A DNA stretch of 64,000 bases, from assembly GCF_000235425.2 (NCBI RefSeq), contig NZ_KI912266.1:460065-524064 (forward strand). Reading direction: 5' to 3'. Made by a program: the position numbers and the translations under genes. The notes under the pieces were generated by a model. It ran no database searches. It was given only the letters and a program-made list of their open reading frames with translations, and was not told the DNA's origin. Of the stretch, positions 1 to 64,000 are shown piece by piece; within the stretch, counting starts at the first letter, position 1; each line of letters begins with the position of its first letter. This DNA is from Pseudofrankia saprophytica. Lineage in GTDB: Bacteria; Actinomycetota; Actinomycetes; Frankiales; Frankiaceae.

Positions 1-966
1 CGGGTCGAGCCCGGCGGCGCTCTGCTCGACGCCCGGCCACGTGCCGCCGAGCACCCGGGTCGCGGCCGCCCGGACGTTGCCCCGCCCGGTCTCACCCAGC
101 AGCGTCAGCAGGATCTGGTCCGCCGACGGGCGCAGCCGCGGGTCGCGGCCCAGCGTCGCGGCGACGACGGCGCGCAGCTCGGACGGGAGGCCGGAGAGGT
201 CGGGTTTGCCGACGAGCACCCGTTCGGAGATCTCGTAGAAGGTGCCCTCGCCGTACGGGTGCACGCCCGTCGCGGCGTAGCCGATCAGTAGGCCCCAGGC
301 GAAGATGTCGGTGGCGGGCCCGACCGGGCTGCCCTCCATCTGCTCGGGGGCCATCCAGCCGAGCGACCCGAGCACGATGCCGGAACGGGTCCGGTTCGCG
401 ACGGCGTCCAGCGCGCGGGCGATCCCGAAGTCGATCACCCGGGGGCCCGAGTAGGACAGCATGACGTTGCTGGGCTTGAGGTCGCGGTGCACGATCCCGG
501 CGCCGTGGATCGCGGTCAGCGCGCTCGCCACGCCGATGGCGACGCCCTGCAGCGTGGACGTACCCAGCGGGCCGGACTCCTCGACGACGGTGTCCAGCCG
601 CTTGCCGTCGATGTACTCGGTGACGAGGTACGGCTGCCGGGCGTCCGGGTCGGCGTCGAGGACCTCGGCGGTGCAGAAGGGCGCGACCCGCCGGGCGGCC
701 GTCACCTCGTCGCCGAATCGGGCCCGGAACTCGGGGTCGTTGGCCAGCTCGCCGCGGATCACCTTGATCGCGACCCGTCGGCCATTGGAGTTCCGGCCGA
801 GGTAGACGGCGCCCATCCCACCGGCGCCGAGCCGGCTCAGCAGCTCGTACCGGCCGATCATGCGCGGGTCGGACGAGCGCAGCGGCTCACCGGGAACCGG
901 CGGCCCCGCGGCCCGCTCCGTCCAGACCGATCGCTCCGACACTGGCACCCCGCTCGTCGACCTCAT
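1..966 (-). CDS. Serine/threonine protein kinase, C-terminus cut by window edge
   Basis: Eukaryote-like (Hanks-type) kinase; its substrates are not evident. About 322 residues are visible. The ATP loop GAGGMG lies near residue 48, the lysine in VAIKVI near 67, the catalytic loop HRDLKPSN near 160 and DFG shortly after, so all catalytic motifs are intact. The ATG at 966 is the furthest in-frame start I can justify; a GTG nine codons later (MSERS-type start) is possible. The 3' end, with any membrane span or sensor domain, lies outside the window. Its core resembles the kinase at 5287-6735 (both read VLGSLG then xAPE after DFG), suggesting paralogs. It is divergent from the ferredoxin reductase gene. 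Confidence 0.9.
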   Translation of the reverse strand, partial: MRSTSGVPVSERSVWTERAAGPPVPGEPLRSSDPRMIGRYELLSRLGAGGMGAVYLGRNSNGRRVAIKVIRGELANDPEFRARFGDEVTAARRVAPFCTAEVLDADPDARQPYLVTEYIDGKRLDTVVEESGPLGTSTLQGVAIGVASALTAIHGAGIVHRDLKPSNVMLSYSGPRVIDFGIARALDAVANRTRSGIVLGSLGWMAPEQMEGSPVGPATDIFAWGLLIGYAATGVHPYGEGTFYEISERVLVGKPDLSGLPSELRAVVAATLGRDPRLRPSADQILLTLLGETGRGNVRAAATRVLGGTWPGVEQSAAGLDP

Positions 967-1608
967 TCTATCGTCCACGATCGTCCGCACATCCGGACCA
1001 TGATCCGGATCGCATGGCGCTCGACTCCCTGGCGGCCTGAAGCTTCCGAAGGCTCCCGAAGACCACTGGACCAGGCCACTGAACCCGTCTCCTGAGCTGG
1101 TCTCCTGAGTCCGTCTTCTGAGGACGGTGATCCTGGACCTCTGGCCTTGTACTGGCCGACGGTAACCCGCCGGCCAGCGCCCGCCGGCAACTTGTCTAAG
1201 TTCTGACCTTTCCAGCGCAAAAGGCGCGACGGTCGTCACAGTCCACCGGCCACCGCCGACCACCGCGGGCGCTACCGCCCACGTCCGGCGGTCAGCGCGA
1301 CGCGAGCCGGCCGACTCTCCGACAAGCCGGATCAGGGCACGTGACCCGGGCGTCGGGCAGTATGAGGGCCCAGGAGTACTCCAGTGGCATCGAACCGGAG
1401 CCTGGGCGGCCCGAGCGGAAGGACTCCGCCGGGCCGGGGCGTTGTCCTATTAGATCCTTGGGGCAACGGCCGCCGGGCGTGCATAGGAAGATCACTTCCG
1501 CACGCCCTTGGCCCTCTGGCACGGTCGGGCCATCGGTGGTCCGGGCCCAGCCGGGCCCGGAGCGATCCCCAGGGCCGGAGCCCGGCTGCCAGCGGATGGA
1601 GATACGGC
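967..1608. other. Non-coding stretch between divergent kinase and reductase genes
   Basis: About 640 bases with no convincing gene. It must hold promoters for the leftward kinase and the rightward reductase. A short direct repeat, GTCTCCTGAG with one variant copy, occurs at about 1088-1120. I saw no riboswitch consensus, although a sulfur-gene leader would be a plausible place for one. Confidence 0.5.
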
Positions 1609-2610
1609 ATGGGTGACACGTCCGTCGACCAGTCGGTCGACATGCTCATCGTCGGCGCCGGCCCGGCCGGGCTGTTCGGCGCTTACTACGCGGGCTTCCG
1701 CGGCATGTCGGTCGCGCTGATGGACTCACTTCCCGAGCCCGGCGGCCAGGTGACCGCCATGTACCCAGAGAAGGTCATCTACGACGTCGCAGGCTTTCCC
1801 GCCATTCGTGGGCGTGAGCTGGTTAACGCCCTGGTGGAGCAGGTAGCGCCGTTCAACCCCACCTACCTGCTCGGCCACCAGGCCGCCGAGATCGACCACC
1901 AGCCGGATGGCGTGCTGGTGACCAGCGCACAGGGCCTGCGGGTGCATGCCAAGGTCATCGTCATCACCGGCGGCCTCGGCACCTTCACCCCGCGCCCGCT
2001 GCCGACGGGCACCGAGCACCTGGGCCGGGGTCTGGTGTACTTCGTGCCTCGCCTGGACGACTACCGCGACCTCGACGTCGTGGTCGTCGGCGGCGGCGAC
2101 AGCGCCTTCGACTGGGCGCTGGCACTCGAGCCGCTGGCGAAGTCGGTCACCATCGTGCACCGCCGGGACAAGTTCCGCGCCCACCAGCACACCGTCGACC
2201 GCGTGAACGCGTCCTCCTGCGAGGTGCTCACCTTCACCGAGGTCGCCAGCATCACCGGCGACGATCGGATCGAGAAGGTCGAGCTGGTGCACAGCAAGTC
2301 CGGCGAGCGTCAGGTCCGCGAGGCCCAGGCCGTCGTCGCGGCCCTCGGCTTCACCGCCGACCTCGGCCCGCTCACCCGCTGGGGCCTCAACATCGACAAG
2401 CGGCACATCGTGGTGGACACGACGATGTACACCGGCGTCGAGCGCATCTTCGCCGCGGGCGACATCACCGAGTACCCCGGCAAGGTCCGCCTGATCGCCA
2501 CCGGCTTCGGCGAGGTCGCGACCGCCGTCAACAACGCGGCCCCGGTCATCGACCCGTCCCTCAAGGTCTTCCCCGGCCACAGCTCCGACGACGGCACCCC
2601 CGCCGCCTGA
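1609..2610 (+). CDS. Ferredoxin--NADP+ reductase, thioredoxin-reductase-like type
   Basis: A 333-residue flavoprotein expected to move electrons between NADPH and ferredoxin in the cytoplasm. The FAD-binding motif VGAGPAG is near residue 15, the NADP-binding motif VVGGGDSA near 165, and the C-terminal FAD motif with AAGDITEYPGK near 285. The CxxC redox pair of true thioredoxin reductases is absent, which fits the YumC-type ferredoxin reductases. ATG 1609 is chosen because GGAG sits about 9 bases upstream and the protein then begins right before the FAD motif; longer in-frame extensions look non-coding. Its position beside siroheme and ferredoxin-dependent sulfite reductase genes suggests it supplies reduced ferredoxin to sulfite reduction (inference). 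Confidence 0.88.
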   Translation: MGDTSVDQSVDMLIVGAGPAGLFGAYYAGFRGMSVALMDSLPEPGGQVTAMYPEKVIYDVAGFPAIRGRELVNALVEQVAPFNPTYLLGHQAAEIDHQPDGVLVTSAQGLRVHAKVIVITGGLGTFTPRPLPTGTEHLGRGLVYFVPRLDDYRDLDVVVVGGGDSAFDWALALEPLAKSVTIVHRRDKFRAHQHTVDRVNASSCEVLTFTEVASITGDDRIEKVELVHSKSGERQVREAQAVVAALGFTADLGPLTRWGLNIDKRHIVVDTTMYTGVERIFAAGDITEYPGKVRLIATGFGEVATAVNNAAPVIDPSLKVFPGHSSDDGTPAA

Positions 2611-2797
2611 GGCCCCGCGCGGCGGTTGATCGCCACCGGGACCACGCCCGCCCACCAGACGGTGGCGAGTGCGCTTGATCGCCATATCTGTATGGCAATC
2701 CGCACTAACGAAGGCTCGCAGTTCGGATTCGGCTACAGATCTGGCGATCTTCAGTGCCCTGAGGGGCGACGCCTGTGTGGCGGCGCAGACTGGGGGC

Positions 2798-3193
2798 ATG
2801 CGTGGGCTGCTGGTCATCGGGCACGGGTCGCGACGGGAAGAGGCCAACGCGACCGTGCGGGCCCTCGCGACGGCGCTGGCGGCCGAGCCGACGGTTGACA
2901 CCGCAACCGGAACATCGCCGGCCTGGGACGCGGTGGAGGCGGCCTTCCTGGACGTGCTGCGGCCGGACATCGCCGACGGGTATGCCGCGCTGGTCACGGC
3001 CGGATGTACCGAGATCGTCGCGCATCCGTTCTTCCTGTTCGCGGGAAAGCACACCGCACGGGATATTCCGGACGCGCTGGCGGCGGCCCAGGCGAGGCAT
3101 CCACACACCACCTGGACGGTGACCGAGCCGCTCGGCCTGCATCCCGGCGTCGTCGCGACGGTCCGGGCCCGCATCGCCGATCGCCTGCCCTAA
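2798..3193 (+). CDS. Sirohydrochlorin chelatase (CbiX/SirB-like, single domain)
   Basis: A 131-residue CbiX-type chelatase. It opens with MRGLLVIGHGSR, whose His is the metal-binding residue of the family, and has a second conserved His in the stretch EIVAHPFFLFAGKH. Such proteins insert Fe2+ or Co2+ into sirohydrochlorin; with sulfite reductase nearby, iron insertion for siroheme is the likely role. ATG 2798 places the conserved segment at the N-terminus; upstream in-frame sequence is not conserved-looking. The stop lies one base from the stop of the convergent CobA-HemD gene, so the two siroheme genes are tail to tail with no room for a separate terminator. Confidence 0.85.
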   Translation: MRGLLVIGHGSRREEANATVRALATALAAEPTVDTATGTSPAWDAVEAAFLDVLRPDIADGYAALVTAGCTEIVAHPFFLFAGKHTARDIPDALAAAQARHPHTTWTVTEPLGLHPGVVATVRARIADRLP

Positions 3194-3194
3194 G

Positions 3195-4976
3195 TCAGGT
3201 CTGGCGGTCCTCGGGGGGCGCCGCCAGGCGGCAGAGGGCGGTGACGAGGCCGGCGATGCCGGGCTCGTCGGCGACCGCGTCGACCCGGATGCCGGCCTCG
3301 CGGCAGGCGACGACCGTGCGCCGGCCCATCGCGGCCACCAGGAGGCCGGGCGGCAGCGGGCCGTAGAGCTCGGCGGTCACCCGGGCGGCCGTGGACGAGG
3401 CGAACGCGACGGCGTGGAGCGCGGCGCGGCGAAGCTCGTGGGCGATCATCGGGTCCGCCTGCGCCGGGATGTCGGTCTGCAGGGTGATCCGGCGGACCGT
3501 CCGGACGCCCATCGGCGGCGCGGCGGCGGCGCAGACGGCGACCCGCAGGCCGGTCACCGGGATCTCGGGGACTATGACGTGTGCCACCTGCACCTGGGCC
3601 GAGGACGGGACGTTCGCGAGCCCGAGCGCGTCCAGGGCCGCCACGGCGGACTCGGACGCGGAGACCAGCGTGAGGCCGGCGAGCGCCCGGACGTCCCGCC
3701 CGGCGCCACGAAGCAGCGTGACCACGGCGGACACCTCGTCCGCGTCAGCGAGCACCAGCGCGTCCGCGCCAGGCAGCGCCTCCAGGAGCGCGCCCGCGTC
3801 CGGTACCGGTGCCAGGCGCGACACCACCGTCTCGACCACCTCGGCGCCCTGGCGGCGCAGGTCGCGCGCGAGCAGGCCGGGGCGGTCCCTGGTGCGCGGC
3901 ACCAGCACCCGCATGCCCGTCAGCGGGCAGGCGGCGCCGTCCGCCGGCGCCGTGGGCAGCGCCAGCCGGCCCGGCTGGCCACCGCGCTCCTCCGGGGCAC
4001 CCCGCCTGTCCACGTCCTCGCGTTCCTCCTGCTCACGGTCAGGCCCCGGCCCTGGCCCCAACCCTGGCTGTGGCCTCGACCCGGGATTCGGCTCTGGCCC
4101 CGGTTCTGGCCATGACCGCGTTCTCGTCCTGGCCGGCGCCGGGAGGCGCGGCGGGAGGGGACGCGCCGACGCTGGCCGGGAGGCCGTGCCGCGGGCGTCG
4201 ATGCGGGCCGCGACGTCACCGACGACGATCACGGCCGGCGACCGCACCCCCGTCTCGACCGCGTCCGCGCCCAGCGACTCCAGCGTGGTGCGCAGCACCC
4301 GCTGGGCTGGGGTGGTGGCGCGCTCCACCACGGCGACCGGGGTGCTCGGCTCGCGGCCGGCCGCGAGCAGCGCCTCCGCGATCGCGACCAGGTGCGCGAC
4401 CCCCATCATGATCACGACGGTGAGCGACGGCGAGACGAGCGCCGACCAGTCCACCGTCGAGTCCGGGTGGCCCGGCGGCAGATGGCCGGCGACGATCGCG
4501 ACGTCCTGGGCGATGCCCCGGTGGGTGACCGGGATGCCGGCGTAGGCCGGACCCGCGAGCGCGGACGACACCCCCGGCACGACGGTCACGCCGATGCCGG
4601 CCGCCGCGCACATCTCGGACTCCTCGCCGCCCCGACCCAGCAGGTAGGGGTCACCCACCTTGAGCCGCACGACCCGGGCACCGCTACGCGCGCGGTCGAC
4701 CAGCACCGCGTTCGCCTCGTCCTGGCCGCGCACGTCCCCATCCGGGCCGACGCGCACGATCTCGGCGCCGGCGCGGAGGTAGCCGTGCAGGGGGGCATCC
4801 GCCGCCAGGTCGGTGACGATGACATCGGCGCCCGCGAGGAGTTCGGCACCACGCACGGTGATCAGGCCGGGGTCGCCGGGGCCCGCGCCGACCAGCCAGA
4901 CGTGACCACGGCGCCCTCCCCCGGCGCCGCCCGAGCGCGACGAGGTCCCGGCGCCGTTCCGCCCCCCGCTGGCCAC
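3195..4976 (-). CDS. cobA: Uroporphyrinogen-III C-methyltransferase fused to uroporphyrinogen-III synthase-like domain
   Basis: A 593-residue fusion. Residues about 25-265 are a SUMT domain with intact motifs: VGAGPGDPGLIT, LKVGDPYLLGRGGEE and VVPGVSSALAGPAYAGIP. This domain makes precorrin-2 from uroporphyrinogen III using SAM. A low-complexity linker of Pro-Gly-Arg repeats (about 266-345) joins it to a HemD-like domain beginning GMRVLVPRTRDRPG. The start is GTG at 4976. The gene is convergent with the chelatase, and together they cover uroporphyrinogen III to siroheme; no separate precorrin-2 dehydrogenase (CysG N-domain) is visible here. A second SUMT-HemD fusion at 56503-58359 has a degenerate SUMT half, so this copy is probably the methylating enzyme. 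Confidence 0.88.
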   Translation of the reverse strand: MASGGRNGAGTSSRSGGAGGGRRGHVWLVGAGPGDPGLITVRGAELLAGADVIVTDLAADAPLHGYLRAGAEIVRVGPDGDVRGQDEANAVLVDRARSGARVVRLKVGDPYLLGRGGEESEMCAAAGIGVTVVPGVSSALAGPAYAGIPVTHRGIAQDVAIVAGHLPPGHPDSTVDWSALVSPSLTVVIMMGVAHLVAIAEALLAAGREPSTPVAVVERATTPAQRVLRTTLESLGADAVETGVRSPAVIVVGDVAARIDARGTASRPASARPLPPRLPAPARTRTRSWPEPGPEPNPGSRPQPGLGPGPGPDREQEEREDVDRRGAPEERGGQPGRLALPTAPADGAACPLTGMRVLVPRTRDRPGLLARDLRRQGAEVVETVVSRLAPVPDAGALLEALPGADALVLADADEVSAVVTLLRGAGRDVRALAGLTLVSASESAVAALDALGLANVPSSAQVQVAHVIVPEIPVTGLRVAVCAAAAPPMGVRTVRRITLQTDIPAQADPMIAHELRRAALHAVAFASSTAARVTAELYGPLPPGLLVAAMGRRTVVACREAGIRVDAVADEPGIAGLVTALCRLAAPPEDRQT

Positions 4977-5031
4977 CCACGGAACGTTACCGACCTAGGG
5001 CGCCAACCCGCCGCCCAGTCGCCCCAAGGGC

Positions 5032-5265
5032 ATTGCTCCCACCCAACCCACGGGTCTTCGCGAGCATGTCGACGAGGACGGCCTCGCCATCGACGCGGCG
5101 ACGACGAGCTTGGTGCCGAACTTGTCGACGCGCTCGACCCAGCCGGCTGTCGGCGACCTGGAAGCGTGCGCAGGCGTTCGGGCAGCCGTTGATGTTGATG
5201 CCGATCGGCTCGTCGAAGTCCGGCAGGCGGCGTTCCAGCTCCTCGAGGAGGTTGCCGGCGTTGGC
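5032..5265 (-). pseudogene. Decayed chimera of cysH and sir (sulfite reductase) fragments
   Basis: The DNA is a mosaic of the intact operon downstream, in the same order and orientation. 5055-5130 matches cysH around 7567-7643, with one base deleted. 5131-5147 matches sir around 8097-8114. About 5150-5265 matches sir around 8322-8438, including the siroheme/4Fe-4S motif NGCPNACARFQVAD. The left end (5032-5040, ATTGCTCCC and following bases) matches the arm of the inverted repeat that lies downstream of intact cysH. A 96-residue frame happens to stay open through it, but it lacks most of both enzymes, so a function is unlikely. It is read as the remnant of a duplicated sir-cysH locus. Confidence 0.85.
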
Positions 5266-5286
5266 CATGCTCCCCAACCGGACCGG

Positions 5287-6735
5287 TCAGCCCCGACCTC
5301 GCGGCGGCTTCGAGTCGTGCGGCCGGCCGGAGCCTCTGGACTGACCGACGGACGACGGCCGCGCCGCGGTTCTCGGCTTGCCCGAGCCAGGCTCGCTCGG
5401 CGACGGGTCGGGCGCGGTGGACAGCGGTTGGGATGCCGCCGGCTCGCCGATCCGCTGGCCTGCCGGATCGGTTCCCACAGCGACGGGCGCGGCGGTCGTC
5501 ACCGGGTCGGCCGGTGCGGGCACCGTCGAGGCAGGGGCTACGGAGGCCGTCAGCGGCGACCGCTGCGTGTTGGCCGTTCCGGGAGAGCTTTCCGGCGCCG
5601 CGGCGACCAGTGCGGTCGCCGTGACGGCAAGTGCGGCGGCCGCACTGGCCGCCGGGAGCAGGACACGCCGTCGCCGCGCACCCGTCCCGGCCCGGGATGC
5701 GGGTCGCGGGCCGGGCCTCGTCTCGGCCTGGTCGGCAGGGTGGCCAGCCCAGGCAGGCAGGGATTCGGCGGACCGGTCCCCGCGCGCCGCCCCCTCGGTC
5801 GGCCCGAGGACGGCGGCGGCGGTCGAGCCCACCGCGGGTCGCACGCGTAGATCCGTCGTCGGCGCATCCGCCGAGGGCGCGTCGAGAACCGGCCTGTCCG
5901 CGCCGGGACCACCCGGGGTTCCCTCAAGCTGCCGCAGGATCTCGCTCGCGGTGGGACGACGCCGCGGGTCCTTGTCGAGGGCCGCCGCGACAAGGCCGCG
6001 CAGGCTGCCCCGGATGGCGCGCAAATCCGGAACGGTGTTGACGGTCCGGTAGAGCAGCGCCTCGACCGGACCGTCGCCGAACGGCGACCGCCCGGTCGAG
6101 GCGAAGACCAATGTCAGCGCCCAGGCGAAGATGTCGGCCTTGGGGCTCGGCCGGCCACCGTCGACGAGAAGCTCCGGAGCGATGTAGCCGAGGCTGCCCA
6201 GCACGATGCCGGACGCGGTCACCGTCTCCGGCAGGCCGGCCACAATGCCGAAATCGATGATCTTCGGACCGTCGGCGGCCAGCATGATGTTGCTGGGCTT
6301 GAGATCCCGGTGTACCACGCCCGCCTCGTGGACCGCGCGCAGCGCGTCGGCCACCCCGGCTGCCAAGGCACGCAGCCCGTCATCGGACATCGGCCCGTCC
6401 GCCAGCACCGAGTCCGTCAGCGTCAGCCCTGGCACGTACTCGGTCGCCAGCCACGGCTGCTCGGCGAGCGGGTCGGCGTCCAGCAACCTGGCCACCCGCG
6501 GGCTGTCGATCGCCGCGACGACGACGACCTCCCGGGCGAACCGGCGGCGCAGGGCCTGGTCGCCGTGGTGGTCGTCGCGCAGCACCTTGACCGCGGCCTG
6601 CCCGCCCCAGGGGTCCGAGCCGAGGTAGACAATGCCCATCCCGCCGCTGCCAAGCCGAGCACTGAGCCGATAGTGGCCTACGGCTGTCGGGTCGCTCGCC
6701 CGCAAAACCTTGCGGGTCCCATCGCTCGACGACAT
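5287..6735 (-). CDS. Membrane-anchored serine/threonine protein kinase
   Basis: A 482-residue Hanks-type kinase. The N-terminal catalytic domain carries the ATP loop LGSGGMGIVYLG, a lysine in AAVKVL, HRDLKPSN and DFG. A Pro/Ala/Arg-rich stretch follows, then one transmembrane helix (about residue 365, after RRRRVLLPA) and a Pro/Thr/Ala-rich extracytoplasmic tail without PASTA repeats. ATG 6735 is chosen because GAGGTGG precedes it at proper spacing; the frame is open far upstream but with no family similarity. It sits between the cysH/sir remnant and the intact sulfur operon, in the same direction. A regulatory link to sulfur metabolism is only suggested by position. Confidence 0.9.
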   Translation of the reverse strand: MSSSDGTRKVLRASDPTAVGHYRLSARLGSGGMGIVYLGSDPWGGQAAVKVLRDDHHGDQALRRRFAREVVVVAAIDSPRVARLLDADPLAEQPWLATEYVPGLTLTDSVLADGPMSDDGLRALAAGVADALRAVHEAGVVHRDLKPSNIMLAADGPKIIDFGIVAGLPETVTASGIVLGSLGYIAPELLVDGGRPSPKADIFAWALTLVFASTGRSPFGDGPVEALLYRTVNTVPDLRAIRGSLRGLVAAALDKDPRRRPTASEILRQLEGTPGGPGADRPVLDAPSADAPTTDLRVRPAVGSTAAAVLGPTEGAARGDRSAESLPAWAGHPADQAETRPGPRPASRAGTGARRRRVLLPAASAAAALAVTATALVAAAPESSPGTANTQRSPLTASVAPASTVPAPADPVTTAAPVAVGTDPAGQRIGEPAASQPLSTAPDPSPSEPGSGKPRTAARPSSVGQSRGSGRPHDSKPPRGRG

Positions 6736-7054
6736 AGCCACCTCGCTCACAGCGCACTCGACCGGCGCTCTCCCCCGCGTCACCAGCACAAATCGGGATG
6801 GGTGGGGCGTTACCCGTCTCATCGGCCGCGAAACGACGTTCGCGACGCCGTGAGGGATCGGGCCGCCGGGACCATCTCGGAGCGAGCGGCGGGGGGTAGG
6901 CGGCGGCGATCGAGCGCCGGCGGACCTCCGCCCTTGCCCAAACCATCCGGGCGAGGGCCCCACCTACTGGTCACACCCAACAGGCATTGCTCCCGCCCGG
7001 CCCGCGGCGAGGGACCCAGCTATCTTTGCTGGCGCAAAAATAGCTGGGGAGCAA
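6736..7054. other. Non-coding stretch: kinase promoter region and cysH downstream hairpin
   Basis: About 320 bases. The left part must carry the promoter and ribosome site of the leftward kinase. The right part holds the nested inverted repeat listed separately, just past the cysH stop. No further gene is supported. Confidence 0.5.
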
Positions 7055-7055
7055 T
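6986..7055 (-). terminator. Nested inverted repeat after cysH, probable terminator
   Basis: The inner stem pairs 7015-7028 with 7035-7048 (14 bp, one mismatch, loop CTGGCG) and is unusually AT-rich for this genome. The outer arms ATTGCTCCC (6986-6994) and GGGAGCAAT (7047-7055) are perfect 9-bp inverted repeats that enclose it and touch the cysH stop codon. The inner hairpin is well placed to end the sir-cysH transcript. The left outer arm and its flank recur at 5028-5052 beside the cysH/sir remnant. Confidence 0.7.
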
Positions 7056-7726
7056 CAATGGATTCCGCACTCGGTCTTGGTGGAGCCGGCCCAGCGGCCG
7101 GCGCGGCCGGCGCCGCGCTGGGTGCAGGGCCAGCAGCCGACCGACTCGTAGCCGTCGGACAGCAGCGGGTTGACGATGACGTTGTGCTCGGCGACGTAGC
7201 GTTCGACGTCCTCGTCCGTCCAGGTCGCGAGCGGGTGGATCTTCACCTTGCCGCGCCGCTCGTCCCAGCCGACGACCGGCAGTTCGCGCCGGCCGGCCGA
7301 CTCGGCCCGCCGCGAGCCGGCCGCCCAGGCCTTGTACGGGGCGAGCGCCCGGTCCAGCGGGACGACCTTGCGCATCCGGCAGCACAGGTCCGGATCGCTG
7401 GCGTACAGATCCTTGCCGTGGACGGCGTCCTGGCCGGCGACCGTCAGCTGCGGCCGGACGCTGATCAGCGGCAGGTTGTAGGTGGCGGCCACCGCGTCGC
7501 GGGTCCCGACCGTCTCGGCGAAGTGGTAACCGGTGTCGATGAAGACGACCGGCACGTCCGAACGGATCTTCGCGAGCATGTCGACGAGGACGGCTTCGGC
7601 CATCGACGCCGCGACGACGAGCTTGGTGCCGAACTCGTCGACGGCCCAGCGCAGCACCTCCTCGGCGGGTGCGTCGGCGAGGTTCCTGCCGGCGTGCTCC
7701 GCGCGGGTCTTCAATCCGGCGTCCAT
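7055..7726 (-). CDS. cysH: Assimilatory adenylylsulfate/phosphoadenylylsulfate reductase
   Basis: A 223-residue CysH reducing activated sulfate to sulfite in the cytoplasm. It contains the CC pair in DLCCRMRKV, the second pair in CWPCTQ and the C-terminal ECGIH motif carrying the catalytic cysteine. The two Cys pairs are the [4Fe-4S] ligands typical of the APS-using branch, so adenylylsulfate is the likelier substrate. ATG 7726 has GAGGAG upstream and shares its A with the TGA of the preceding small gene (TGATG), implying translational coupling. It is the last gene of the sir-(zinc ribbon)-cysH operon. ATP sulfurylase genes are not in the window. Confidence 0.93.
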   Translation of the reverse strand: MDAGLKTRAEHAGRNLADAPAEEVLRWAVDEFGTKLVVAASMAEAVLVDMLAKIRSDVPVVFIDTGYHFAETVGTRDAVAATYNLPLISVRPQLTVAGQDAVHGKDLYASDPDLCCRMRKVVPLDRALAPYKAWAAGSRRAESAGRRELPVVGWDERRGKVKIHPLATWTDEDVERYVAEHNVIVNPLLSDGYESVGCWPCTQRGAGRAGRWAGSTKTECGIH

Positions 7727-7962
7727 CAGCCGTTCTCCTCTGGTGCGGTGGTGCCAGTTGTGCGCGGGGTGCGAGAGGTGGTGCTGGTGGTCGTGGTGGC
7801 GCTGGCGAGCGCGGTGAGGCTCAGCCGGAAGGAGCGCTGGCAGGCGCGGCACGCCCAGTGGCCGTGGCCCTCGCCCGTCGCGCCCTCCGGGATGTCGGGG
7901 ACGAGGTCCTCCTCGCCGCAGTACGGGCAGTAGAAAGGCACCGCGCGACCCGTGCTCGCCAT
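7726..7962 (-). CDS. Small putative zinc-ribbon protein between sir and cysH
   Basis: A 78-residue protein with CPYCGEEDL near residue 10 and CRACQ near residue 37, a classic CxxC...CxxC zinc ribbon, followed by a Ser/Thr-rich tail. ATG 7962 follows the sir stop almost immediately (TGAGATG), and the end overlaps the cysH start. A small gene in this spot is, as I recall, common in actinobacterial sir-cysH operons. Its function is unknown; a role in handling sulfite reductase or CysH is a guess from context. A longer in-frame extension to 8034 would overlap the sir 3' end and is less likely. Confidence 0.75.
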   Translation of the reverse strand: MASTGRAVPFYCPYCGEEDLVPDIPEGATGEGHGHWACRACQRSFRLSLTALASATTTTSTTSRTPRTTGTTAPEENG

Positions 7963-7963
7963 C

Positions 7964-9748
7964 TCAGGTTCGCTCCCGGGGTGCCTGCCGGATCGGCGGA
8001 GCCTGCGGAGCCGATCCGGCAGGTCCGGCTTCACTCGCTCCTGCGCTCACAAGGTGCGCCATGACCGCGTCGTGGGTGAGGATCGACTCGTCCGCTCGCT
8101 CGACCCAGTCGGCGAACGCCTCGCCGTCGGCGCGCTCGGCCTGGTAGGTCTTCAGCAGCCCGACGACGTAGTCGACCAGCTCGGCCGAGGTGATCTTCAG
8201 GCCGCGTGACTTGCGGCCAAGCCGCGAGCGGGTGCCGAGATGTCCACCGAGGTGCAGCTGGAAGCCCTCGACCATCTCGCCGCCCGGCCCGGGGACGAGC
8301 GACCCCTTCAGGCCGATGTCGGCGACCTGGAAACGGGCGCAGGCGTTCGGGCAGCCGTTGACGTTGATCCCGATCGGCTCGTCGAACTCGGGCAGCCGCC
8401 GCTCCAGCTCCTCGATGAGAGTGGCGGCGTTGGCCTTGGTCTCGACGATCGCGAGCTTGCAGAACTCGATGCCGGTGCAGGCCATCGTGCCGCGGCGGAA
8501 CACGCTCGGGCGCACCACCAGGTCGAGCGCCGCCAGGTCCTGCTCGAGCGCCGGTACGTCGCTCTCGGCGACGTCGAGGATGACCAGTTTCTGCGACGTG
8601 GTCGCACGGATGCGGCCCTGGCCGTACTGGTCGGCGAGGTTCGCGACGGTCGTCAGCGTCGTCCCGGTGAGCCGGCCGGCGCGCGGCGCGAAACCGACGG
8701 CGAACCTGCCGTCCGCCTGCCGGTGGATGCCGACGTGGTCGCGCCCTTCGGAGCGCGGGGGCGCCGGCGGCGGGCCGTCCGGCAGCGGCGTGTCGAGGTA
8801 CTCCTTCTCCAGGGTGGCCCGCACCCACTCGGTGCCCATGTCCGCGACCAGGAACTTCAGCCGGGCACGGGTGCGCATCCGGCGGTAGCCGTAGTCGCGG
8901 AACAGGGAGGCGACGCCATGCCAGACCTCGGCGACCCGCTCCGGCTGCACGAACGTTCCCAGCCGGACGCCCAGCTTCGGGTTCGTGGACAGGCCGCCGC
9001 CGACCCACAGGTCGTAGCCGGGCCCGAGCTCCGGGTGGACGACGCCGACGAAGGCGATGTCGTTGATCTCGTGGAGCGTGCAGTGGTCGGCACAGCCGGA
9101 CATCGCCGACTTGAACTTGCGCGGCAGGTTCGCCAGCGACGGGTCACCGACGAAGCGGCGCACGGTCTCCTCGATCGCCGGGGTGGCGTCGATGATCTCG
9201 TCGCCGTCGACGCCGGCGAGCGGGCAGCCGAGCATGACGCGCGGGGTGTCGCCGCAGGACTCCTCGGTGGTCATGCCGGCGCCCTCGAGCGCGCCCCAGA
9301 TCGCGGGGACGTCCTCGATGCGGATCCAGTGCAGCTGGATGTTCTGCCGGTCGGTGACGTCGGCGACGTCCCGGCCGTAACGGGTCGAGATGTCGCCGAT
9401 CACCCGCAGCTGGTCGGACGTCATCCGGCCGCCGTCGAGGCGGATCCGCTGCATGAAGTAGGAGTCCTCGATCTCCTCGGGCTCCAGGATCGCGGTACGG
9501 CCACCGTCGATGCCGGGCTTGCGCTGGGTGTAAAGACCCCACCAGCGGAATCGGCCGCGCAGGTCCTGCGGGTCGATGCTGTCGAACCCGGTATAGGGGT
9601 AACGGTTGAGAATCCGGTCACGGACCTCGAGGCCGCCCTGGTCCTTCTTCATCCGCTCGTTGGCGTTGAGCGGCTCGGTGTAGCCAAGGGCCCACTGGCC
9701 CTGGCCCTTCGGACGGGCCGGACGGGCGGGCCGTGCAGGAGAAGTCAT
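7964..9748 (-). CDS. sir: Ferredoxin-dependent sulfite reductase (Sir/NirA family)
   Basis: A 594-residue siroheme/[4Fe-4S] reductase converting sulfite to sulfide with electrons from ferredoxin. The cluster ligands appear as CTGIEFC and, about 40 residues on, NGCPNAC, in the usual C-terminal half-domain. Further conserved segments are TDRQNIQLHWI and MSGCADHC. The family also includes nitrite reductases, but the neighbouring cysH, siroheme genes and cysteine leader point to sulfite. ATG 9748 has GAGAGAT upstream. The last ~15 codons run into a dispersed hairpin repeat (7975-8028), which may have extended the C-terminus. Confidence 0.93.
   Translation of the reverse strand: MTSPARPARPARPKGQGQWALGYTEPLNANERMKKDQGGLEVRDRILNRYPYTGFDSIDPQDLRGRFRWWGLYTQRKPGIDGGRTAILEPEEIEDSYFMQRIRLDGGRMTSDQLRVIGDISTRYGRDVADVTDRQNIQLHWIRIEDVPAIWGALEGAGMTTEESCGDTPRVMLGCPLAGVDGDEIIDATPAIEETVRRFVGDPSLANLPRKFKSAMSGCADHCTLHEINDIAFVGVVHPELGPGYDLWVGGGLSTNPKLGVRLGTFVQPERVAEVWHGVASLFRDYGYRRMRTRARLKFLVADMGTEWVRATLEKEYLDTPLPDGPPPAPPRSEGRDHVGIHRQADGRFAVGFAPRAGRLTGTTLTTVANLADQYGQGRIRATTSQKLVILDVAESDVPALEQDLAALDLVVRPSVFRRGTMACTGIEFCKLAIVETKANAATLIEELERRLPEFDEPIGINVNGCPNACARFQVADIGLKGSLVPGPGGEMVEGFQLHLGGHLGTRSRLGRKSRGLKITSAELVDYVVGLLKTYQAERADGEAFADWVERADESILTHDAVMAHLVSAGASEAGPAGSAPQAPPIRQAPRERT
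7975..8028. repeat. Dispersed hairpin repeat, copy at the sir 3' end
   Basis: Perfect 12-bp arms, TGCCGGATCGGC and GCCGATCCGGCA, separated by 12 bases and flanked by CCCGGGGT and AGGTCCGG. The same modules (CCCGGGGTCCCTGCCGGATCG, shortened here, and a CGGACCTCC-type flank) occur at 24746-24790, 47673-47716 and 48000-48122. Confidence 0.7.
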
Positions 9749-9874
9749 CTGATCTCTCGCGACGCGGTTAGCGGAGCGCCGAACGGCTGGACGGCGCCAG
9801 GATCCGGGAACGTCCCCGGCAGGCAGGACGGACCCAGGGAACTGGGCCGTGACCGGCGAAAGGGAACGGCGGGG

Positions 9875-10006
9875 TCAGCAGGCGCGACGACAGCAGGCGC
9901 TGGCTACCCGGAGCAGGTCGACGTGTAGCCGCTCGACCAGCAGAAGCTCCGGAACATCCTCAACCGCCATGGCCAGTGGCCGCATGGTCGGTTGGGGCGC
10001 AGACAT
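9875..10006 (-). CDS. Cysteine-tailed leader peptide upstream of sir (probable attenuator)
   Basis: A 43-codon frame, 126 bases upstream of sir, ending in VASACCRRAC. The segment RLHVDLLRVASACC strongly resembles leader peptides found before sulfur-assimilation genes in actinobacteria. In mycobacteria, cysteine-rich short upstream frames have been shown to sense cysteinyl-tRNA supply and control the downstream gene. Three in-frame ATGs exist (10006, 9985, 9970), giving 43, 36 or 31 residues. No strong ribosome site precedes any, so a leaderless start is possible. The 126-base gap to sir contains GC-rich segments able to form stems such as CCGGG...CCCGG. Confidence 0.7.
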   Translation of the reverse strand: MSAPQPTMRPLAMAVEDVPELLLVERLHVDLLRVASACCRRAC

Positions 10007-10019
10007 GGGACCTATGGTT

Positions 10020-10031
10020 TCACAGATGTGA
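10020..10031. promoter_or_regulatory. Small dyad upstream of the sulfur leader peptide
   Basis: TCACA-GA-TGTGA, embedded in GGTTTCACAGATGTGACC, lies 14 bases before the first possible leader ATG. It is a plausible operator for a dimeric regulator at the sir promoter; the regulator is unknown and the arms are short. Confidence 0.35.
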
Positions 10032-10148
10032 CCGCCGTGCCGCAGTTGTGGCCTAATCGATCCTCTGCACGCTGAGCTAACCACAATTACCCACCGGATG
10101 AATGGGAATAGTGGATGCCGGCGCAGCAGGGGCGGCGGATCGCGGGGA

Positions 10149-10550
10149 TCAGCGGCTGGGGGCCGGACGCCGGCAGACGGCGCGCAGGCGGTCGACGAGC
10201 GGGCCCGAGCCGAGCCCCTTCTCCATCACGTCGTCGGCTCCGAGCGCGAGAGCCTCGTCGCGCACGGTGTACGCGGAGAAGCCGGTGAAGACGACGACCC
10301 GGGCGGCCGGCGCCAGCCGGCGGACCCTGGGCAGCGCGGCGATCCCGTCGAGCACCGGCATCGCGACGTCGAGGATGACGAGATCGGGACCGGTCTCGGC
10401 GACGAGGTCGATCGCCTCGGCGCCGTTGGCGGCCCGGCCCACCACGGTGAAGTCCGGCTCCAGGTCCAGCAGGAGGCAGATCAGGTCGCGCACGCCGTCG
10501 GCGTCATCCGCGACGACCACTCGCAACGGGCCCGCCCCGTGGCGGGGCAC
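10149..10550 (-). CDS. Receiver-only response regulator
   Basis: A CheY-like phosphoacceptor domain. It begins PLRVVVADDADGV (acidic pair), has the phosphorylation site in LVILDVAMPVLDG and the FTGF threonine, and ends with a degenerate lysine region (VMEKGL). No DNA-binding output domain follows, so it acts by protein contact or in a phosphorelay. GTG 10550 is chosen because AAGGGG precedes it and gives a normal 133-residue receiver. The frame is open back to a GTG at 10797, but that 82-residue extension is low-complexity (ETEAVEIEA) and doubtful. No cognate kinase is adjacent. Confidence 0.75.
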   Translation of the reverse strand: MPRHGAGPLRVVVADDADGVRDLICLLLDLEPDFTVVGRAANGAEAIDLVAETGPDLVILDVAMPVLDGIAALPRVRRLAPAARVVVFTGFSAYTVRDEALALGADDVMEKGLGSGPLVDRLRAVCRRPAPSR

Positions 10551-11171
10551 CGCCCCTTCGGCGCCAGCCCCGGCCAGGCCCGGACCCACGGCCCGGGACG
10601 GCTCGACGACCCGGGGACCACTCCCTGGGCTTCCTGGACGCGCGACACCGTCCGGACGGATCTCGCTTCCGACGGGGAAGCTGTCCGGACGGCGACGAAC
10701 AGCTTGGAGCGCCTCGATCTCAACCGCCTCGGTCTCAACCGCCTCGGCGCCCGTCTGGAGGTGCCGGTCCACTCGTACCGTTCTACCGGACCACACAAGG
10801 TGTGCCCATCGTCATTCAGGGTGGTATTCGCGCATGGCCCGGGCGGGGGCCTCACCACGCCCCGGGCGCCCCGGAAGCCGTCGCGATGTGCAGTCGCGCC
10901 ACATACAACCAGTAATCAAGGTGACCGTACGCGTATGGGACCTTTGGCCTCTAGCCGGATATGGTGCTCGACGCAATAGACTGATCACCAACAGTGACAC
11001 GCACGTGGGTCATGTGGCGACATGGTCATGCGGCGACCTAATCCCGTCGGTAGGGCCTCCTCGAAGGGCCTCGCCGGTCGGCCTTCGCGGCATGGTCGCC
11101 GTACAGCCCGACTGTGCGGCGGGCTGCCGCATCGCGACAGTATGACCGCGGCCGGGACGAGTGGAGCGCAG
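10551..11171. other. Intergenic region with an AT-richer core between divergent regulators
   Basis: About 620 bases, or 375 if the response regulator starts at 10797. The part from 10890 to 11050 is clearly less GC-rich (for example CACATACAACCAGTAATCAA and TACGCGTA), as expected of promoters. No gene, repeat family or RNA was recognised. Confidence 0.45.
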
Positions 11172-12353
11172 ATGCGGCATTCGGGCAACCGGCAGAGCAG
11201 CCGTGGCCCGGAAGGCGCGGCCACCGCCGAGGAGATCTTCCATCAGGAGGTTCGTCGGCACAGGTGCGCCCGCGGGCTCTCCCGTGACGACGTGGCGCGG
11301 CGGACCGGCTACAGCCGTCAGTACGTCAGCCAGCTCGAACAGCCGAGCAAGGGAATTCCTCCTCGGCCCGTGGTCGTCGCCGTCGACGCGGCGCTGAGCG
11401 CCGACGGGGCGCTGGTCGCGCTGCGCGACCAGGCCATGGCGGCGCGCGCCGAACGGGCCGGCCGGCCGCGCGACCCGGAGCGTGAGTCCCGCCGCCGGGT
11501 CGACGACCTGCTGCACAACCGCCGCCGCGACAATGACCTCGACTACCTGGACCGCATGGTGGGCGAGCTGATCGCGATGGCGGACGGCCTCAGCCCCCAG
11601 GACGTCTGCGACCAGGTCCTCGACCAGCAGGAGTTCGTCGACGCCCTGCTGCGCACCCCGATGCTGCCGCACCAGCAGTTCCGGCTCTACATGATCGCCG
11701 GGCACCTGGCGGGGCTGCTCGCGATCGCTCTGCTCGACATGGGCGACCTCGGCGGCGCGAGCACCTGCTGCCTGGAGGCCGCGGTCTTCACCGAGCTCAC
11801 CGGCCACGAGGGGCTGCGGGCCTGGACGCTGGCGGTCAACCGGCTGGTGGGTGAGGCGGCGCGGCACGCGGAAACGGTCGTCCACCGCGACGGTGACGAC
11901 CGCGCGGACCCGTCCCGCGAGGCGGGCCCGGCGCGGTTCATCGACCCGGCCGCCTTCGCCGACCAGCTGAAGCTCACCGACGAGGCCGAGCTGGCCGACA
12001 CCGGCCAGATCTTCCTGGCCGACGGTTATGTCGACGGCTATGACGAGCCCGACCGGATCGGCTACGCGGCCACCGCCGGCGCCACCGAGGCGTCGTCCGA
12101 CCCGATCATGCGCCGCGCCGACGAGCTGGCGGCCGGTCGGCCGGACGCCCACGAGCGGGCATTTCTCGACGCCGAGCCGGCCAGCCCGCCGTGGCGCGGC
12201 CTCTCGGACCTGATGACCGCCCCCGGCGGGCGGGCCAGCACTCCGCGGCTGGTCGCGCTGGTCAAGGGCCGGATCGCCCGGTTCGCCACCACCAGCGCGC
12301 GGCGCGAACGCCCGCCGTACGGCATCTCGCGCGCGTTCCACCCCCCGGTCTAA
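11172..12353 (+). CDS. XRE-family helix-turn-helix protein with large C-terminal domain
   Basis: A 393-residue protein with an N-terminal lambda-repressor-like helix-turn-helix (about residues 20-75: CARGLSRDDVARRTGYSRQ followed by VSQLE). A roughly 300-residue helical region follows, of the type seen in actinobacterial Cro/CI regulators with TPR-like domains. ATG 11172 is chosen for the GGAG five bases upstream; ATG 11142 is an alternative. It is convergent with mqnA. The target genes and signal are unknown. Confidence 0.75.
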   Translation: MRHSGNRQSSRGPEGAATAEEIFHQEVRRHRCARGLSRDDVARRTGYSRQYVSQLEQPSKGIPPRPVVVAVDAALSADGALVALRDQAMAARAERAGRPRDPERESRRRVDDLLHNRRRDNDLDYLDRMVGELIAMADGLSPQDVCDQVLDQQEFVDALLRTPMLPHQQFRLYMIAGHLAGLLAIALLDMGDLGGASTCCLEAAVFTELTGHEGLRAWTLAVNRLVGEAARHAETVVHRDGDDRADPSREAGPARFIDPAAFADQLKLTDEAELADTGQIFLADGYVDGYDEPDRIGYAATAGATEASSDPIMRRADELAAGRPDAHERAFLDAEPASPPWRGLSDLMTAPGGRASTPRLVALVKGRIARFATTSARRERPPYGISRAFHPPV

Positions 12354-12363
12354 CAGGGGTTCA

Positions 12364-13677
<1,314 letters not shown>

Positions 13678-14037
13678 CTAACGACGACGGGGACGCTTAC
13701 GTACCCATCCCAGCCGGAGCAGCACGCTTGGGTAACAGGCCAGGCAGACGATGACCGTCAGCAACCCCAGCAGCGAAGCCGGGCCGAGCCCCAGGCCGAG
13801 CGCGTGCAGGACAAGGTAGACCGCGATCCCGGGCACCAGGATCACGATGAACGCCAGTACGAAGATGGACCCGATGCCGGCGTGGCCGGGCGGGAGGGGA
13901 GCCGGACGCCCCGCCCGGTCCGGGCCGGGCGCCGGCCGGCCGGCCGGCGCCGAGCCCGCGGACGTGACCGCGGGCGACGACGGCGCGCCGCCGGGCGCCT
14001 GGGCGGCCGCGGGAGTCCTCTCCTGATCGGCGGTCAC
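13678..14037 (-). CDS. Hypothetical small membrane protein in menaquinone operon
   Basis: A 119-residue protein with a Pro/Ala-rich N-terminal 50 residues, two hydrophobic helices (about 55-75 and 82-102) and a basic end (VRKRPRRR). It starts at GTG 14037, twelve bases after the mqnE stop, so it is probably co-transcribed. I do not recognise a family. Confidence 0.7.
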   Translation of the reverse strand: MTADQERTPAAAQAPGGAPSSPAVTSAGSAPAGRPAPGPDRAGRPAPLPPGHAGIGSIFVLAFIVILVPGIAVYLVLHALGLGLGPASLLGLLTVIVCLACYPSVLLRLGWVRKRPRRR

Positions 14038-14049
14038 GTCAGCCCTCGT

Positions 14050-15198
14050 TCACGCGTCGATCGGCTGGGGAACGTCGCGGCGGGCCGGGTCCGGACCGTC
14101 GAAAGTGCGGATCACCCGGTAGCGGGTGTCGCGCTCGACCGGCTGGAAGCCGGCGTCGCGAATCAGCGTGAGCAGGTCGTCCCGGGTCATCGTGTTCGGT
14201 GTGCCGAACCGGTCGGCATCGTGAGTGATCTTGTATTCGACGACCGAGCCGTCCAGATCGTCCGCGCCGAAGTTCAGCGCGAGCTGGGCGGTCGTCAGGC
14301 CGTGCATCACCCAGAAGCACTTCACGTGGTCGATGTTGTCGAACAGCAGCCTGGAGACAGCGAACGTCTTGAGTGCTTCCGCGCCGGTGGCCATCGGCTG
14401 GTTCATCAGCCGGTTGCGCGGGTCGCCGGCGGCGTCGTGCTGGAAACGCAGCGGGATGAAGACGGTGAAGCCACCCGTCTCGTCCTGCAGCTCACGCAGC
14501 CGGAGCACGTGGTCGACGCGGTGCCGGGGCTGCTCGACGTGGCCGTAGAGCATCGTGCACGGCGTGCGCAGACCCTTGGCGTGCGCGAGCCGGTGGATGC
14601 GCGACCAGTCTTCCCAGTGCGTCTCGTGACCGACGATCTGCTGCCGGATCTCCCAGTCGAAGATCTCGGCGCCACCGCCGGTCAGCGACTCCAGACCCGC
14701 GTCGATCAGCTCATCGAGGATCGCGTCCGCGGTCAGGCCGCTGATCTTCTCGAACCAGTGGATCTCGGTCGCGGTGAATGCCTTGAGCGCGACGCCCGGC
14801 AGCGCGGCCTTCAGCTCGCGCAGCGAGCGGGGGTAGTACCGCCACGGCAGCGTCGGGTGCAGGCCGTTGACGATGTGCAGCTCGGTGATGCCGGACGGCT
14901 CCATCTCCTTGGCCAGCCGAACGGCTTCCTCGATGCGCATCGTGTACGCGTCGGCCTCGCCCGGCTTCCGCTGGAAGGAGCAGTAGGCGCAGGAGGCTGA
15001 GCAGACGTTCGTCAGGTTGAGATGCCGGTTGACGTTGAAGAACGTCTGGTTCCCGTTCTTGCGGGTCCGCACCTCGTGCGCGAGACCGCCGAGCCAGGCG
15101 AGGTCGTCGGTCGCGTACAGCGCCTCTCCGTCGGCCTGGTCCAGCCGTTCTCCGGCAAGGACCTTCTGCTCGAGCTCCCGCTTCAGTCCGGCATCCAT
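14050..15198 (-). CDS. mqnE: Aminofutalosine synthase (radical SAM)
   Basis: A 382-residue radical SAM enzyme joining 3-enolpyruvylbenzoate and adenosine to give aminofutalosine. The [4Fe-4S]/SAM motif reads CSASCAYCSFQR (CxxxCxxC); CAYCSF distinguishes MqnE from the CxYCDF form of MqnC. The conserved ELHIVNGLHPTLPW and GGGAEIF segments follow. It starts at ATG 15198 and lacks a strong ribosome site. A 115-base gap separates it from the upstream DUF4229-like gene, so an internal promoter is possible. Confidence 0.92.
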   Translation of the reverse strand: MDAGLKRELEQKVLAGERLDQADGEALYATDDLAWLGGLAHEVRTRKNGNQTFFNVNRHLNLTNVCSASCAYCSFQRKPGEADAYTMRIEEAVRLAKEMEPSGITELHIVNGLHPTLPWRYYPRSLRELKAALPGVALKAFTATEIHWFEKISGLTADAILDELIDAGLESLTGGGAEIFDWEIRQQIVGHETHWEDWSRIHRLAHAKGLRTPCTMLYGHVEQPRHRVDHVLRLRELQDETGGFTVFIPLRFQHDAAGDPRNRLMNQPMATGAEALKTFAVSRLLFDNIDHVKCFWVMHGLTTAQLALNFGADDLDGSVVEYKITHDADRFGTPNTMTRDDLLTLIRDAGFQPVERDTRYRVIRTFDGPDPARRDVPQPIDA

Positions 15199-15313
15199 AA
15201 CGAAGAGCGTAGACCCACGGACGACGCGATCATCAACGACGAGACCACCGGCACAAGGGACGCCGGGCCGCCGGCCTCCCCCTGCGTCTCCCTACCCGGC
15301 CGAGCTGGCCGAG

Positions 15314-15661
15314 CTACTTGCCCGGCTTGGCGGTGTCGCGGTGGGCGACGCGCTTCTGGATGCGCGCGATCGGCCAGGTCACGACGGAGGCCGCGATCAT
15401 CCCGATCAGCAATGCCCAGAGGACGTAGAAGCCGACGAGAATGAGAACCACTGTGATCACGGCGAAGACCGCGATCCGGATGAGGAAGTAGGGAAGCGCC
15501 GCCTTCAGGTCTGCCGGCTCGTGCACGGGCTTCTCAGGCTTCTCGGCCGTCGCCTTCTTCGGCCTCACCGTCGTCACGGGCCTCGCCTTGGCCTCCGACG
15601 CCTTCGACTTGGCCGACGCCTTCGGCTGCGCCGCGGCCCCCTGGTTCCGCCCGCGTGCCAT
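15314..15661 (-). CDS. DUF4229-like small membrane protein
   Basis: A 115-residue protein: a Lys/Ala/Pro-rich N-terminal half (AKSKASEAKA) then two transmembrane helices (about 58-78 and 80-97) and RIQKRVAHRD. The membrane part has the same layout as the 13353-13622 protein (LKAALPYFLIR versus [12 protein letters not shown]). ATG 15661 has an excellent AAGGAGAT site. It lies eleven bases after the ubiX stop, within the menaquinone operon. Function unknown. Confidence 0.78.
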   Translation of the reverse strand: MARGRNQGAAAQPKASAKSKASEAKARPVTTVRPKKATAEKPEKPVHEPADLKAALPYFLIRIAVFAVITVVLILVGFYVLWALLIGMIAASVVTWPIARIQKRVAHRDTAKPGK

Positions 15662-15672
15662 CCCGATCTCCT

Positions 15673-16554
15673 TCAGTCCCTTGGTCCGCCGAGGCGCTGG
15701 CCCATTCCGGTGCCCGCGTCCGCGTCCGCCCCGTTTTCGCCGTTCTCGCCGGTCGGCGTGTCGTCTACTGTGCCAGGTCCCGGCCGGTACGTACGCGCCG
15801 CGCCGAGTTCTCCCGCCCACCGCCGGAAAAGCGTGTTGGGCACACCCGCCGCGTCGAGCACCCGGCCGGCGACGAAGTCGACGAGCGCCTGCGCGTCCGC
15901 CGCGCCGGCGTAGAAGCCGGGACTCGCCGCGGCGACGACCGCGCCCGCGTCGTGCAGCGCCAGGAGATGGCGCAGCGTGGCACCGGTGAACGGCATCTCG
16001 CGTGGCACCACCACCAGGCGCCGGCCCTCCTTGAGGGTCACGTCGGCGGCGCGCTGCAGCAGGTCCTTGGACAGGCCGAGCGCGATTCCCGCGATCGACG
16101 CGGTGCTGGCCGGTACGACGATCATTCCCCGGGTCGGGTAGGAACCGCTGCTCGGCCCGGCGGCCAGGTTGTCGGCGCCGTGCACCCGCACCAGCCGAGC
16201 GGCCTGCTCGGCGATGAGCCCGCGGTCGGGACGGCCGGCACCGGCGAGCGTCGTCCCGAGCCACTGGGCGAGCGCCCCGGGCCACGCGCCGTCGCCGTCG
16301 CGCCAGGCGATCCCGGTCTCGTCCAGCAGGGTGAGCCGCGCGGCCCTGGAGAGCACCAGGTCCACCGGTCGGTCGGCGGCCAGCAGGCCGCGCAGCACCG
16401 ACGCGGCGTACGGCGTCCCGCTTGCCCCACTGACCCCGACGACCCATGGGCGCCGCGCCTCGCTGGGGCCCTCACCAGGCCCGTCGCCGAGCTCCTCGCT
16501 GGACGCGGCGCCGTCGCGGACGTCGCCCGACCATCCGCCGGGGAACGCGGTCAC
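15673..16554 (-). CDS. ubiX: UbiX-family flavin prenyltransferase
   Basis: A 293-residue UbiX/Pad1-type protein with VVGVSGASGTPYA, the catalytic region containing VVPASTASIAGIALGLSKDL, VVVPREMPFTGATLRHLL and an end with GVPNTLFRRW. It prenylates FMN to the cofactor used by UbiD. It is the MqnM-type partner of the adjacent UbiD decarboxylase in menaquinone synthesis. GTG 16554 overlaps the ubiA stop (GTGA). About 35 residues at each end are low-complexity additions (GENGENGADADAG at the C-terminus). Confidence 0.9.
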   Translation of the reverse strand: MTAFPGGWSGDVRDGAASSEELGDGPGEGPSEARRPWVVGVSGASGTPYAASVLRGLLAADRPVDLVLSRAARLTLLDETGIAWRDGDGAWPGALAQWLGTTLAGAGRPDRGLIAEQAARLVRVHGADNLAAGPSSGSYPTRGMIVVPASTASIAGIALGLSKDLLQRAADVTLKEGRRLVVVPREMPFTGATLRHLLALHDAGAVVAAASPGFYAGAADAQALVDFVAGRVLDAAGVPNTLFRRWAGELGAARTYRPGPGTVDDTPTGENGENGADADAGTGMGQRLGGPRD

Positions 16555-17453
16555 GCGGCGAGGCCGCGCGCGATCAGGTCGAGGAGCGCGAAGCCGAACA
16601 GCGCTATGCCGACGAAGCCGTTCGCCGTGAAGAACGCGCGGTTGACCTTGGACAGGTCGTTCGGGGTGACGATCGCGTGCTCGTAGCCGAACGCGACCGC
16701 GGTCAGCCCCAGCCCCACCCACCAGAGGGCGCCGAACCCCTCGGCCAGCCCGAACAGCACGAACAGGGCGAACGTCACGACGTGGGTGACCGCCGAGGCG
16801 ACGAGCGCCGCTCGCACCCCGAACCGCGCCGGCACGGACCTGACCCCGATCCGGCGGTCAACCTCGACGTCCTGGCAGGCGTAGATCAGGTCGAAGCCGC
16901 CGATCCAGCTGCCGACCGCCAGCCCGAGCAACACGGCGTGCCATGACCAGTGGCCGGTGATCGCGATCCAGGCGCCGATCGGTGCCACCGCCTGCGCGAC
17001 CCCGAGGACCACCTGCGGGAAGTTCGTGAACCGCTTGGCATAGGGGTAGACGACCAACGGGGCGACGGCCGCCGGGGCGAGCGCCAGACACAGCCAGCCG
17101 AGGGCCGCCGCCGCGGCGAGGAACACCGCCAGCGCCACGACCGCCCCGATGATCGCGGTACGAACGGCCACCACACCGGTGACCAGCTCCCGGTGCGCGG
17201 TACGCGGGTTACGGGCGTCGATCTCCCGGTCGATGATCCGATTGGCCGCCATCGCGAACGTCCGGGCGGCGACCATCGCCACGGTCACCAGCGCCAGATC
17301 GGCCCAGTGCACCGACCGCGAGACCCGAAACCCAGCCGCAAGCGCCGCCACATAGGCAAACGGCAAGGCGAACACCGAGTGTTCGATCATCACCAGCCGC
17401 AGGAATGCCCGCGGCCGCGCCGTCACCCCCGGCAACCACGCAGCTTCAGTCAT
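16551..17453 (-). CDS. mqnP: UbiA-family menaquinone prenyltransferase
   Basis: A 300-residue integral membrane prenyltransferase with about eight helices. The first Asp-rich motif is NRIIDREIDARNPRT and the second DLIYACQDVEVDRRIGVRS; these bind the Mg-diphosphate of the isoprenoid. In futalosine-pathway actinobacteria a UbiA homolog beside UbiD and UbiX (MqnP) prenylates the dihydroxynaphthoate. ATG 17453 shares its last base with the ubiD stop (TGATG). Confidence 0.9.
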   Translation of the reverse strand: MTEAAWLPGVTARPRAFLRLVMIEHSVFALPFAYVAALAAGFRVSRSVHWADLALVTVAMVAARTFAMAANRIIDREIDARNPRTAHRELVTGVVAVRTAIIGAVVALAVFLAAAAALGWLCLALAPAAVAPLVVYPYAKRFTNFPQVVLGVAQAVAPIGAWIAITGHWSWHAVLLGLAVGSWIGGFDLIYACQDVEVDRRIGVRSVPARFGVRAALVASAVTHVVTFALFVLFGLAEGFGALWWVGLGLTAVAFGYEHAIVTPNDLSKVNRAFFTANGFVGIALFGFALLDLIARGLAA

Positions 17454-18904
17454 CAGAGTCCGTACTCCTTCCAGCGGTTGGTGACCAGGGTGCGGGTCGC
17501 GTCGTCCATCACGCATTCGGCCGGCCAGCCGCCGGCTCGGCGATAGCCCTCGGTCGGGAGCTTCCTGGTGGCGTCGATGCCGGCCTTGCCGCCCCAGAAC
17601 TGCTCGTAGGACGAGTGGTCGAGGTGGTCGACCGGGCCGATCGTCGTGACCAGGTCGTGGGCGTAGTCGACGTTGCCGAACGCCCGCCAGGCGACCTCGG
17701 TGTAGTCGTGCACGTTGCAGTCGGCGTCGACGACGATCACCAGTTTGGACAGCGACAGCAGCCCGGCGCCCCAGACGGCGTGCATGACCTTCTGCGCCTG
17801 CTTCGGGTAGCGCTTGTCGATCGAGACGATCGCGCAGTTGTGGAAGACGCCGGCCTCGGGAAGGTCGTAGTCGACGATCTCGGGGACCAGCATCCTGATG
17901 AGCGGCCGGAAGATGCGCTCGGTGGCCTTTCCCATCGGGCCGTCCTCCTGCGGGGGCCGGCCGACGACGATCGTCTGGTAGATCGGGTCCTTCCGCATCG
18001 TCATCACCTCGACGTGCAGCGCGGGGAAGGGCTCGACCGGGGTGTAGAAGCCGGTGTGGTCGCCGAACGGCCCCTCCGGGCGGCGTTCCCCCGGCTCGAG
18101 CCAGCCCTCCAGCACGATCTGCGCGTTCGCCGGGACCTGCAACGGGACGCTCACGCAGTCGACCAGCTCGACCCGCTCGCCGCGCAGGAAGCCCGCGAAC
18201 AGGTACTCGTCGATGTCGGCGGGCAGCGGCGCGGACGCGGCGTAGGTGACCGCCGGGTCGCAACCGAACGCGATCGCGACCGGCAGCCGCTCGCCGCGCC
18301 GTTCGGCGACCGCGTGGTGGGCGTTGGAGTCCTTGTGGATCTGCCAGTGCATGCCGACGGTGCGTTCGTCATGCCGCTGCAGCCGGTACATGCCGAGGTT
18401 GCGGGCGCCGGTCTCCGGATGGCGGGTGTGCGTGAGGCCCAGGTTGAGGAACGCGCCGCCGTCGTCCGGCCAGGAGGTGACGCCCGGCAGCCGGAACAGG
18501 TCGACCTCGTCGCCCTTGTAGACGACCTCCTGGCAGGGCGCCGTGCGGACCTTCTTCGGCGGCATGTTCGTCAGCCGGGCGGCCTTGCCGAGCGCCTCGC
18601 GCATGCCGGAGAAGCCCTGCGGCAGCTCGGGGCGAAGCATGTCGGCGATCCGGTCGCCCAGGTCGTCGAGCCGCTCGACGCCGAGAGCCCTCGCCATCCG
18701 CTTCTCGGTGCCGAAGACGTTGATGGCCAGCGGCATGTCCGAGCCGGCCGGGTTCTCGAACAGCAGGGCCGGACCGCCGGCGCGCACGACCCGCTGGACG
18801 ATCTCGGTCACCTCCAGCGCCGGGTCCACCGTCGCCTTCACGCGACGCAGCTCACCGTGCTTCTCCAGGTCGACCAGAAACGCGCGCAGATCCGCCCATG
18901 CCAT
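17453..18904 (-). CDS. ubiD: UbiD-family menaquinone biosynthesis decarboxylase
   Basis: A 483-residue UbiD/MqnL-type decarboxylase, prenyl-FMN dependent. It has AWADLRAFLVDLEKHGEL at the start, FGDHTGFYTPVE in the middle and SIDKRYPKQA in the C-terminal half. It opens the operon ubiD-mqnP-ubiX-DUF4229-mqnE-hyp-DUF4229-mqnA, all on the minus strand with tight overlaps. ATG 18904 is chosen because it starts the conserved MAWADL segment; the open frame further upstream is charged and non-conserved. Confidence 0.92.
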   Translation of the reverse strand: MAWADLRAFLVDLEKHGELRRVKATVDPALEVTEIVQRVVRAGGPALLFENPAGSDMPLAINVFGTEKRMARALGVERLDDLGDRIADMLRPELPQGFSGMREALGKAARLTNMPPKKVRTAPCQEVVYKGDEVDLFRLPGVTSWPDDGGAFLNLGLTHTRHPETGARNLGMYRLQRHDERTVGMHWQIHKDSNAHHAVAERRGERLPVAIAFGCDPAVTYAASAPLPADIDEYLFAGFLRGERVELVDCVSVPLQVPANAQIVLEGWLEPGERRPEGPFGDHTGFYTPVEPFPALHVEVMTMRKDPIYQTIVVGRPPQEDGPMGKATERIFRPLIRMLVPEIVDYDLPEAGVFHNCAIVSIDKRYPKQAQKVMHAVWGAGLLSLSKLVIVVDADCNVHDYTEVAWRAFGNVDYAHDLVTTIGPVDHLDHSSYEQFWGGKAGIDATRKLPTEGYRRAGGWPAECVMDDATRTLVTNRWKEYGL

Positions 18905-19297
18905 GCCGCCATCCTCCCAGCGCACCTCCTCCCCACGTCCAGTGCGCTCGGCCGTCCGCCTGGTCACCCACCTCGCCGTCCGGCGGCATATCGGTGGACG
19001 ACTCGGCGTTGGTCAGGACGAACGGGCGGGTGGCGCGGCACCGGTCGCCCGATCGGTGGGAAGGGCGGTTCTCGCCACTGGCCAGACGGCGCCACCAGCC
19101 AGGGCGCACACTGGCTTCAACGGGACACCACCCGCACCCAGCCGATGAGCCACCCCTGCCGAGATGAAGACCCTGGTCAGAGCACTGGCTCGGACGCGGC
19201 CACTGGGCGGGGCACGTCTCGTCGACGTCGTAGGGTGGGTCAAGGGCCGTAAACGGCGCAAGAGGAACGGCTAGCCGGAAAGGGGGGCGACGAGCCG
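18905..19297. other. Divergent promoter region between ubiD and the PLDc_N gene
   Basis: About 390 bases with no supported gene. It should contain the promoter of the eight-gene menaquinone operon to the left and of the small membrane protein gene to the right. No clear operator was found. Confidence 0.45.
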
Positions 19298-19726
19298 ATG
19301 GTTCTCCTGCTCTACGTCGTGGTCTGCGCGGCCATGGCCTATGTGATCGTGGACATCGCGCGAACCCCTCGGGACAACATCCGGGTGCTGTCCAAGCCCG
19401 TCTGGATCATGATCATCCTGCTTTTCGGCCTGTTGCTCGGGCCGATCGGCTGCGTGCTCTGGTTCATCTTCGGCCGGCCGCGGTCGGCCATCGGCCGGGG
19501 CGGCGCGCGCTCCGCCCGTCGCCAGCACCCGGCCTACGGCGGCTCCGGCCGGTGGGACGCCGTGCCGCCGCGCCGCTCCAGCGGCCTGGGCCGTGCGCGG
19601 GGGCGCGTCCACTGGCTCGAGCAGCCCGACCGCCCGCGCGGCCCCGACGACGACCCCGAGTTCCTGCTCGAACTCTCCGAGCGCCTGCGCCGCCAGGACC
19701 CCGACGGCCCGTCCCCCCGCGCCTGA
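19298..19726 (+). CDS. PLDc_N-type small membrane protein
   Basis: A 142-residue protein with two transmembrane helices (residues 1-20 and 36-58) separated by DIARTPRDNIRVLSKPVW, and ending the membrane part with GPIGCVLWFIFGRPR. That is the pattern of the PLDc_N ('phospholipase D nuclease N-terminal') domain, which lacks catalytic residues. A charged Arg/Pro-rich cytosolic tail follows. Such a gene is often found beside ubiD in actinobacteria. Function unknown. Confidence 0.8.
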   Translation: MVLLLYVVVCAAMAYVIVDIARTPRDNIRVLSKPVWIMIILLFGLLLGPIGCVLWFIFGRPRSAIGRGGARSARRQHPAYGGSGRWDAVPPRRSSGLGRARGRVHWLEQPDRPRGPDDDPEFLLELSERLRRQDPDGPSPRA

Positions 19727-19805
19727 GGCAGTCACCCGCAGCCATCCGGCTGAGGCAGTCACCCGGCGAGACGCGGAGCGCCTCGCCGGGTTCCGCTCGT
19801 CCCGG

Positions 19806-20963
19806 TCAGACGCCCGCGTAGGAGTGGAGGCCGGAGATGACGAGGTTGACCAGGTAGTAGTCGACGAACAGGGCGCTGAAGGCGACCAGGGAGACGGCCG
19901 CGGCCTTGCGGCCGCGCCAGCCGGCGGTCGCCCGTGCGTGCAGGTAGGCGGCGTAACAGACCCAGGTGATGAACGACCAGGTCTCCTTCGGGTCCCAGCC
20001 CCAGTACCGGCCCCAGGCGGCCTCGGCCCAGATCGCGCCGGCGATGACGGCGAACGTCCAGATCGGGAAGCCAAAGGCGATCAGCCGGTAGGTCAGCGTG
20101 TCGAGCGTGCCCGACGACGGCAGCCGCATCACGATGCCGCCTCGGCTGCGCATCGCTCCCGAGACATCGGCCCGGCCGGCGGCGACCTCCGCCAGCCTGT
20201 GCTCCCAGCGGTCCCTGACCAGGAACAGCACCGTCATCACCGCGGACACCAGGAAGATGCCGCTGGACAGGATCGCGGCGACCACGTGGATCTTCAGCCA
20301 GTACGAGTTCAGCGCCGGCACCAGTGGCCCGGCCGCGACGTAGAGCACCGTCCCGGCGAACCCCATGTACACCAGCACCGGGAACGTGACGAACACGCCG
20401 AGCCAACGCACCGGGTAACGGATCATCAGCGCGAGGAACGCCGTGATCGCGATCAGGCAGATCATCGACGAGAACTCGTACATGTTGCCCCAGGGCACCC
20501 GGTGGGCCGCGAAGCCGCGGGTCGCCATGGAACTGATGTGCAGCCCCCAGCCGAGCACCGTGAGCACCACGGCGATCCGGCCGATGAGACGCGCCCTGGC
20601 CGGCTCGGCCTCGCCGTCGGCCGAGTCCGGGGCGTCGCCACCGGCGCGCCCGGCTGTCGTGCCGACGGCTGGCGCCGCCTTCCCGGCTGGGGTCGCCAGC
20701 TCAGAGCCAGGGGCGCTGCCGGCGAGCTGGGCGGTCCCGGCCGCGGCGGCCGACCGGGCGGCGGCGCCGACGAGCGCCGGCTCGCGCGCCGCGCCCGCCG
20801 CCACCGCCTCGCCGGCACCGGCGCCGGCCGCGTCCGTCGCGGTTCGGCCGAAGCGGTTGAAGGCGAACTCGGCGGCGTAGCCGAGCATCGCGGCCGCGTA
20901 GACCGCCATGCTGCCGCCATAGAGATGATCGGACAGCTGGGCGAGGCCCTCGTTGACGGCCAT
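19806..20963 (-). CDS. ccsB: Cytochrome c biogenesis protein ResC/CcsB
   Basis: A 385-residue polytopic protein of cytochrome c maturation system II, which with ResB exports heme and attaches it to apocytochrome c outside the membrane. The heme-handling WWD-type motif reads WGWDPKETWSFITW, with conserved His residues in flanking loops. Residues about 40-125 are an Ala/Gly-rich insertion between the first two helices. ATG 20963 overlaps the resB stop; a GTG directly before it (20966) is equally possible. It is the last gene of tlpA-ccdA-resB-ccsB. Confidence 0.92.
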   Translation of the reverse strand: MAVNEGLAQLSDHLYGGSMAVYAAAMLGYAAEFAFNRFGRTATDAAGAGAGEAVAAGAAREPALVGAAARSAAAAGTAQLAGSAPGSELATPAGKAAPAVGTTAGRAGGDAPDSADGEAEPARARLIGRIAVVLTVLGWGLHISSMATRGFAAHRVPWGNMYEFSSMICLIAITAFLALMIRYPVRWLGVFVTFPVLVYMGFAGTVLYVAAGPLVPALNSYWLKIHVVAAILSSGIFLVSAVMTVLFLVRDRWEHRLAEVAAGRADVSGAMRSRGGIVMRLPSSGTLDTLTYRLIAFGFPIWTFAVIAGAIWAEAAWGRYWGWDPKETWSFITWVCYAAYLHARATAGWRGRKAAAVSLVAFSALFVDYYLVNLVISGLHSYAGV

Positions 20964-23032
20964 CACGGCTCCCGTCTGGTGCTGGAGGGGTTGTTCTGGT
21001 CATCGGGTTCGGCGGAGGGTTCCGCCTGCCCGCTGGTGTCCGTGGCGTCCCGGGCTGGGCTGGTCGCCGCCGGGGCGGCCGATGGCTGAACTGGCGACGG
21101 CTGAGCCTGGGGTGGCTGAGCCGGCGATGGCTGAGCCGGGGGCGGCGATGCGGCCAGGCCGGGAGGCTCCGTGGCCACCCGGATCTGGCCGGTGAGGGCG
21201 GCGAGCTCGGCCGCGAAGCCCTCCGCGTCCGAGCGGGACAGGCCGCCGATCTCGACGGTGCTCCCCGCGCCGGCAGCCGGGCGGGCGCGGACCCAGACCC
21301 GGCGGCGGCGAATCCGCAGACTCGTCACCAGCCCGGCGATGATCGCGATCGCCGCGTAGAGCACCAGGCTCTTGTACGGGTCGGACTTCGTCTCGAAGGT
21401 GGCGAACTCGCGCAGGCCGTCGACCTCGAGCGACAGGCCACCGGGCAGGCCGGTCATCGTGCGGTTCTTCGGGTCGTTCGGGGCCAGCAGCTGGGCGATC
21501 CTCGCGTCCCCGCTCGGGCCGTTGGTGCTGAACTGCTTGAGGTCCCGTGTGTCGAGCGCGTAGATGTTCTGCGGGATGCCCTCGTTGACGTGCAGGTTGC
21601 CGACCCAGCCGGTGAGGATCACCCCGGGCGCGACCGCCCCCGGGTAGATCGAGACGGGGCCCCGGGCCGGGTCGAAGCTGGTCGTCGGGGTGAAGAAGCC
21701 GGAGAAGGCCAGCTGCTGCGGCGTCCTGAGCTGCCCGGTGGCCGGCAGCCCGGTGTCGGGGATCTTGACGGTGCAGGTCGAGGTGAACATCGCGTCCCGC
21801 GGGGTGCACGGCACGTACGACTCCCACACCGTCTTGCCGCTCTTGTCGCGCAGCACGAAGTGCGGCGCGTAGCCATGCCCCAACAGGTAGATCTTGCTGC
21901 TGCCGATCTTCAGCGGGTGGTTCACCCGGATCTCGGCGCGCTTCGCCGGGGCGTCCAGGTCGTCGGCGTAGGCGACCGTCGCCACGAAGTCCTTGGGCTG
22001 GCCGTTCGCCTCATAGGTGGCCTTGAAGTCGTCCAGGTTGAGGGAGAACGGTCGCAGCTTGGCCGTGTCGACCAGTTGGCCGGAGCTGAACTGGTCGTAG
22101 GAGATCAGCGTGTTCGAGTAGCCGTCGCCCTGGATCACCAGGACGGTGCCCTGGTAACCGAACCAGGAGCCGAGGCCGACGCCGAGCAGGACGACAACGA
22201 GCGCGATGTGGAAGATCAGGTTCCCGGTCTCGCGCAGGTAGCCCTTCTCCGCCGCGACCGAGTGGTCGGGGCCGCCGCCGGGGCGGGTCGCGCCGGGCGG
22301 CGCCACCGCCACCCGGAACCGCCGGCGGCGCAGCACCTTGGCCGCCGACGCCACGGCCTGTTCGGGCGGGAGCGTGCTCGCCCAGGACGACCCGCCGGCC
22401 AGCCGGCCTGGCCTTGCCGGCGCCGCCGGCGGCCGGCCGACGAGCGCCCGCAGGTGCCACTGCACACGCGACCACAGGCAGCCGATCAGCGAGATGAACA
22501 GCAGCAGGTAGATCGCCGCGAACCACGGCGCCCCGAAGACGTGGAATCCACCGAGCCGGTTCAGGATCGGCGCCCAGGTCGGGTGGGCGGCGTAGTACTC
22601 CTGCACCTTCAGCGGGTTGATGGTGCGCTGCGGGATGAGCGAGCCGGGGATGGCCGCCACCGCCAGGAGGAACAGCAGGATCAGCGCGGTGCGCATGCTG
22701 GTGAGCACCCGCCAGGCCCGCCGCGGCGGGTCGAGCAGCCGCGCGATCTGGCCGCGCCCACCGGCTCGGGCCGGGCTGCCGTCCCCGCCGTCCACGCCGT
22801 CCCTACCGGCGGCGCCTCCGCCGGCGCCGGCGGCCGTGGCATTCGCCTTCGACCTCGGCTTCGTCGCGGCCGCCCGCGCGGCGGGCGTCTCCGGGATGGA
22901 GAACTCATCCGGATGGGCGACGATCTGGTCGGTACCAGCGCCCGCGGCGGGCAGCGGAGCGTCCGGCTCTCCCGAGCCCGGCCCGTTCGCGGCCGGTGCC
23001 TTCGGTACGGAAGTCGTCGAGGGTGGCGTCAC
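20963..23032 (-). CDS. resB: Cytochrome c biogenesis protein ResB
   Basis: A 689-residue ResB. A Pro/Ala-rich N-terminus of about 95 residues precedes the first helix (SMRTALILLFLLAVAAIPG). The characteristic KVQEYYAAHP segment, two further helices and a large extracytoplasmic domain follow, then a last helix near residue 560 (SLVLYAAIAIIAGLV). A C-terminal tail of Pro/Gln/Ser repeats (PAQPSPAQPPQAQPSPVQPS) is unusual. GTG 23032 overlaps the ccdA stop (GTGA). The frame is open further upstream but only as a shadow of ccdA. Confidence 0.9.
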   Translation of the reverse strand: MTPPSTTSVPKAPAANGPGSGEPDAPLPAAGAGTDQIVAHPDEFSIPETPAARAAATKPRSKANATAAGAGGGAAGRDGVDGGDGSPARAGGRGQIARLLDPPRRAWRVLTSMRTALILLFLLAVAAIPGSLIPQRTINPLKVQEYYAAHPTWAPILNRLGGFHVFGAPWFAAIYLLLFISLIGCLWSRVQWHLRALVGRPPAAPARPGRLAGGSSWASTLPPEQAVASAAKVLRRRRFRVAVAPPGATRPGGGPDHSVAAEKGYLRETGNLIFHIALVVVLLGVGLGSWFGYQGTVLVIQGDGYSNTLISYDQFSSGQLVDTAKLRPFSLNLDDFKATYEANGQPKDFVATVAYADDLDAPAKRAEIRVNHPLKIGSSKIYLLGHGYAPHFVLRDKSGKTVWESYVPCTPRDAMFTSTCTVKIPDTGLPATGQLRTPQQLAFSGFFTPTTSFDPARGPVSIYPGAVAPGVILTGWVGNLHVNEGIPQNIYALDTRDLKQFSTNGPSGDARIAQLLAPNDPKNRTMTGLPGGLSLEVDGLREFATFETKSDPYKSLVLYAAIAIIAGLVTSLRIRRRRVWVRARPAAGAGSTVEIGGLSRSDAEGFAAELAALTGQIRVATEPPGLAASPPPAQPSPAQPPQAQPSPVQPSAAPAATSPARDATDTSGQAEPSAEPDDQNNPSSTRREP

Positions 23033-24081
23033 AGCGGCGTCTCCGCGAATCCGGGGGCGTAGGGGCGCAGCGTCGCGACCAGGTCCGCCCACTGCCCGGT
23101 CACCTGCAGGACCCCGACGGCGACGAGCAGCACGCCGCCCGCGACCGTCAGCAGCCGGGCGTGCGAACGCACCACGCGCAGCGCGCCGGCGACCCGTCGG
23201 AAGGCGAGCCCGACGACGACGAACGGCACCCCGAGGCCGAGGCAGTACACCGCGGACAGGAACGCGCCGCGGCCGGGAGTACCACTCTGCACTGCCAGCC
23301 CCTGCACGGCCGCGAGGGTCGGGCCGAGGCACGGCGTCCAGCCGAGGCCGAACAGCGCGCCCAGCACCGGCGCGCCCAGCAGGCCCTTGGCGGGCAGCCG
23401 GTGAATCCGGAACTCCCGGTTGGCCAGGGAGAGCCGGGAGAACGCGCCGGCGAACAACAGGCCCATGGCGATCGTGACCGCGCCGAGCACCTGGGCGACC
23501 CCGGCCTGGTGCACCGTCAACCACTGCCCGAGCCCGCCGAAGGCCGCGCCGTAGGACACGAACACCACCGTGAACCCGAGCACGAACAGCCCGGTCCCCG
23601 CGGTCACCCGCCCCGCTCGACGAAGGGCGCCCAGCCGGCCCAGCCCGCGCCGGACGGCCGTCGTGGTCGCAGCCGTGGTCGTGCTCGCGGTCGGCCGCGG
23701 CCGACCCGCGACCCGCTGGCCGGAGGCCGGTCCCTCGGTCGAGGGCCTGGTGGGCGGCGACTGATGCGCCGGCCGCACGCCGTCGGCGACCAGGCCGGGC
23801 GGCGGCGACGCGGCCACTCCGGCGGCCACGAGCGCCGCCTCAGGCACCGCGTCCGCCGGGTCGGCGTCCGTATCCGAGGCTGAGGAAACGGCGGCCTGTC
23901 GCTTCCTCGCCGTCGAAGGCTCGCCTTCCAGGTCGGCGCCGGACAGGCCGGTGACATAAGAGAGGTAGCCCGGGATGAGCGGCAGAACGCAGGGCGAGAA
24001 GAAGGACAACAGGCCGGCAGCGGCGGCGACCGGGGTCGCGAGCAACAGGGGTCCGTCGGTGACCAACCCGGTGACGCTCAC
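23029..24081 (-). CDS. ccdA: Cytochrome c biogenesis thiol-disulfide transporter CcdA
   Basis: A 350-residue protein with the two hallmark cysteines of CcdA/DsbD: LLSFFSPCVLPLIPGY in helix 1 and GLGWTPCLGPTLAA in helix 4. It carries electrons from cytoplasmic thioredoxin to TlpA/ResA outside, to reduce apocytochrome c. Family members are usually near 240 residues. The extra ~95 residues (about 50-145) form a Ser/Thr/Pro-rich loop after helix 1. It starts at GTG 24081, 46 bases after the tlpA stop. Confidence 0.92.
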   Translation of the reverse strand: MSVTGLVTDGPLLLATPVAAAAGLLSFFSPCVLPLIPGYLSYVTGLSGADLEGEPSTARKRQAAVSSASDTDADPADAVPEAALVAAGVAASPPPGLVADGVRPAHQSPPTRPSTEGPASGQRVAGRPRPTASTTTAATTTAVRRGLGRLGALRRAGRVTAGTGLFVLGFTVVFVSYGAAFGGLGQWLTVHQAGVAQVLGAVTIAMGLLFAGAFSRLSLANREFRIHRLPAKGLLGAPVLGALFGLGWTPCLGPTLAAVQGLAVQSGTPGRGAFLSAVYCLGLGVPFVVVGLAFRRVAGALRVVRSHARLLTVAGGVLLVAVGVLQVTGQWADLVATLRPYAPGFAETPL

Positions 24082-24127
24082 TCGCCGTCCCCCGCGTGCG
24101 GGGCCAGCGAGTCGCTGCTCGGGGCGA

Positions 24128-24718
24128 TCACGTCTCGGCCGACAGCTGGTCGAGGACCGCGGTGAGCCCCTCGGTCGAGACGGCGCCGGTGAACCGGGCC
24201 GCGATCTGGCCCTTCGCGTCGAGCACGACCGTGGACGGCAGCCCCAGCGCGATCGGCCAGCCCACCGCGAGGATGCCGTTCTTGTCGAAGATGCTGGGGT
24301 AGGTGACCCCGTGGTCCCGGGCGAACGCCAGACCCGGCGAGACGCCCTGCTCCTTCTCGTTTACCCCGACGAACGCGACGCCCGGTCTCTTCCCCGCTAG
24401 CTCGACGAGGTGGGGCGTCTCCTCGCGACAGGGCGCGCACCAGCTCGCCCAGAAGTTGATCACAACGGGCTTGCCGCGTAGCGACGCGATATCCAGCTTC
24501 TCTCCGGTCAGCGTGGTACCGGCCAGCCTGGGAGCCGGCTTACGGTCGGCCGGCGGGACGAAGTCCTGCCCGGCGGCCTGCTGCACGAACCCGAAACTGC
24601 CGCCGCCGGTCGCGTCGACCGCGTTCGAGCCCGTCGAGCAGCCGGCAAGCACCAGGCCCACGACCAGCGCCAGCGCGGCCGGCACCCCCGCGATCCTGGC
24701 GAACCGCCGCCGGGTCAC
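24128..24718 (-). CDS. TlpA/ResA-like thioredoxin lipoprotein
   Basis: A thioredoxin-fold protein with active site WASWCAPC, anchored outside the membrane by a lipoprotein signal (VTRRRFARIAG, hydrophobic core, lipobox LAGC). It reduces apocytochrome c cysteines, taking electrons from CcdA encoded next. GTG 24718 (196 residues) gives a normal signal peptide. A longer frame from ATG 24814 would add 32 residues encoded by a dispersed DNA repeat (24746-24790), which I take as leader sequence. It opens the cytochrome c assembly operon. Confidence 0.85.
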   Translation of the reverse strand: MTRRRFARIAGVPAALALVVGLVLAGCSTGSNAVDATGGGSFGFVQQAAGQDFVPPADRKPAPRLAGTTLTGEKLDIASLRGKPVVINFWASWCAPCREETPHLVELAGKRPGVAFVGVNEKEQGVSPGLAFARDHGVTYPSIFDKNGILAVGWPIALGLPSTVVLDAKGQIAARFTGAVSTEGLTAVLDQLSAET

Positions 24719-24745
24719 CGGCAGCGCATCGGGCACCGGCGCACG

Positions 24746-24790
24746 CCCGGGGTCCCTGCCGGATCGCGAAGCGATCTGGGAGGTCCGCGG
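24746..24790. repeat. Dispersed hairpin repeat, copy upstream of tlpA
   Basis: CCCGGGGTCCCTGCCGGATC, then GCGAAGCGATC, then TGGGAGGTCCG. The core GATCGC-GAA-GCGATC forms a tight hairpin. It is the reverse-strand version of the units at 47673-47716 and 48000-48122. Confidence 0.7.
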
Positions 24791-24866
24791 CACACACGAG
24801 TCCCGCCGTCGCATCTCCAGCACGCCACCCAGTATGTGCGCCACGCCCGCCGCTCCGACACGGTGT

Positions 24867-24882
24867 CTACGACCACTCGTAG
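24867..24882. promoter_or_regulatory. Inverted repeat at the tlpA operon promoter
   Basis: CTACGA-CCAC-TCGTAG, perfect 6-bp arms, about 13 bases downstream of a -10-like TACTGT (24900-24895, minus strand). Its position over the expected transcription start suits a repressor site for the cytochrome c assembly operon. The regulator is unknown. Confidence 0.4.
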
Positions 24883-25145
24883 AACTTCCCCTACACAGTA
24901 AGTCGCGCCGTTCGTACACGCCCCACTCGGCCCCGGTCCATCACGGTCGCGTACCCGTGCTCGGTTGATGCGGGCCCAGGCGTGATGGGCGGAACGCGGA
25001 CGCGACGTTGGGTGTGACGGCGGTGCGGCGTGGTGAAGCTCACCGGCCATCGATCGGGCCCGAACGGCCCCGCCACGCGCCTTCCGCTCTCCCTGCCGGC
25101 CGGCGACCCCGCGACGCGCCGATGCCGACGTCGACGCACCGGACC

Positions 25146-25183
<38 letters not shown>

Positions 25184-25266
25184 CCGATCACAGATCATCG
25201 CTCTGCGTATATGTATGGTCACCCTTTGTGTTGTCACTCTGCGTAGCAGCGTCTGGGGTGCGAAGC

Positions 25267-26232
25267 GTGCTGAAGTGGAAGCCGGTCCTGGTTGGCACTC
25301 TTTCGGGCCGGACACGGCGGGTCACGTATGCGGCGGCGGCGTTCGCGGTGGTCCTCAACCTTCTGTTCATGGCGATGAGTTCCGCGGGGGCCTGGGCCGC
25401 CGACACCACGCAGTTCCCGAAAGACCCATCGCGCCGTTATGGCGTCGCGATACCGTTCGAGGGTTACACCGACCTCCATGGCGGGCTGCTGCCGATTTCC
25501 GGCGCGGTGGGCGTGGATTTGGTGCTTGGCTCCCCCACGAACAAGTACCTGCCCTGCCAGAATCTGGCAGAAACATACATCAATGCCTGTGAAGAGCGTG
25601 GAAGCTATACCACCTACACCCGGTTCCAAGCCGGCCAGGGGCTACTTTTCCCGTTCGGGTACTTCATGGGAAACATTCAGCGGGACATCGTCACCGGCCG
25701 CTACGTGCGGACGGACTGGGGTCGGCGCACCGCAACCCTGTCGGTGGAGTTCTACCCCGACATCAACCGCGACCGGGAGTACGTTCACCCGCGCTTCGAA
25801 GTCGAACGTTTCAACCCCAACACCGACGGCTGGGCCTACTCCGCGCCCATCGGGCGAATCGCCGTCCCCACCCTCGCGGACCCGGGGACGACCCGTGTCA
25901 GCGGAAGCATCACCGATGGGGGTACGGCAATCCCCAAGGACCGAGTCAGGATCCTCGTTTTCGGCGGTCGCGCCAGCTCCTCCACCGGCTTCCCGATCTC
26001 GTCGTTCGCGGTGTGGGACAGCGCGGGCGAGACGTCCTGGACTTCTGGAGCGATGTACGAGGGCCCGCAGGTGATCACAGTGACCGACAAGGCGACCGGC
26101 CATACCTGCGACGTGGTGTATCACAACATGACCGGCCGGGACAACACCTTGGATTTCGACATCTCTCGCCCCGGTTTCGGGGGTACCGGGCACAAGTGCA
26201 ACTTCGGCACCGGCACCCTCTCGAACCGCTAA
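25267..26232 (+). CDS. Secreted protein of unknown function
   Basis: About 321 residues with a signal peptide: a basic start (LKWKPVLVGTLSGRTRR), a hydrophobic core (YAAAAFAVVLNLLFMAM) and a likely cleavage after AWA. The mature part is rich in Tyr, Phe, Thr and Gly, has four to five cysteines, and looks like a beta-rich exported domain (VRILVFGGRAS, TSGAMYEGPQVITVTD). GTG 25267 has GGGG at fair spacing; GTG 25258 is an alternative. Codon use is less GC-biased than in neighbouring genes (ATACCGTTC, TATACC), suggesting later acquisition. I do not recognise a family. Confidence 0.7.
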   Translation: MLKWKPVLVGTLSGRTRRVTYAAAAFAVVLNLLFMAMSSAGAWAADTTQFPKDPSRRYGVAIPFEGYTDLHGGLLPISGAVGVDLVLGSPTNKYLPCQNLAETYINACEERGSYTTYTRFQAGQGLLFPFGYFMGNIQRDIVTGRYVRTDWGRRTATLSVEFYPDINRDREYVHPRFEVERFNPNTDGWAYSAPIGRIAVPTLADPGTTRVSGSITDGGTAIPKDRVRILVFGGRASSSTGFPISSFAVWDSAGETSWTSGAMYEGPQVITVTDKATGHTCDVVYHNMTGRDNTLDFDISRPGFGGTGHKCNFGTGTLSNR

Positions 26233-26251
26233 GCGGCCTACCGAAGGACTG

Positions 26252-26273
26252 ACGGCGGGTGCAGACCCGCCGT
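26252..26273 (+). terminator. Hairpin terminator after the secreted-protein gene
   Basis: ACGGCGGGT-GCAG-ACCCGCCGT is a perfect 9-bp stem with a 4-base loop, 20 bases after the stop codon. Confidence 0.65.
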
Positions 26274-26307
26274 TGCCACACCGGTGCCGACGCGCCGGGC
26301 CCGCGTG

Positions 26308-26337
26308 CGTGGTGTCCACCGATCGGTGGACACCACG
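26308..26337. promoter_or_regulatory. Perfect 30-bp palindrome before the ABC exporter operon
   Basis: The left arm CGTGGTGTCCACCGA is followed directly by its exact reverse complement, with no spacer. It lies 52 bases before the ATG of the exporter gene, where an operator for a dimeric repressor (TetR-, PadR- or GntR-like) would be expected. No regulator of those families is encoded nearby. It could also fold as a hairpin, but the preceding gene already has its own terminator. Confidence 0.7.
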
Positions 26338-26389
26338 GCCCAACTCCCGGTGGTTCCGCGAGAGGCATTCCGGCGGAGATCGTGGCGGT

Positions 26390-27340
26390 ATGCCAGCGAT
26401 AGAGATTTCGGGATTGCGCAAGACGTATGACGGGCGGGCCGTCGTCCATGATCTCGATCTGACCATCGAGGCCGGAGAGTGCTTCGCGCTGCTGGGGCCC
26501 AACGGGGCGGGCAAGACGACCACCGTCGAGATCCTCGAAGGGTTCCGCTCCAGGGACGGCGGCGGCGTCACCGTGCTCGGCCGCGATCCCGCCAGCGCGA
26601 ACCGGGGCTGGCGCTCACGGATCGGCGTCGTCGCGCAGACCACCGGCGCGGCGCTCGACCTCAGCGTCGCCGAGGCCGTCCGCCATTTCGCCGCGTACCA
26701 CGCGTCGCCGCGGCCCGCCGACGAGCTGATCGAGGCCGTCGGTCTCAGTGACAAGGCGAACACCCGGATCGTCAACCTGTCCGGCGGTCAGCGCCGCCGG
26801 CTCGACGTCGCGCTCGGCGTGCAGGGCCGTCCGGAGCTGCTCTTCCTGGACGAGCCGACGACCGGCCTCGACCCCCAGGGCCGCCGGCAGCTGTGGGAGC
26901 TGGTCACGAAGCTGCGCGCCGACGGGACGACGATCCTGCTCACCACCCACTACCTGGACGAGGCGGCGCGGCTGTCCGACCGGGTCGGGGTGATCGCGCA
27001 CGGGCGGCTGCTCGAGGTCGCGCCGACGGCCGAGTTCGGCGGCGAGCTACGCGACGGCGCGACCGTCCGCTGGCGCACCGGCGATCTGGTCCACGAGGTC
27101 ACCACCCGGACCCCGACGGCGGTCGTCCGCCAGCTGCTGGCCGAGACGCCCGGCGGCGATGAGATCGAGGACCTGGAGATCCGCCGCCCCACCCTCGAGG
27201 ACATCTACCTCGAGCTGCTGAGCGCCGCCGACGGCGAGACCCCGCGACCGGCCGAACCCGCCCAGCCAGCCGAGCCCGACCCGACCTCCGAACCCGACCT
27301 GCCGCACCAGCCGCGCGTCACCACCAGGAGTGGGTCATGA
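26390..27340 (+). CDS. ABC exporter ATP-binding protein (DrrA/CcmA-like)
   Basis: A 316-residue ATPase with Walker A GPNGAGKTT (near residue 36), Q-loop VVAQTTG, signature NLSGGQRRRLDVAL, Walker B LLFLDEPTTGLDP and switch His in LTTHYLDEA. The extra C-terminal domain and Pro/Glu-rich tail are typical of antibiotic or lipid exporters of the DrrA group. It overlaps its permease gene by four bases (ATGA). The substrate is unknown. The palindrome upstream and the two-component system downstream suggest regulated expression in response to stress or drug. Confidence 0.9.
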   Translation: MPAIEISGLRKTYDGRAVVHDLDLTIEAGECFALLGPNGAGKTTTVEILEGFRSRDGGGVTVLGRDPASANRGWRSRIGVVAQTTGAALDLSVAEAVRHFAAYHASPRPADELIEAVGLSDKANTRIVNLSGGQRRRLDVALGVQGRPELLFLDEPTTGLDPQGRRQLWELVTKLRADGTTILLTTHYLDEAARLSDRVGVIAHGRLLEVAPTAEFGGELRDGATVRWRTGDLVHEVTTRTPTAVVRQLLAETPGGDEIEDLEIRRPTLEDIYLELLSAADGETPRPAEPAQPAEPDPTSEPDLPHQPRVTTRSGS

Positions 27341-28188
27341 CCACCACCACTACCACCGCCACCGAACCCGTCCTCGCCCGCGGCCCGGTCGCGGCACCCC
27401 CGAGCGCGGCGCGGATCGCCCGGGCGCGGGCCGCGCTCGAGCTTCGGCTCTACCTGCGCGCTCGCCAGGCGCTGGTCTTCTCCTTCTTCTACCCGATCAT
27501 CATGCTGGTGATCTTCGGGTCGATCGACATGGGCGGCGACGTCGCGGGCGGCGTCACCTACGTCCAGTACTTCACCGCCGGCATCGCCGCGACCGGCATC
27601 ATCCTCAACACGTTCCAGCAGCTGGGCATCCGGATCGCAGGCGAGCGAGACGCCGGCGAGCTGGCCCGGCTGCAGGCGCTCGGCACGCCGGCGATCTCCT
27701 ACCTGGCCGGCAAGGCGGCCCAGGTGCTGGTGACGACCGTCTCCCAGCTGGCCCTGCTGGTCGTGGTGGCACGCTTCGCCTTCGACGTCCCGTTCCCCGT
27801 GGACGCCGCCCACTGGCTGACGTTCGGCTGGGTGACGCTGCTGGGCACGCTGGCCGGGACGGCGCTCGGCTTCGCCGTGTCGCTGCTGCCGAAATCAGCG
27901 AAGAACGCGGACACGATCATCGTGCCGATCGCGCTCGTGCTGCAGTTCTTCTCCGGAGTCTTCTTCGTCTACAGCGACCTGCCCGGCTGGATGCAGACGA
28001 TCGCGAGCATCTTCCCGCTGAAGTGGCTGACACAGGGGATGCGCTCGGTGTTCCTGCCCGACGCCGCCGCGAGCGCAGAGGTGGCCGGTGGCTGGGAGCA
28101 CGGCCGGACGGCTCTCATCCTCGCCGCCTGGGTCGTCGTCGGCATCATCGTCTGCGCCCGTCGCTTCCGCTGGCGCCGCGTCTCCTAA
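27337..28188 (+). CDS. ABC-2 type transporter permease
   Basis: A 283-residue permease with about six transmembrane helices (for example LVFSFFYPIIMLVIFGSIDM and IIVPIALVLQFFSGVFFVY) and a Thr-rich N-terminus (MTTTTTTATE). It pairs with the ATPase encoded upstream. ATG 27337 lies within the ATPase stop codon overlap. The gene is followed directly by a strong hairpin. Confidence 0.9.
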   Translation: MTTTTTTATEPVLARGPVAAPPSAARIARARAALELRLYLRARQALVFSFFYPIIMLVIFGSIDMGGDVAGGVTYVQYFTAGIAATGIILNTFQQLGIRIAGERDAGELARLQALGTPAISYLAGKAAQVLVTTVSQLALLVVVARFAFDVPFPVDAAHWLTFGWVTLLGTLAGTALGFAVSLLPKSAKNADTIIVPIALVLQFFSGVFFVYSDLPGWMQTIASIFPLKWLTQGMRSVFLPDAAASAEVAGGWEHGRTALILAAWVVVGIIVCARRFRWRRVS

Positions 28189-28195
28189 GGGCCAA

Positions 28196-28227
28196 GGGTG
28201 CGCGAAAATGCTCTTCTTCGCGCACCC
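28196..28227 (+). terminator. Strong hairpin after the ABC permease gene
   Basis: GGGTGCGCGAA (28196-28206) and TTCGCGCACCC (28217-28227) form a perfect 11-bp stem around a 10-base loop, eight bases after the permease stop. It separates the exporter operon from the two-component genes. Confidence 0.75.
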
Positions 28228-28260
28228 GGCGGCCTCTGTCCCCAGAGTCGTTAGACCATC

Positions 28261-28299
28261 TGTCGTGGCGCAATGGGTCCTGTCGTGGCGCAGTGGGTC
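28261..28299. promoter_or_regulatory. Tandem 20-bp direct repeats before the sensor kinase
   Basis: TGTCGTGGCGCARTGGGTC occurs at 28261-28279 and 28281-28299, differing at one base. The 20-bp period (about two helical turns) puts both on one DNA face, as in binding sites for response-regulator dimers. The kinase start is 18 bases downstream. Confidence 0.5.
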
Positions 28300-28316
28300 G
28301 AGGCGGAGGTTCACAG

Positions 28317-29669
<1,353 letters not shown>

Positions 29670-29691
29670 CGCCACAGGCACCTGCACCACC

Positions 29692-29720
29692 GGCACAGGC
29701 ACAGGCACAGGCACAGGCAC
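29692..29720. repeat. GGCACA tandem tract between kinase and regulator genes
   Basis: Nearly five tandem copies of GGCACA fill the short gap before the response regulator start. Copy number could alter the spacing between the kinase stop and the regulator's ribosome site. Confidence 0.75.
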
Positions 29721-29742
29721 CCGGATGGAAGCGGAGATCGTG

Positions 29743-30399
29743 ATGACGGGCGAGGAGCAGGCGACGATCGGGGTCCTCGTCGCCGACGACCACCCGGTGG
29801 TGCGGTCGGGACTGGTCGGGATGCTCGCCAGCCAGCCCGGCCTGCGGATCGTCGGCACCGCCGCCGACGGCGAGCAGGCCGTCGCCCAGACCGGGGAGCT
29901 GCTGCCCGACGTAGTGCTCATGGATCTACGGATGCCGCGCCTGGACGGCGTGGCGGCCATCGAGCGGATCAGCGCGAGCCATCCGCGCGTCGCGGTGCTC
30001 GTGCTGACCACCTACGACGGCGACGCGGACATCGTCCGCGCCGTCGCGGCCGGCGCCGCCGGCTACCTGCTCAAGGACGCCCCGCTCGACACGCTCGCCG
30101 AGGCGATCCGCGCGGCGGCGCGCGGCGAGACCGTGCTCGCCCCGCCCGTCGCCGCCCGGCTGGCCTCCCGCCTGCGCGCGCCGGAGCCGGTCACCCTGAC
30201 GCGCCGCGAGACCGAGGTGCTCGCGGCGGTCGCCCGCGGCGGCACCAACGCCGAGATCGCCCGCGAGCTGTTCATCGGCGAGGCCACCGTCAAGACCCAC
30301 CTGCTGCGGATCTTCGCCAAGCTCCAGGTCGACGACCGCACCCGCGCCGTCACCATCGCCCTCGAACGCGGCCTCCTCCCACCCATCACGCCGAGCTGA
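29743..30399 (+). CDS. LuxR/NarL-family response regulator
   Basis: A 218-residue regulator. The receiver begins IGVLVADDHPVVRSGL, has the phosphorylation site VVLMDLRMPRLDG, LTTY and the lysine in YLLKDAP. The C-terminal LuxR helix-turn-helix reads LTRRETEVLAAVARGGTNAEI and then ATVKTHLLRIFAKL. ATG 29743 has GGAG eleven bases upstream; ATG 29725 is an alternative. It is the partner of the preceding kinase. The 3' ends of this gene and the convergent MmyB-type gene overlap by 14 bases. Confidence 0.92.
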   Translation: MTGEEQATIGVLVADDHPVVRSGLVGMLASQPGLRIVGTAADGEQAVAQTGELLPDVVLMDLRMPRLDGVAAIERISASHPRVAVLVLTTYDGDADIVRAVAAGAAGYLLKDAPLDTLAEAIRAAARGETVLAPPVAARLASRLRAPEPVTLTRRETEVLAAVARGGTNAEIARELFIGEATVKTHLLRIFAKLQVDDRTRAVTIALERGLLPPITPS

Positions 30400-31366
30400 C
30401 CGGCCGGGCCCCGAGCTCGGCGGTGGACGCGCCGGGTCGCGGGTCCCAGGTGGAAAGCAGACCGAGCTTCTCCGCCGTGGGCGACCCGGCGAGCGCCGTG
30501 TACAGGATGAGGTTCTGGCCCGGGTCCTGCGGGAGCACTAGTGACTGGTAGCGCAGATCCATATCGCCGACGAGATCATGGTGGACGGTCTTCGCCCCGT
30601 GGGTGTGCTGGAAGAGCGCGTGGTCGGCCCACCACCGCGCGAAATCGCCGGAACGTACGGTGAGCTCACCGACGAGATCGTTCAGCGCCGGGTCGTCGAC
30701 CCGCTGTCCCGCCGCCCGGCGAAGAATCGCCACCATCTGCGCGGCCACGGTCTCCCAGCGCGGGTACACGGCGCGCGCCCGGGGGTCCAGAAATGTCCAG
30801 CGAGCCATGTTCCGTTCCCGCACGGGCATGGCCGCGAAGTCGTCGAAGAGGATCGCGCCCATCCGGTTGATCGCCAGCACCTCCAGCAGTGGGCCGTGCA
30901 GGATCGCCGGTACGGGATCGAGTGCGTCGACCATGGCGCGGACCGCGGCGGACGCTTTGGGCCGTGCCTGCCCGGCCACACCGCCCGCGGCGCGGCCAGC
31001 GCCATCGACACCGCCGACGCCGCGGGCGCCGAAATCCGCACCGCCCGGGTGAGCGGTCTCGGGCATCGAGCGCCGCGGGCGGGCGAGCAGGCGCAGGTGG
31101 TCGCGTTCCAGGCCGTCGAGTCGCAGCGCCGCCGAGAGGGCGTCGAGTACCTGGTCGGAGACGTTGCGGGCACGGCCCTGCTCCAGCCGGGTGTAGTAGT
31201 CGACGCTGACCCCGGCGAGGATCGCGACCTCCTCGCGGCGCAGCCCCGGCACCCGGCGGCCGTCGTGCCGCCAGGGAAGCCCGACGTCCGCGGGGCTGAG
31301 CCGAGCGCGTCGCGAACGTAGGAAGTCCCGCAGCTCAGCCGATCGGTCCATCGCCTCCAGAGCCAT
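30386..31366 (-). CDS. Helix-turn-helix regulator with MmyB-like ligand-binding domain
   Basis: A 326-residue protein: XRE-type helix-turn-helix in residues about 10-90 (GLRREEVAILAGVSVDYYTRLEQGR) and a C-terminal MmyB-like domain (about 135-300) with the family signature AMPVRERNMARWTFLDPRAR and RYQSLVLPQDPGQ. The MmyB fold is PAS-like and binds fatty-acid-like ligands in studied members. Such regulators often control a divergent enzyme gene; here the divergent gene encodes a VOC-family protein. ATG 31366 or ATG 31351 may be the start. Confidence 0.88.
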   Translation of the reverse strand: MALEAMDRSAELRDFLRSRRARLSPADVGLPWRHDGRRVPGLRREEVAILAGVSVDYYTRLEQGRARNVSDQVLDALSAALRLDGLERDHLRLLARPRRSMPETAHPGGADFGARGVGGVDGAGRAAGGVAGQARPKASAAVRAMVDALDPVPAILHGPLLEVLAINRMGAILFDDFAAMPVRERNMARWTFLDPRARAVYPRWETVAAQMVAILRRAAGQRVDDPALNDLVGELTVRSGDFARWWADHALFQHTHGAKTVHHDLVGDMDLRYQSLVLPQDPGQNLILYTALAGSPTAEKLGLLSTWDPRPGASTAELGARPVSSA

Positions 31367-31556
31367 CCCGCGAGTATCCGCGCGGCCGTGGCCACGGCGG
31401 AAGACGGAACCTGGTACGGCCAGAACCAGGTTCAGCGGACCCCGCCCGAGCAGGGCCGGTCAGCGTGGGGCGGACGGTTGTCCCGCCGGTGTTGACTTCG
31501 AACGACCCGGACCACCGCCTCGGCTCACCGAGAGCCGCCGTTCCCAGGAGCCCGCA

Positions 31557-32024
31557 ATGCCGATGCCCCCGCATCCGCCGAAGAACACCTCGAGCCCTTT
31601 CGCCTCGGTCACCGGACACCACGTCGGTGTCCGCGTCCCGGACTACGAGGCCGCAAAGCGCTGGTACACCGAGAAGCTCGACTTCAGGGTCCTACGGGAA
31701 TGGCCATACGGAGAACTGCTGCTGGCCTATCTGAGCCCGGCCGCGGATGACGACTTCCATCTCGAGCTGCTCGGCGGGCCGGTGCCGAATCCGAACCCCG
31801 TCCTCGACGACCTGGCGGTCAGTCTGGAATACGGCGGATACCAGCATCTGTGCCTTCATGTCGACAACGTCGACCGGGCCCGGGCGGAGCTCGCCGCCCG
31901 AGGGGTCGACCTGATCGGGGAACCGTTCGAGATCGAGGCCATCAGCCGGCGGCTCGCCTTCCTGCGCGACCCCTGGGGCAACATGATCGAACTCTCCGAG
32001 ACACTGCCCGGCGCCGGCAGCTGA
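31557..32024 (+). CDS. VOC-family (glyoxalase/dioxygenase-like) protein
   Basis: A 155-residue single-module VOC protein with two beta-alpha-beta-beta-beta units: TGHHVGVRVPDYEAAKRWY at the start, FHLELLGG in the middle, HLCLHVDNVDRARAEL, and DPWGNMIELSE at the end. Metal ligands expected in the family are His (GHH), Glu (HLELL), His (HLCLHV) and Glu (IELSE), all present. A glyoxalase, dioxygenase or resistance role cannot be told from sequence. ATG 31557 has AGGAG upstream. Confidence 0.85.
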   Translation: MPMPPHPPKNTSSPFASVTGHHVGVRVPDYEAAKRWYTEKLDFRVLREWPYGELLLAYLSPAADDDFHLELLGGPVPNPNPVLDDLAVSLEYGGYQHLCLHVDNVDRARAELAARGVDLIGEPFEIEAISRRLAFLRDPWGNMIELSETLPGAGS

Positions 32025-32142
32025 CCGGACCCGTCGCCGGTCGCCGCCTGGCCGTCCCGCGTGCCGCTCCGGGCGGCCGCTCCAGGTGGCCGGCCCGACC
32101 GTCCCGGTGGCAGCGCACGGCCGGCCCCTAGGATCACGCATC

Positions 32143-33114
32143 GTGTCCGGGGAAGGGGGCGGGTTGACTACTGACATCAGGACGCCGCGACCGGTCCGCG
32201 ACCTGCGGTTCGTCGTGGTCGGCTCGTACCACGCCGACTGCCTGATCGGCACCCCGCGTCTCCCGGACTGGGGCGACGACCTGCGCCCCGAGTCGGTCCG
32301 GACGGTCCCGGGCGGCAAGGGCCTAAACCAGGCCGTCGCCCTCGCCCGTACTGGCGCCCGTGTCTCGGCCGTCGGGGTGCTCGGCGTAGACCCGGTCGGA
32401 TCGTCGCTGCTCGCGACGCTCGCCGCCGAGGGCATCGACGTGACCACGATCGCCCAGCACCCGACCGTGCCGACCCCCATCTGTCTCGTGTTCACCGCCC
32501 CCGACGGCCGGAACGCCTTCGTCTGGCGCGTCCCGGACGAGTACGCCGTCACGTCCGAGGTCATCGCCCGGGCGGAGCAGGCCATTCGCGGCGCCGACGC
32601 CGTCCTGCTCACCTTCGAGACTCCCGAGGCGATCTCCCCCGTCGCCGGGATCGCCCGGGCCGTGGGCGCCCTGGTCATCGTCAACCCCGCGCCGCGACCC
32701 GCCGATCGCCAGCAGTTCGACGCCGTGCGGTGGGATCTCGTCGACGTCCTCATCCCGAACGAGCTTGAGGCGCGCGCCCTCCTGCCCGACGGCCACCCGG
32801 CCCGCGACGGTCCCGCCGAGAACCTGGCCGAAGCCGTCGGCCGGATGCTCGCCGTCCCACTGGTCTGCGTCACCCTCGCCGAACGCGGCTGCGCGGTCTA
32901 CGACGGCGCGACGACCCGCGCTTACCCGGCGCATCCCACGGAGGTCATCGACACGACCGGCGCCAGCGACGCCTTCACCGCGGTCTTCTCCGCCCACCAC
33001 GTCGCAAGGGCGACCCAGGCCGACACCGTCTACCGGGCACAGTCGGCCGCCGCCCTGACCATCACCCGCCCCGGCGCCTACGACGCCCTGCCCGCCCGGG
33101 CCGACCTCTCCTGA
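32143..33114 (+). CDS. PfkB-family carbohydrate kinase (ribokinase-like)
   Basis: A 323-residue kinase with the PfkB signature 1 region VPGGKGLNQAVALARTGA and signature 2 DTTGASDAFTAVFSA carrying the catalytic Asp and anion hole. Ribokinase is the closest recognised type, but the substrate could be another furanose or nucleoside. GTG 32143 sits eight bases after TAGGAT, a good -10 hexamer, suggesting a leaderless transcript. A TTG at 32164 with a ribosome site (GGAAGGGGG) is the alternative. It is convergent with the DJ-1-type gene at 33123, eight bases between stops. Confidence 0.87.
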   Translation: MSGEGGGLTTDIRTPRPVRDLRFVVVGSYHADCLIGTPRLPDWGDDLRPESVRTVPGGKGLNQAVALARTGARVSAVGVLGVDPVGSSLLATLAAEGIDVTTIAQHPTVPTPICLVFTAPDGRNAFVWRVPDEYAVTSEVIARAEQAIRGADAVLLTFETPEAISPVAGIARAVGALVIVNPAPRPADRQQFDAVRWDLVDVLIPNELEARALLPDGHPARDGPAENLAEAVGRMLAVPLVCVTLAERGCAVYDGATTRAYPAHPTEVIDTTGASDAFTAVFSAHHVARATQADTVYRAQSAAALTITRPGAYDALPARADLS

Positions 33115-33122
33115 CCGCTGGG

Positions 33123-33812
33123 TCAGGGACGGCCCGCGAGGACCTCGATGACCTTTTCGGCGACCCCGGTGGCGCTGGCCGGGTTCTGCCCGGTGACCAG
33201 TCGGCCGTCGACGACGACCTGCGCCGCGAAGTTGGGGGCGCCGAGGTGCTTGGCGCCGAGGTCCTCCAGCCTGCTCTGCAGCAGGAACGGAACGGTGTCG
33301 GCGAGGCCGACCGCGTGCTCCTCGTCGTTGGTGAACGCGGCGAGGCTCTTTCCCTCGACGAGGGGGCGGCCGTTGGAAAGGGTGATGTTGACCAGTCCGG
33401 CCGGGCCGTGGCAGACCGCGGCGATGACGCCCTCGTTGTCCTCGTAGATGCGACGGGCGAGCTCCGCCAGGTCGGTGTCGCCGGGGAAGTCCCACATGGT
33501 GCCGTGGCCGCCCGCGTAGAGGATCGCGTCGTACGCCGCCGGGTCGAGCTGGTCGGGGGTCGGGGTCGCGCGCAGCTTGGCGGCGATGTCGGGGTCCGTG
33601 AGGAACCTCCGCTGGGTCGGGTCGTCGGGCTTCACGCCGTCTCGGGGCGGCTCGCCGCCGGCGGTGCTGACGAGGTCGACCTCGTAGCCGTGCGCCCGGA
33701 ACACCTGCCACGGGTCCGCGGCCTCGGAGACGTAGAAACCGGTACCGCGCCCGGTCGCACCCAGGTCGCTGTGGCTGGTGAGGGCGATCAGGATTCGCTT
33801 GTTCGGAGCCAT
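33123..33812 (-). CDS. DJ-1/PfpI superfamily protein, Hsp31-like
   Basis: A 229-residue type-1 glutamine-amidotransferase-like protein. The nucleophile elbow is IAAVCHGPAGLVN (Cys-His), with TGFYVSEAADPW (family Glu) at the start and LYAGGHGTMWDFPGD in the middle. These features match Hsp31/glyoxalase III-like members that act on methylglyoxal or glycated molecules, or as chaperones. ATG 33812 starts the conserved segment. Two 16-bp direct repeats lie just upstream. It is a tandem paralog of the next gene (shared TGFxxxEAAxPW, AVCHGPAGL and VVTGQNPASA). Confidence 0.85.
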   Translation of the reverse strand: MAPNKRILIALTSHSDLGATGRGTGFYVSEAADPWQVFRAHGYEVDLVSTAGGEPPRDGVKPDDPTQRRFLTDPDIAAKLRATPTPDQLDPAAYDAILYAGGHGTMWDFPGDTDLAELARRIYEDNEGVIAAVCHGPAGLVNITLSNGRPLVEGKSLAAFTNDEEHAVGLADTVPFLLQSRLEDLGAKHLGAPNFAAQVVVDGRLVTGQNPASATGVAEKVIEVLAGRP

Positions 33813-33831
33813 CGTCGGCAGCCTCTCCGTG

Positions 33832-33865
33832 TCGTCCTGAAGATCTGGGTCGTGCTGAAGATCTG
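33832..33865. repeat. Two 16-bp direct repeats upstream of a DJ-1 gene
   Basis: TCGTSCTGAAGATCTG at 33832-33847 and 33850-33865, period 18, just upstream of ATG 33812 on the minus strand. Possible operator half-sites. Confidence 0.5.
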
Positions 33866-33900
33866 TCGGGGCCGACGGTAGGTGCGGGAGCAGGTGCCGT

Positions 33901-34653
33901 CTAATGTGCGCCAAGGCCCGGGCCATAAGATTTTTTATGGCTGGCGGCATCGGCGACAAGCTGCATGGTGATCCGGGCGGCTTCGGGGGCGCTCGCCGGG
34001 TTCTGGCCGGTGACGACCCTCGAGTCGACCACCACCCGAGGGGCGTAGCTACGGCCGGACTCGTAGTGCGCCCCCAGCGCGGTCAGCGCATCGGGAAGCA
34101 GCAGCGGGACGACGCCGATCATGCTGGCCTTGCGCTCCTCGTCGTGGCTGAAGCCGGTGACCCGCAGACCTCGCACAAGCGGGGTTCCGTCGTCGCGCCG
34201 AGCAGGGAGCAACCCCGCCGGCCCGTGGCAGACGGCGTTCACGACGCCACCCGCGGTCCAGACCGCCGCGACCAGCGCACCGAGGGCCGGGTTGTCCGGC
34301 ATGTCCCACATGGCGGCGTATCCGCCGGCGAGGAAGACCGCCGCGTAGTCCGCCGGATCGACCTCGCTCACCGCCGGAGTGCCGTCCAGCGCGTCGCGGA
34401 CGTCCTGGGAGCCGAGAAAGAGGCGTTGCACCGGGTCGCTGTGGTCGACTCCGTCGGCCTGTGGGCGGCCGCCGAGGATGCTCGCGATGTCGACCTGGTA
34501 GCCGGCGGCGCTCGCCTCCCACCAGGGATACGCGGCCTCTGGCAGCCAGAAACCCGTGGCCCGGCCGGTGTTCCCCAGCCGGGTCCAGCTGCTGACGACG
34601 ATCAGGACCCGTGGTGGTCCGGAGCTGCGGATCATGCTCATCCCCTCGATCAT
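33901..34653 (-). CDS. DJ-1/PfpI superfamily protein, Hsp31-like (paralog)
   Basis: A 250-residue paralog of the downstream gene, with Cys nucleophile in VNAVCHGPAGLLP, Glu in TGFWLPEAAYPWW and FLAGGYAAMWDMPDNP. ATG 34653 has an excellent GGGAGGGAG site; two further ATGs follow within 18 bases. It is divergent from the LysR gene, the usual layout for a LysR target. Substrate unknown. Confidence 0.85.
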   Translation of the reverse strand: MIEGMSMIRSSGPPRVLIVVSSWTRLGNTGRATGFWLPEAAYPWWEASAAGYQVDIASILGGRPQADGVDHSDPVQRLFLGSQDVRDALDGTPAVSEVDPADYAAVFLAGGYAAMWDMPDNPALGALVAAVWTAGGVVNAVCHGPAGLLPARRDDGTPLVRGLRVTGFSHDEERKASMIGVVPLLLPDALTALGAHYESGRSYAPRVVVDSRVVTGQNPASAPEAARITMQLVADAASHKKSYGPGLGAH

Positions 34654-35047
34654 GCTCCCTCCCGCCGAGTCTCGCAGGCCGAGGCGGGTCGGTCCGCCGG
34701 CGCGCGCCGCGGGTGGCCGCCGTGAGCGTTCACCGGCCGGTACCGCGCGGCGCAGCGGCAACACACCGCCGCATGCCTTCCGAACGCGCCGTATTGCGCT
34801 GACAATCCGAAGAAAACAACGAAGTGTCCGGAACCACCTTGTCCGCGGCCCGAGGGAGCGCACAGTGGCCCGTGATCGGAAGTGGTGATAATTGACCGGT
34901 GCCGGGTGAACAACGACCTGGCCCGGCGGCTTTTCGCCCGGAAGCACGGCCGCGCCGAAATCCGCCCGCGCCCGGGAGATACCGGTGACCGCGCAACGAA
35001 GAGGAACGGCACGAGCCTGAAACACACTCCGACCGCTGGGGGAAGAC
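34654..35047. other. Divergent promoter region between DJ-1 paralog and LysR gene
   Basis: About 395 bases. The segment 34790-34840 (GACAATCCGAAGAAAACAAC) and 34875-34900 (TGATAATTGACC) are AT-rich for this genome and probably hold the promoters. LysR boxes (T-N11-A) are too loose to assign by eye. Confidence 0.5.
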
Positions 35048-35959
35048 GTGCAGCAGAGGCCCGACCTTGACCTTCTCCGCACCTTTCTCGCCGTCTACCG
35101 GTCCGGCGGGCTCACCCGCGCCGCGCGGGAGCTCGGGCTCAGCCAGCCCGCGGTGACCGGTCAGGTCAAGGCCCTGGAAACCGCCATCGGCCGTCCGCTG
35201 TTCGACCGCACCAGCCGGGGCGTGCTGCCCACCGGAGACGCGGAACGGCTGGCGACCGAGATCGCCAACCACGTCGACGCGCTGGAGCAGGTGATCGTCG
35301 CGCGCATCACGGGCGACGGTGGGCCGCTGAGCCGGGTGGTGCATCTCGGCGGGCCGCCGGAGCTGACCTCGGCGCGGGTACTGCCCTCCCTGGCCGACCT
35401 GGTCCGCCAGGGCCTGCGCATCCAGGTGACGCTCGGGACGGCGGAGAACCTGCTGGAAGGCCTGACCGAGGGCCACCAGGACATCGTCATCAGCAGCGTG
35501 TACAGCCGCGACCGGCGGCTGCAGGTGACCGCCCTGTGCGACGAGGACCTCGTCCTGGTCGGCACCGACGACTGGGCCCGCCTGCTCACCCCGGAGCGGT
35601 TCTCCCAGTGGGGGGCCGTCGCGCTGCAGGACGTCGCCGTGGTCACCGGCTCCAGCGGCGACTCACTGCTGCACCAGTACTGTTCGCTCGCCTTCGGGGT
35701 GCTGCCCCGGCTGCGGGTGGTCGTGACCGTCGACGACCTGCGCGGGGTGATCTCCACGCTGCTGGCGGGGGCCGGGGTGGGAGTCGTGCCGCGCTACCTG
35801 ATCGCCGACCATCTCGCCGACGGATCCCTGCGGGAGCTGCACACCCCGGAGATCCCGCCCATCAACACCCTGTTCCTCGCGGTCCGCGCCGGATCGTTGA
35901 CCCAGCCTCACCTGGCTGAGGTGCACACCCGGCTGCTGCTGCAGGCCCGGCTGTGGTGA
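35048..35959 (+). CDS. LysR-family transcriptional regulator
   Basis: A 303-residue LysR protein: N-terminal winged helix-turn-helix (DLLRTFLAVYRSGGLTRAAR, LSQPAVTGQVKALE) and a C-terminal substrate-binding domain (from about residue 95). GTG 35048 has GGGGGAAG upstream. It faces away from the DJ-1 gene at 34653 and reads into the cupin-DJ-1-HAD-MFS cluster, so either could be its target. The inducer is unknown. Confidence 0.9.
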   Translation: MQQRPDLDLLRTFLAVYRSGGLTRAARELGLSQPAVTGQVKALETAIGRPLFDRTSRGVLPTGDAERLATEIANHVDALEQVIVARITGDGGPLSRVVHLGGPPELTSARVLPSLADLVRQGLRIQVTLGTAENLLEGLTEGHQDIVISSVYSRDRRLQVTALCDEDLVLVGTDDWARLLTPERFSQWGAVALQDVAVVTGSSGDSLLHQYCSLAFGVLPRLRVVVTVDDLRGVISTLLAGAGVGVVPRYLIADHLADGSLRELHTPEIPPINTLFLAVRAGSLTQPHLAEVHTRLLLQARLW

Positions 35960-35965
35960 CGGCCC

Positions 35966-36016
35966 GGCCGTACTGACGGGCGGGCCGCACTGACGGGCAG
36001 GCCGTACTGACACGTC
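35966..36016. repeat. Three 17-bp tandem repeats after the LysR gene
   Basis: Units begin at 35966, 35983 and 36000 with the core GGCCGYACTGAC (then GGGCR in the first two). Regular 17-bp spacing right after a regulator stop and about 240 bases before the next gene. Confidence 0.65.
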
Positions 36017-36060
36017 GGCGATGCCGATGGGCCAGCGATGCCAACGGGCCGGGCCCACGG

Positions 36061-36077
36061 CGGCGAAGGCTTCGCCG
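36061..36077 (+). terminator. Short hairpin after LysR gene
   Basis: CGGCGAAG-G-CTTCGCCG, an 8-bp perfect dyad about 100 bases past the LysR stop. Weak terminator candidate; it could instead be a protein site. Confidence 0.35.
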
Positions 36078-36115
36078 TGTCGTGTCGGCTATCCGTCACC
36101 GCTGTCGGCTACTAA

Positions 36116-36136
36116 TCATCGCCATCGCCGCGATGA
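36116..36136. promoter_or_regulatory. Inverted repeat upstream of the cupin gene
   Basis: TCATCGC (36116-36122) and GCGATGA (36130-36136) with a 7-base spacer, 122 bases before the cupin ATG in an AT-richer stretch. A candidate LysR-type operator. Confidence 0.4.
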
Positions 36137-36257
36137 TGACGCGGCGCCAATTCGTTATTGGCCGGGACGCGATTCCCGTGGCAGCATGCTGCCCGAGGCG
36201 ATCACCTCCCGACACCTCCACGAATTGCGGGCCGATAGTAAATCGGAGTAGTGCGTG

Positions 36258-37031
36258 ATGTCTTCTTCGGTGACAATAGTCCGGCAGCCCTCCGCCGAGA
36301 CGATCGATCGTATCGCCATACGGACGTCCGAAAAGGACGTACGCGAGCTGGAACGGTTGCTGCGCCGGGGCAGCCGGGCCCAACAGGAAAACCCGGAACA
36401 CCACGAGCACCTCAACGAACATATCGACAAACCATGGGGCTGCGAGTACCGGGTCTTCGCCGACGACTTCCATGACGTCTGGGAGCTGCGTATCGAGCCC
36501 GGGCACGCGACCTCCGTGCATGCCCATCCCCGCAAGGTGACCTATCTGCTGTGCCTGGGGGGAACCGGCGAGATCTCGACACTGGACGGGGCGTTCGAGG
36601 TCGGCCCGGGAACGGCGGTGCGCATCGGCGCGGGGGCCTTCCACGGCACCACCAACACCGGCTCCGCCCAGCTGGCCCTGGTGGAGGTGGAGCTGCCGCG
36701 CAACAAGTTCGACCTGGTCCGCCTGACGGACAGCTACGACCGCGCGACGACCGCCTACGAGCCCACGGCCAGCCATCTCGACGGCAGCCCGCTGCGCCGC
36801 GCCCCGCACATCCCGCACGCGGTCATCCGCCGGGCGTCCCCGGACCGCCGGTTCAGCTACGAGATCAGAACCGGGATGGACCTGTACTACCGCCGGCTGC
36901 CGACCGAGCTCTTCCACGTTCCCATCGGCATGAGCGGTGTGGTGCACGGCAGCGTCGACGTGCTGGGCGGCGCGTCCCGCGACGAGGTCGCCACCGACAG
37001 GAGCTACCTGTCGATCAGCGGCGCCCAGTAG
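36258..37031 (+). CDS. Cupin-domain protein of unknown substrate
   Basis: A 257-residue protein. Residues about 60-155 form a cupin: PWGCEYRVF, ELRIEPGHATSVHAHPRK (motif 1 with two His), GAFHGTTNTG (motif 2 His) and LVEVELPRNKFDLVRL. The arrangement resembles the cupin half of sugar-phosphate isomerases and nucleotidyltransferases, but the whole protein is neither. A second, weaker beta region follows (about 185-255). ATG 36258 is chosen; the GTG just before it is possible. It begins a same-strand group cupin-DJ-1-HAD-MFS. Confidence 0.75.
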   Translation: MSSSVTIVRQPSAETIDRIAIRTSEKDVRELERLLRRGSRAQQENPEHHEHLNEHIDKPWGCEYRVFADDFHDVWELRIEPGHATSVHAHPRKVTYLLCLGGTGEISTLDGAFEVGPGTAVRIGAGAFHGTTNTGSAQLALVEVELPRNKFDLVRLTDSYDRATTAYEPTASHLDGSPLRRAPHIPHAVIRRASPDRRFSYEIRTGMDLYYRRLPTELFHVPIGMSGVVHGSVDVLGGASRDEVATDRSYLSISGAQ

Positions 37032-37062
37032 CGCCGGCCCCGCCCCGCCTGCCTTCGCCAGA

Positions 37063-37110
37063 CAGCCAGGCCATTGCCGGGCAGCCAGGCCATTGCCATG
37101 TCATTGCCAT
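37063..37110. repeat. Direct repeats between cupin and DJ-1 genes
   Basis: CAGCCAGGCCATTGCC occurs twice with a 19-base period, followed by two shorter ATTGCCATG copies. No function is evident. Confidence 0.5.
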
Positions 37111-37180
37111 GCCGCCGCGCCTTCGTCAGTACGCCCTGGCGCGCGTCGGACCTCTGGTCGTCTCTCCGAAAGGACCCACC

Positions 37181-37771
37181 ATGAGCAGCGCCGTCATCCT
37201 CACCGGTCCCGGCTTCCAGGACCACGACGTGGTCTACACCTACTACCGACTGCTGGAGGAGGGCTGGACGGTGGACGTCGCCACCCGCGATGGCGAGCCC
37301 GTCACCGGCAAGTACGGCGTTCCCCTGCCGATGGACAAGACCGCCAGCCCCAACATCAGCTTCGACGACCTCGACGTCGCCGCCTACGACGCGGTGATCT
37401 GCACGGGTGGCCACGAGGCACCGGACCGGGTCCGCCAGGACCGTCGCGTGCGCTCGTTCGTCGCCGGCATGGCCGAGTCCGGCCGCGTCGTCGCCGGGCT
37501 GTGCCACGGACCGTGGATCATGGTGAGCGCCGGCGTGCTGCGCGGCCGCAACGCCTGCGCCTACATCGGTCTGCGGGACGACGTCGTCAATGCCGGCGCC
37601 CATGTCATCGACAGCGACGTGGTGGTCGACGGCAACATCATCACCTGCTCCTACTACGCCTACGTCGGCCGGTTCATGCGGGCGGTCTTCGAGACCACCG
37701 CGGCCCTCGCCGCCCAGGCCGTCACCGCCGACGCCGGTACCGCCGCCGCGCCGGTACTGGCCGCGGGCTGA
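37181..37771 (+). CDS. DJ-1/PfpI family protein (YhbO/PfpI-like)
   Basis: A 196-residue protein with VILTGPGFQDHDVVYTYYRL at the start, AVICTGGHEAPD, and nucleophile elbow VVAGLCHGPWIMVSAGVLRG. This is the short DJ-1/PfpI type, distinct from the two Hsp31-like paralogs nearby. Members are reported as proteases, deglycases, glyoxalases or hydratases, so activity is open. ATG 37181 has AAAGGA at ideal spacing. It is followed by a HAD gene 48 bases on. Confidence 0.85.
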   Translation: MSSAVILTGPGFQDHDVVYTYYRLLEEGWTVDVATRDGEPVTGKYGVPLPMDKTASPNISFDDLDVAAYDAVICTGGHEAPDRVRQDRRVRSFVAGMAESGRVVAGLCHGPWIMVSAGVLRGRNACAYIGLRDDVVNAGAHVIDSDVVVDGNIITCSYYAYVGRFMRAVFETTAALAAQAVTADAGTAAAPVLAAG

Positions 37772-37819
37772 CGACGGCGCCGAGCCCGTTCACGCGGATC
37801 CAACACGGAGCTTGCGACG

Positions 37820-38539
37820 ATGCTCTTCCTTGATTTCGACGGCGTCATCTGTGACGCCTTCACCGAATGCGCGGTGGTCGCCTGGCACGGCCACCACCGG
37901 GCCCCGGACGGGCCGCCGCCGGAGCTGGACGCCACGATCCTGCCTGCCCGGTTCGTGGACGACTTCCGGCGGATCAGGCCGTATGCCCGCACCCTCGGCG
38001 GGTTCCTCGTCGCCCACCACCCCGACGTCGACGCCGTCGACTCTCAGGATGGCTACGAGATGCTGCTCGCGACGTTCAGCGCCGATGACGTCGCGGGCTT
38101 CGAGCGGCGGGCGGGCGCGGTGCGCACGAGGCTGCGGCTGACCGCGCCGCGGCGGTGGCTGGAAGCGCACCGGGTGTACCCACAGGTCGGGGCGGCGATC
38201 GCCCGCCACGACGGGCGGGTGGTGGTCGTGACCGCCAAGGACGCCGTGTCGGCGGGGAGGATCCTGGCCCACCACGGCCTGCGCGAACACGTCGCGGACA
38301 TCATCGGCGACTGCGTGGACAAGCCCGCGGCGATCAACGCGGCGCGGGCGCGGGCGGGGCATCCCGCCCGGGTGCTGTTCGTCGACGACAACCTCGGCAA
38401 CGTCGTCGCCGCGGTCCGCGCGGGGGTGCCGAGCCTGTGGGCCCGGTGGGGATACCACACCGCCGAGCAGCTGCGGCTGGCCGACCGGGACGGGGTCACA
38501 CCGATCGAGCTCGCCGAGCTCGCCGAGCTCACGGTGTAG
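37820..38539 (+). CDS. HAD-superfamily hydrolase
   Basis: A 239-residue HAD phosphatase-like protein: motif I LFLDFDGVICD at the very start, motif II VVVTAKD (Thr), a lysine in DKPAAI and motif IV VLFVDDNLGNV. The helical cap lies between motifs I and II. The natural substrate is unknown. It is co-directional with the cupin, DJ-1 and MFS genes and probably co-transcribed. The end repeats ELAELAEL. Confidence 0.85.
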   Translation: MLFLDFDGVICDAFTECAVVAWHGHHRAPDGPPPELDATILPARFVDDFRRIRPYARTLGGFLVAHHPDVDAVDSQDGYEMLLATFSADDVAGFERRAGAVRTRLRLTAPRRWLEAHRVYPQVGAAIARHDGRVVVVTAKDAVSAGRILAHHGLREHVADIIGDCVDKPAAINAARARAGHPARVLFVDDNLGNVVAAVRAGVPSLWARWGYHTAEQLRLADRDGVTPIELAELAELTV

Positions 38540-38552
38540 GGGGCTGAGGCTC

Positions 38553-39836
38553 ATGCGCGGCCGCGACGAAGTCCGCGTACGAGTTCTGGCCAGTCCGGCC
38601 AGTCCGGCCAGTCCGGCGAACCGTGAGCAGGTCACCGCGCTGGACGCGACGACCGTCCTGCTGGCGATCTGCGCGCTGCTGATCCCGGCTGCGCTGTACG
38701 CCGGGGTACCGCTGGCCGGACCTACCGGGCTCCGGTTCGGCGTCGACGACGCGGCGGCGGGCTGGACCAGCGGCGCCTTCGCGCTGGCCTACGCGGCGGG
38801 CTTCCTCGCCGCGGGGCTGGTCGCGGCGCGGTGGGGCCCGCGGCGGACGCTGGCCGGCGCGACCGGGATATTGGCCGTCGTGACCGCGGCGGCGCCGCTG
38901 ACCGGTGACTTTGGCGTGTTCCTCGCCGTGCGCGCCGGGCAGGGGCTGGCCGCGGCGATGTTCGCGCCGGTCGCGCTGGTCCTCACCGCCGAGCGCACCG
39001 CGCCGGCCCGGCGCGGGCCGGCCCTGGCCCTGCTGACCACCGGCCTGCTCGGTGCCGGCATCGTCGGCCAGCTCCTTGGCACCGGCGTTCTCGCCTGGGC
39101 CGGCTGGGCGGCGGTGTTCTGGGTCAGCGCGGGGATCTACGGCCTGCTGGCCGCGGCACTCTGGCTCGTCCTGGCGCCTGATCCGCCGTCGGGCGGTGGA
39201 TCGGGTGAAGGCCTGGCGCGGTCGGTCGGGGCACTGGTGGGCGACCGCCGGATCTGGCCGGTGTTCGGTGCCGCGTTCGGGGTCTTCGGGACCTTCGTGG
39301 CGATGTACCGCGCGGTCGATGGACGCCTGATCCACGGCCATCAGGCGGGAACGGGCCTGCTGCTGGCGTTCGAGGCGGTGGGCTGTGTGGGGCTGCTGGC
39401 GGCTCCACTGGTGGCCCGCACCAGGGTGGGGCGTTCTCCACGGCTACAGAGCGCGGCCGGTTTCCTGACCGCGGCCGCCGGGCTGGGCGTACTGCAGCTC
39501 GGGGCGCTGCCGGCGATGGTCCTCGGCAGCGTCGTCTACGTCGCGGGCACGAGCCTGGTCGTCCCCGGCCTGGTGGGCCTACTGACGCTCAGCGCCGGCG
39601 AACGGCGCACGGCCGCGGTCGGGGTGAACACCTCGGTGCTCTTCGTGGGTGCGGCGGCGGTTCCGGCACTCGTCACGGGCCTGCCCTACCACTCCTGCCT
39701 GCTCGTCCTTACCGCCCTGCCGCTGGTCGGCGCGGCGCTCGTCGGCACCGTGCGCCCGGCGGGCGGGATTCCAGGCCCGACGAAACTCACGCGGAAGCGC
39801 CAGGCGCTGACGGACCCAAAGCCGGCGGGGCGGTAG
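38553..39836 (+). CDS. Major facilitator superfamily transporter
   Basis: A 427-residue MFS protein with about twelve helices and the loop motif GLVAARWGPRRTLAG between helices 2 and 3. The N-terminal ASPASPASP is encoded by three exact GGCCAGTCC repeats (38588-38614). It starts 13 bases after the HAD gene, implying a common transcript. Probably an exporter of whatever the cupin-DJ-1-HAD group makes or modifies (inference); the true substrate is unknown. Confidence 0.85.
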   Translation: MRGRDEVRVRVLASPASPASPANREQVTALDATTVLLAICALLIPAALYAGVPLAGPTGLRFGVDDAAAGWTSGAFALAYAAGFLAAGLVAARWGPRRTLAGATGILAVVTAAAPLTGDFGVFLAVRAGQGLAAAMFAPVALVLTAERTAPARRGPALALLTTGLLGAGIVGQLLGTGVLAWAGWAAVFWVSAGIYGLLAAALWLVLAPDPPSGGGSGEGLARSVGALVGDRRIWPVFGAAFGVFGTFVAMYRAVDGRLIHGHQAGTGLLLAFEAVGCVGLLAAPLVARTRVGRSPRLQSAAGFLTAAAGLGVLQLGALPAMVLGSVVYVAGTSLVVPGLVGLLTLSAGERRTAAVGVNTSVLFVGAAAVPALVTGLPYHSCLLVLTALPLVGAALVGTVRPAGGIPGPTKLTRKRQALTDPKPAGR

Positions 39837-39944
39837 GACCATCGGGCTCGAGGCAGACCGGCGGGTGAGCAGCGTGGCGACCGGGCCCGTCGCGTGCGGC
39901 CGGCATGCAGGCAGGCAGGCAGGCAGCAAGTACCAGCAGCTGCG

Positions 39945-40751
39945 TCAGCCGGCGGTAGAGGGCAGCGGGGTCGGGGCGAGGCGGGGGCCCAGGAGGCTGC
40001 CGCCGTCCACTACCAGGACCTCGCCGGTGATCCAGGCGGCCGCGTCACTCACCAGGAACAGGGCGGCCGACGCGATGTCGGGGGGCTGGCCGATACGACC
40101 GAGCGCCCAGCCGTAGTCGGCCTCAGGGCCGGCGCCCGTCCACAGGTAACGGGCGAAGTCGGTCTGGACCAGGCCGGGCGCGATCGCGTTGACCCGCACG
40201 CCGGGTCCCAGCTCGGTCGCCAGGTGGCGCGTCTGGTAGATCAGAGCCGCCTTCGTCATGTCGTAGACGCCGAGCGGCCCGCCGTACTTCAGCCCTCCGA
40301 TGGAGGCGATGTTCAGCACTGTCCCGCCGTGCTCGCGCAGCCGCGCCCGCCAGGCCGCCTGCGTCCAGACCAGCGGGCCGCGCAGGTTGACCTCGATGGT
40401 CTTGTCCAGCCTCGGCAGGTCGATGTCGATCAACGGGCCGGCGTACGGGTTGGTCGCGGCGTTGTTGACCAGGATGTCGAGCCCGCCGAACCGCTCGACC
40501 GTCGCGGCCACCGCGGCCTCGGCTCCCTCCGGGCTACCGGCATGAGCCGCGAACACCGCCACCTCGCCGGCCCCCTCGGCATCGGCAAGGTCACCAGAGA
40601 TCTCCGCGGCTGCTTCCTCCAGCGCGGGCAGCTTGCGGGCGGTCAGCATCACCCGCGCACCGTTCTGGGCCAGCGCCCGCGCGATGGCAAGCCCGATCCC
40701 CCGCGACGCGCCGGTGACCAGTGCCACCCGCTCGCCCAACTCCACCCGCAT
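39945..40751 (-). CDS. Short-chain dehydrogenase/reductase
   Basis: A 268-residue SDR: cofactor motif VTGASRGIGLAIA, NNAA motif, catalytic Ser in NIASIGG and YDMTK (YxxxK), then PGLVQTDF. An NAD(P)-dependent oxidoreductase of FabG/glucose-dehydrogenase type; substrate unknown. ATG 40751 has GGAGGAAAC upstream. It is convergent with the MFS gene; the 108-base gap includes five GGCA repeats. The 288 bases to its right, before the phosphatase gene, hold no gene I can support. Confidence 0.88.
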   Translation of the reverse strand: MRVELGERVALVTGASRGIGLAIARALAQNGARVMLTARKLPALEEAAAEISGDLADAEGAGEVAVFAAHAGSPEGAEAAVAATVERFGGLDILVNNAATNPYAGPLIDIDLPRLDKTIEVNLRGPLVWTQAAWRARLREHGGTVLNIASIGGLKYGGPLGVYDMTKAALIYQTRHLATELGPGVRVNAIAPGLVQTDFARYLWTGAGPEADYGWALGRIGQPPDIASAALFLVSDAAAWITGEVLVVDGGSLLGPRLAPTPLPSTAG

Positions 40752-41039
40752 GTTTCCTCCTCTTTCACCGCCAGGACGGCTCCTGTTCAGAGCCAAGAGG
40801 AGGATCATCGGACCGACAACCGTCGCGACGCCAGGACCGGCACGAAACGCCACCTGCGCCCGGCGCCCCGGTGGTCGGGCCCGCGACCTGATCGCCGTTG
40901 CGCCCTCCGGTGGTCACGATCTGGCCCGCTGGCAACCACGGCAGGGCACAAACGGCGATCATCGGGGGCGAGGGGAGGGGCGACGGCGGCAAAGCATGAC
41001 GCCGCACCACCAAGGACCAAGGTCAGTCGCGGGGTTTGA

Positions 41040-41783
41040 TCAGGCGCCGACGGAGCCGGAGCCGGTGGCGGTGGGGCCGTTGGGCTCGGCGTAGTCGACG
41101 CGCAGGAGGGTGCCGTCGTCGCCGTAGACGGCGGAGGTGACGCTGGCCAGCGCGCACTGGCGGCGGTCAGGGCGGTGGAAGAGGCGGCGACCTTCGAGGG
41201 CCCGGCGGGCGGTCCAGACGGGCAGCTGGTGGCTGACCAGCACGATGTGCCGGCCGGAGAAGGCATCGCGCCACTCCGCGGCGGCCCCCAGCATCCGCTC
41301 GGCGATCTCGGTGTAGGGCTCGCCCCAGGACGGGCGCAGCGGGTTGCGCAGCACCGACCACATCTTCGGGTCGCGCAGCAGGCGGGGGCTCGCCTCGAAC
41401 GCCCTGCCCTCGAAGAAGTTGCGGCTCTCGATCAGCCGGTGGTCGGCGAGCACGGGCAGCCGGTGGGCGGCGGCGATCGGCGCGGCGGTCTGCTGGGCGC
41501 GCATCAGCGGGCTCGCGACGACAGCCGCGACGTCGAGCCGGGCGAGGAACTCCGCGGTGACCTTCGCCTGCTTCTCCCCCGCCTCCGAGAGCCGGTAGTT
41601 CGGCAGCCGGCCGTAGAGGATCTTCTCGGGGTTGAACACCTCGCCGTGGCGGACCAGGTGAACGGTCGTCGTCCCCTGCTCGGCCACCTCCCGGAGCGGC
41701 GCCGCATCCGGGACCGTGACAACCGGGGCCGCGGCCTCCGGGGTCACGGCCTCCGGGGTTGGCTCCGCCGCCGCCTCGTTCAC
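41040..41783 (-). CDS. Histidine phosphatase (phosphoglycerate mutase-like)
   Basis: A 247-residue branch-1 histidine phosphatase with [20 protein letters not shown] (RHG, catalytic His) and the second His in [12 protein letters not shown]. An Ala/Pro-rich N-terminus of about 35 residues precedes it. GTG 41783 overlaps the hemL stop (GTGA), so the two are translationally coupled, as in many actinobacteria where this gene lies between hemL and tlpA. Substrate unknown. Confidence 0.88.
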
Positions 41784-43159
41784 GGGGCCACCGCCCCGTG
41801 CGCGCCAGCGGCCGGCGGGTCGGCCACCGACGCGGCGGCGCGGGCGGCGGCGGGGGCCGCGTCGGCGATGCGGTTGACGGCGTCGTCGTCGTGGGCGGCG
41901 GAGACGAACCAGGCCTCGAAGGCGGACGGCGGCAGGTAGATGCCAGCGTCGAGCATGCTGTGGAAGAAGGCCGCGTAGCGGGCGGTGTGCTGGGCGGCGG
42001 CACCCGCGTAGTCGATGACGGCGGCGGCGTCGGTGAAGAAGAAGCTGAACAGGTTGCCAGCGCTGGCCGGCAGGTGCGCGACGCCGGCCTCGGTCAGGGC
42101 GGTGGACACGATCCCGGCGACGTCGGCGGCGCGGGCGTCGACGGTGGCGTAGACCTCGTCCGTACAGGCCCGCAACGTGGCCAGCCCCGCGGCGACGGCC
42201 AGCGGGTTCCCGGACAGGGTGCCGGCCTGGTAGACGGGGCCGGCCGGCGCCAGCCGGGCCATCACGTCGGCCCGGCCGCCGAAGGCCGCGGCGGGCAGCC
42301 CACCGCCCATGACCTTGCCGAAGGTGAACAGGTCGGGCGCCCAGCCCTCGGCCACGCCTTCCAGGCCCCACCAGCCGGCGCGGGAGACCCGGAAGCCCGT
42401 CATGACCTCGTCGAAGATGAACAACGCCCCGTGCTGGTCGCACAGCCGGCGAAGGCCGGCGTTGAAGCCAGGCAGGGGTGGGACGACACCCATGTTCGCC
42501 GCCACCGCCTCGGTGATCACCGCCGCGATCGTGTCGCCGTGCTCCGAGAACGCGGCCTCGACCAGGGCGAGGTCGTTGTAGGGCAGGACGATGGTGTCGG
42601 CGGTGGCCGCGCCGGTCACCCCGGGGGTGTCGGGCAGGCCGAGGGTGGCGATGCCCGAGCCCGCGGCGGCCAGCAGGGCGTCGACGTGGCCGTGGTAGCA
42701 GCCGGCGAACTTCACGATCTTCGACCGACCGGTGAACCCGCGGGCCAGCCGGATCGCGCTCATCGTCGCCTCGGTGCCGGAGTTGACCAGGCGGACCTGC
42801 TCCAACGGGGCGACCCGGTCGACGAGCGTCTCGGCGAGCTCGACCTCGCCGGGGGTCGGGGTGCCGAAGCTGGTGCCGCTGGCGGCGGCGCGGTGCAGCG
42901 CGTCGACGACGTCCGGGTGCGCGTGGCCGAGGATCATCGGCCCCCACGAGCAGACCAGGTCGACATAGTGCCGGCCGTCCGCGTCCGTCAGATAGGCACC
43001 CTTGCCGGACACCATGAACCGCGGCACGCCCCCGACCGCCCGGAACGCCCGGACCGGGGAGTTGACGCCGCCAGGAGTGACCCGCCCGGCGCGGGCGAAC
43101 AGATGCTCGGAAGCCGGTGCCGCGGACGGGGTCACCGCGGCGGCCGCTGGAACGTGCAT
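41780..43159 (-). CDS. hemL: Glutamate-1-semialdehyde 2,1-aminomutase
   Basis: A 459-residue PLP enzyme making 5-aminolevulinate from glutamate-1-semialdehyde, the step after HemA in the C5 heme route. Key segments are [38 protein letters not shown] (Asp binding the PLP ring) and [12 protein letters not shown] with the PLP lysine. An Ala/Asp-rich C-terminal tail of about 30 residues is extra. ATG 43159 has GAGGA upstream. The rest of the heme genes are at 55.5-62 kb. Confidence 0.95.
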
Positions 43160-43358
43160 GCCCCGATCCTCGCAGGTCCGTCGGGCATGGCTCGCGACCC
43201 GCTCGCCATTGAGTCCTTTCCCTCGATGGTTGGCCCCTCGGCGGTCGACCCCGATGGTCCGGTCCGCGATAGTGACAGGCGCCGCACATCGCGCCAACCA
43301 CCGCCCGCGCCCCGGCGTAGCTCGCTCGCGCCCCGCGGGCAGGACGATCGGAGTCGCC

Positions 43359-44279
43359 ATGCGCATCGGGATCCTGCTATCGGCCACGGACGAGCCGGAC
43401 GCGCTCACGAAGATGCGCGACACGCTGGCCCGCGCCGCCGACGAGGGGTTCACCTCGGCCTGGCTGTCGAACATCTTCGGCCTGGACGCGCTGACGACGC
43501 TGGCCGTCGTCGGCAGCCAGGTGCCCGGGATCGAGGTGGGCACGGCGGTGGTGCCGACATACCCGCGTCATCCGGTCGCACTCGCGCAGCAGGCACTGAC
43601 GACGGCGCTCGCGACCGGTGGCCGGCTCACCCTTGGCATCGGCCTGTCACACAAGATCGTGATCGAGGACATGCTCGGTTACAGCTTCGAGCGCCCGGTC
43701 CGCCACATGTCGGAGTACCTGTCCGCGCTGGTGCCGTTGCTCGCCGGCGAGTCCGTGGACGTGAAGGGCGAGACGCTGCGGGCCGCGGCCAGGCTCTCGA
43801 CACCCCGGCTCGGGCGGGTGCCCGTGCTGGTCGCGGCCCTCGGGCCGGCGATGCTGCGGCTGGCGGGCGAGCGCGCCGACGGCACCGTGCTGTGGATGAC
43901 CGGGCCCGCGACCGTGCGCGACCACATCGCGCCGACGATCCGGGCGGCGGCCGAGGCGGCCGGCCGCCCTGAGCCCCGGGTGGTCGCCTCCCTGCCGGTC
44001 TGCGTCACCGACGACCCGGCCACCGCCCACGCCCAGGCCGGCAAGATCTTCGCGATCTATGGCAACCTGCCGTCGTACCGGGCGATGCTCGACCGGGAGG
44101 GCGCCGCCGGGCCCGCCGACGTCGCGCTCATCGGCGACGAGGACACCGTCTCGGCCCGGATCGCCGAGCTCGCGTCCGCCGGGACGACCGACTTCATCGC
44201 CAACGTGTTCGCCGCCCCCGGCACCGCCGAGGAGCGACGCACCCATGCCCTGCTGAGCGGCCTCACCAGCGCCAGCTGA
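43359..44279 (+). CDS. LLM-class F420-dependent oxidoreductase
   Basis: A 306-residue luciferase-like monooxygenase-fold protein with [42 protein letters not shown] and [12 protein letters not shown]. The actinobacterial subgroup with this pattern uses coenzyme F420. The substrate is unknown. ATG 43359 has CGGAG eleven bases upstream. It is divergent from hemL and convergent with the His-rich protein gene, with nine bases between stops. Confidence 0.85.
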
Positions 44280-44288
44280 GCGGCGCCG

Positions 44289-44999
44289 TCAGGAACCGGC
44301 GTCGTGGATGCCGGCGTCGTGGATGGCCGAGAAGCCGTCGTCGCCGCCGAAACCGGCGTCGGCGTGGCCGGCCTCGTGGGTCCAGACCTCCTCGTGGCCG
44401 GCGTGGACGTGGTGGTCGTCGGCCGCCTCGGCTGTGCTCGTCTCGGCGAACAGCTGGTGGGCGGCCTGGCCGGACGCCTCCCCCAGGTGGTCCGTCTCAT
44501 GGCCGGCGTCCACGGTCCCGGCGTGGCCGCCGGCGGCCAGCCGATGGCTGGAGTCGGCGTCCCACCCGGCGTCCCAGCCATTCCCCCAACCAGCGCCCCA
44601 GGCGTCGGCGTGCCCGTGGGCGCCCGCCCCGCCGGCATCCCCACCGGCGTCCGCGCCGGCGTGCGCGTTGGCCATGGCGTCCGCGTGGCCACCCGAGCCG
44701 GCGTCCGAGCCGGCGTCCGGGTGGCCGTCGTGGTGCGGATCGGCGGGCGCGTCCTGGTGAGCGTGGGAGTCCGCGCCCGAGCCCGAGTCATCGCCGAAGA
44801 ACGCGTCGATGGCCGTCGCCGCGGCGAGGCCGGCGACCACACCGCCCGCGGCCAGGGCGGCGACCACACCGCCGGCCAGCAGCCCGCCGCCGCCGGTGGC
44901 GGCACCGCGGGGCGTTCGCCAGGTCGTGTCGTCGGGCCGGCCGGTGTACATGCCCGTGTAGACCCGAGCACGGTCGAACTGGCTCGCAAAGATGGACAT
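44289..44999 (-). CDS. His/Asp/Gly/Ala-rich protein of unknown function
   Basis: A 236-residue protein. After a conserved-looking start (MSIFASQFDRARVYTGMYTG) comes one hydrophobic Gly/Ala segment (about 36-68). A long low-complexity tail rich in His, Asp, Ala and Gly follows (HAHQDAPADPHHDGH, AHGHADAWGAGWGNGWDAGW, DDHHVHAGHEEVW). The His and acidic density suggests divalent metal binding (inference). Excellent GAGGGAG site before ATG 44999. It lies 53 bases after the 912-residue gene and is probably in one operon with it. Confidence 0.7.
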   Translation of the reverse strand: MSIFASQFDRARVYTGMYTGRPDDTTWRTPRGAATGGGGLLAGGVVAALAAGGVVAGLAAATAIDAFFGDDSGSGADSHAHQDAPADPHHDGHPDAGSDAGSGGHADAMANAHAGADAGGDAGGAGAHGHADAWGAGWGNGWDAGWDADSSHRLAAGGHAGTVDAGHETDHLGEASGQAAHQLFAETSTAEAADDHHVHAGHEEVWTHEAGHADAGFGGDDGFSAIHDAGIHDAGS

Positions 45000-45052
45000 G
45001 GCGGCTCCCTCGCGGCTCGGGCTCGGGTAAGGGATCGGGCTCGGGTAGGGAA

Positions 45053-47791
45053 TCAGAAGTCGACGAACCGGGGGGTGCTGACCGAGTCGCGCGCGACCCG
45101 AAGGTGGTGCGCGATCTCGCCCCGGGTGAGCCGGATACCGCTGTTGGCCGGGTAGCGACGCAGCACGTCGAGCCGGGCGAGCCGCCGGGCGACGCCGCCC
45201 ATCGCGGCCCCCCGCGCCGTCGGCGCCGCCCGCCGCAGCTCCTCGGCGAGCTGGCGGGCGGTCTCCCAGCGCAGCGCGAACAGGTTCTCGGTCAGGACGT
45301 AGCCGAGCACCGGGATCGTGGCGGTGACCAGTGTGTTCCACCGGTCGAGGGCGCTCGCCCAGCCGCTCGCCGCCTGGGTGCTCATCAGCGCGGACCGCTG
45401 CGCCCGCTGGTTGTACTGGCTGAATGCCTGGGTCGCGCCGGAGACCAGGAACACCGGGTTCAGCAGTGCCGCTCCGAGCGCGACGGCGGCGCCCGCGTAG
45501 TTGGCCTTCGGCAGCGCGGACGGGTCCAGGTCCATCAGGCGCTGCACCTGTGCCGACAGCGCTCCGGTCTCGGCGGCCGCGCGCTGGGCCGGGGCGAGCG
45601 CCGCGCGCAGCCGGGTCTCGTGCGCCTTCAGCCACTCCGGCTCCGGCCGGCCGCCGGTGACCGGAGCCAGCAGCAACCCGTCGCGGTGGCGGATGAAGGC
45701 GGGCAGGACCGAGCCGACCTGGTCGAGGTGACGCCGCAGCTCGTCGAGGCCCTCCGACAGCGCGGCGGCGGTGCGCAGCCGGCCCTCGTCGTCCGCCGGC
45801 AGCGCCACCTGGTCGGCGAGGCCGCCCGCGGCCGCGTCGCCGAGCAGGGCGGCGTGCAGCTCGTAGAACGGGCCGAAGATCGTATAGAGGAAGTAGTCGT
45901 CCTCGAGGCCCGCGGCCGCCCGCAGCATGTCGGGGAGGTGCCGTGGGTCCTCGGTGGCGTAGTTACCGGCGGCGATGTCCGTGTGCAGCGCCCGGACCAG
46001 CTCCAGCGGGCCGACGACCGTGACGTCCTCGCCCTCGGCCGCCACCCGCAGGCTGGCGCGCGCCGCGTCGGCCGCGCCCTCGACGGCCCGGATCGCCGGG
46101 AACGGCACCCGCAGGTCGACTCCGGGCCCCTTCACCCGCAGCGCGCCGGCCGCGACCGCGCAGGCCACCGGCCCCCCGTCGGCCAGCTCCGCCGGGTAGG
46201 GGCCGACCGCCAGCGTCCGCTCGGCCGCCGCCCGCACGCCGGGATGAGCCGCCACCCGCCCGCCGAACGCCTCCGAGTCGCTTTCGACGACCACCGGGCC
46301 ATGGTCCGGGTCGAAGATGACGAACCGCTGCGCCGATCCGGCGACCCGCAGCCGGGAGTCGGTCAGCTCGAACCGGGTCAGCGCCGTGGCGCTCTCCCGC
46401 GGCTGCAGCTCCAGCACGGTGTCGCCGAGCACGCAGTCCGCCCGGCCGCGCGCCGCGTCACCGCCCAGGCCGCCCGCCCACACCGGGGCGGACGTGCCGA
46501 TGGCCGTGGGCTCGGCCTCACGCCGCTCGACCCGCGTGGTGGCCAGGAACGCGCCGAGCACGTCCGGCGTGGCCAGGTGCAGCGTCACCCCGGTGAGGAA
46601 CCGGCCGTCGAGCACGGCACCGCCGCGTACCGCCGCACTCGTGGGACCGGTCGGCTCGACGGCGACCCGGTTGAGCGGCCAGTCGATGATCGACCGCCCC
46701 CGGGAACGCAGCTCCAGCCGGCCGTCCTTCACGACGACATAGGCCGTGAGTTCCCCGTCAGGAGGGCCGGAGACACCCGCCGGGCCCTGACCCTGACCCT
46801 GGGCAGAGCTCTGGCCCTGGCCCGCGGACGCGCCCCGGGCGGCCGCCGCGACCTTGGCGGCGGCGCCCTTGACGGAGGCCGTGGACAGCGCGCCGGGGGC
46901 GGCCGTCCCCGGGGGTGGGGTCACGGCGGTCGGGGGCGGGGTGACGCCGCCGGTGGCGTCGGCATTCGCGGACTGCTCGTAGTGCGGGGTGACGGAGATG
47001 GCGCAGGGGCTGGCGAACGCCGTCGACGACACGTCCGGCAGCAGCCGGCCGAACAGGCCGGTGAGCGCGATGAGCAGCTCCGGCGGCAGCGGGGTGACGG
47101 TCGCGGCCTGGTAGGTCCGCCCGTCGGGGAACGCGACGTCGACGGCGAGTCGGGTACCGCCCTCGAACAGCTCGACGGTCGCGACCGGGTCGAAGGCCGG
47201 CTCCAGCGTGCTCAGGACGGCGGCGCCGAACCCACCGGTGTCGTGCACGTACACCGCAGGCAGGTCGGTGAGCAGCAGCTGACGGCTGCCCATCATCGAG
47301 AAGCCGCTGGTCCGCCCCTCCCGCAGCGGGCACCAGGCGCTGTCGAACACCACCCGGCCCCGCACCTGTGCCCAGTGCGCCGGCACCGGCGCTGGCGCCG
47401 GCGCTGGACCGCCTCGCGGCGCGGGACCCGGAGGTGCCGGAGTCGGCGGCCTGACGACGGTGGGCGAGGTGACAGCGAAGGGGGCCATCGGAGGTCCCAT
47501 GACGGACTCGGGCACGGGAGCCGTCATGCCGGCGATGGGTGGCCCAGCGATGGGTGGCCCAGCGAACGGCGGACCGACGAACGGCGGACCCACGAGCGGA
47601 GGGCCAGCGGGTGGCGGACCGACAGGGGGCGGACCGACAGGGGGCGGCGGGGCGGCCTGGACCGGGCCCTCGCGGACCTCCCCGATCGGCTTCGCCGATC
47701 CGGCAGGGACCCCGGGGTCGGGGGCGGTCCGCGGCCAGTTCCAGTCCGTCGGCTGGCCGCCCTGATGGGGATCGCCGGGATTGCTGCTCAC
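45053..47791 (-). CDS. Large Pro-rich protein of unknown function
   Basis: A 912-residue protein with no family I recognise. Residues about 45-140 are Pro-rich with pentapeptide units (VGPPF, AGPPI) encoded by 15-base DNA repeats. Three beta-rich stretches follow (about 145-265, 345-425 and 445-530) with a PH/GRAM-like look (AYVVVKDGRLELRSRGRSI, IDWPLNRVAVEP), separated by a Gln/Gly/Ala linker. The C-terminal half is mostly helical, with an amphipathic or membrane-associating region near 760-830 (AGAAVALGAALLNPVFLV) and a basic end. A dispersed DNA hairpin repeat lies inside the 5' coding part. Operon partner: the His-rich gene downstream. Confidence 0.75.
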   Translation of the reverse strand: MSSNPGDPHQGGQPTDWNWPRTAPDPGVPAGSAKPIGEVREGPVQAAPPPPVGPPPVGPPPAGPPLVGPPFVGPPFAGPPIAGPPIAGMTAPVPESVMGPPMAPFAVTSPTVVRPPTPAPPGPAPRGGPAPAPAPVPAHWAQVRGRVVFDSAWCPLREGRTSGFSMMGSRQLLLTDLPAVYVHDTGGFGAAVLSTLEPAFDPVATVELFEGGTRLAVDVAFPDGRTYQAATVTPLPPELLIALTGLFGRLLPDVSSTAFASPCAISVTPHYEQSANADATGGVTPPPTAVTPPPGTAAPGALSTASVKGAAAKVAAAARGASAGQGQSSAQGQGQGPAGVSGPPDGELTAYVVVKDGRLELRSRGRSIIDWPLNRVAVEPTGPTSAAVRGGAVLDGRFLTGVTLHLATPDVLGAFLATTRVERREAEPTAIGTSAPVWAGGLGGDAARGRADCVLGDTVLELQPRESATALTRFELTDSRLRVAGSAQRFVIFDPDHGPVVVESDSEAFGGRVAAHPGVRAAAERTLAVGPYPAELADGGPVACAVAAGALRVKGPGVDLRVPFPAIRAVEGAADAARASLRVAAEGEDVTVVGPLELVRALHTDIAAGNYATEDPRHLPDMLRAAAGLEDDYFLYTIFGPFYELHAALLGDAAAGGLADQVALPADDEGRLRTAAALSEGLDELRRHLDQVGSVLPAFIRHRDGLLLAPVTGGRPEPEWLKAHETRLRAALAPAQRAAAETGALSAQVQRLMDLDPSALPKANYAGAAVALGAALLNPVFLVSGATQAFSQYNQRAQRSALMSTQAASGWASALDRWNTLVTATIPVLGYVLTENLFALRWETARQLAEELRRAAPTARGAAMGGVARRLARLDVLRRYPANSGIRLTRGEIAHHLRVARDSVSTPRFVDF
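47673..47716. repeat. Dispersed hairpin repeat inside the Pro-rich protein gene
   Basis: CGGACCTCC, then CCGATCGGCTTCGCCGATC, then CGGCAGGGACCCCGGG. The hairpin GATCGG-CTTCG-CCGATC is perfect. The gene's frame stays open across it (encoding GSAKPIGEVREG). Confidence 0.75.
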
Positions 47792-47947
47792 GTGGATTCG
47801 CCGCCCCCAGGTAGGACGTCACCGACCGCCCGGGCCGCGCGCCGGCCTGCCGATCGGATGCCAGCGGCCGGGCGCGCCAGGGTCGTGACCTTTCCTGGAA
47901 AGTACCGGCTCACCCGACCTCATGCACGGGCCGGTTACGAGCCGCCA

Positions 47948-49567
47948 CTATCGGGGGTCGTGGCCGGTGCCGGGCGCGGTGGGTTCCGGGTCCTCGTCGC
48001 GGACCTCCCCCATCGCTGACCTCCCAGCAGACCTCCCAGATCGGCTTCGCCGATCCGGCAGGGACCCCGGGCTTCGCCGATCCGGCAGGGACCCCGGGCT
48101 TTGCCGATCCGGCAGGGACCCAGCCGCCGATTGGGGAGGAACCCCGGGGGCGCGCTGGCCGACGACGGCGCCGGGGGCCTGGCTCGAGGCGGCCGCGCCG
48201 CGGTCGCGGGTGGGTGGCTGCGCGGGGAGGAGAAGCCGGCGCAGCGCGTCGACCTGGTCGGCGGCGAGATCCGTGGCCCGGGTGGGCGCCGCGGCCGCGG
48301 CGGCGGACACGTCGGCGGCGGGCTCGCCAGCCGGATCGGCGGCCTGGGCGGCGGCCGGGGCGCCGTAGGTGCGGCCCTTCCAGGCGGCGCCGCGGCCGGC
48401 GAGGTGGCGGCGGGCCGAGTCGACGGTCATCGCCAGGTAGAGCATCGCCGTCACCGGCAGCAGCAGCGCGGCGGGCGGTGGCTGGCGGTAGTAGCGGATC
48501 ATCGGCAGGTAGGTTCCGGCGAGCACCAGCCAGCCGGCCGCTCCGAGCGCCGCCAGCACCGGGTCACCGGCCGCGAGTCCCGTCACCGTCGCCACCACCG
48601 GTACGGCGAACAGCAGCAGCATGCCGACGGCGGTCCCGACGAGCAGCGCCACCGAGTGCCGCAGCTGGGTGAAGGCGCTGCGGGCGACCATGTTCCACAG
48701 GTCCGCGAGCGCCGGGTATGGCCGCACGCTGTCGACCCGGTCGGCAAGGCCGAGCCATGTCCGCCCACCGGCCTTCTTGACCAGCCGGGCGATCGCGACG
48801 TCGTCGATGACCGCGCCGCGCACGACGGCGAGCCCACCCGCGTCCCGCAGCAGCCGCCGACGGACGAGAGAGCAACCGCCCGCCGCCGCCGCGATCGCCG
48901 ACCGCGGCCGGTTCGACCAGCGGAACGGGTAGAGCATCGCGAAGAAGTACACGAAGGCCGGGACGATGAGTCGCTCCCAGCGAGTGGTGACGTTCAGCCG
49001 GGCCATCTGGGAGACCATGTCGAGCCGGTGCGTCATCGCCGCCTCGACGAGCGCCCGCAGCGACCCTGGCCGATGCGCGATGTCGGCGTCGGTGAGCAGC
49101 ACGAACTCGGCCTCGCCCGCGAACTCCACGCCGTGCTGAAGTGCCCAGAGCTTGCCGGTCCAGCCGGGCGGCGGCGGGGTGGACGCGAGCACGGTGAGCC
49201 CGACGCCACCGAGCGCGGTGGGGTCGCCGGCGTCGCGCGCCGCGGCCCGGCGGGCCAGCTCCCGCGCGGCGAGGTCACGGGCGACCTCGGCGGTGCCGTC
49301 GGTGCTCGCGTCGTCGACGAGCACCAACGTCACCGGGCCGGGATAGTCCTGGGCGAGCAGGGTCGGCAGGGTCACCGGCAGCACGGCCGCCTCCTCCCTG
49401 GCGGGGACGACGATCGCGACCGCGGGCCACTGCGCCGGCGTGCGCCGGGACGGCAGGCGCTGGTCGGTCCGCCAGTACCCACCCCAGCAGGTCACGAGCG
49501 ACACCCAGGAGGCCAGCGCGACGATCGCTACGCCCGTCAGCACCGTCAGAACCGTCTGTTCAGTCAC
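47948..49567 (-). CDS. hpnB: Hopene-associated glycosyltransferase, HpnB-like
   Basis: A 539-residue membrane glycosyltransferase of family 2. It has an N-terminal helix, VVPAREEAAVLPVTLPTLL, VLVDDASTDGTAEVA, TDADIAHRPGSL (DxD), PAFVYFFAMLYPFRWSN, AAAGGCSLVRR and DDVAIARLVK, ending in several helices (about 310-395). This order is typical of HpnB, linked to hopanoid modification. The C-terminal ~130 residues are non-conserved; the last part repeats GSLPDRRSP units encoded by dispersed DNA repeats, so the natural end of the enzyme is probably near residue 400. Other hopanoid genes are not in the window. Confidence 0.85.
   Translation of the reverse strand: MTEQTVLTVLTGVAIVALASWVSLVTCWGGYWRTDQRLPSRRTPAQWPAVAIVVPAREEAAVLPVTLPTLLAQDYPGPVTLVLVDDASTDGTAEVARDLAARELARRAAARDAGDPTALGGVGLTVLASTPPPPGWTGKLWALQHGVEFAGEAEFVLLTDADIAHRPGSLRALVEAAMTHRLDMVSQMARLNVTTRWERLIVPAFVYFFAMLYPFRWSNRPRSAIAAAAGGCSLVRRRLLRDAGGLAVVRGAVIDDVAIARLVKKAGGRTWLGLADRVDSVRPYPALADLWNMVARSAFTQLRHSVALLVGTAVGMLLLFAVPVVATVTGLAAGDPVLAALGAAGWLVLAGTYLPMIRYYRQPPPAALLLPVTAMLYLAMTVDSARRHLAGRGAAWKGRTYGAPAAAQAADPAGEPAADVSAAAAAAPTRATDLAADQVDALRRLLLPAQPPTRDRGAAASSQAPGAVVGQRAPGVPPQSAAGSLPDRQSPGSLPDRRSPGSLPDRRSRSGRSAGRSAMGEVRDEDPEPTAPGTGHDPR
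48000..48122. repeat. Dispersed hairpin repeat cluster at the hpnB 3' end
   Basis: One full unit (CGGACCTCC-like flank, then the hairpin GATCGGCTTCGCCGATC at 48039-48055, then CGGCAGGGACCCCGGG) followed by two truncated copies with a 27-base period, the last with CTTTG in place of CTTCG. It encodes the repetitive end of HpnB. Confidence 0.8.
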
Positions 49568-49945
49568 CCTCCGTAGCGTGCCACGCGTGCCCGGTTACCG
49601 CTCGACCACGCCTCCGTCAGTTGTTAAGGCGACCGGGTATCTCCTCAGCGCACAACGACCGAGCTGGCGCGGAGGCGCGCCTCGCGGAGGCCCGACCCCC
49701 GAGCGCAGCGAAGTGCCACCTGTATGGGCGCTGTGCTCTTCGGTTTGGTGACGTTCAGCGGCGGGTGACCGTGCGGCGCGGAGGCGCGCCTCGCGGAGGC
49801 CCGACCCACGAGCGAAGCGAGGTGGGCCGGGCCGCAGCGAGGTCGCCGGAGCGCCCGTGAGCGGAGGAGGACACCGCGCGGAGGTCCCTCGGGAGCGAAG
49901 CGAGTGAGGGGCCGGAGCGCGGTGCCCGCACGGAGCGAACCAATG
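49568..49945. other. Repeat-filled non-coding stretch between hpnB and ABC permease
   Basis: About 380 bases with no gene. It contains the 50-bp direct repeats listed separately and further GAGCGAAGCGAG-type units up to 49940. The promoter of hpnB should lie at the left end (49570-49640). Confidence 0.6.
49666..49824. repeat. Pair of 50-bp direct repeats
   Basis: 49666-49715 and 49775-49824 share GGCGCGGAGGCGCGCCTCGC and the following GGAGGCCCGACC with about three mismatches, offset 109 bases. Each has a GCGCGGAGGCGCGCCTCGCG dyad (GGCGCGCC core) and ends in GAGCGMAGCGARGTG. Confidence 0.75.
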
Positions 49946-50980
49946 TCACAGCGAACGGAGGTACCCACGGAAGGCGCGAACCGTGACCGCCGAGGCGAGG
50001 CCGGCCAGCGAGAAGAGCACGAGGAAGTACCCCAGTACGGACATCCAGTCGGGATGTGCCTCGAGGGCGGTCCGTGAGCCGGTAACTGCCCAGTTCGCCG
50101 GGTTGTAGGCGGACGCCACGCGGATCCAGCCGGGCAGCAGGTGCGTGGGCATCATCGCGCTCGACAGGAACGTCAGGGGCAGCACCAGCAGGTTCGCCGC
50201 CGCGATCAGTGCCTCCCGTCGACGCACCACCAGCGCGAGCGCCCCCGACAGCGCCGTCACCACCGAGCCCAGGGTGACCGCCAGGACGATCATCACCAGT
50301 ACTCCGGCGATACCGGAGTGGAAGCTGGCACCCAGCGCCCAGCCGAGCAGCACCACCAGCGTCACCTGCACGGCGACGAGCAGCGCCTGGTAGACGAGCA
50401 TGCTGCCGACCATCGTCCAGCGCCTGGTCGGCGAGGCGAGCAGTCGCTCCATCACCCCGCTCTCCATGTCGTCGATGAACCGAATCCCCGACCAGCCGGC
50501 CGAGAACAGCACGCTCATCGTCGCCACGCCGGGGGTCAGGTAGTCGATGTAGTTCGTGGCGCCGAACCCCGGGATCGCCGCCACGCCGTGGAACAACGAC
50601 CCGAACAGCGGCAGCCAGACCACCGCCTGCACCAGCGTGATCGCGAGGAACGCCGGATGGCGCAGCATCGCGCGCACCATGCGTGCGGTGAGCGCGCCGA
50701 ACTGCCGCCACCCGGCGGGGTAGGGGGCGCCACTCTCGAACACGCCGACCGGGGCCGCCGCGAACTCGACCGGGAAGCCCGACGATGCGTTGGCCGGTAC
50801 TGCTGGCACGTTCGCCGGTACTGCCGGCACGTTCACCGGGACCGCCGACGCGTTCACCGGGACCGCCGACGCGTTCGCCGGGACCGCCGGTGGACTCGCC
50901 GGGATGTCAGACGGATCCCGGGGGACGCCCACCATGGCCGGCTCCGGCTGGTCCGGGAGCCGCTCCGCCGCCGTCGCCAT
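49946..50980 (-). CDS. ABC-2 type transporter permease (DrrB-like)
   Basis: A 344-residue permease with six helices starting near residue 105 (LTARMVRAMLRHPAFLAITL) and the family segment MERLLASPTRRWTMVGSML. The N-terminal ~85 residues contain tandem heptad-like units (SAVPVNASAVPVNVPAVPAN) encoded by DNA repeats around 50800-50890. The ATPase gene upstream shares one base (TGATG). Confidence 0.88.
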   Translation of the reverse strand: MATAAERLPDQPEPAMVGVPRDPSDIPASPPAVPANASAVPVNASAVPVNVPAVPANVPAVPANASSGFPVEFAAAPVGVFESGAPYPAGWRQFGALTARMVRAMLRHPAFLAITLVQAVVWLPLFGSLFHGVAAIPGFGATNYIDYLTPGVATMSVLFSAGWSGIRFIDDMESGVMERLLASPTRRWTMVGSMLVYQALLVAVQVTLVVLLGWALGASFHSGIAGVLVMIVLAVTLGSVVTALSGALALVVRRREALIAAANLLVLPLTFLSSAMMPTHLLPGWIRVASAYNPANWAVTGSRTALEAHPDWMSVLGYFLVLFSLAGLASAVTVRAFRGYLRSL

Positions 50981-52284
50981 CAGGCCACCTCCTCGCTCTG
51001 ACCGAGCCGGTGACCGACGTGGCGCAGGTAGACGTCGTCCAGGGACGGCCGCGCCACGGTGGCCGCCATGACGGACAGGCCGGCGCCGTCCACGGCCGCG
51101 AAGATCGCTGGCAGTTTCGCGGCGCCCTCGTTCACCCGGGTCCGCACCGCGCGGCCGTCGAACACCACCTCCACCACGCCCGGCAGGGCCGCGAGCCGAG
51201 CGTGCAGGTCCGCGGCCTGCGGGGCGGTCGGCTCGGCGGCCAGGTCGACGTCGACGGCGTCACCGCGCAGCTCGCTCTTGAGCTCGTTGGGGGTGCCTTC
51301 GACGACCACCCGGCCGCTGTCGACGATCGCGACCCTGGTGGCGAGCCGGTCGGCCTCTTCCAGGTAGTGGGTGGTGAGCAGGATCGACAGCCCGTCGGCG
51401 ATAAGCGTCGCGATCTCGTCCCACATCACCGCCCGCGCGTGCGGGTCGAGACCCGTCGTCGGCTCGTCGAGGAAGAGCACGGCCGGGCGCTGTACGAGGC
51501 CGATCGCCACGTCGAGACGGCGCAGCATGCCGCCGGAGTAGGTGCGGGCCAGCCGGTCGGCCGCGCCGGTGAGGTCGAAGCGCTCGAGCAGGTCACCCGC
51601 GCGCCGGGCGAGCTGGGCGCCGCCGAGGCCGTAGAGCCGGCCCTGCAGCAGCAGGTTCTCCCGGCCCGTGGCGTCGAGGTCGGCGCTGGTCTTCTGCGAC
51701 ACGATCCCGATCGCGCGGCGGACCTCCCACGGGCTGCGCAGCAGGTCGTGGCCGGCGACGACGGCCGACCCGCTGTCCGGCCGGGAAAGCGTGGCGAGCA
51801 TCCGCACCATGGTCGACTTGCCGGCGCCGTTCGGGCCGAGCAGGCCGAAGATCGTGCCTGCGGGAACGCGCAGGCTCACGCCGCGAACAGCCTCAATCCG
51901 CGGATCACCACGCCGACGCCCGCGGTAGGTCTTGACCAGGTCGCGCGCGTCGATCGCCCATACCGGCTCGGCACCCCCGGCGACGAGAGGCTCGACCGCC
52001 GCCCCGCCTTCGGCACCGGACAGATCACCAGCCCCGGACACGTCATCAATCCTGGACGCGCCGAGCTCCGCTGTCCCCCCAACTTCGGCGGGAGGATGCT
52101 CCTCACCCTCGGCCGTGTCAGGCTCCGCCGCCGCCTCGCCGCCGGCGGGAGTCTCCTCGTCGCCTTCGGTCACAGCAGGGCCCGCTGCCTCGCCTTCGTC
52201 GGCGGCGGGTGGCTCCGGCTCAGGTGCCGAACCGGGTAGTTCCGTCGGTGACGCGGGTCTGCGCGCCGGATGCGTCGTGGTCAT
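50980..52284 (-). CDS. ABC exporter ATP-binding protein (DrrA-like)
   Basis: A 434-residue ATPase. About 110 residues of Glu/Ala/Pro-rich, acidic N-terminus precede the domain, which has Walker A GPNGAGKST, Q-loop IVSQKTSAD, signature TYSGGMLRRLDVAI, Walker B VLFLDEPTTGLDP, His in LLTTHYLEEADR and the DrrA-type C-terminal domain. The SADLDATGRENLL stretch is typical of daunorubicin-resistance ATPases. The substrate is unknown. Whether the start is really at ATG 52284 is uncertain, since the acidic leader is non-conserved; a start near the DARDLVKTYRG segment would also work. Confidence 0.88.
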   Translation of the reverse strand: MTTTHPARRPASPTELPGSAPEPEPPAADEGEAAGPAVTEGDEETPAGGEAAAEPDTAEGEEHPPAEVGGTAELGASRIDDVSGAGDLSGAEGGAAVEPLVAGGAEPVWAIDARDLVKTYRGRRRGDPRIEAVRGVSLRVPAGTIFGLLGPNGAGKSTMVRMLATLSRPDSGSAVVAGHDLLRSPWEVRRAIGIVSQKTSADLDATGRENLLLQGRLYGLGGAQLARRAGDLLERFDLTGAADRLARTYSGGMLRRLDVAIGLVQRPAVLFLDEPTTGLDPHARAVMWDEIATLIADGLSILLTTHYLEEADRLATRVAIVDSGRVVVEGTPNELKSELRGDAVDVDLAAEPTAPQAADLHARLAALPGVVEVVFDGRAVRTRVNEGAAKLPAIFAAVDGAGLSVMAATVARPSLDDVYLRHVGHRLGQSEEVA

Positions 52285-52509
52285 GCCGCGTCTTGGTGAT
52301 CCTCCGCTCGGCGGACCAGCCCAACGGCCGGCCCGGCGCCCCCTGATCGGCGCGGGCAGCGGCCCGCTCCGTGGATCCGATGCGGGTCGCGGCAGACCGG
52401 CGCCGCGGTCGATGCCGAGACGCCGGTCTGTGCCGTTGCGTGGGCAAACTTATGCGTTGCGGTGGATATGGGGAACCCATCCACCCACCGCACCCGTGGC
52501 AGCTACCGG

Positions 52510-55059
52510 TCAGGCGGTAACGGAAACGGAGCGCCAGCGGGCGAAGCGACGCAGGCGCAGGCTGTTCGAGACGACGAACAGGGAGCTGAACGCCATCGCC
52601 GCGCCGGCGATCATCGGGTTGAGCAGCCCGAGAGCCGCGACCGGCAGCGCCGCCACGTTGTAGGCGAACGCCCAGAACAGGTTGCCGCGGATCGTGCGCA
52701 GCGTCGCCCTGGACAGCCGGATCGCGTCGGCCGCCGCCATCGGGTCACCGCCGACGAGCACCAGGTCGCCCGCCTCGATCGCGACGTCGCTGCCCGTGCC
52801 CATCGCGAGCCCGAGATCGGCCAGCGCGAGTGCCGGGGCGTCGTTCACCCCGTCACCGACCATGGCCACGACCAACCCCTGCTCCCGCAACCCACGTACG
52901 GTCTCGACCTTTCCGGCCGGCAGCACGCCCGCGACGACGTCCGCGGCGTCGATCCCGACCTGGGCCGCGACGGCCAGCGCGACCGGCTCCGCGTCCCCGG
53001 TCACCAGCATCGGCCGCAGCCCCAGCCCACGCAGCGCGGCGACCGCGGCGGCCGCGCTCGGGCGCACGGTGTCCGCGACCACGACCGCACCCCGAGCACG
53101 CAGGTCGATCGTGTCGCCGGTGTCGCCGGGCCGCGGTGCGCGGTCTGGCGCGGCGCCCCAGGCGACGAGAACCACGGTGCGGCCAGCGGCCTCGGTGGCC
53201 GCCTGCCACGCGGCCAGGTCATCGTCGACCGGCACACCCCGCTCGGCGAGCAGCCGTGCCCGGCCGACGAGCACCCGACGCCCGTCGACGATGCCGCCGG
53301 CGCCGAGCCCGGGCAGCGCGACGAAGTCCGTCACCGCCGGCCCGGCGATCGCCAGGCCGGCACCAGCCACACCGTCGACCCCAGCCGTGCCGGCCACCCC
53401 AGCCGTGCCGGCCACCCCAGCCGTGCCGGCTGCCTCAGCCGCGCGGGCGGCCGCGGCGATCGCCTGGGCGATCGGGTGCTCGCTGGCCGCCTCGACGGCG
53501 CCCGCCAGGCGCAACACCTCGCTCGCGGAGGCACCGGCGGCGGCGGTTCCGGCGGCGGGGCGCACCTCGACCACACTCATCCGGCCGATGGTGACCGTGC
53601 CGGTCTTGTCGAGCACGATGACCTGAGCCCGCCGGGTCGACTCCAGCACCTCCGGCCCGCGGATCAGGATGCCGAGCTGGGCGCCGCGCCCGGTGCCGAC
53701 CAGCAGCGCCATCGGGGTGGCGAGGCCGAGCGCGCACGGGCAGGCGACGATCAGCACGGCTACGGCGGCGGTGAAGGCGGCGGCCACCGGCCGGCCGGTG
53801 GCCAGCCAGCCGGCGAGGGTTCCGGCGGCAAGCACGAGGACGACCGGGACGAACACCGCCGACACCCTGTCGGCCAGCCGGGCGATCTCGGCCTTGCCCG
53901 ACTGGGCGGCGGCGAGCATCCTGGCCATCTGCGCGAGCTGAGTGTCCGCGCCGACCCTGGTCGCCCGCACGACGAGCCGGCCGCCGGCCGCGACGGTCCC
54001 GCCAGTCACCGCCGCGCCAGGGCCGACGTCGACGGGCACCGATTCGCCGGTGACCAGGCTGGCGTCGATCGCGGCCGCTCCGTCGACGACGACCCCGTCG
54101 GTGGCGATCCGCTCGCCCGGTCGGGCCACGAACAGGTCGCCGACGGCGAGCGCTTCGACCGCCACCCGATGCTCGGCCCCGTCCGGGCCCACCACGGCGA
54201 CGTCCCGCGCGCCGTGCTCCAGCAGCGCCCGCAGCGCCGCCCCGGCCCGGCGGCGTGACCGTAGCTCCAGGTATCGACCGACGAGCAGGAACACGGTGAC
54301 GCCGGCCGCCACCTCGAAGTAGATCGTGTCGAGGCTTTCCCCGAGGCCGTCGTCCGTCCAGCCGACGGCCAGGTCGAAGCCGTGCCGCATGCCGATCATG
54401 CCCGCGTCCCCGAAGACCAGCGCGTACAGCGACCAGCCGAAGGCGGCGAGTGTGCCCAGGGAGATCAGCGTGTCCATCGTGAGCGCGCCGTGGCGCAGGT
54501 TGCGCCAGGTGGCCCGGTGGAACGGCAGCCCGCCCCAGCCGACCACCGGCGCGGCGAGCGCCAGCGACACCCATTGCCAGCCGGGGAACTGCGCCGGCGG
54601 CACCATCGCCAGCACGATCACCGGGACGGCGAGCAGGGCGCTCACCCACAGCCGCGTCCACGACCGGCGGGTCTCGGCCGCCTCCCGCGCCTCGGCCTCG
54701 GCGATCGCGTCGACGGTGGGCGGCTGGTCCACGTCGGCCCCACCAGCCTGGCCCTTCTGATCTTCCCAGCCAGGCCCGTCCGCCAGCCGGCGCGTGCCGG
54801 CTGGGGCGAGCGGCGCGGCCGAGTAGCCGGCGGCCTCCACCGCGTGGACGAGGTCGACGACGGTCGTCGGCTCCTCGGCGGGGCCGACCAGGCGGACGGT
54901 CGCGCGCTCGGTCGCGTAGTTCACCGCGGCGTCGACGCCCGGCAGCTTGTTCAGCCTGCGCTGCACCCTGGCGGCGCAGGAGGCACAGGTCATCCCGCCG
55001 ACCATCAGCTCGACGGTGTCACCCGCGCCGATCGGGTCGACTTCCCGGATCGCGGCCAT
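52510..55059 (-). CDS. copA: Copper-exporting P1B-type ATPase
   Basis: An 849-residue heavy-metal pump. An N-terminal HMA domain carries GMTCASCAARV, and eight helices include the metal-binding CPC in VACPCALGLATP. The phosphorylation site is VLDKTGTVT and the hinge is MVGDGVNDAPAL. CPC plus the CxxC HMA and the CopZ neighbour point to Cu+. The nucleotide domain contains an insertion of GTAGVA repeats (about residues 545-570). ATG 55059 has GGGAGG upstream. It is in one operon with copZ, 57 bases apart. Confidence 0.92.
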   Translation of the reverse strand: MAAIREVDPIGAGDTVELMVGGMTCASCAARVQRRLNKLPGVDAAVNYATERATVRLVGPAEEPTTVVDLVHAVEAAGYSAAPLAPAGTRRLADGPGWEDQKGQAGGADVDQPPTVDAIAEAEAREAAETRRSWTRLWVSALLAVPVIVLAMVPPAQFPGWQWVSLALAAPVVGWGGLPFHRATWRNLRHGALTMDTLISLGTLAAFGWSLYALVFGDAGMIGMRHGFDLAVGWTDDGLGESLDTIYFEVAAGVTVFLLVGRYLELRSRRRAGAALRALLEHGARDVAVVGPDGAEHRVAVEALAVGDLFVARPGERIATDGVVVDGAAAIDASLVTGESVPVDVGPGAAVTGGTVAAGGRLVVRATRVGADTQLAQMARMLAAAQSGKAEIARLADRVSAVFVPVVLVLAAGTLAGWLATGRPVAAAFTAAVAVLIVACPCALGLATPMALLVGTGRGAQLGILIRGPEVLESTRRAQVIVLDKTGTVTIGRMSVVEVRPAAGTAAAGASASEVLRLAGAVEAASEHPIAQAIAAAARAAEAAGTAGVAGTAGVAGTAGVDGVAGAGLAIAGPAVTDFVALPGLGAGGIVDGRRVLVGRARLLAERGVPVDDDLAAWQAATEAAGRTVVLVAWGAAPDRAPRPGDTGDTIDLRARGAVVVADTVRPSAAAAVAALRGLGLRPMLVTGDAEPVALAVAAQVGIDAADVVAGVLPAGKVETVRGLREQGLVVAMVGDGVNDAPALALADLGLAMGTGSDVAIEAGDLVLVGGDPMAAADAIRLSRATLRTIRGNLFWAFAYNVAALPVAALGLLNPMIAGAAMAFSSLFVVSNSLRLRRFARWRSVSVTA

Positions 55060-55116
55060 CGTCGTCCTCCCGCCCACGAGGCGCGTCGCCGCGCCCGCGC
55101 GTCACACGAGCTGGCG

Positions 55117-55320
55117 TCACACGAGCTGGTAGCCAGCCTCTTCGACGGCGGCCCGCACCGCCTCGCGATCAAGGGGGGCGTCGCTGACCACCTCGGCCGT
55201 GCCGGAGGCGAGGTCGACCCGGACGTCCGATACTCCCGGCAGGTGCGAGATCTCCTCGGTCACGGCGTTCACGCAGTGCCCGCAGGTCATCCCCGTCACG
55301 GTGTACGTGCTGGCGACCAT
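55117..55320 (-). CDS. copZ: CopZ-like copper chaperone (HMA domain)
   Basis: A 67-residue single HMA domain with the metal site GMTCGHCVNAV. It delivers Cu+ to CopA in the cytoplasm. It is first in the copZ-copA operon, about 60 bases downstream of a CsoR-like operator. Confidence 0.92.
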   Translation of the reverse strand: MVASTYTVTGMTCGHCVNAVTEEISHLPGVSDVRVDLASGTAEVVSDAPLDREAVRAAVEEAGYQLV

Positions 55321-55378
55321 GACTTCCCCCTCCGTTTCACGCCCGAGCCCGCCGGTGCCCCCGGCGGCCCTTCGAATA

Positions 55379-55393
55379 TACCCCTGGGGGGTA
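55379..55393. promoter_or_regulatory. CsoR-type copper operator upstream of copZ
   Basis: TACCCC-TGG-GGGGTA within ATATACCCCTGGGGGGTACC matches the pattern of known CsoR operators (TATACCCC/GGGGTATA type). The location 59 bases before copZ suits copper-responsive derepression of copZ-copA. No csoR gene is in the window. Confidence 0.75.
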
Positions 55394-55480
55394 CCACGAA
55401 GCCAGGCATACGCCCGCGGCGGACCCCGGGAGGGATCACGGTGAAGAAGCGTCTCGCGGCGGGGCCAGCCGGTCGGCCGG

Positions 55481-56506
55481 TCAGCCGCGGGCGAGCCTGG
55501 TGGCGAACTCGGTGGCCCAGTAGGTGAGGATGATGTCCGCGCCCGCGCGGTGGATGGCGGTCAGCGTCTCGGCGATGATCCGCTCGCGGTCGACCCAGCC
55601 GTTCGCGGCGGCGGCCTCGACCATCGCGTACTCCCCGGAGACCTGGTAGGCCGCCACCGGCACGTCCACGTTGTCGGACACCGCCCGCAGGATGTCCAGG
55701 TACGCCAGCGCGGGCTTGACCATCACCGCGTCCGCGCCCTCGGCCAGGTCCAGCGCCACCTCGCGCAGCGCCTCTGCGGCGGAGCGGGCCGGGTCCTGCT
55801 GGTAGCCCGACCGGTCGCCGAACTGGGGCGCGCACTCGGCGGCCTCCCGGAACGGCCCGTAGAACGCCGACGCGTACTTCACCGAGTACGCCAGGATCGG
55901 CAGGTCCGGGTAGCCGGCGCCGTCCAGCGCGGCACGGATCGCGCCGACCTGGCCGTCCATCATGCCGCTCGGAGCCACCACCTGGACGCCGGCGTTCGCC
56001 TGCGCGACCGCGATGCTCGCGTACCGCTCGAGGGTCGCGTCGTTGTCGACGTCCCCCGACGCGGTCAGCAGCCCGCAGTGCCCGTGGTCGGTGTATTCGT
56101 CGAGGCACAGGTCCGCCATCACCACGACGTCCCCGCCGACCTCGGACACCACGTCCTGGATGGCCAGCTGGACGATCCCGTCGGGGTCGTCCGCCGCCGA
56201 GCCGCGGCCGTCCTTCACCGCGGGCACCCCGAACAGGATGATCCCGCCGACTCCGGCCTCGGCCGCCTGGGCGGCGGCCTTGCGCAGCGAGTCCCGGGTG
56301 TGCTGCGCCACTCCCGGCATCGAGGCCACCGGCACCGGCTCGGACACGCCCTCCTTGACGAACACCGGCAACACCAGGTCCGCCGGGTGCAGCCGCACAT
56401 CCGCCACCAGCCGGCGCAGCGCCGGCGTCCGCCGCAGCCGGCGCGGCCGCGCCAGCGGGAAGCCGGCGGGCAGGCCCGCGAGCTTCCCGACGGCGCCGGC
56501 CGTCAT
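55481..56506 (-). CDS. hemB: Delta-aminolevulinic acid dehydratase (porphobilinogen synthase)
   Basis: A 341-residue HemB joining two 5-aminolevulinates. Active-site lysines are in YSVKYASAFYGPFR and VMVKPALAYLDI. The metal region reads VMADLCLDEYTDHGHCGLL, Asp/Cys-containing as in Mg/Zn-variable enzymes. ATG 56506 overlaps the hemD stop (ATGA). Last gene of the rex-hemA-hemC-hemD-hemB operon. Confidence 0.95.
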   Translation of the reverse strand: MTAGAVGKLAGLPAGFPLARPRRLRRTPALRRLVADVRLHPADLVLPVFVKEGVSEPVPVASMPGVAQHTRDSLRKAAAQAAEAGVGGIILFGVPAVKDGRGSAADDPDGIVQLAIQDVVSEVGGDVVVMADLCLDEYTDHGHCGLLTASGDVDNDATLERYASIAVAQANAGVQVVAPSGMMDGQVGAIRAALDGAGYPDLPILAYSVKYASAFYGPFREAAECAPQFGDRSGYQQDPARSAAEALREVALDLAEGADAVMVKPALAYLDILRAVSDNVDVPVAAYQVSGEYAMVEAAAANGWVDRERIIAETLTAIHRAGADIILTYWATEFATRLARG

Positions 56507-58359
56507 CGCCGGCCCCGCCGCGGCTTGGGCAGGCGGGCGGCCAGCGGGCCGACCTTGCCGAGCTCCTCGCGGTGCTCGGCGGCGAACTCGGCGAGCGCGC
56601 CGACCAGCGCGGCGGTCGTCGCCTCCGGCGCCTGCACGTCGACCCGCAGGCCCAGCTCCTGGGCGGTCTCGGCCGTCTTCGGGCCGATGCAGGCGATCAC
56701 GGTCGTCTCGTGCGGCTTGCCGGCGATACCGACCAGGTTGCGCACCGTGGAAGACGAGGTGAAGACGACGGCGTCGACGCGGCCGCCCTTGAGGGCCTCG
56801 CGGATCGGCGCGGGCGGCGGCGCGGCGCGCACCGTCCGGTAGGCGGTGACGTCGTCGACCTGCCAGCCGCGCTCCTTGAGCCCGGCCTCCAGGATCTCGG
56901 TCGCGATGTCGGCGCGCGGCAGCAGCACCCGGTCGAGCAGGTCGAGCGAGCTGTCGTAGGGCGGCCAGTCGGCGAGCAGGCCCTCGCTGGACTGCTGGCC
57001 GGCGGGCACCAGGTCGGGCCGGATGCCGAAGGTGCGCAGCGCGTCCGCCGTCGCCTCGCCGATCGCGGCGACCTTCACGCCGGCGAACGAGCGGGCATCC
57101 AGGCTGCGCTCCTCGACCTTCTCCTGCACGGCCTTGACCGCGTTGACGGAGGTGAACGCCACCCACTGGTAGCGGCCGGAGACCAGCCCGGTGATCGCGC
57201 GCTCCATCGGGGCAGCCGTGCGCGGGGGCTCGACGGCGATCGTCGGCACCTCCAGCGGGCTCGCGCCGTGCGAACGCAGGAGATCCGACAGGATCGCGGC
57301 CTGCTCCTTGGTGCGCGGCACCAGGACGGTCCAGCCGAACAGCGCGCGGGTCTCCCACCAGGACAGCTTGGCGCGGGTCGCGACCACCGGGCCGATCGAC
57401 AGGACGATCTGGGTCGGCGGCTGGCTCGAGTTGGCCAGCAGCGGCGCGCAGTCGGCCTCGATCCGGTCGAGGGTGGAGCTGACGGTGCGCTGGTCGGTGG
57501 TGGTGCCGTCGACCGTGACGGCCGTCGGGGTGTCACCTGGCCGGCCATGCTCGACGAGCGCCGTGGCGACCTTGCCGATCTCGTTCGGCGCCGCGGTGAT
57601 CACCAGGGTGCCCGGGGTCTGGGCGAGGCCGGCCCAGTCCACGTCGGACATGCCCGCGACGGTCCCGCCGCCGAGCCCGCCGAACCCGGCGCCAAGGCCC
57701 AGGCCACCGCCCAGGCCGCCACCGAGCCCGCCGCCCAGGCCACCGGACCCCAGGCTCCCCGAGCCCAGGCCGCCACCGAGGCCACCGCCGAGCCCGCCGC
57801 CCAGCGGGCGGCCGATCAGACCACGCGACGACCCGAACGGCGACGAGCCGAGGCCGACCGCGTCCGGCCCGAACGGGGAGGCGACCGGCAGCTCGCCGCT
57901 GGACGAGAACACCCCGCTGGTACTCGCGAAGGTGACGGGCAGGCCGGGGGCGACGCCCGCGTAGGTGGAGACGGCCGCGCCGGTCGCGACGCCGGGAATC
58001 ACCTTGTACGGGATCTTGGCCTTCGCGAGCGACTGCGCGTCGTTCGCGCCGATCCGGGTGAGCCATGGATCCGACCCGTAGAGCCGGACGACCTTGTCGC
58101 CGGAGCGGGCACGGCTGACCACCGCGGCGGTGGCCGCCTCCGCGTCCCGGATCGGCTTCGGCGCGTCCAGGTCACCGATCCGCAGCACCTCGGCGGTGAG
58201 CGGCTCCAGGATGGCCGGGGCCACGTCCGGGTCGGCGACGACGACGTCGGCGGCATTGAGGGTCTCGACGGCCAGCACGGTCAGCAGGCCGGGGTCACGG
58301 GGCCCGGCGCCCACGAGGGCGACCGGGGACACGGGCTTCTTCGTTCGTCGAGTGGCCAT
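56503..58359 (-). CDS. hemD: Uroporphyrinogen-III synthase fused to a degenerate SUMT-like domain
   Basis: A 618-residue protein. The N-terminal ~250 residues resemble a SUMT methyltransferase (VGAGPRDPGLLTVLAVETL), but key motifs are altered: LYGSDPWLTRIGAND instead of LKGGDPxxxGRGGEE, and AGVAPGLP instead of AGIPxTHR. Methylation is therefore doubtful. A Gly/Leu-rich run (GGGLGGGLGGGLGSG, about residues 185-235) is inserted in it. The C-terminal half is HemD (GWTVLVPRTKEQAAILSDLL), which closes the tetrapyrrole ring. Such fusions are usual for actinobacterial hemD. Compare the intact SUMT fusion at 3195-4976. Confidence 0.88.
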   Translation of the reverse strand: MATRRTKKPVSPVALVGAGPRDPGLLTVLAVETLNAADVVVADPDVAPAILEPLTAEVLRIGDLDAPKPIRDAEAATAAVVSRARSGDKVVRLYGSDPWLTRIGANDAQSLAKAKIPYKVIPGVATGAAVSTYAGVAPGLPVTFASTSGVFSSSGELPVASPFGPDAVGLGSSPFGSSRGLIGRPLGGGLGGGLGGGLGSGSLGSGGLGGGLGGGLGGGLGLGAGFGGLGGGTVAGMSDVDWAGLAQTPGTLVITAAPNEIGKVATALVEHGRPGDTPTAVTVDGTTTDQRTVSSTLDRIEADCAPLLANSSQPPTQIVLSIGPVVATRAKLSWWETRALFGWTVLVPRTKEQAAILSDLLRSHGASPLEVPTIAVEPPRTAAPMERAITGLVSGRYQWVAFTSVNAVKAVQEKVEERSLDARSFAGVKVAAIGEATADALRTFGIRPDLVPAGQQSSEGLLADWPPYDSSLDLLDRVLLPRADIATEILEAGLKERGWQVDDVTAYRTVRAAPPPAPIREALKGGRVDAVVFTSSSTVRNLVGIAGKPHETTVIACIGPKTAETAQELGLRVDVQAPEATTAALVGALAEFAAEHREELGKVGPLAARLPKPRRGRR

Positions 58360-58363
58360 GACG

Positions 58364-59542
58364 TCAGCGGGTTCCCATCAGCGTGTGTGCTCCGGCGGAG
58401 AGCAGGTCGTCCGCGAGGCGCCTGCCGAGCGCCTCCGGGTCGGCGGTCGGGCCGGTGAGCTCGCGCCGCAGAACGGCCCGGCCGTCCGGCGACGCGACCA
58501 CCGCGCGCAGGCGAATCTCGCTGGCGACAGTGGCCTGACCGGTCCCGCTCACTGGGCGCCCGCTCCGCTCGTCGGCAGAGTTCTGCCCACGAGCGGTACT
58601 GGCGTCACCGGTCGCGGGCACGACCCGCGCCAACGCGCCGACCGGCGCGGTGCAACCCGCTTCGATCGCCGCCAGAAAGGCACGTTCCGCCCTGACCGCC
58701 ACGGACGACGGTGCATCGTCGAGCACAAACCGTAGCAGCCCAGCAAGCGGAGCCCCAACTCCGCTTCCCGGAGTAGCCGACCCGCCGGCTCCCGTCACAT
58801 CGCCGTCCGGGACCACCGGGCAACCTGTCGCCACACCCGTCGGCGCCGTCGCCGCGGCCAGGCACTCGATCGCGAGGGCGCCCTGCCCAGGCGCGGGGAG
58901 CATCACCTCCGGCTCCAGAACCTCGGTCACCGCGTCCAGCCGGTCGAGGCGGGCGAGCCCGGCCCAGGCGAGCACGACGGCGTCCACCTCGCCGTCGATC
59001 GCCTTCTTGATCCGGGTATCCACGTTGCCGCGGATGGGTACCACGTCCAGGCCAAGGCCGAGCGCGAGCAGCTGGGCGGCGCGCCGCGCGGAGCCGGTGC
59101 CGATCCGCGCGCCCGGGCCGAGCTCGGCGAGCCGCCGCCCGCTCGGCGAGACCAGCACGTCACGCACGTCCTCGCGCGGCGGGATGGCGGCGAGCGCGAT
59201 CCCCTCCGGGGCGGCCGTGGGCAGGTCCTTGAGCGAGTGGACGGCGAGGTCGACCTCACCGGCGAGCAGGGCGTCGCGCAGCGCGCTCACGAACACCCCG
59301 GTACCGCCCAGCTGGCTGATCGCCGCCTTGTTCCGGTCGCCCTCGGTCACGATGTGTACCAGCTCGACCTCGATGCCGAGCTGGGCCCGCAGGTCGGCGG
59401 CCACCATCCCGGACTGGGCGAGCGCCAGCGCCGAGCGCCGGGTGCCCAGCCGCAGCCGGGTGCGCATCCCACCGGGCGCCGGTGCCCCGGCGGGCGACGC
59501 GAGCGTCACCGGCGTGAGCGATGGCAGGGACGAGGGTGTCAA
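58364..59542 (-). CDS. hemC: Porphobilinogen deaminase (hydroxymethylbilane synthase)
   Basis: A 392-residue Hem[29 protein letters not shown] and the dipyrromethane-cofactor cysteine in [12 protein letters not shown] are present. Family members are near 310 residues; two insertions account for the excess. One is Gly/Val-rich (around 245-270) and one is Ser/Gly/Arg-rich after the cofactor loop (around 315-340), and the second is built on a DNA palindrome. The TTG at 59542 forms a TTGA overlap with the hemA stop; a later GTG or ATG (MRTRLRLG) is possible. Confidence 0.9.
58565..58596. repeat. Imperfect palindrome inside hemC
   Basis: CCGCTCGTCGGCAG (58565-58578) and CTGCCCACGAGCGG (58583-58596) are near-perfect inverted repeats around AGTT. 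They encode part of the non-conserved insertion in HemC. Confidence 0.65.
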
Positions 59543-60954
59543 GGCTGCTCCAGCAGGTCAGGGGCCGAGACGACGGCCGGGACCTCACGGGGGAGGTCGA
59601 ACAACTCACGCAGCGCCTCGGCGTAGGAGTCGCCGCCGGGACCGTTCGCCAGCTGCTGGACCCGCACCGTGGGGGCGTGCAACAACTTGTCGACCACCCG
59701 GCGGACGGTACCGGTCACCATCTCCCACTCCCGGGCGTCCAGGCCGGGCAGCCGGCCGCGCAGCCGGTCGAGCTCGTCCTGCACGATCGCGGCGGCCTGG
59801 GCGCGCAGGGCCACCACCGTCGGGGTGACCCGGACGGCGCCGCGCCGGTTGAGGAAGCCGGTCACCTCCGCGGAGACCAGCGAGCGCACCGCCTCGACAT
59901 CGTGCGAGACCTGCGCGCCCTCCAGCGCGACGCGCAGCGACTCCAGGTCGACGAGCACCACGCCGGGCAGCTCGCGCACCACCGGGTCGATGTCGTGCGG
60001 CAGCGCCAGGTCGAGAAACACCAGCGGCCGGCCCGCCCGGGTGGCGAGCGCCGCCTCGACCATGTCGTAGGTGACCACCAGACCGGTCGCGTCGGTAGAG
60101 GAGACGACCAGGTCGGCCTGGCCGATCTCGTGGGGCAGCTCCGCGAGGCCGACCACCTGGGCGCCGTGGTTCTCGGCGATCGCGGCCGCGCGCGCGGGCG
60201 TCCGGTTGGCGACCACCAGCTCCGTCGCGCCCGCCCGCCGGACGGTCGCCGCCGTCAGGCCGCCGACCGCGCCCGCCCCGATGATCAGTACCCGGCTGCC
60301 GTCCAGCGGCAGGTCGGCCGACACCGCCTCGGCCGCCGAGCCAACCGGCGCCGCCGGCTCAGAGCGCGCGGCCGAGTCGGCCGGCGTGATGTCCGTGGAG
60401 AGCCGCTGAGGACGGCGGACGTCGAGGCTGCCGGCCGCTATCTGCAGGCCGACGGAGACGATCGAGGCACCGGCGGCGTCGATCGACGTCTCGCTGTGCG
60501 CGCGCTTGCCGACCCGCAACGCCGTCTGGAAGAGCGCGGCGAGCGAGCCGCCGGCGGCCCCGGTGGTCTGGGCGCCGCGAAACGCCGTCCGGACCTGCCC
60601 CAGGATCTGGCTCTCGCCGACGAGCATCGAGTCCAGCCCGCAGACGACGGTGAACAGGTGCCCTACCGCGCGCGCCTCATGGTGCACGTACAGGTGCGGC
60701 GACAGCACCGCCAGATCGACGCCACAGACCCGGGCGAGCTGGTCGGAGATGTCGGCGAGGCCACCGTGGAAGGTGTCGACCTCGGCGTAGATCTCGGTAC
60801 GGTTGCACGTGGACAGGACCACGGCCTCGAGCACATGGTCGGCCTGGACGAGATCGCCGAGCACCTTCGGAGCGTCGTCGCCCGACACCGCGGCGAGCTC
60901 CAATAACGAGTTGGGCGCCGTCCGGTGGTTCAGGCCGACTGCGAGCAGGCTCAC
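59539..60954 (-). CDS. hemA: Glutamyl-tRNA reductase
   Basis: A 471-residue HemA, the first committed step of the C5 pathway. Conserved are [11 protein letters not shown], the catalytic Cys in [22 protein letters not shown] and the NADPH fold [11 protein letters not shown]. Residues about 185-220 ([20 protein letters not shown]) are an insertion before the NADPH domain. GTG 60954 overlaps the rex stop (GTGA), coupling heme entry to the redox sensor's transcript. Confidence 0.95.
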
Positions 60955-61916
60955 GACCCCTCACCGCCGGCGCCGGCTACCTCGCCCAGGCGGGACTCGT
61001 CCCGCCGCTGCGCCGCTGTGATCCGTTGCATGCGCACGATCCCGTCCGTCCTGCCGCCCGCGCCCGCGCCGTCCGCGCCGCCGCCCTGTACACCAACGCC
61101 GCCGACGGCGGCATCCGTCCCGCCGTCGGTGAGGCCACGGCTACCGAGGCTGTCGTCACCGAGGCCCGCGGCCCCGGCGGTGTCCGCGCGGCCCTCGGGT
61201 GGTGTTCCCACCGGCAGCGTCCCCAGGGTTGCGGGCCGGACACGTTCGCCACCGGCCGGGCGCTTGCGCGCCTCATGGAACGACAGGATCTGCAGTTCGA
61301 CGGCCAGATCGACCTTACGCACGTCGACCCCTTGGGGGACGGTCAGGACGACCGGTGCGAAGTTGAGGATGCTGGTGACACCGGCGGCTACCAGCCGGTC
61401 GCACACGTGCTGCGCGGCCCCGGCCGGGGTGCAGATCACACCGATCGTCACCTGAAAGTCCTCGATCAGCCTTTCCAGCTCGTCCACGGAGCGGATTCGC
61501 ACACCACCGATGACCTCGCCGGCGCGCGCCGGGTCGGCGTCGACGAGCGCGACGATCCGGAACCCGCGAGCTGGGAACCCGCCGTAGCGCGCGAGCGCGT
61601 GCCCGAGATTACCCACTCCGACCAGCATCACCGCTCGGTCCTCGGTCAGCCCGAGGCGCGCCGAGATGCGGTCGAGCAGGACGGCCACGTCGTAGCCGAC
61701 CCCTCTGGTTCCGTAGGAACCCAGATGAGAGAGGTCCTTGCGCACCTTCGCCGGCGTCACCCCGGCGGCGGCGGCGAGCGTGTCCGACGACACGGTCGAG
61801 ACCCCCTCGTCCCCCAGCGCGGTGAGTACCCGCAGGTAGAGAGGGAGGCGGGCGACCGTCGCCTCGGGAACGGCGCCGGCCCGGTTCTCCCGGGCTATCC
61901 GCCGAGACTTGCTCAT
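60951..61916 (-). CDS. rex: Redox-sensing transcriptional repressor Rex
   Basis: A 321-residue Rex. The N-terminal winged helix reads [20 protein letters not shown] then [25 protein letters not shown], followed by a Rossmann domain ([19 protein letters not shown]) that binds NADH/NAD+. The last ~90 residues are a Gly/Ala-rich tail beyond the usual ~230-residue family length. It heads the heme operon and probably represses itself through the site at 62003-62020, relieved when NADH/NAD+ rises under oxygen limitation. Confidence 0.94.
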
Positions 61917-62002
61917 GACGCGCGGCTCCTGTCGGTCGATCTGGCCGCGAGAGGGCGTCGTGCGGCGGCCGGAGCCGCCCGAGATCCGTCGAGTCTACGA
62001 CT

Positions 62003-62020
62003 TCGTGAAAGCCTTCACAA
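62003..62020. promoter_or_regulatory. Rex operator (ROP) upstream of rex-hemACDB
   Basis: TCGTGAA-AGCC-TTCACAA differs at one base from the Rex consensus TTGTGAANNNNTTCACAA. It lies 87 bases before the rex start in an AT-richer patch, as expected for autoregulation of the rex-hem operon. Confidence 0.85.
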
Positions 62021-62157
62021 AGTTTGCGCCGACAACTCGGCAGACGCACCCGTCCGCGCCGGCGGGAGGCAGGGACCAAGGCCAGACATCCACGGGTCGA
62101 AAGCCTTCAGCGCCCGGGACGAAAGCCGCGACCCGCCCGGCGGTGGCGGCGACCGGC

Positions 62158-62451
62158 TCAGCGCAGCGACCAGCGGCGCCCGACGAGCGCGTCGCGCAAC
62201 CGAGCCTCCTCGACCCGCCAGTAACCGTGTTCCCTGCCGTCGATCAGGACGACCGGCACCCGGTCGCCGTACTCGTCCGCGCGGGCGGGCTCGGCGTCCA
62301 CGTCCAGCTCCCGCCAGCCGACGCCGGTCTGTTCCGCCACCCGGACCACCGCCGCGCGCGCGTCGTCACACAGATGACAGCCCACCCTCGTCAGCAACGT
62401 GATCCGCGGCGCGTCATCGGCCGCCTCGCCCACCGCGTCCGTCCCGCCCAT
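62158..62451 (-). CDS. Glutaredoxin-like (DUF836-type) thiol protein
   Basis: A 97-residue thioredoxin-fold protein with active site RVGCHLCDDA (CxxC) after a short N-terminal extension, the cis-Pro in DRVPVVLIDG and a C-terminal WRVEEARLRDAL. Proteins of this type sit upstream of rex in several actinobacteria. The redox partner is unknown; a link to NADH/thiol state is plausible from context. ATG 62451 is chosen with GGGAGGG about 9-15 bases upstream. Confidence 0.82.
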   Translation of the reverse strand: MGGTDAVGEAADDAPRITLLTRVGCHLCDDARAAVVRVAEQTGVGWRELDVDAEPARADEYGDRVPVVLIDGREHGYWRVEEARLRDALVGRRWSLR

Positions 62452-62475
62452 GGACCCACCCTCCCACCGCCACAC

Positions 62476-62845
62476 GCCCGACGGCCGCCACCTCGGTGCC
62501 GCCTGGTCATCGCCATCACCATTTATGCACGACCCGTCCGGTTCTCATCGCCAGGCCGACCCGGGAGATCTCCGCCGACCTGCGACGCACACCGGCGGGC
62601 GGGCCGTAGGCTCGGGTGCGCATGTCCTCAGGTGACACGCCAGGGCCGCGGGCGGACCGGCCAACGGAGACCCGCCGCGGGGACCGGCGTGGGCCGGCAT
62701 CGTGGCCGGTACCGGCCAGCCGGCCGACGGCGCGCGCCGCACCGGGTGACGCGCGGCACGCCGCGCGGCGTGCCGCGCCGCCCGCGACGCACCGTGGACA
62801 TACGCGACCATGGTCACGACGCGCCGTGGACAGCCGGGAGATGAG
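62476..62845. other. Divergent intergenic region with a 28-bp palindrome
   Basis: About 370 bases between the glutaredoxin-like and HAD genes. It holds the perfect palindrome at 62751-62778 and a CGTGGACA direct repeat (62792-62799, 62825-62832) around GACCATGGTC. No gene is supported. Confidence 0.5.
62751..62778. promoter_or_regulatory. Perfect 28-bp GC-only palindrome
   Basis: GCGCGGCACGCCGC followed directly by its reverse complement, 68 bases before the HAD gene start. Operator or strong hairpin in the leader. Confidence 0.5.
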
Positions 62846-63736
62846 ATGTGGTTGCGACCACGCAAGGATGAACCGATCGCCACGGACGCGGCGGCCGCAG
62901 ACGCCGCCGCCACGGCCGCGTTGAAGGCGGCGGCCGAGCCCTCGCCGAAGCCGCCGCCGGACCCGACGGCCGCCGCGTTCTTCGACGTGGACAACACGAT
63001 GATGGCCGGCGCGTCGATCTTCTACTTCGCTCGCGGCCTCGCCGCCCGCGACTTCTTCGACTCCCGTGACCTGCTGAAGTTCGGCTGGCAGCACGTCAGC
63101 TACCGGCTGCGGGGCCTGGAGGACCCGAACGGCATGCACAACGCCAAGGAGGCGGCGCTCGCCTTCGTGGCCGGCCGGGAGGTCAGCGAGATCGTCCGCT
63201 ACGGCGAGGAGATCTACGACGAGCGGATGGCCGAGCAGATCTACTCGGGCACCCTCGCCCTCGCCCAGCAGCACCTGGACGCCGGCCACCGGGTCTGGCT
63301 GGTCACGGCCACGCCGGTGGAGCTCGCGTCGATCATCGCCCGCCGGCTGGGACTGACCGGCGCGCTCGGCACGGTCTCCGAGGTGATCGACGGCCGCTAC
63401 ACCGGCCACCTCGTCGGCGACCCGCTGCACGGCCCGGGCAAGGCGGCGGCCGTGCGAGCGCTCGCGGATCGCGAGCACCTGGACCTGGCCCGCTGCTGGG
63501 CCTACTCGGACTCGATCAACGACCTGCCGATGCTGTCCCTGGTGGGCAACCCGGTGGCGGTCAACCCGGATCCGGACCTGAAGGCGGCGTCCAGGGAACG
63601 CGACTGGGCGATCAAGGACTTCCGCACGGCCCGCAAGGCGGCCAAGGTCGGCATCCCCACCGCCGCCGGCCTCGGCGCCCTGGCCGGCGGCGTCGCCGCC
63701 GGCATGGCCCTCAAGCGCCGCTATGCGGACGTCTGA
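62846..63736 (+). CDS. HAD-IB family hydrolase (SerB-like)
   Basis: A 296-residue HAD protein: motif I AAFFDVDNTMMAGASIFYFA, motif II LVTATP (Thr), a Lys in GPGKAAAVRAL and motif IV CWAYSDSINDLPML. A C-terminal hydrophobic Gly/Ala stretch (AAGLGALAGGVAAGMAL) may associate with the membrane. The type resembles phosphoserine phosphatase-like proteins fused or adjacent to acyltransferases. An acyltransferase gene ends 30 bases away on the other strand, so a lipid-phosphate role is possible. ATG 62846 has GGGAG upstream. Confidence 0.87.
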   Translation: MWLRPRKDEPIATDAAAADAAATAALKAAAEPSPKPPPDPTAAAFFDVDNTMMAGASIFYFARGLAARDFFDSRDLLKFGWQHVSYRLRGLEDPNGMHNAKEAALAFVAGREVSEIVRYGEEIYDERMAEQIYSGTLALAQQHLDAGHRVWLVTATPVELASIIARRLGLTGALGTVSEVIDGRYTGHLVGDPLHGPGKAAAVRALADREHLDLARCWAYSDSINDLPMLSLVGNPVAVNPDPDLKAASRERDWAIKDFRTARKAAKVGIPTAAGLGALAGGVAAGMALKRRYADV

Positions 63737-63765
63737 CGTCTAGGAGAACCAGACACGTCTGACGT

Positions 63766-64000
63766 CTAGAAGAAGACCGAGCGGCGCTGCATGAGGAGGC
63801 CGTAGAGGGTGTGCTGGATGGTCTCGCGGATGCGGTCCGTGAGCTCGAAGACGAGCATCGGGTCGTCGGCGGCGGCCGCGGTGAACGGCGCGGTGGGCAC
63901 CGGCTCGCCGAACTCGATCAGCCACTTCGACGGCAGCGGGATCGTGCCGAGCAGGCCGAGCCACGGGAACGTCGGCGTCAGCGGGAAGTAGGGCAGGCCG
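63766..64000 (-). CDS. 1-acyl-glycerol-3-phosphate acyltransferase-like protein, C-terminal part
   Basis: The last 77 residues of a gene running off the right edge. LPYFPLTPTFPWLGLLG, PLPSKWLIEFGEPV and RETIQHTLYGLLMQRRSVFF fit the C-terminal part of actinobacterial PlsC-type lysophospholipid acyltransferases. The HxxxxD motif would lie outside the window. It is convergent with the HAD gene; the two stop codons sit in copies of a GTCTGACGTCTAG repeat. Confidence 0.75.
   Translation of the reverse strand, partial: GLPYFPLTPTFPWLGLLGTIPLPSKWLIEFGEPVPTAPFTAAAADDPMLVFELTDRIRETIQHTLYGLLMQRRSVFF

Follow-up and report, generated by a model that had tools for sequence, protein, structure and literature searches.

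A decayed second cysH-sir segment beside the intact genes in Pseudofrankia saprophytica

Remnants of redundant gene copies, whether duplicates or xenologs, are a known kind of bacterial pseudogene, and the displacement in situ of genes within operons is likewise an established concept. The locus described here lies in a stretch of 64,000 nucleotides from the genome of the soil actinobacterium Pseudofrankia saprophytica (the window) and has features of both. Like other bacterial pseudogene remnants, it consists of collinear pieces of redundant genes that lie next to an intact copy and have suffered deletions and a frameshift; it is unlike the usual remnants in one point only, namely that the variants it shares with relatives still suggest a progenitor other than the recent resident copy. 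As in displacement in situ, a second, related version of operon genes is present at the operon's own place; unlike in displacement, the resident copy stayed here and it was the second copy that decayed. Literature titles and the opening lines of abstracts contained no mention of this relic.

The relic is real and ordinary in kind, a fossil of genome rearrangement. In the reading preferred here, with a probability of about 0.75, positions 5022-5266 of the window are the remains, without function, of a second cysH-sir segment whose progenitor was other than the recent resident copy, with a kinase gene inserted alongside. The relic leaves the knowledge of sulfur assimilation unchanged. On a small scale it illustrates how a second version of part of an operon can enter, or arise at, the site of that operon and then disappear, here with the kinase gene between cysG and cysH, and it serves as a warning not to annotate the 96-codon open frame across it as a gene.

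The relic and its intact counterpart

The features of the locus, all on the minus strand, are as follows.

3195-4976, minus strand: cysG, a uroporphyrinogen-III methyltransferase / HemD fusion (TIGR01469, PF02602), the left neighbour of the relic, adjoining cysH in relatives
4987-5277, minus strand: 96-codon open frame, spanning pieces of two genes
5022-5049, minus strand: relic, intergenic piece (DNA directly downstream of cysH), matching 6976-7003
5050-5130, minus strand: relic, 5' part of cysH, matching 7562-7643 with one base deleted
5131-5147, minus strand: relic, 3' end of sir, matching 8097-8113
5148-5266, minus strand: relic, conserved NGCPNACARFQVAD region of sir, matching 8317-8435
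5287-6735, minus strand: Ser/Thr protein kinase gene (PF00069), between the relic and intact cysH
6976-7057, minus strand: intergenic stretch downstream of intact cysH that corresponds to the left flank of the relic and contains a hairpin (about 7015-7048)
7055-7726, minus strand: intact cysH, phosphoadenylyl-sulfate reductase family (NF002537, PF01507)
7964-9748, minus strand: intact sir, nitrite/sulfite reductase family (PF01077, PF03460)

A sequence-only reading of the window had described segments of cysH and sir, in correct order and orientation but with large internal deletions and one frameshift, between the siroheme gene and a kinase gene. Alignment with the intact stretch 6976-8435 bore this out and set the extent of the relic at about 5022-5266, between cysG and the Ser/Thr kinase gene. 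The four pieces follow the DNA below cysH, cysH and sir in both order and orientation, the gaps relative to the intact stretch amount to about 560, 450 and 200 bases, and about 245 of the 1460 bases remain. The match of the left flank to DNA downstream of cysH was also confirmed, with 25 of 32 bases identical between 5022-5053 and 6976-7007, an exact 12-mer included; GGGCATTGCT of this flank was also seen by eye in the one cysG-cysH gap of relative G004. The cysH piece is identical to intact cysH at 77 of 81 bases (34/36 for 5050-5085 against 7562-7597 and 43/45 for 5086-5130 against 7599-7643) and is without the base corresponding to 7598, which results in the frameshift. In sir, 16 of 17 bases of the short piece 5131-5147 match 8097-8113 (read off the alignment), the larger match of 5140-5272 to 8309-8441 is identical at 115 of 133 positions, and its core, 5148-5266 against 8317-8435, at 106 of 119. 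The identity of about 85-90% given earlier by eye holds for sir (86-89%) but is too low for cysH (95%).

The score of each relic piece was compared with those of its dinucleotide shuffles, the 17-mer being tested against the collinear gap. The observed score was reached in 5 of 2000 shuffles for the left flank (4990-5049), in 0 of 400 for the cysH piece, in 0 of 2000 for the sir 17-mer and in 0 of 400 for the NGCPNACARFQVAD piece, so that, in the nucleotide alignment proposed earlier as a check, above-chance matches are found outside the siroheme motif as well. Similarity stops near 5266, with 5267-5290 against 8436-8700 at chance level (1176 of 2000 shuffles). The share of sir in the relic is its 3' quarter only (up to 8435 of 7964-9748), and nothing of the 5' three quarters was seen in the alignment or the shuffles. 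The suggested former doubling of the entire end of the operon goes beyond the parts represented in the relic, which are intergenic DNA, cysH and this quarter of sir. Within these bounds, alignment and shuffles give good support to the view that a second cysH-sir segment has decayed here through deletions: the similarity to functional genes is significant and collinear, most of the gene is missing, and the three gaps and the one-base deletion show decay directly.

It was also considered that the relic might be filler DNA, that is, short bits copied from nearby genes during insertion of the kinase gene by end-joining, and never a real second copy. The pieces are indeed short, the inserted kinase gene ends right next to the relic and, as read off the alignment, bases are shared at the first junction (CGG) and none were seen at the other two. 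However, all four pieces are collinear in a single orientation, and filler copied from the resident should at first have had its exact sequence, yet most of the differences are states known from functional relatives (see below), which makes filler a very improbable origin.

The locus in relatives and the kinase gene

The relic genes were sought in 41 genomes, with the 18 best first-look candidates per genome scored, and in eight genomes of the genus, with up to 40 scored; both sets include the window's own genome. Among the scored candidates, a second pair of sir-type and cysH-type matches occurred in the window's genome only, while several of the searched genomes contain short, dispersed matches with E values of about 1e-5 to 1e-3. 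The locus was read in 20 of 24 genomes of the same genus and family (left out were G010, which had no match, G021, G023 and G024). The order cysG-cysH-sir was found in all 20 without a kinase in between, no relic was found in their cysG-cysH gaps, and a second cysH or sir was absent at all of these loci. The comparison with relatives that had been proposed in search of a full second copy thus returned none, and CysH gave a single match at E<=1e-10 in each of the eight genus genomes.

When each of the 20 gaps was compared with the cysH-sir of its own genome, weak hits of 60-82% identity were obtained in five (G005, G007, G011, G017 and G020), the best with an E of 1e-6 in G005. These are read as GC-rich background because similar hits fill the window's own relic alignment. 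Apparent gaps of 1.1 kb in G017 and G020 proved, by reading of the frames, to be the remainder of their cysG. Longer gaps are present in three relatives, with a frame carrying a DDE transposase domain in G008, a lactate/malate dehydrogenase-type gene in G011 and reading frames in G009. The first two show that other things have also entered the cysG-cysH gap, which seems to take insertions repeatedly.

The nearest relatives of the kinase within the genus show 70% (G005), 64% (G004) and 78% identity (G001, kinase domain only) and sit at places unlike the window locus. At cut-offs of 80 and 100 bits their neighbourhoods have only the kinase in common with the window, and likewise only the kinase among themselves, except for one 92-residue stretch common to G005 and G001. 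As the relatives' kinases are at unlike places, the gene in the window is probably, judging from these comparisons, an arrival between cysG and cysH. About 110 bases upstream of it are common to G005 (74%) and G004 (70%). A kinase gene beside a second cysH-sir was not found in the eight genus genomes or at the 20 loci, a small sample. A plasmid source for 5015-7060 was rejected: BLASTN against plasmids matched 61 records, none covering more than 80% of the query, and in the 20 of these that were listed the matches lie in the kinase part. It should also be noted that the Ser/Thr kinases of the window (5287-6735 and 1-1263) belong to a large set: a search of the genome with the kinase gives 38 matches at E<=1e-40, its own among them.

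Progenitor of the second segment

Substitutions were compared over 217 aligned relic columns. Across these the relic shares 91.7% of its bases with the resident copy, 91.7% with G005, 90.8% with G002 and 88.9% with G006, and the resident is 95.4% identical to G005 and 94.5% to G006. Raw identity over the 133-base sir match is highest to G012 and G022, which belong to another genus (120/133 versus 115/133 for the resident). The relic differs from the resident by 18 substitutions, 14 of which are states found in at least one of the 20 functional relatives (10 within the genus and four in the family only). Random changes from the resident, simulated at the same codon positions in 20000 trials, gave 5.4 shared states on average and never reached 14. 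If three columns that could reflect change in the resident itself are removed, 11 of 15 differences are shared (reached in 6 of 20000 trials), and if four are removed, 10 of 14 (12 of 20000). The differences do not resemble random decay from the resident, and this excess of shared states suggests that the relic once was, or came from, a working gene unlike the recent resident.

Five columns carry a state that is diagnostic for the resident or its clade. The relic lacks this state at four of them, all in sir, and has it at one, in cysH, so that it could be a mosaic or partly converted. The divergence of sir (14/136) and that of cysH (4/81) are not significantly different (Fisher p=0.21). Third codon positions account for 11 of the 18 substitutions (binomial p=0.014). 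None of the four substitutions private to the relic is at a third position, against 11 of the 14 shared (Fisher p=0.011), a pattern that fits later neutral decay but is not relied on, since the comparison was devised once the columns were known and carries a bias, states shared with relatives being by nature commoner at third positions.

A placement tree was constructed from cysH and sir of the 20 relatives and the resident, with the relic contributing 217 bases only. The best placement was on the branch to the resident, G005 and G006, with adjacent deep branches within the genus scoring almost as well. A position beside the resident was 5.6 log units worse and was not rejected with the combined data (AU p=0.17). 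Positions inside other genera were rejected (AU p 0.035 or less), save the branch at their base (0.07). With the sir part alone, the resident placement was rejected (p=0.015) and the genus was not separated from other genera (p=0.82 at their base, 0.36-0.40 at several places inside). The cysH piece alone preferred the resident by 3.4 log units (p=0.94) and accepted a place outside the clade (p=0.21). In controls, each of the fragments that cover these columns in G005, G006 and the resident fell inside their clade by 8-10 log units, with an outside placement rejected for G005 and G006 (p 0.03-0.04) but not for the resident (p 0.10-0.13). A fragment of G002 landed at its position in the tree; fragments of G004 and G007 did not. 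The tree appears to favour, without being decisive, a place deep within the genus and outside the clade of the resident. A single history outside that clade is compatible with the combined, sir-only and cysH-only placements, and a mosaic is also possible.

These results bear on the simplest origin, a plain tandem duplication of the resident intergenic-cysH-sir DNA in this lineage, with the kinase gene inserted between the copies and the left copy decaying. Adjacent copies of equal order and orientation would be expected from it, and both the placement of the cysH piece and the combined AU value fit with it. It is nevertheless unlikely, as the shared states exceed random decay even without the columns in which the resident may have changed, the state of the resident or its clade is absent at four of the five diagnostic columns, and the sir part alone rejects it. 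Of the two origins offered by the sequence-only reading, a segment acquired again and then lost is supported, and for duplication of the resident, shared variants and tree favour another progenitor although a sister position to the resident withstood the combined test.

In the preferred reading, that of a progenitor other than the recent resident, the second segment would have descended from another working gene, most likely one that belonged to this genus yet lay beyond the clade formed by the resident and its two nearest species. It may have entered by recombination from a related strain or have been retained from a duplication older than that clade, and the kinase gene may have arrived jointly with it or been inserted beside it. 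Being redundant, the segment would then have lost bases by deletion and gained neutral substitutions. The relic today is probably without a role, with the intact cysH-sir doing the job. More doubtful is a narrower version, in which a single recombination event, with the relic as its footprint, brought cysH-sir and the kinase gene of a related strain into the sulfur operon, the sir part being derived from the donor and the cysH part from the resident; a few hundred bases would in that case preserve traces of the donor, the crossover and the subsequent loss. Intact cysH looks resident-type over its whole length, so that integration by a single crossover within cysH-sir is unsupported and such a crossover would have to lie in the short intergenic stretch.

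The 96-codon frame and minor features

The existence of the 96-codon open frame might point to a functional small gene, or the relic might encode a regulatory RNA. The frame is, however, a fusion of pieces of two genes. It has no Pfam match and only three weak NCBIfam matches derived from the sir motif (the best at 21.6 bits versus a cut-off of 523), and Rfam gave no match in positions 1-14000 of the window. No counterpart of the relic was found in the other 40 of the 41 genomes or in the other seven of the eight genus genomes, nor was a conserved frame for a small protein found in the other genomes searched. Conservation of the 96-residue product would have spoken against a fossil, as the earlier reading recognised, and was not observed. 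The frame gives no evidence of a gene and the sequence searches gave no sign of a function for the relic, so that a functional small frame or RNA, unsupported by the genome, Pfam, NCBIfam and Rfam searches, has a negligible probability.

The hairpin at 7015-7048, just below intact cysH, is strong (RNA fold z -5.6) and is perhaps a terminator. In a pattern search allowing up to three mismatches it occurred once, in one of the eight genus genomes, namely this one, which is not like a mobile repeat; duplication driven by such a repeat was rejected.

Between sir and cysH, a small CxxC zinc-ribbon-like ORF is present (7726-7962, minus strand), with sub-threshold family matches only (scanned as 7726-7956, without the first two codons) and with a similar stretch in 11 of the 20 relatives. 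Upstream of sir, positions 9875-10006 (minus strand) encode a putative Cys-rich leader peptide of 43 residues with the C-terminus CCRRAC, a known kind of feature matching NCBIfam NF042934 at 34.8 bits versus a cut-off of 27.
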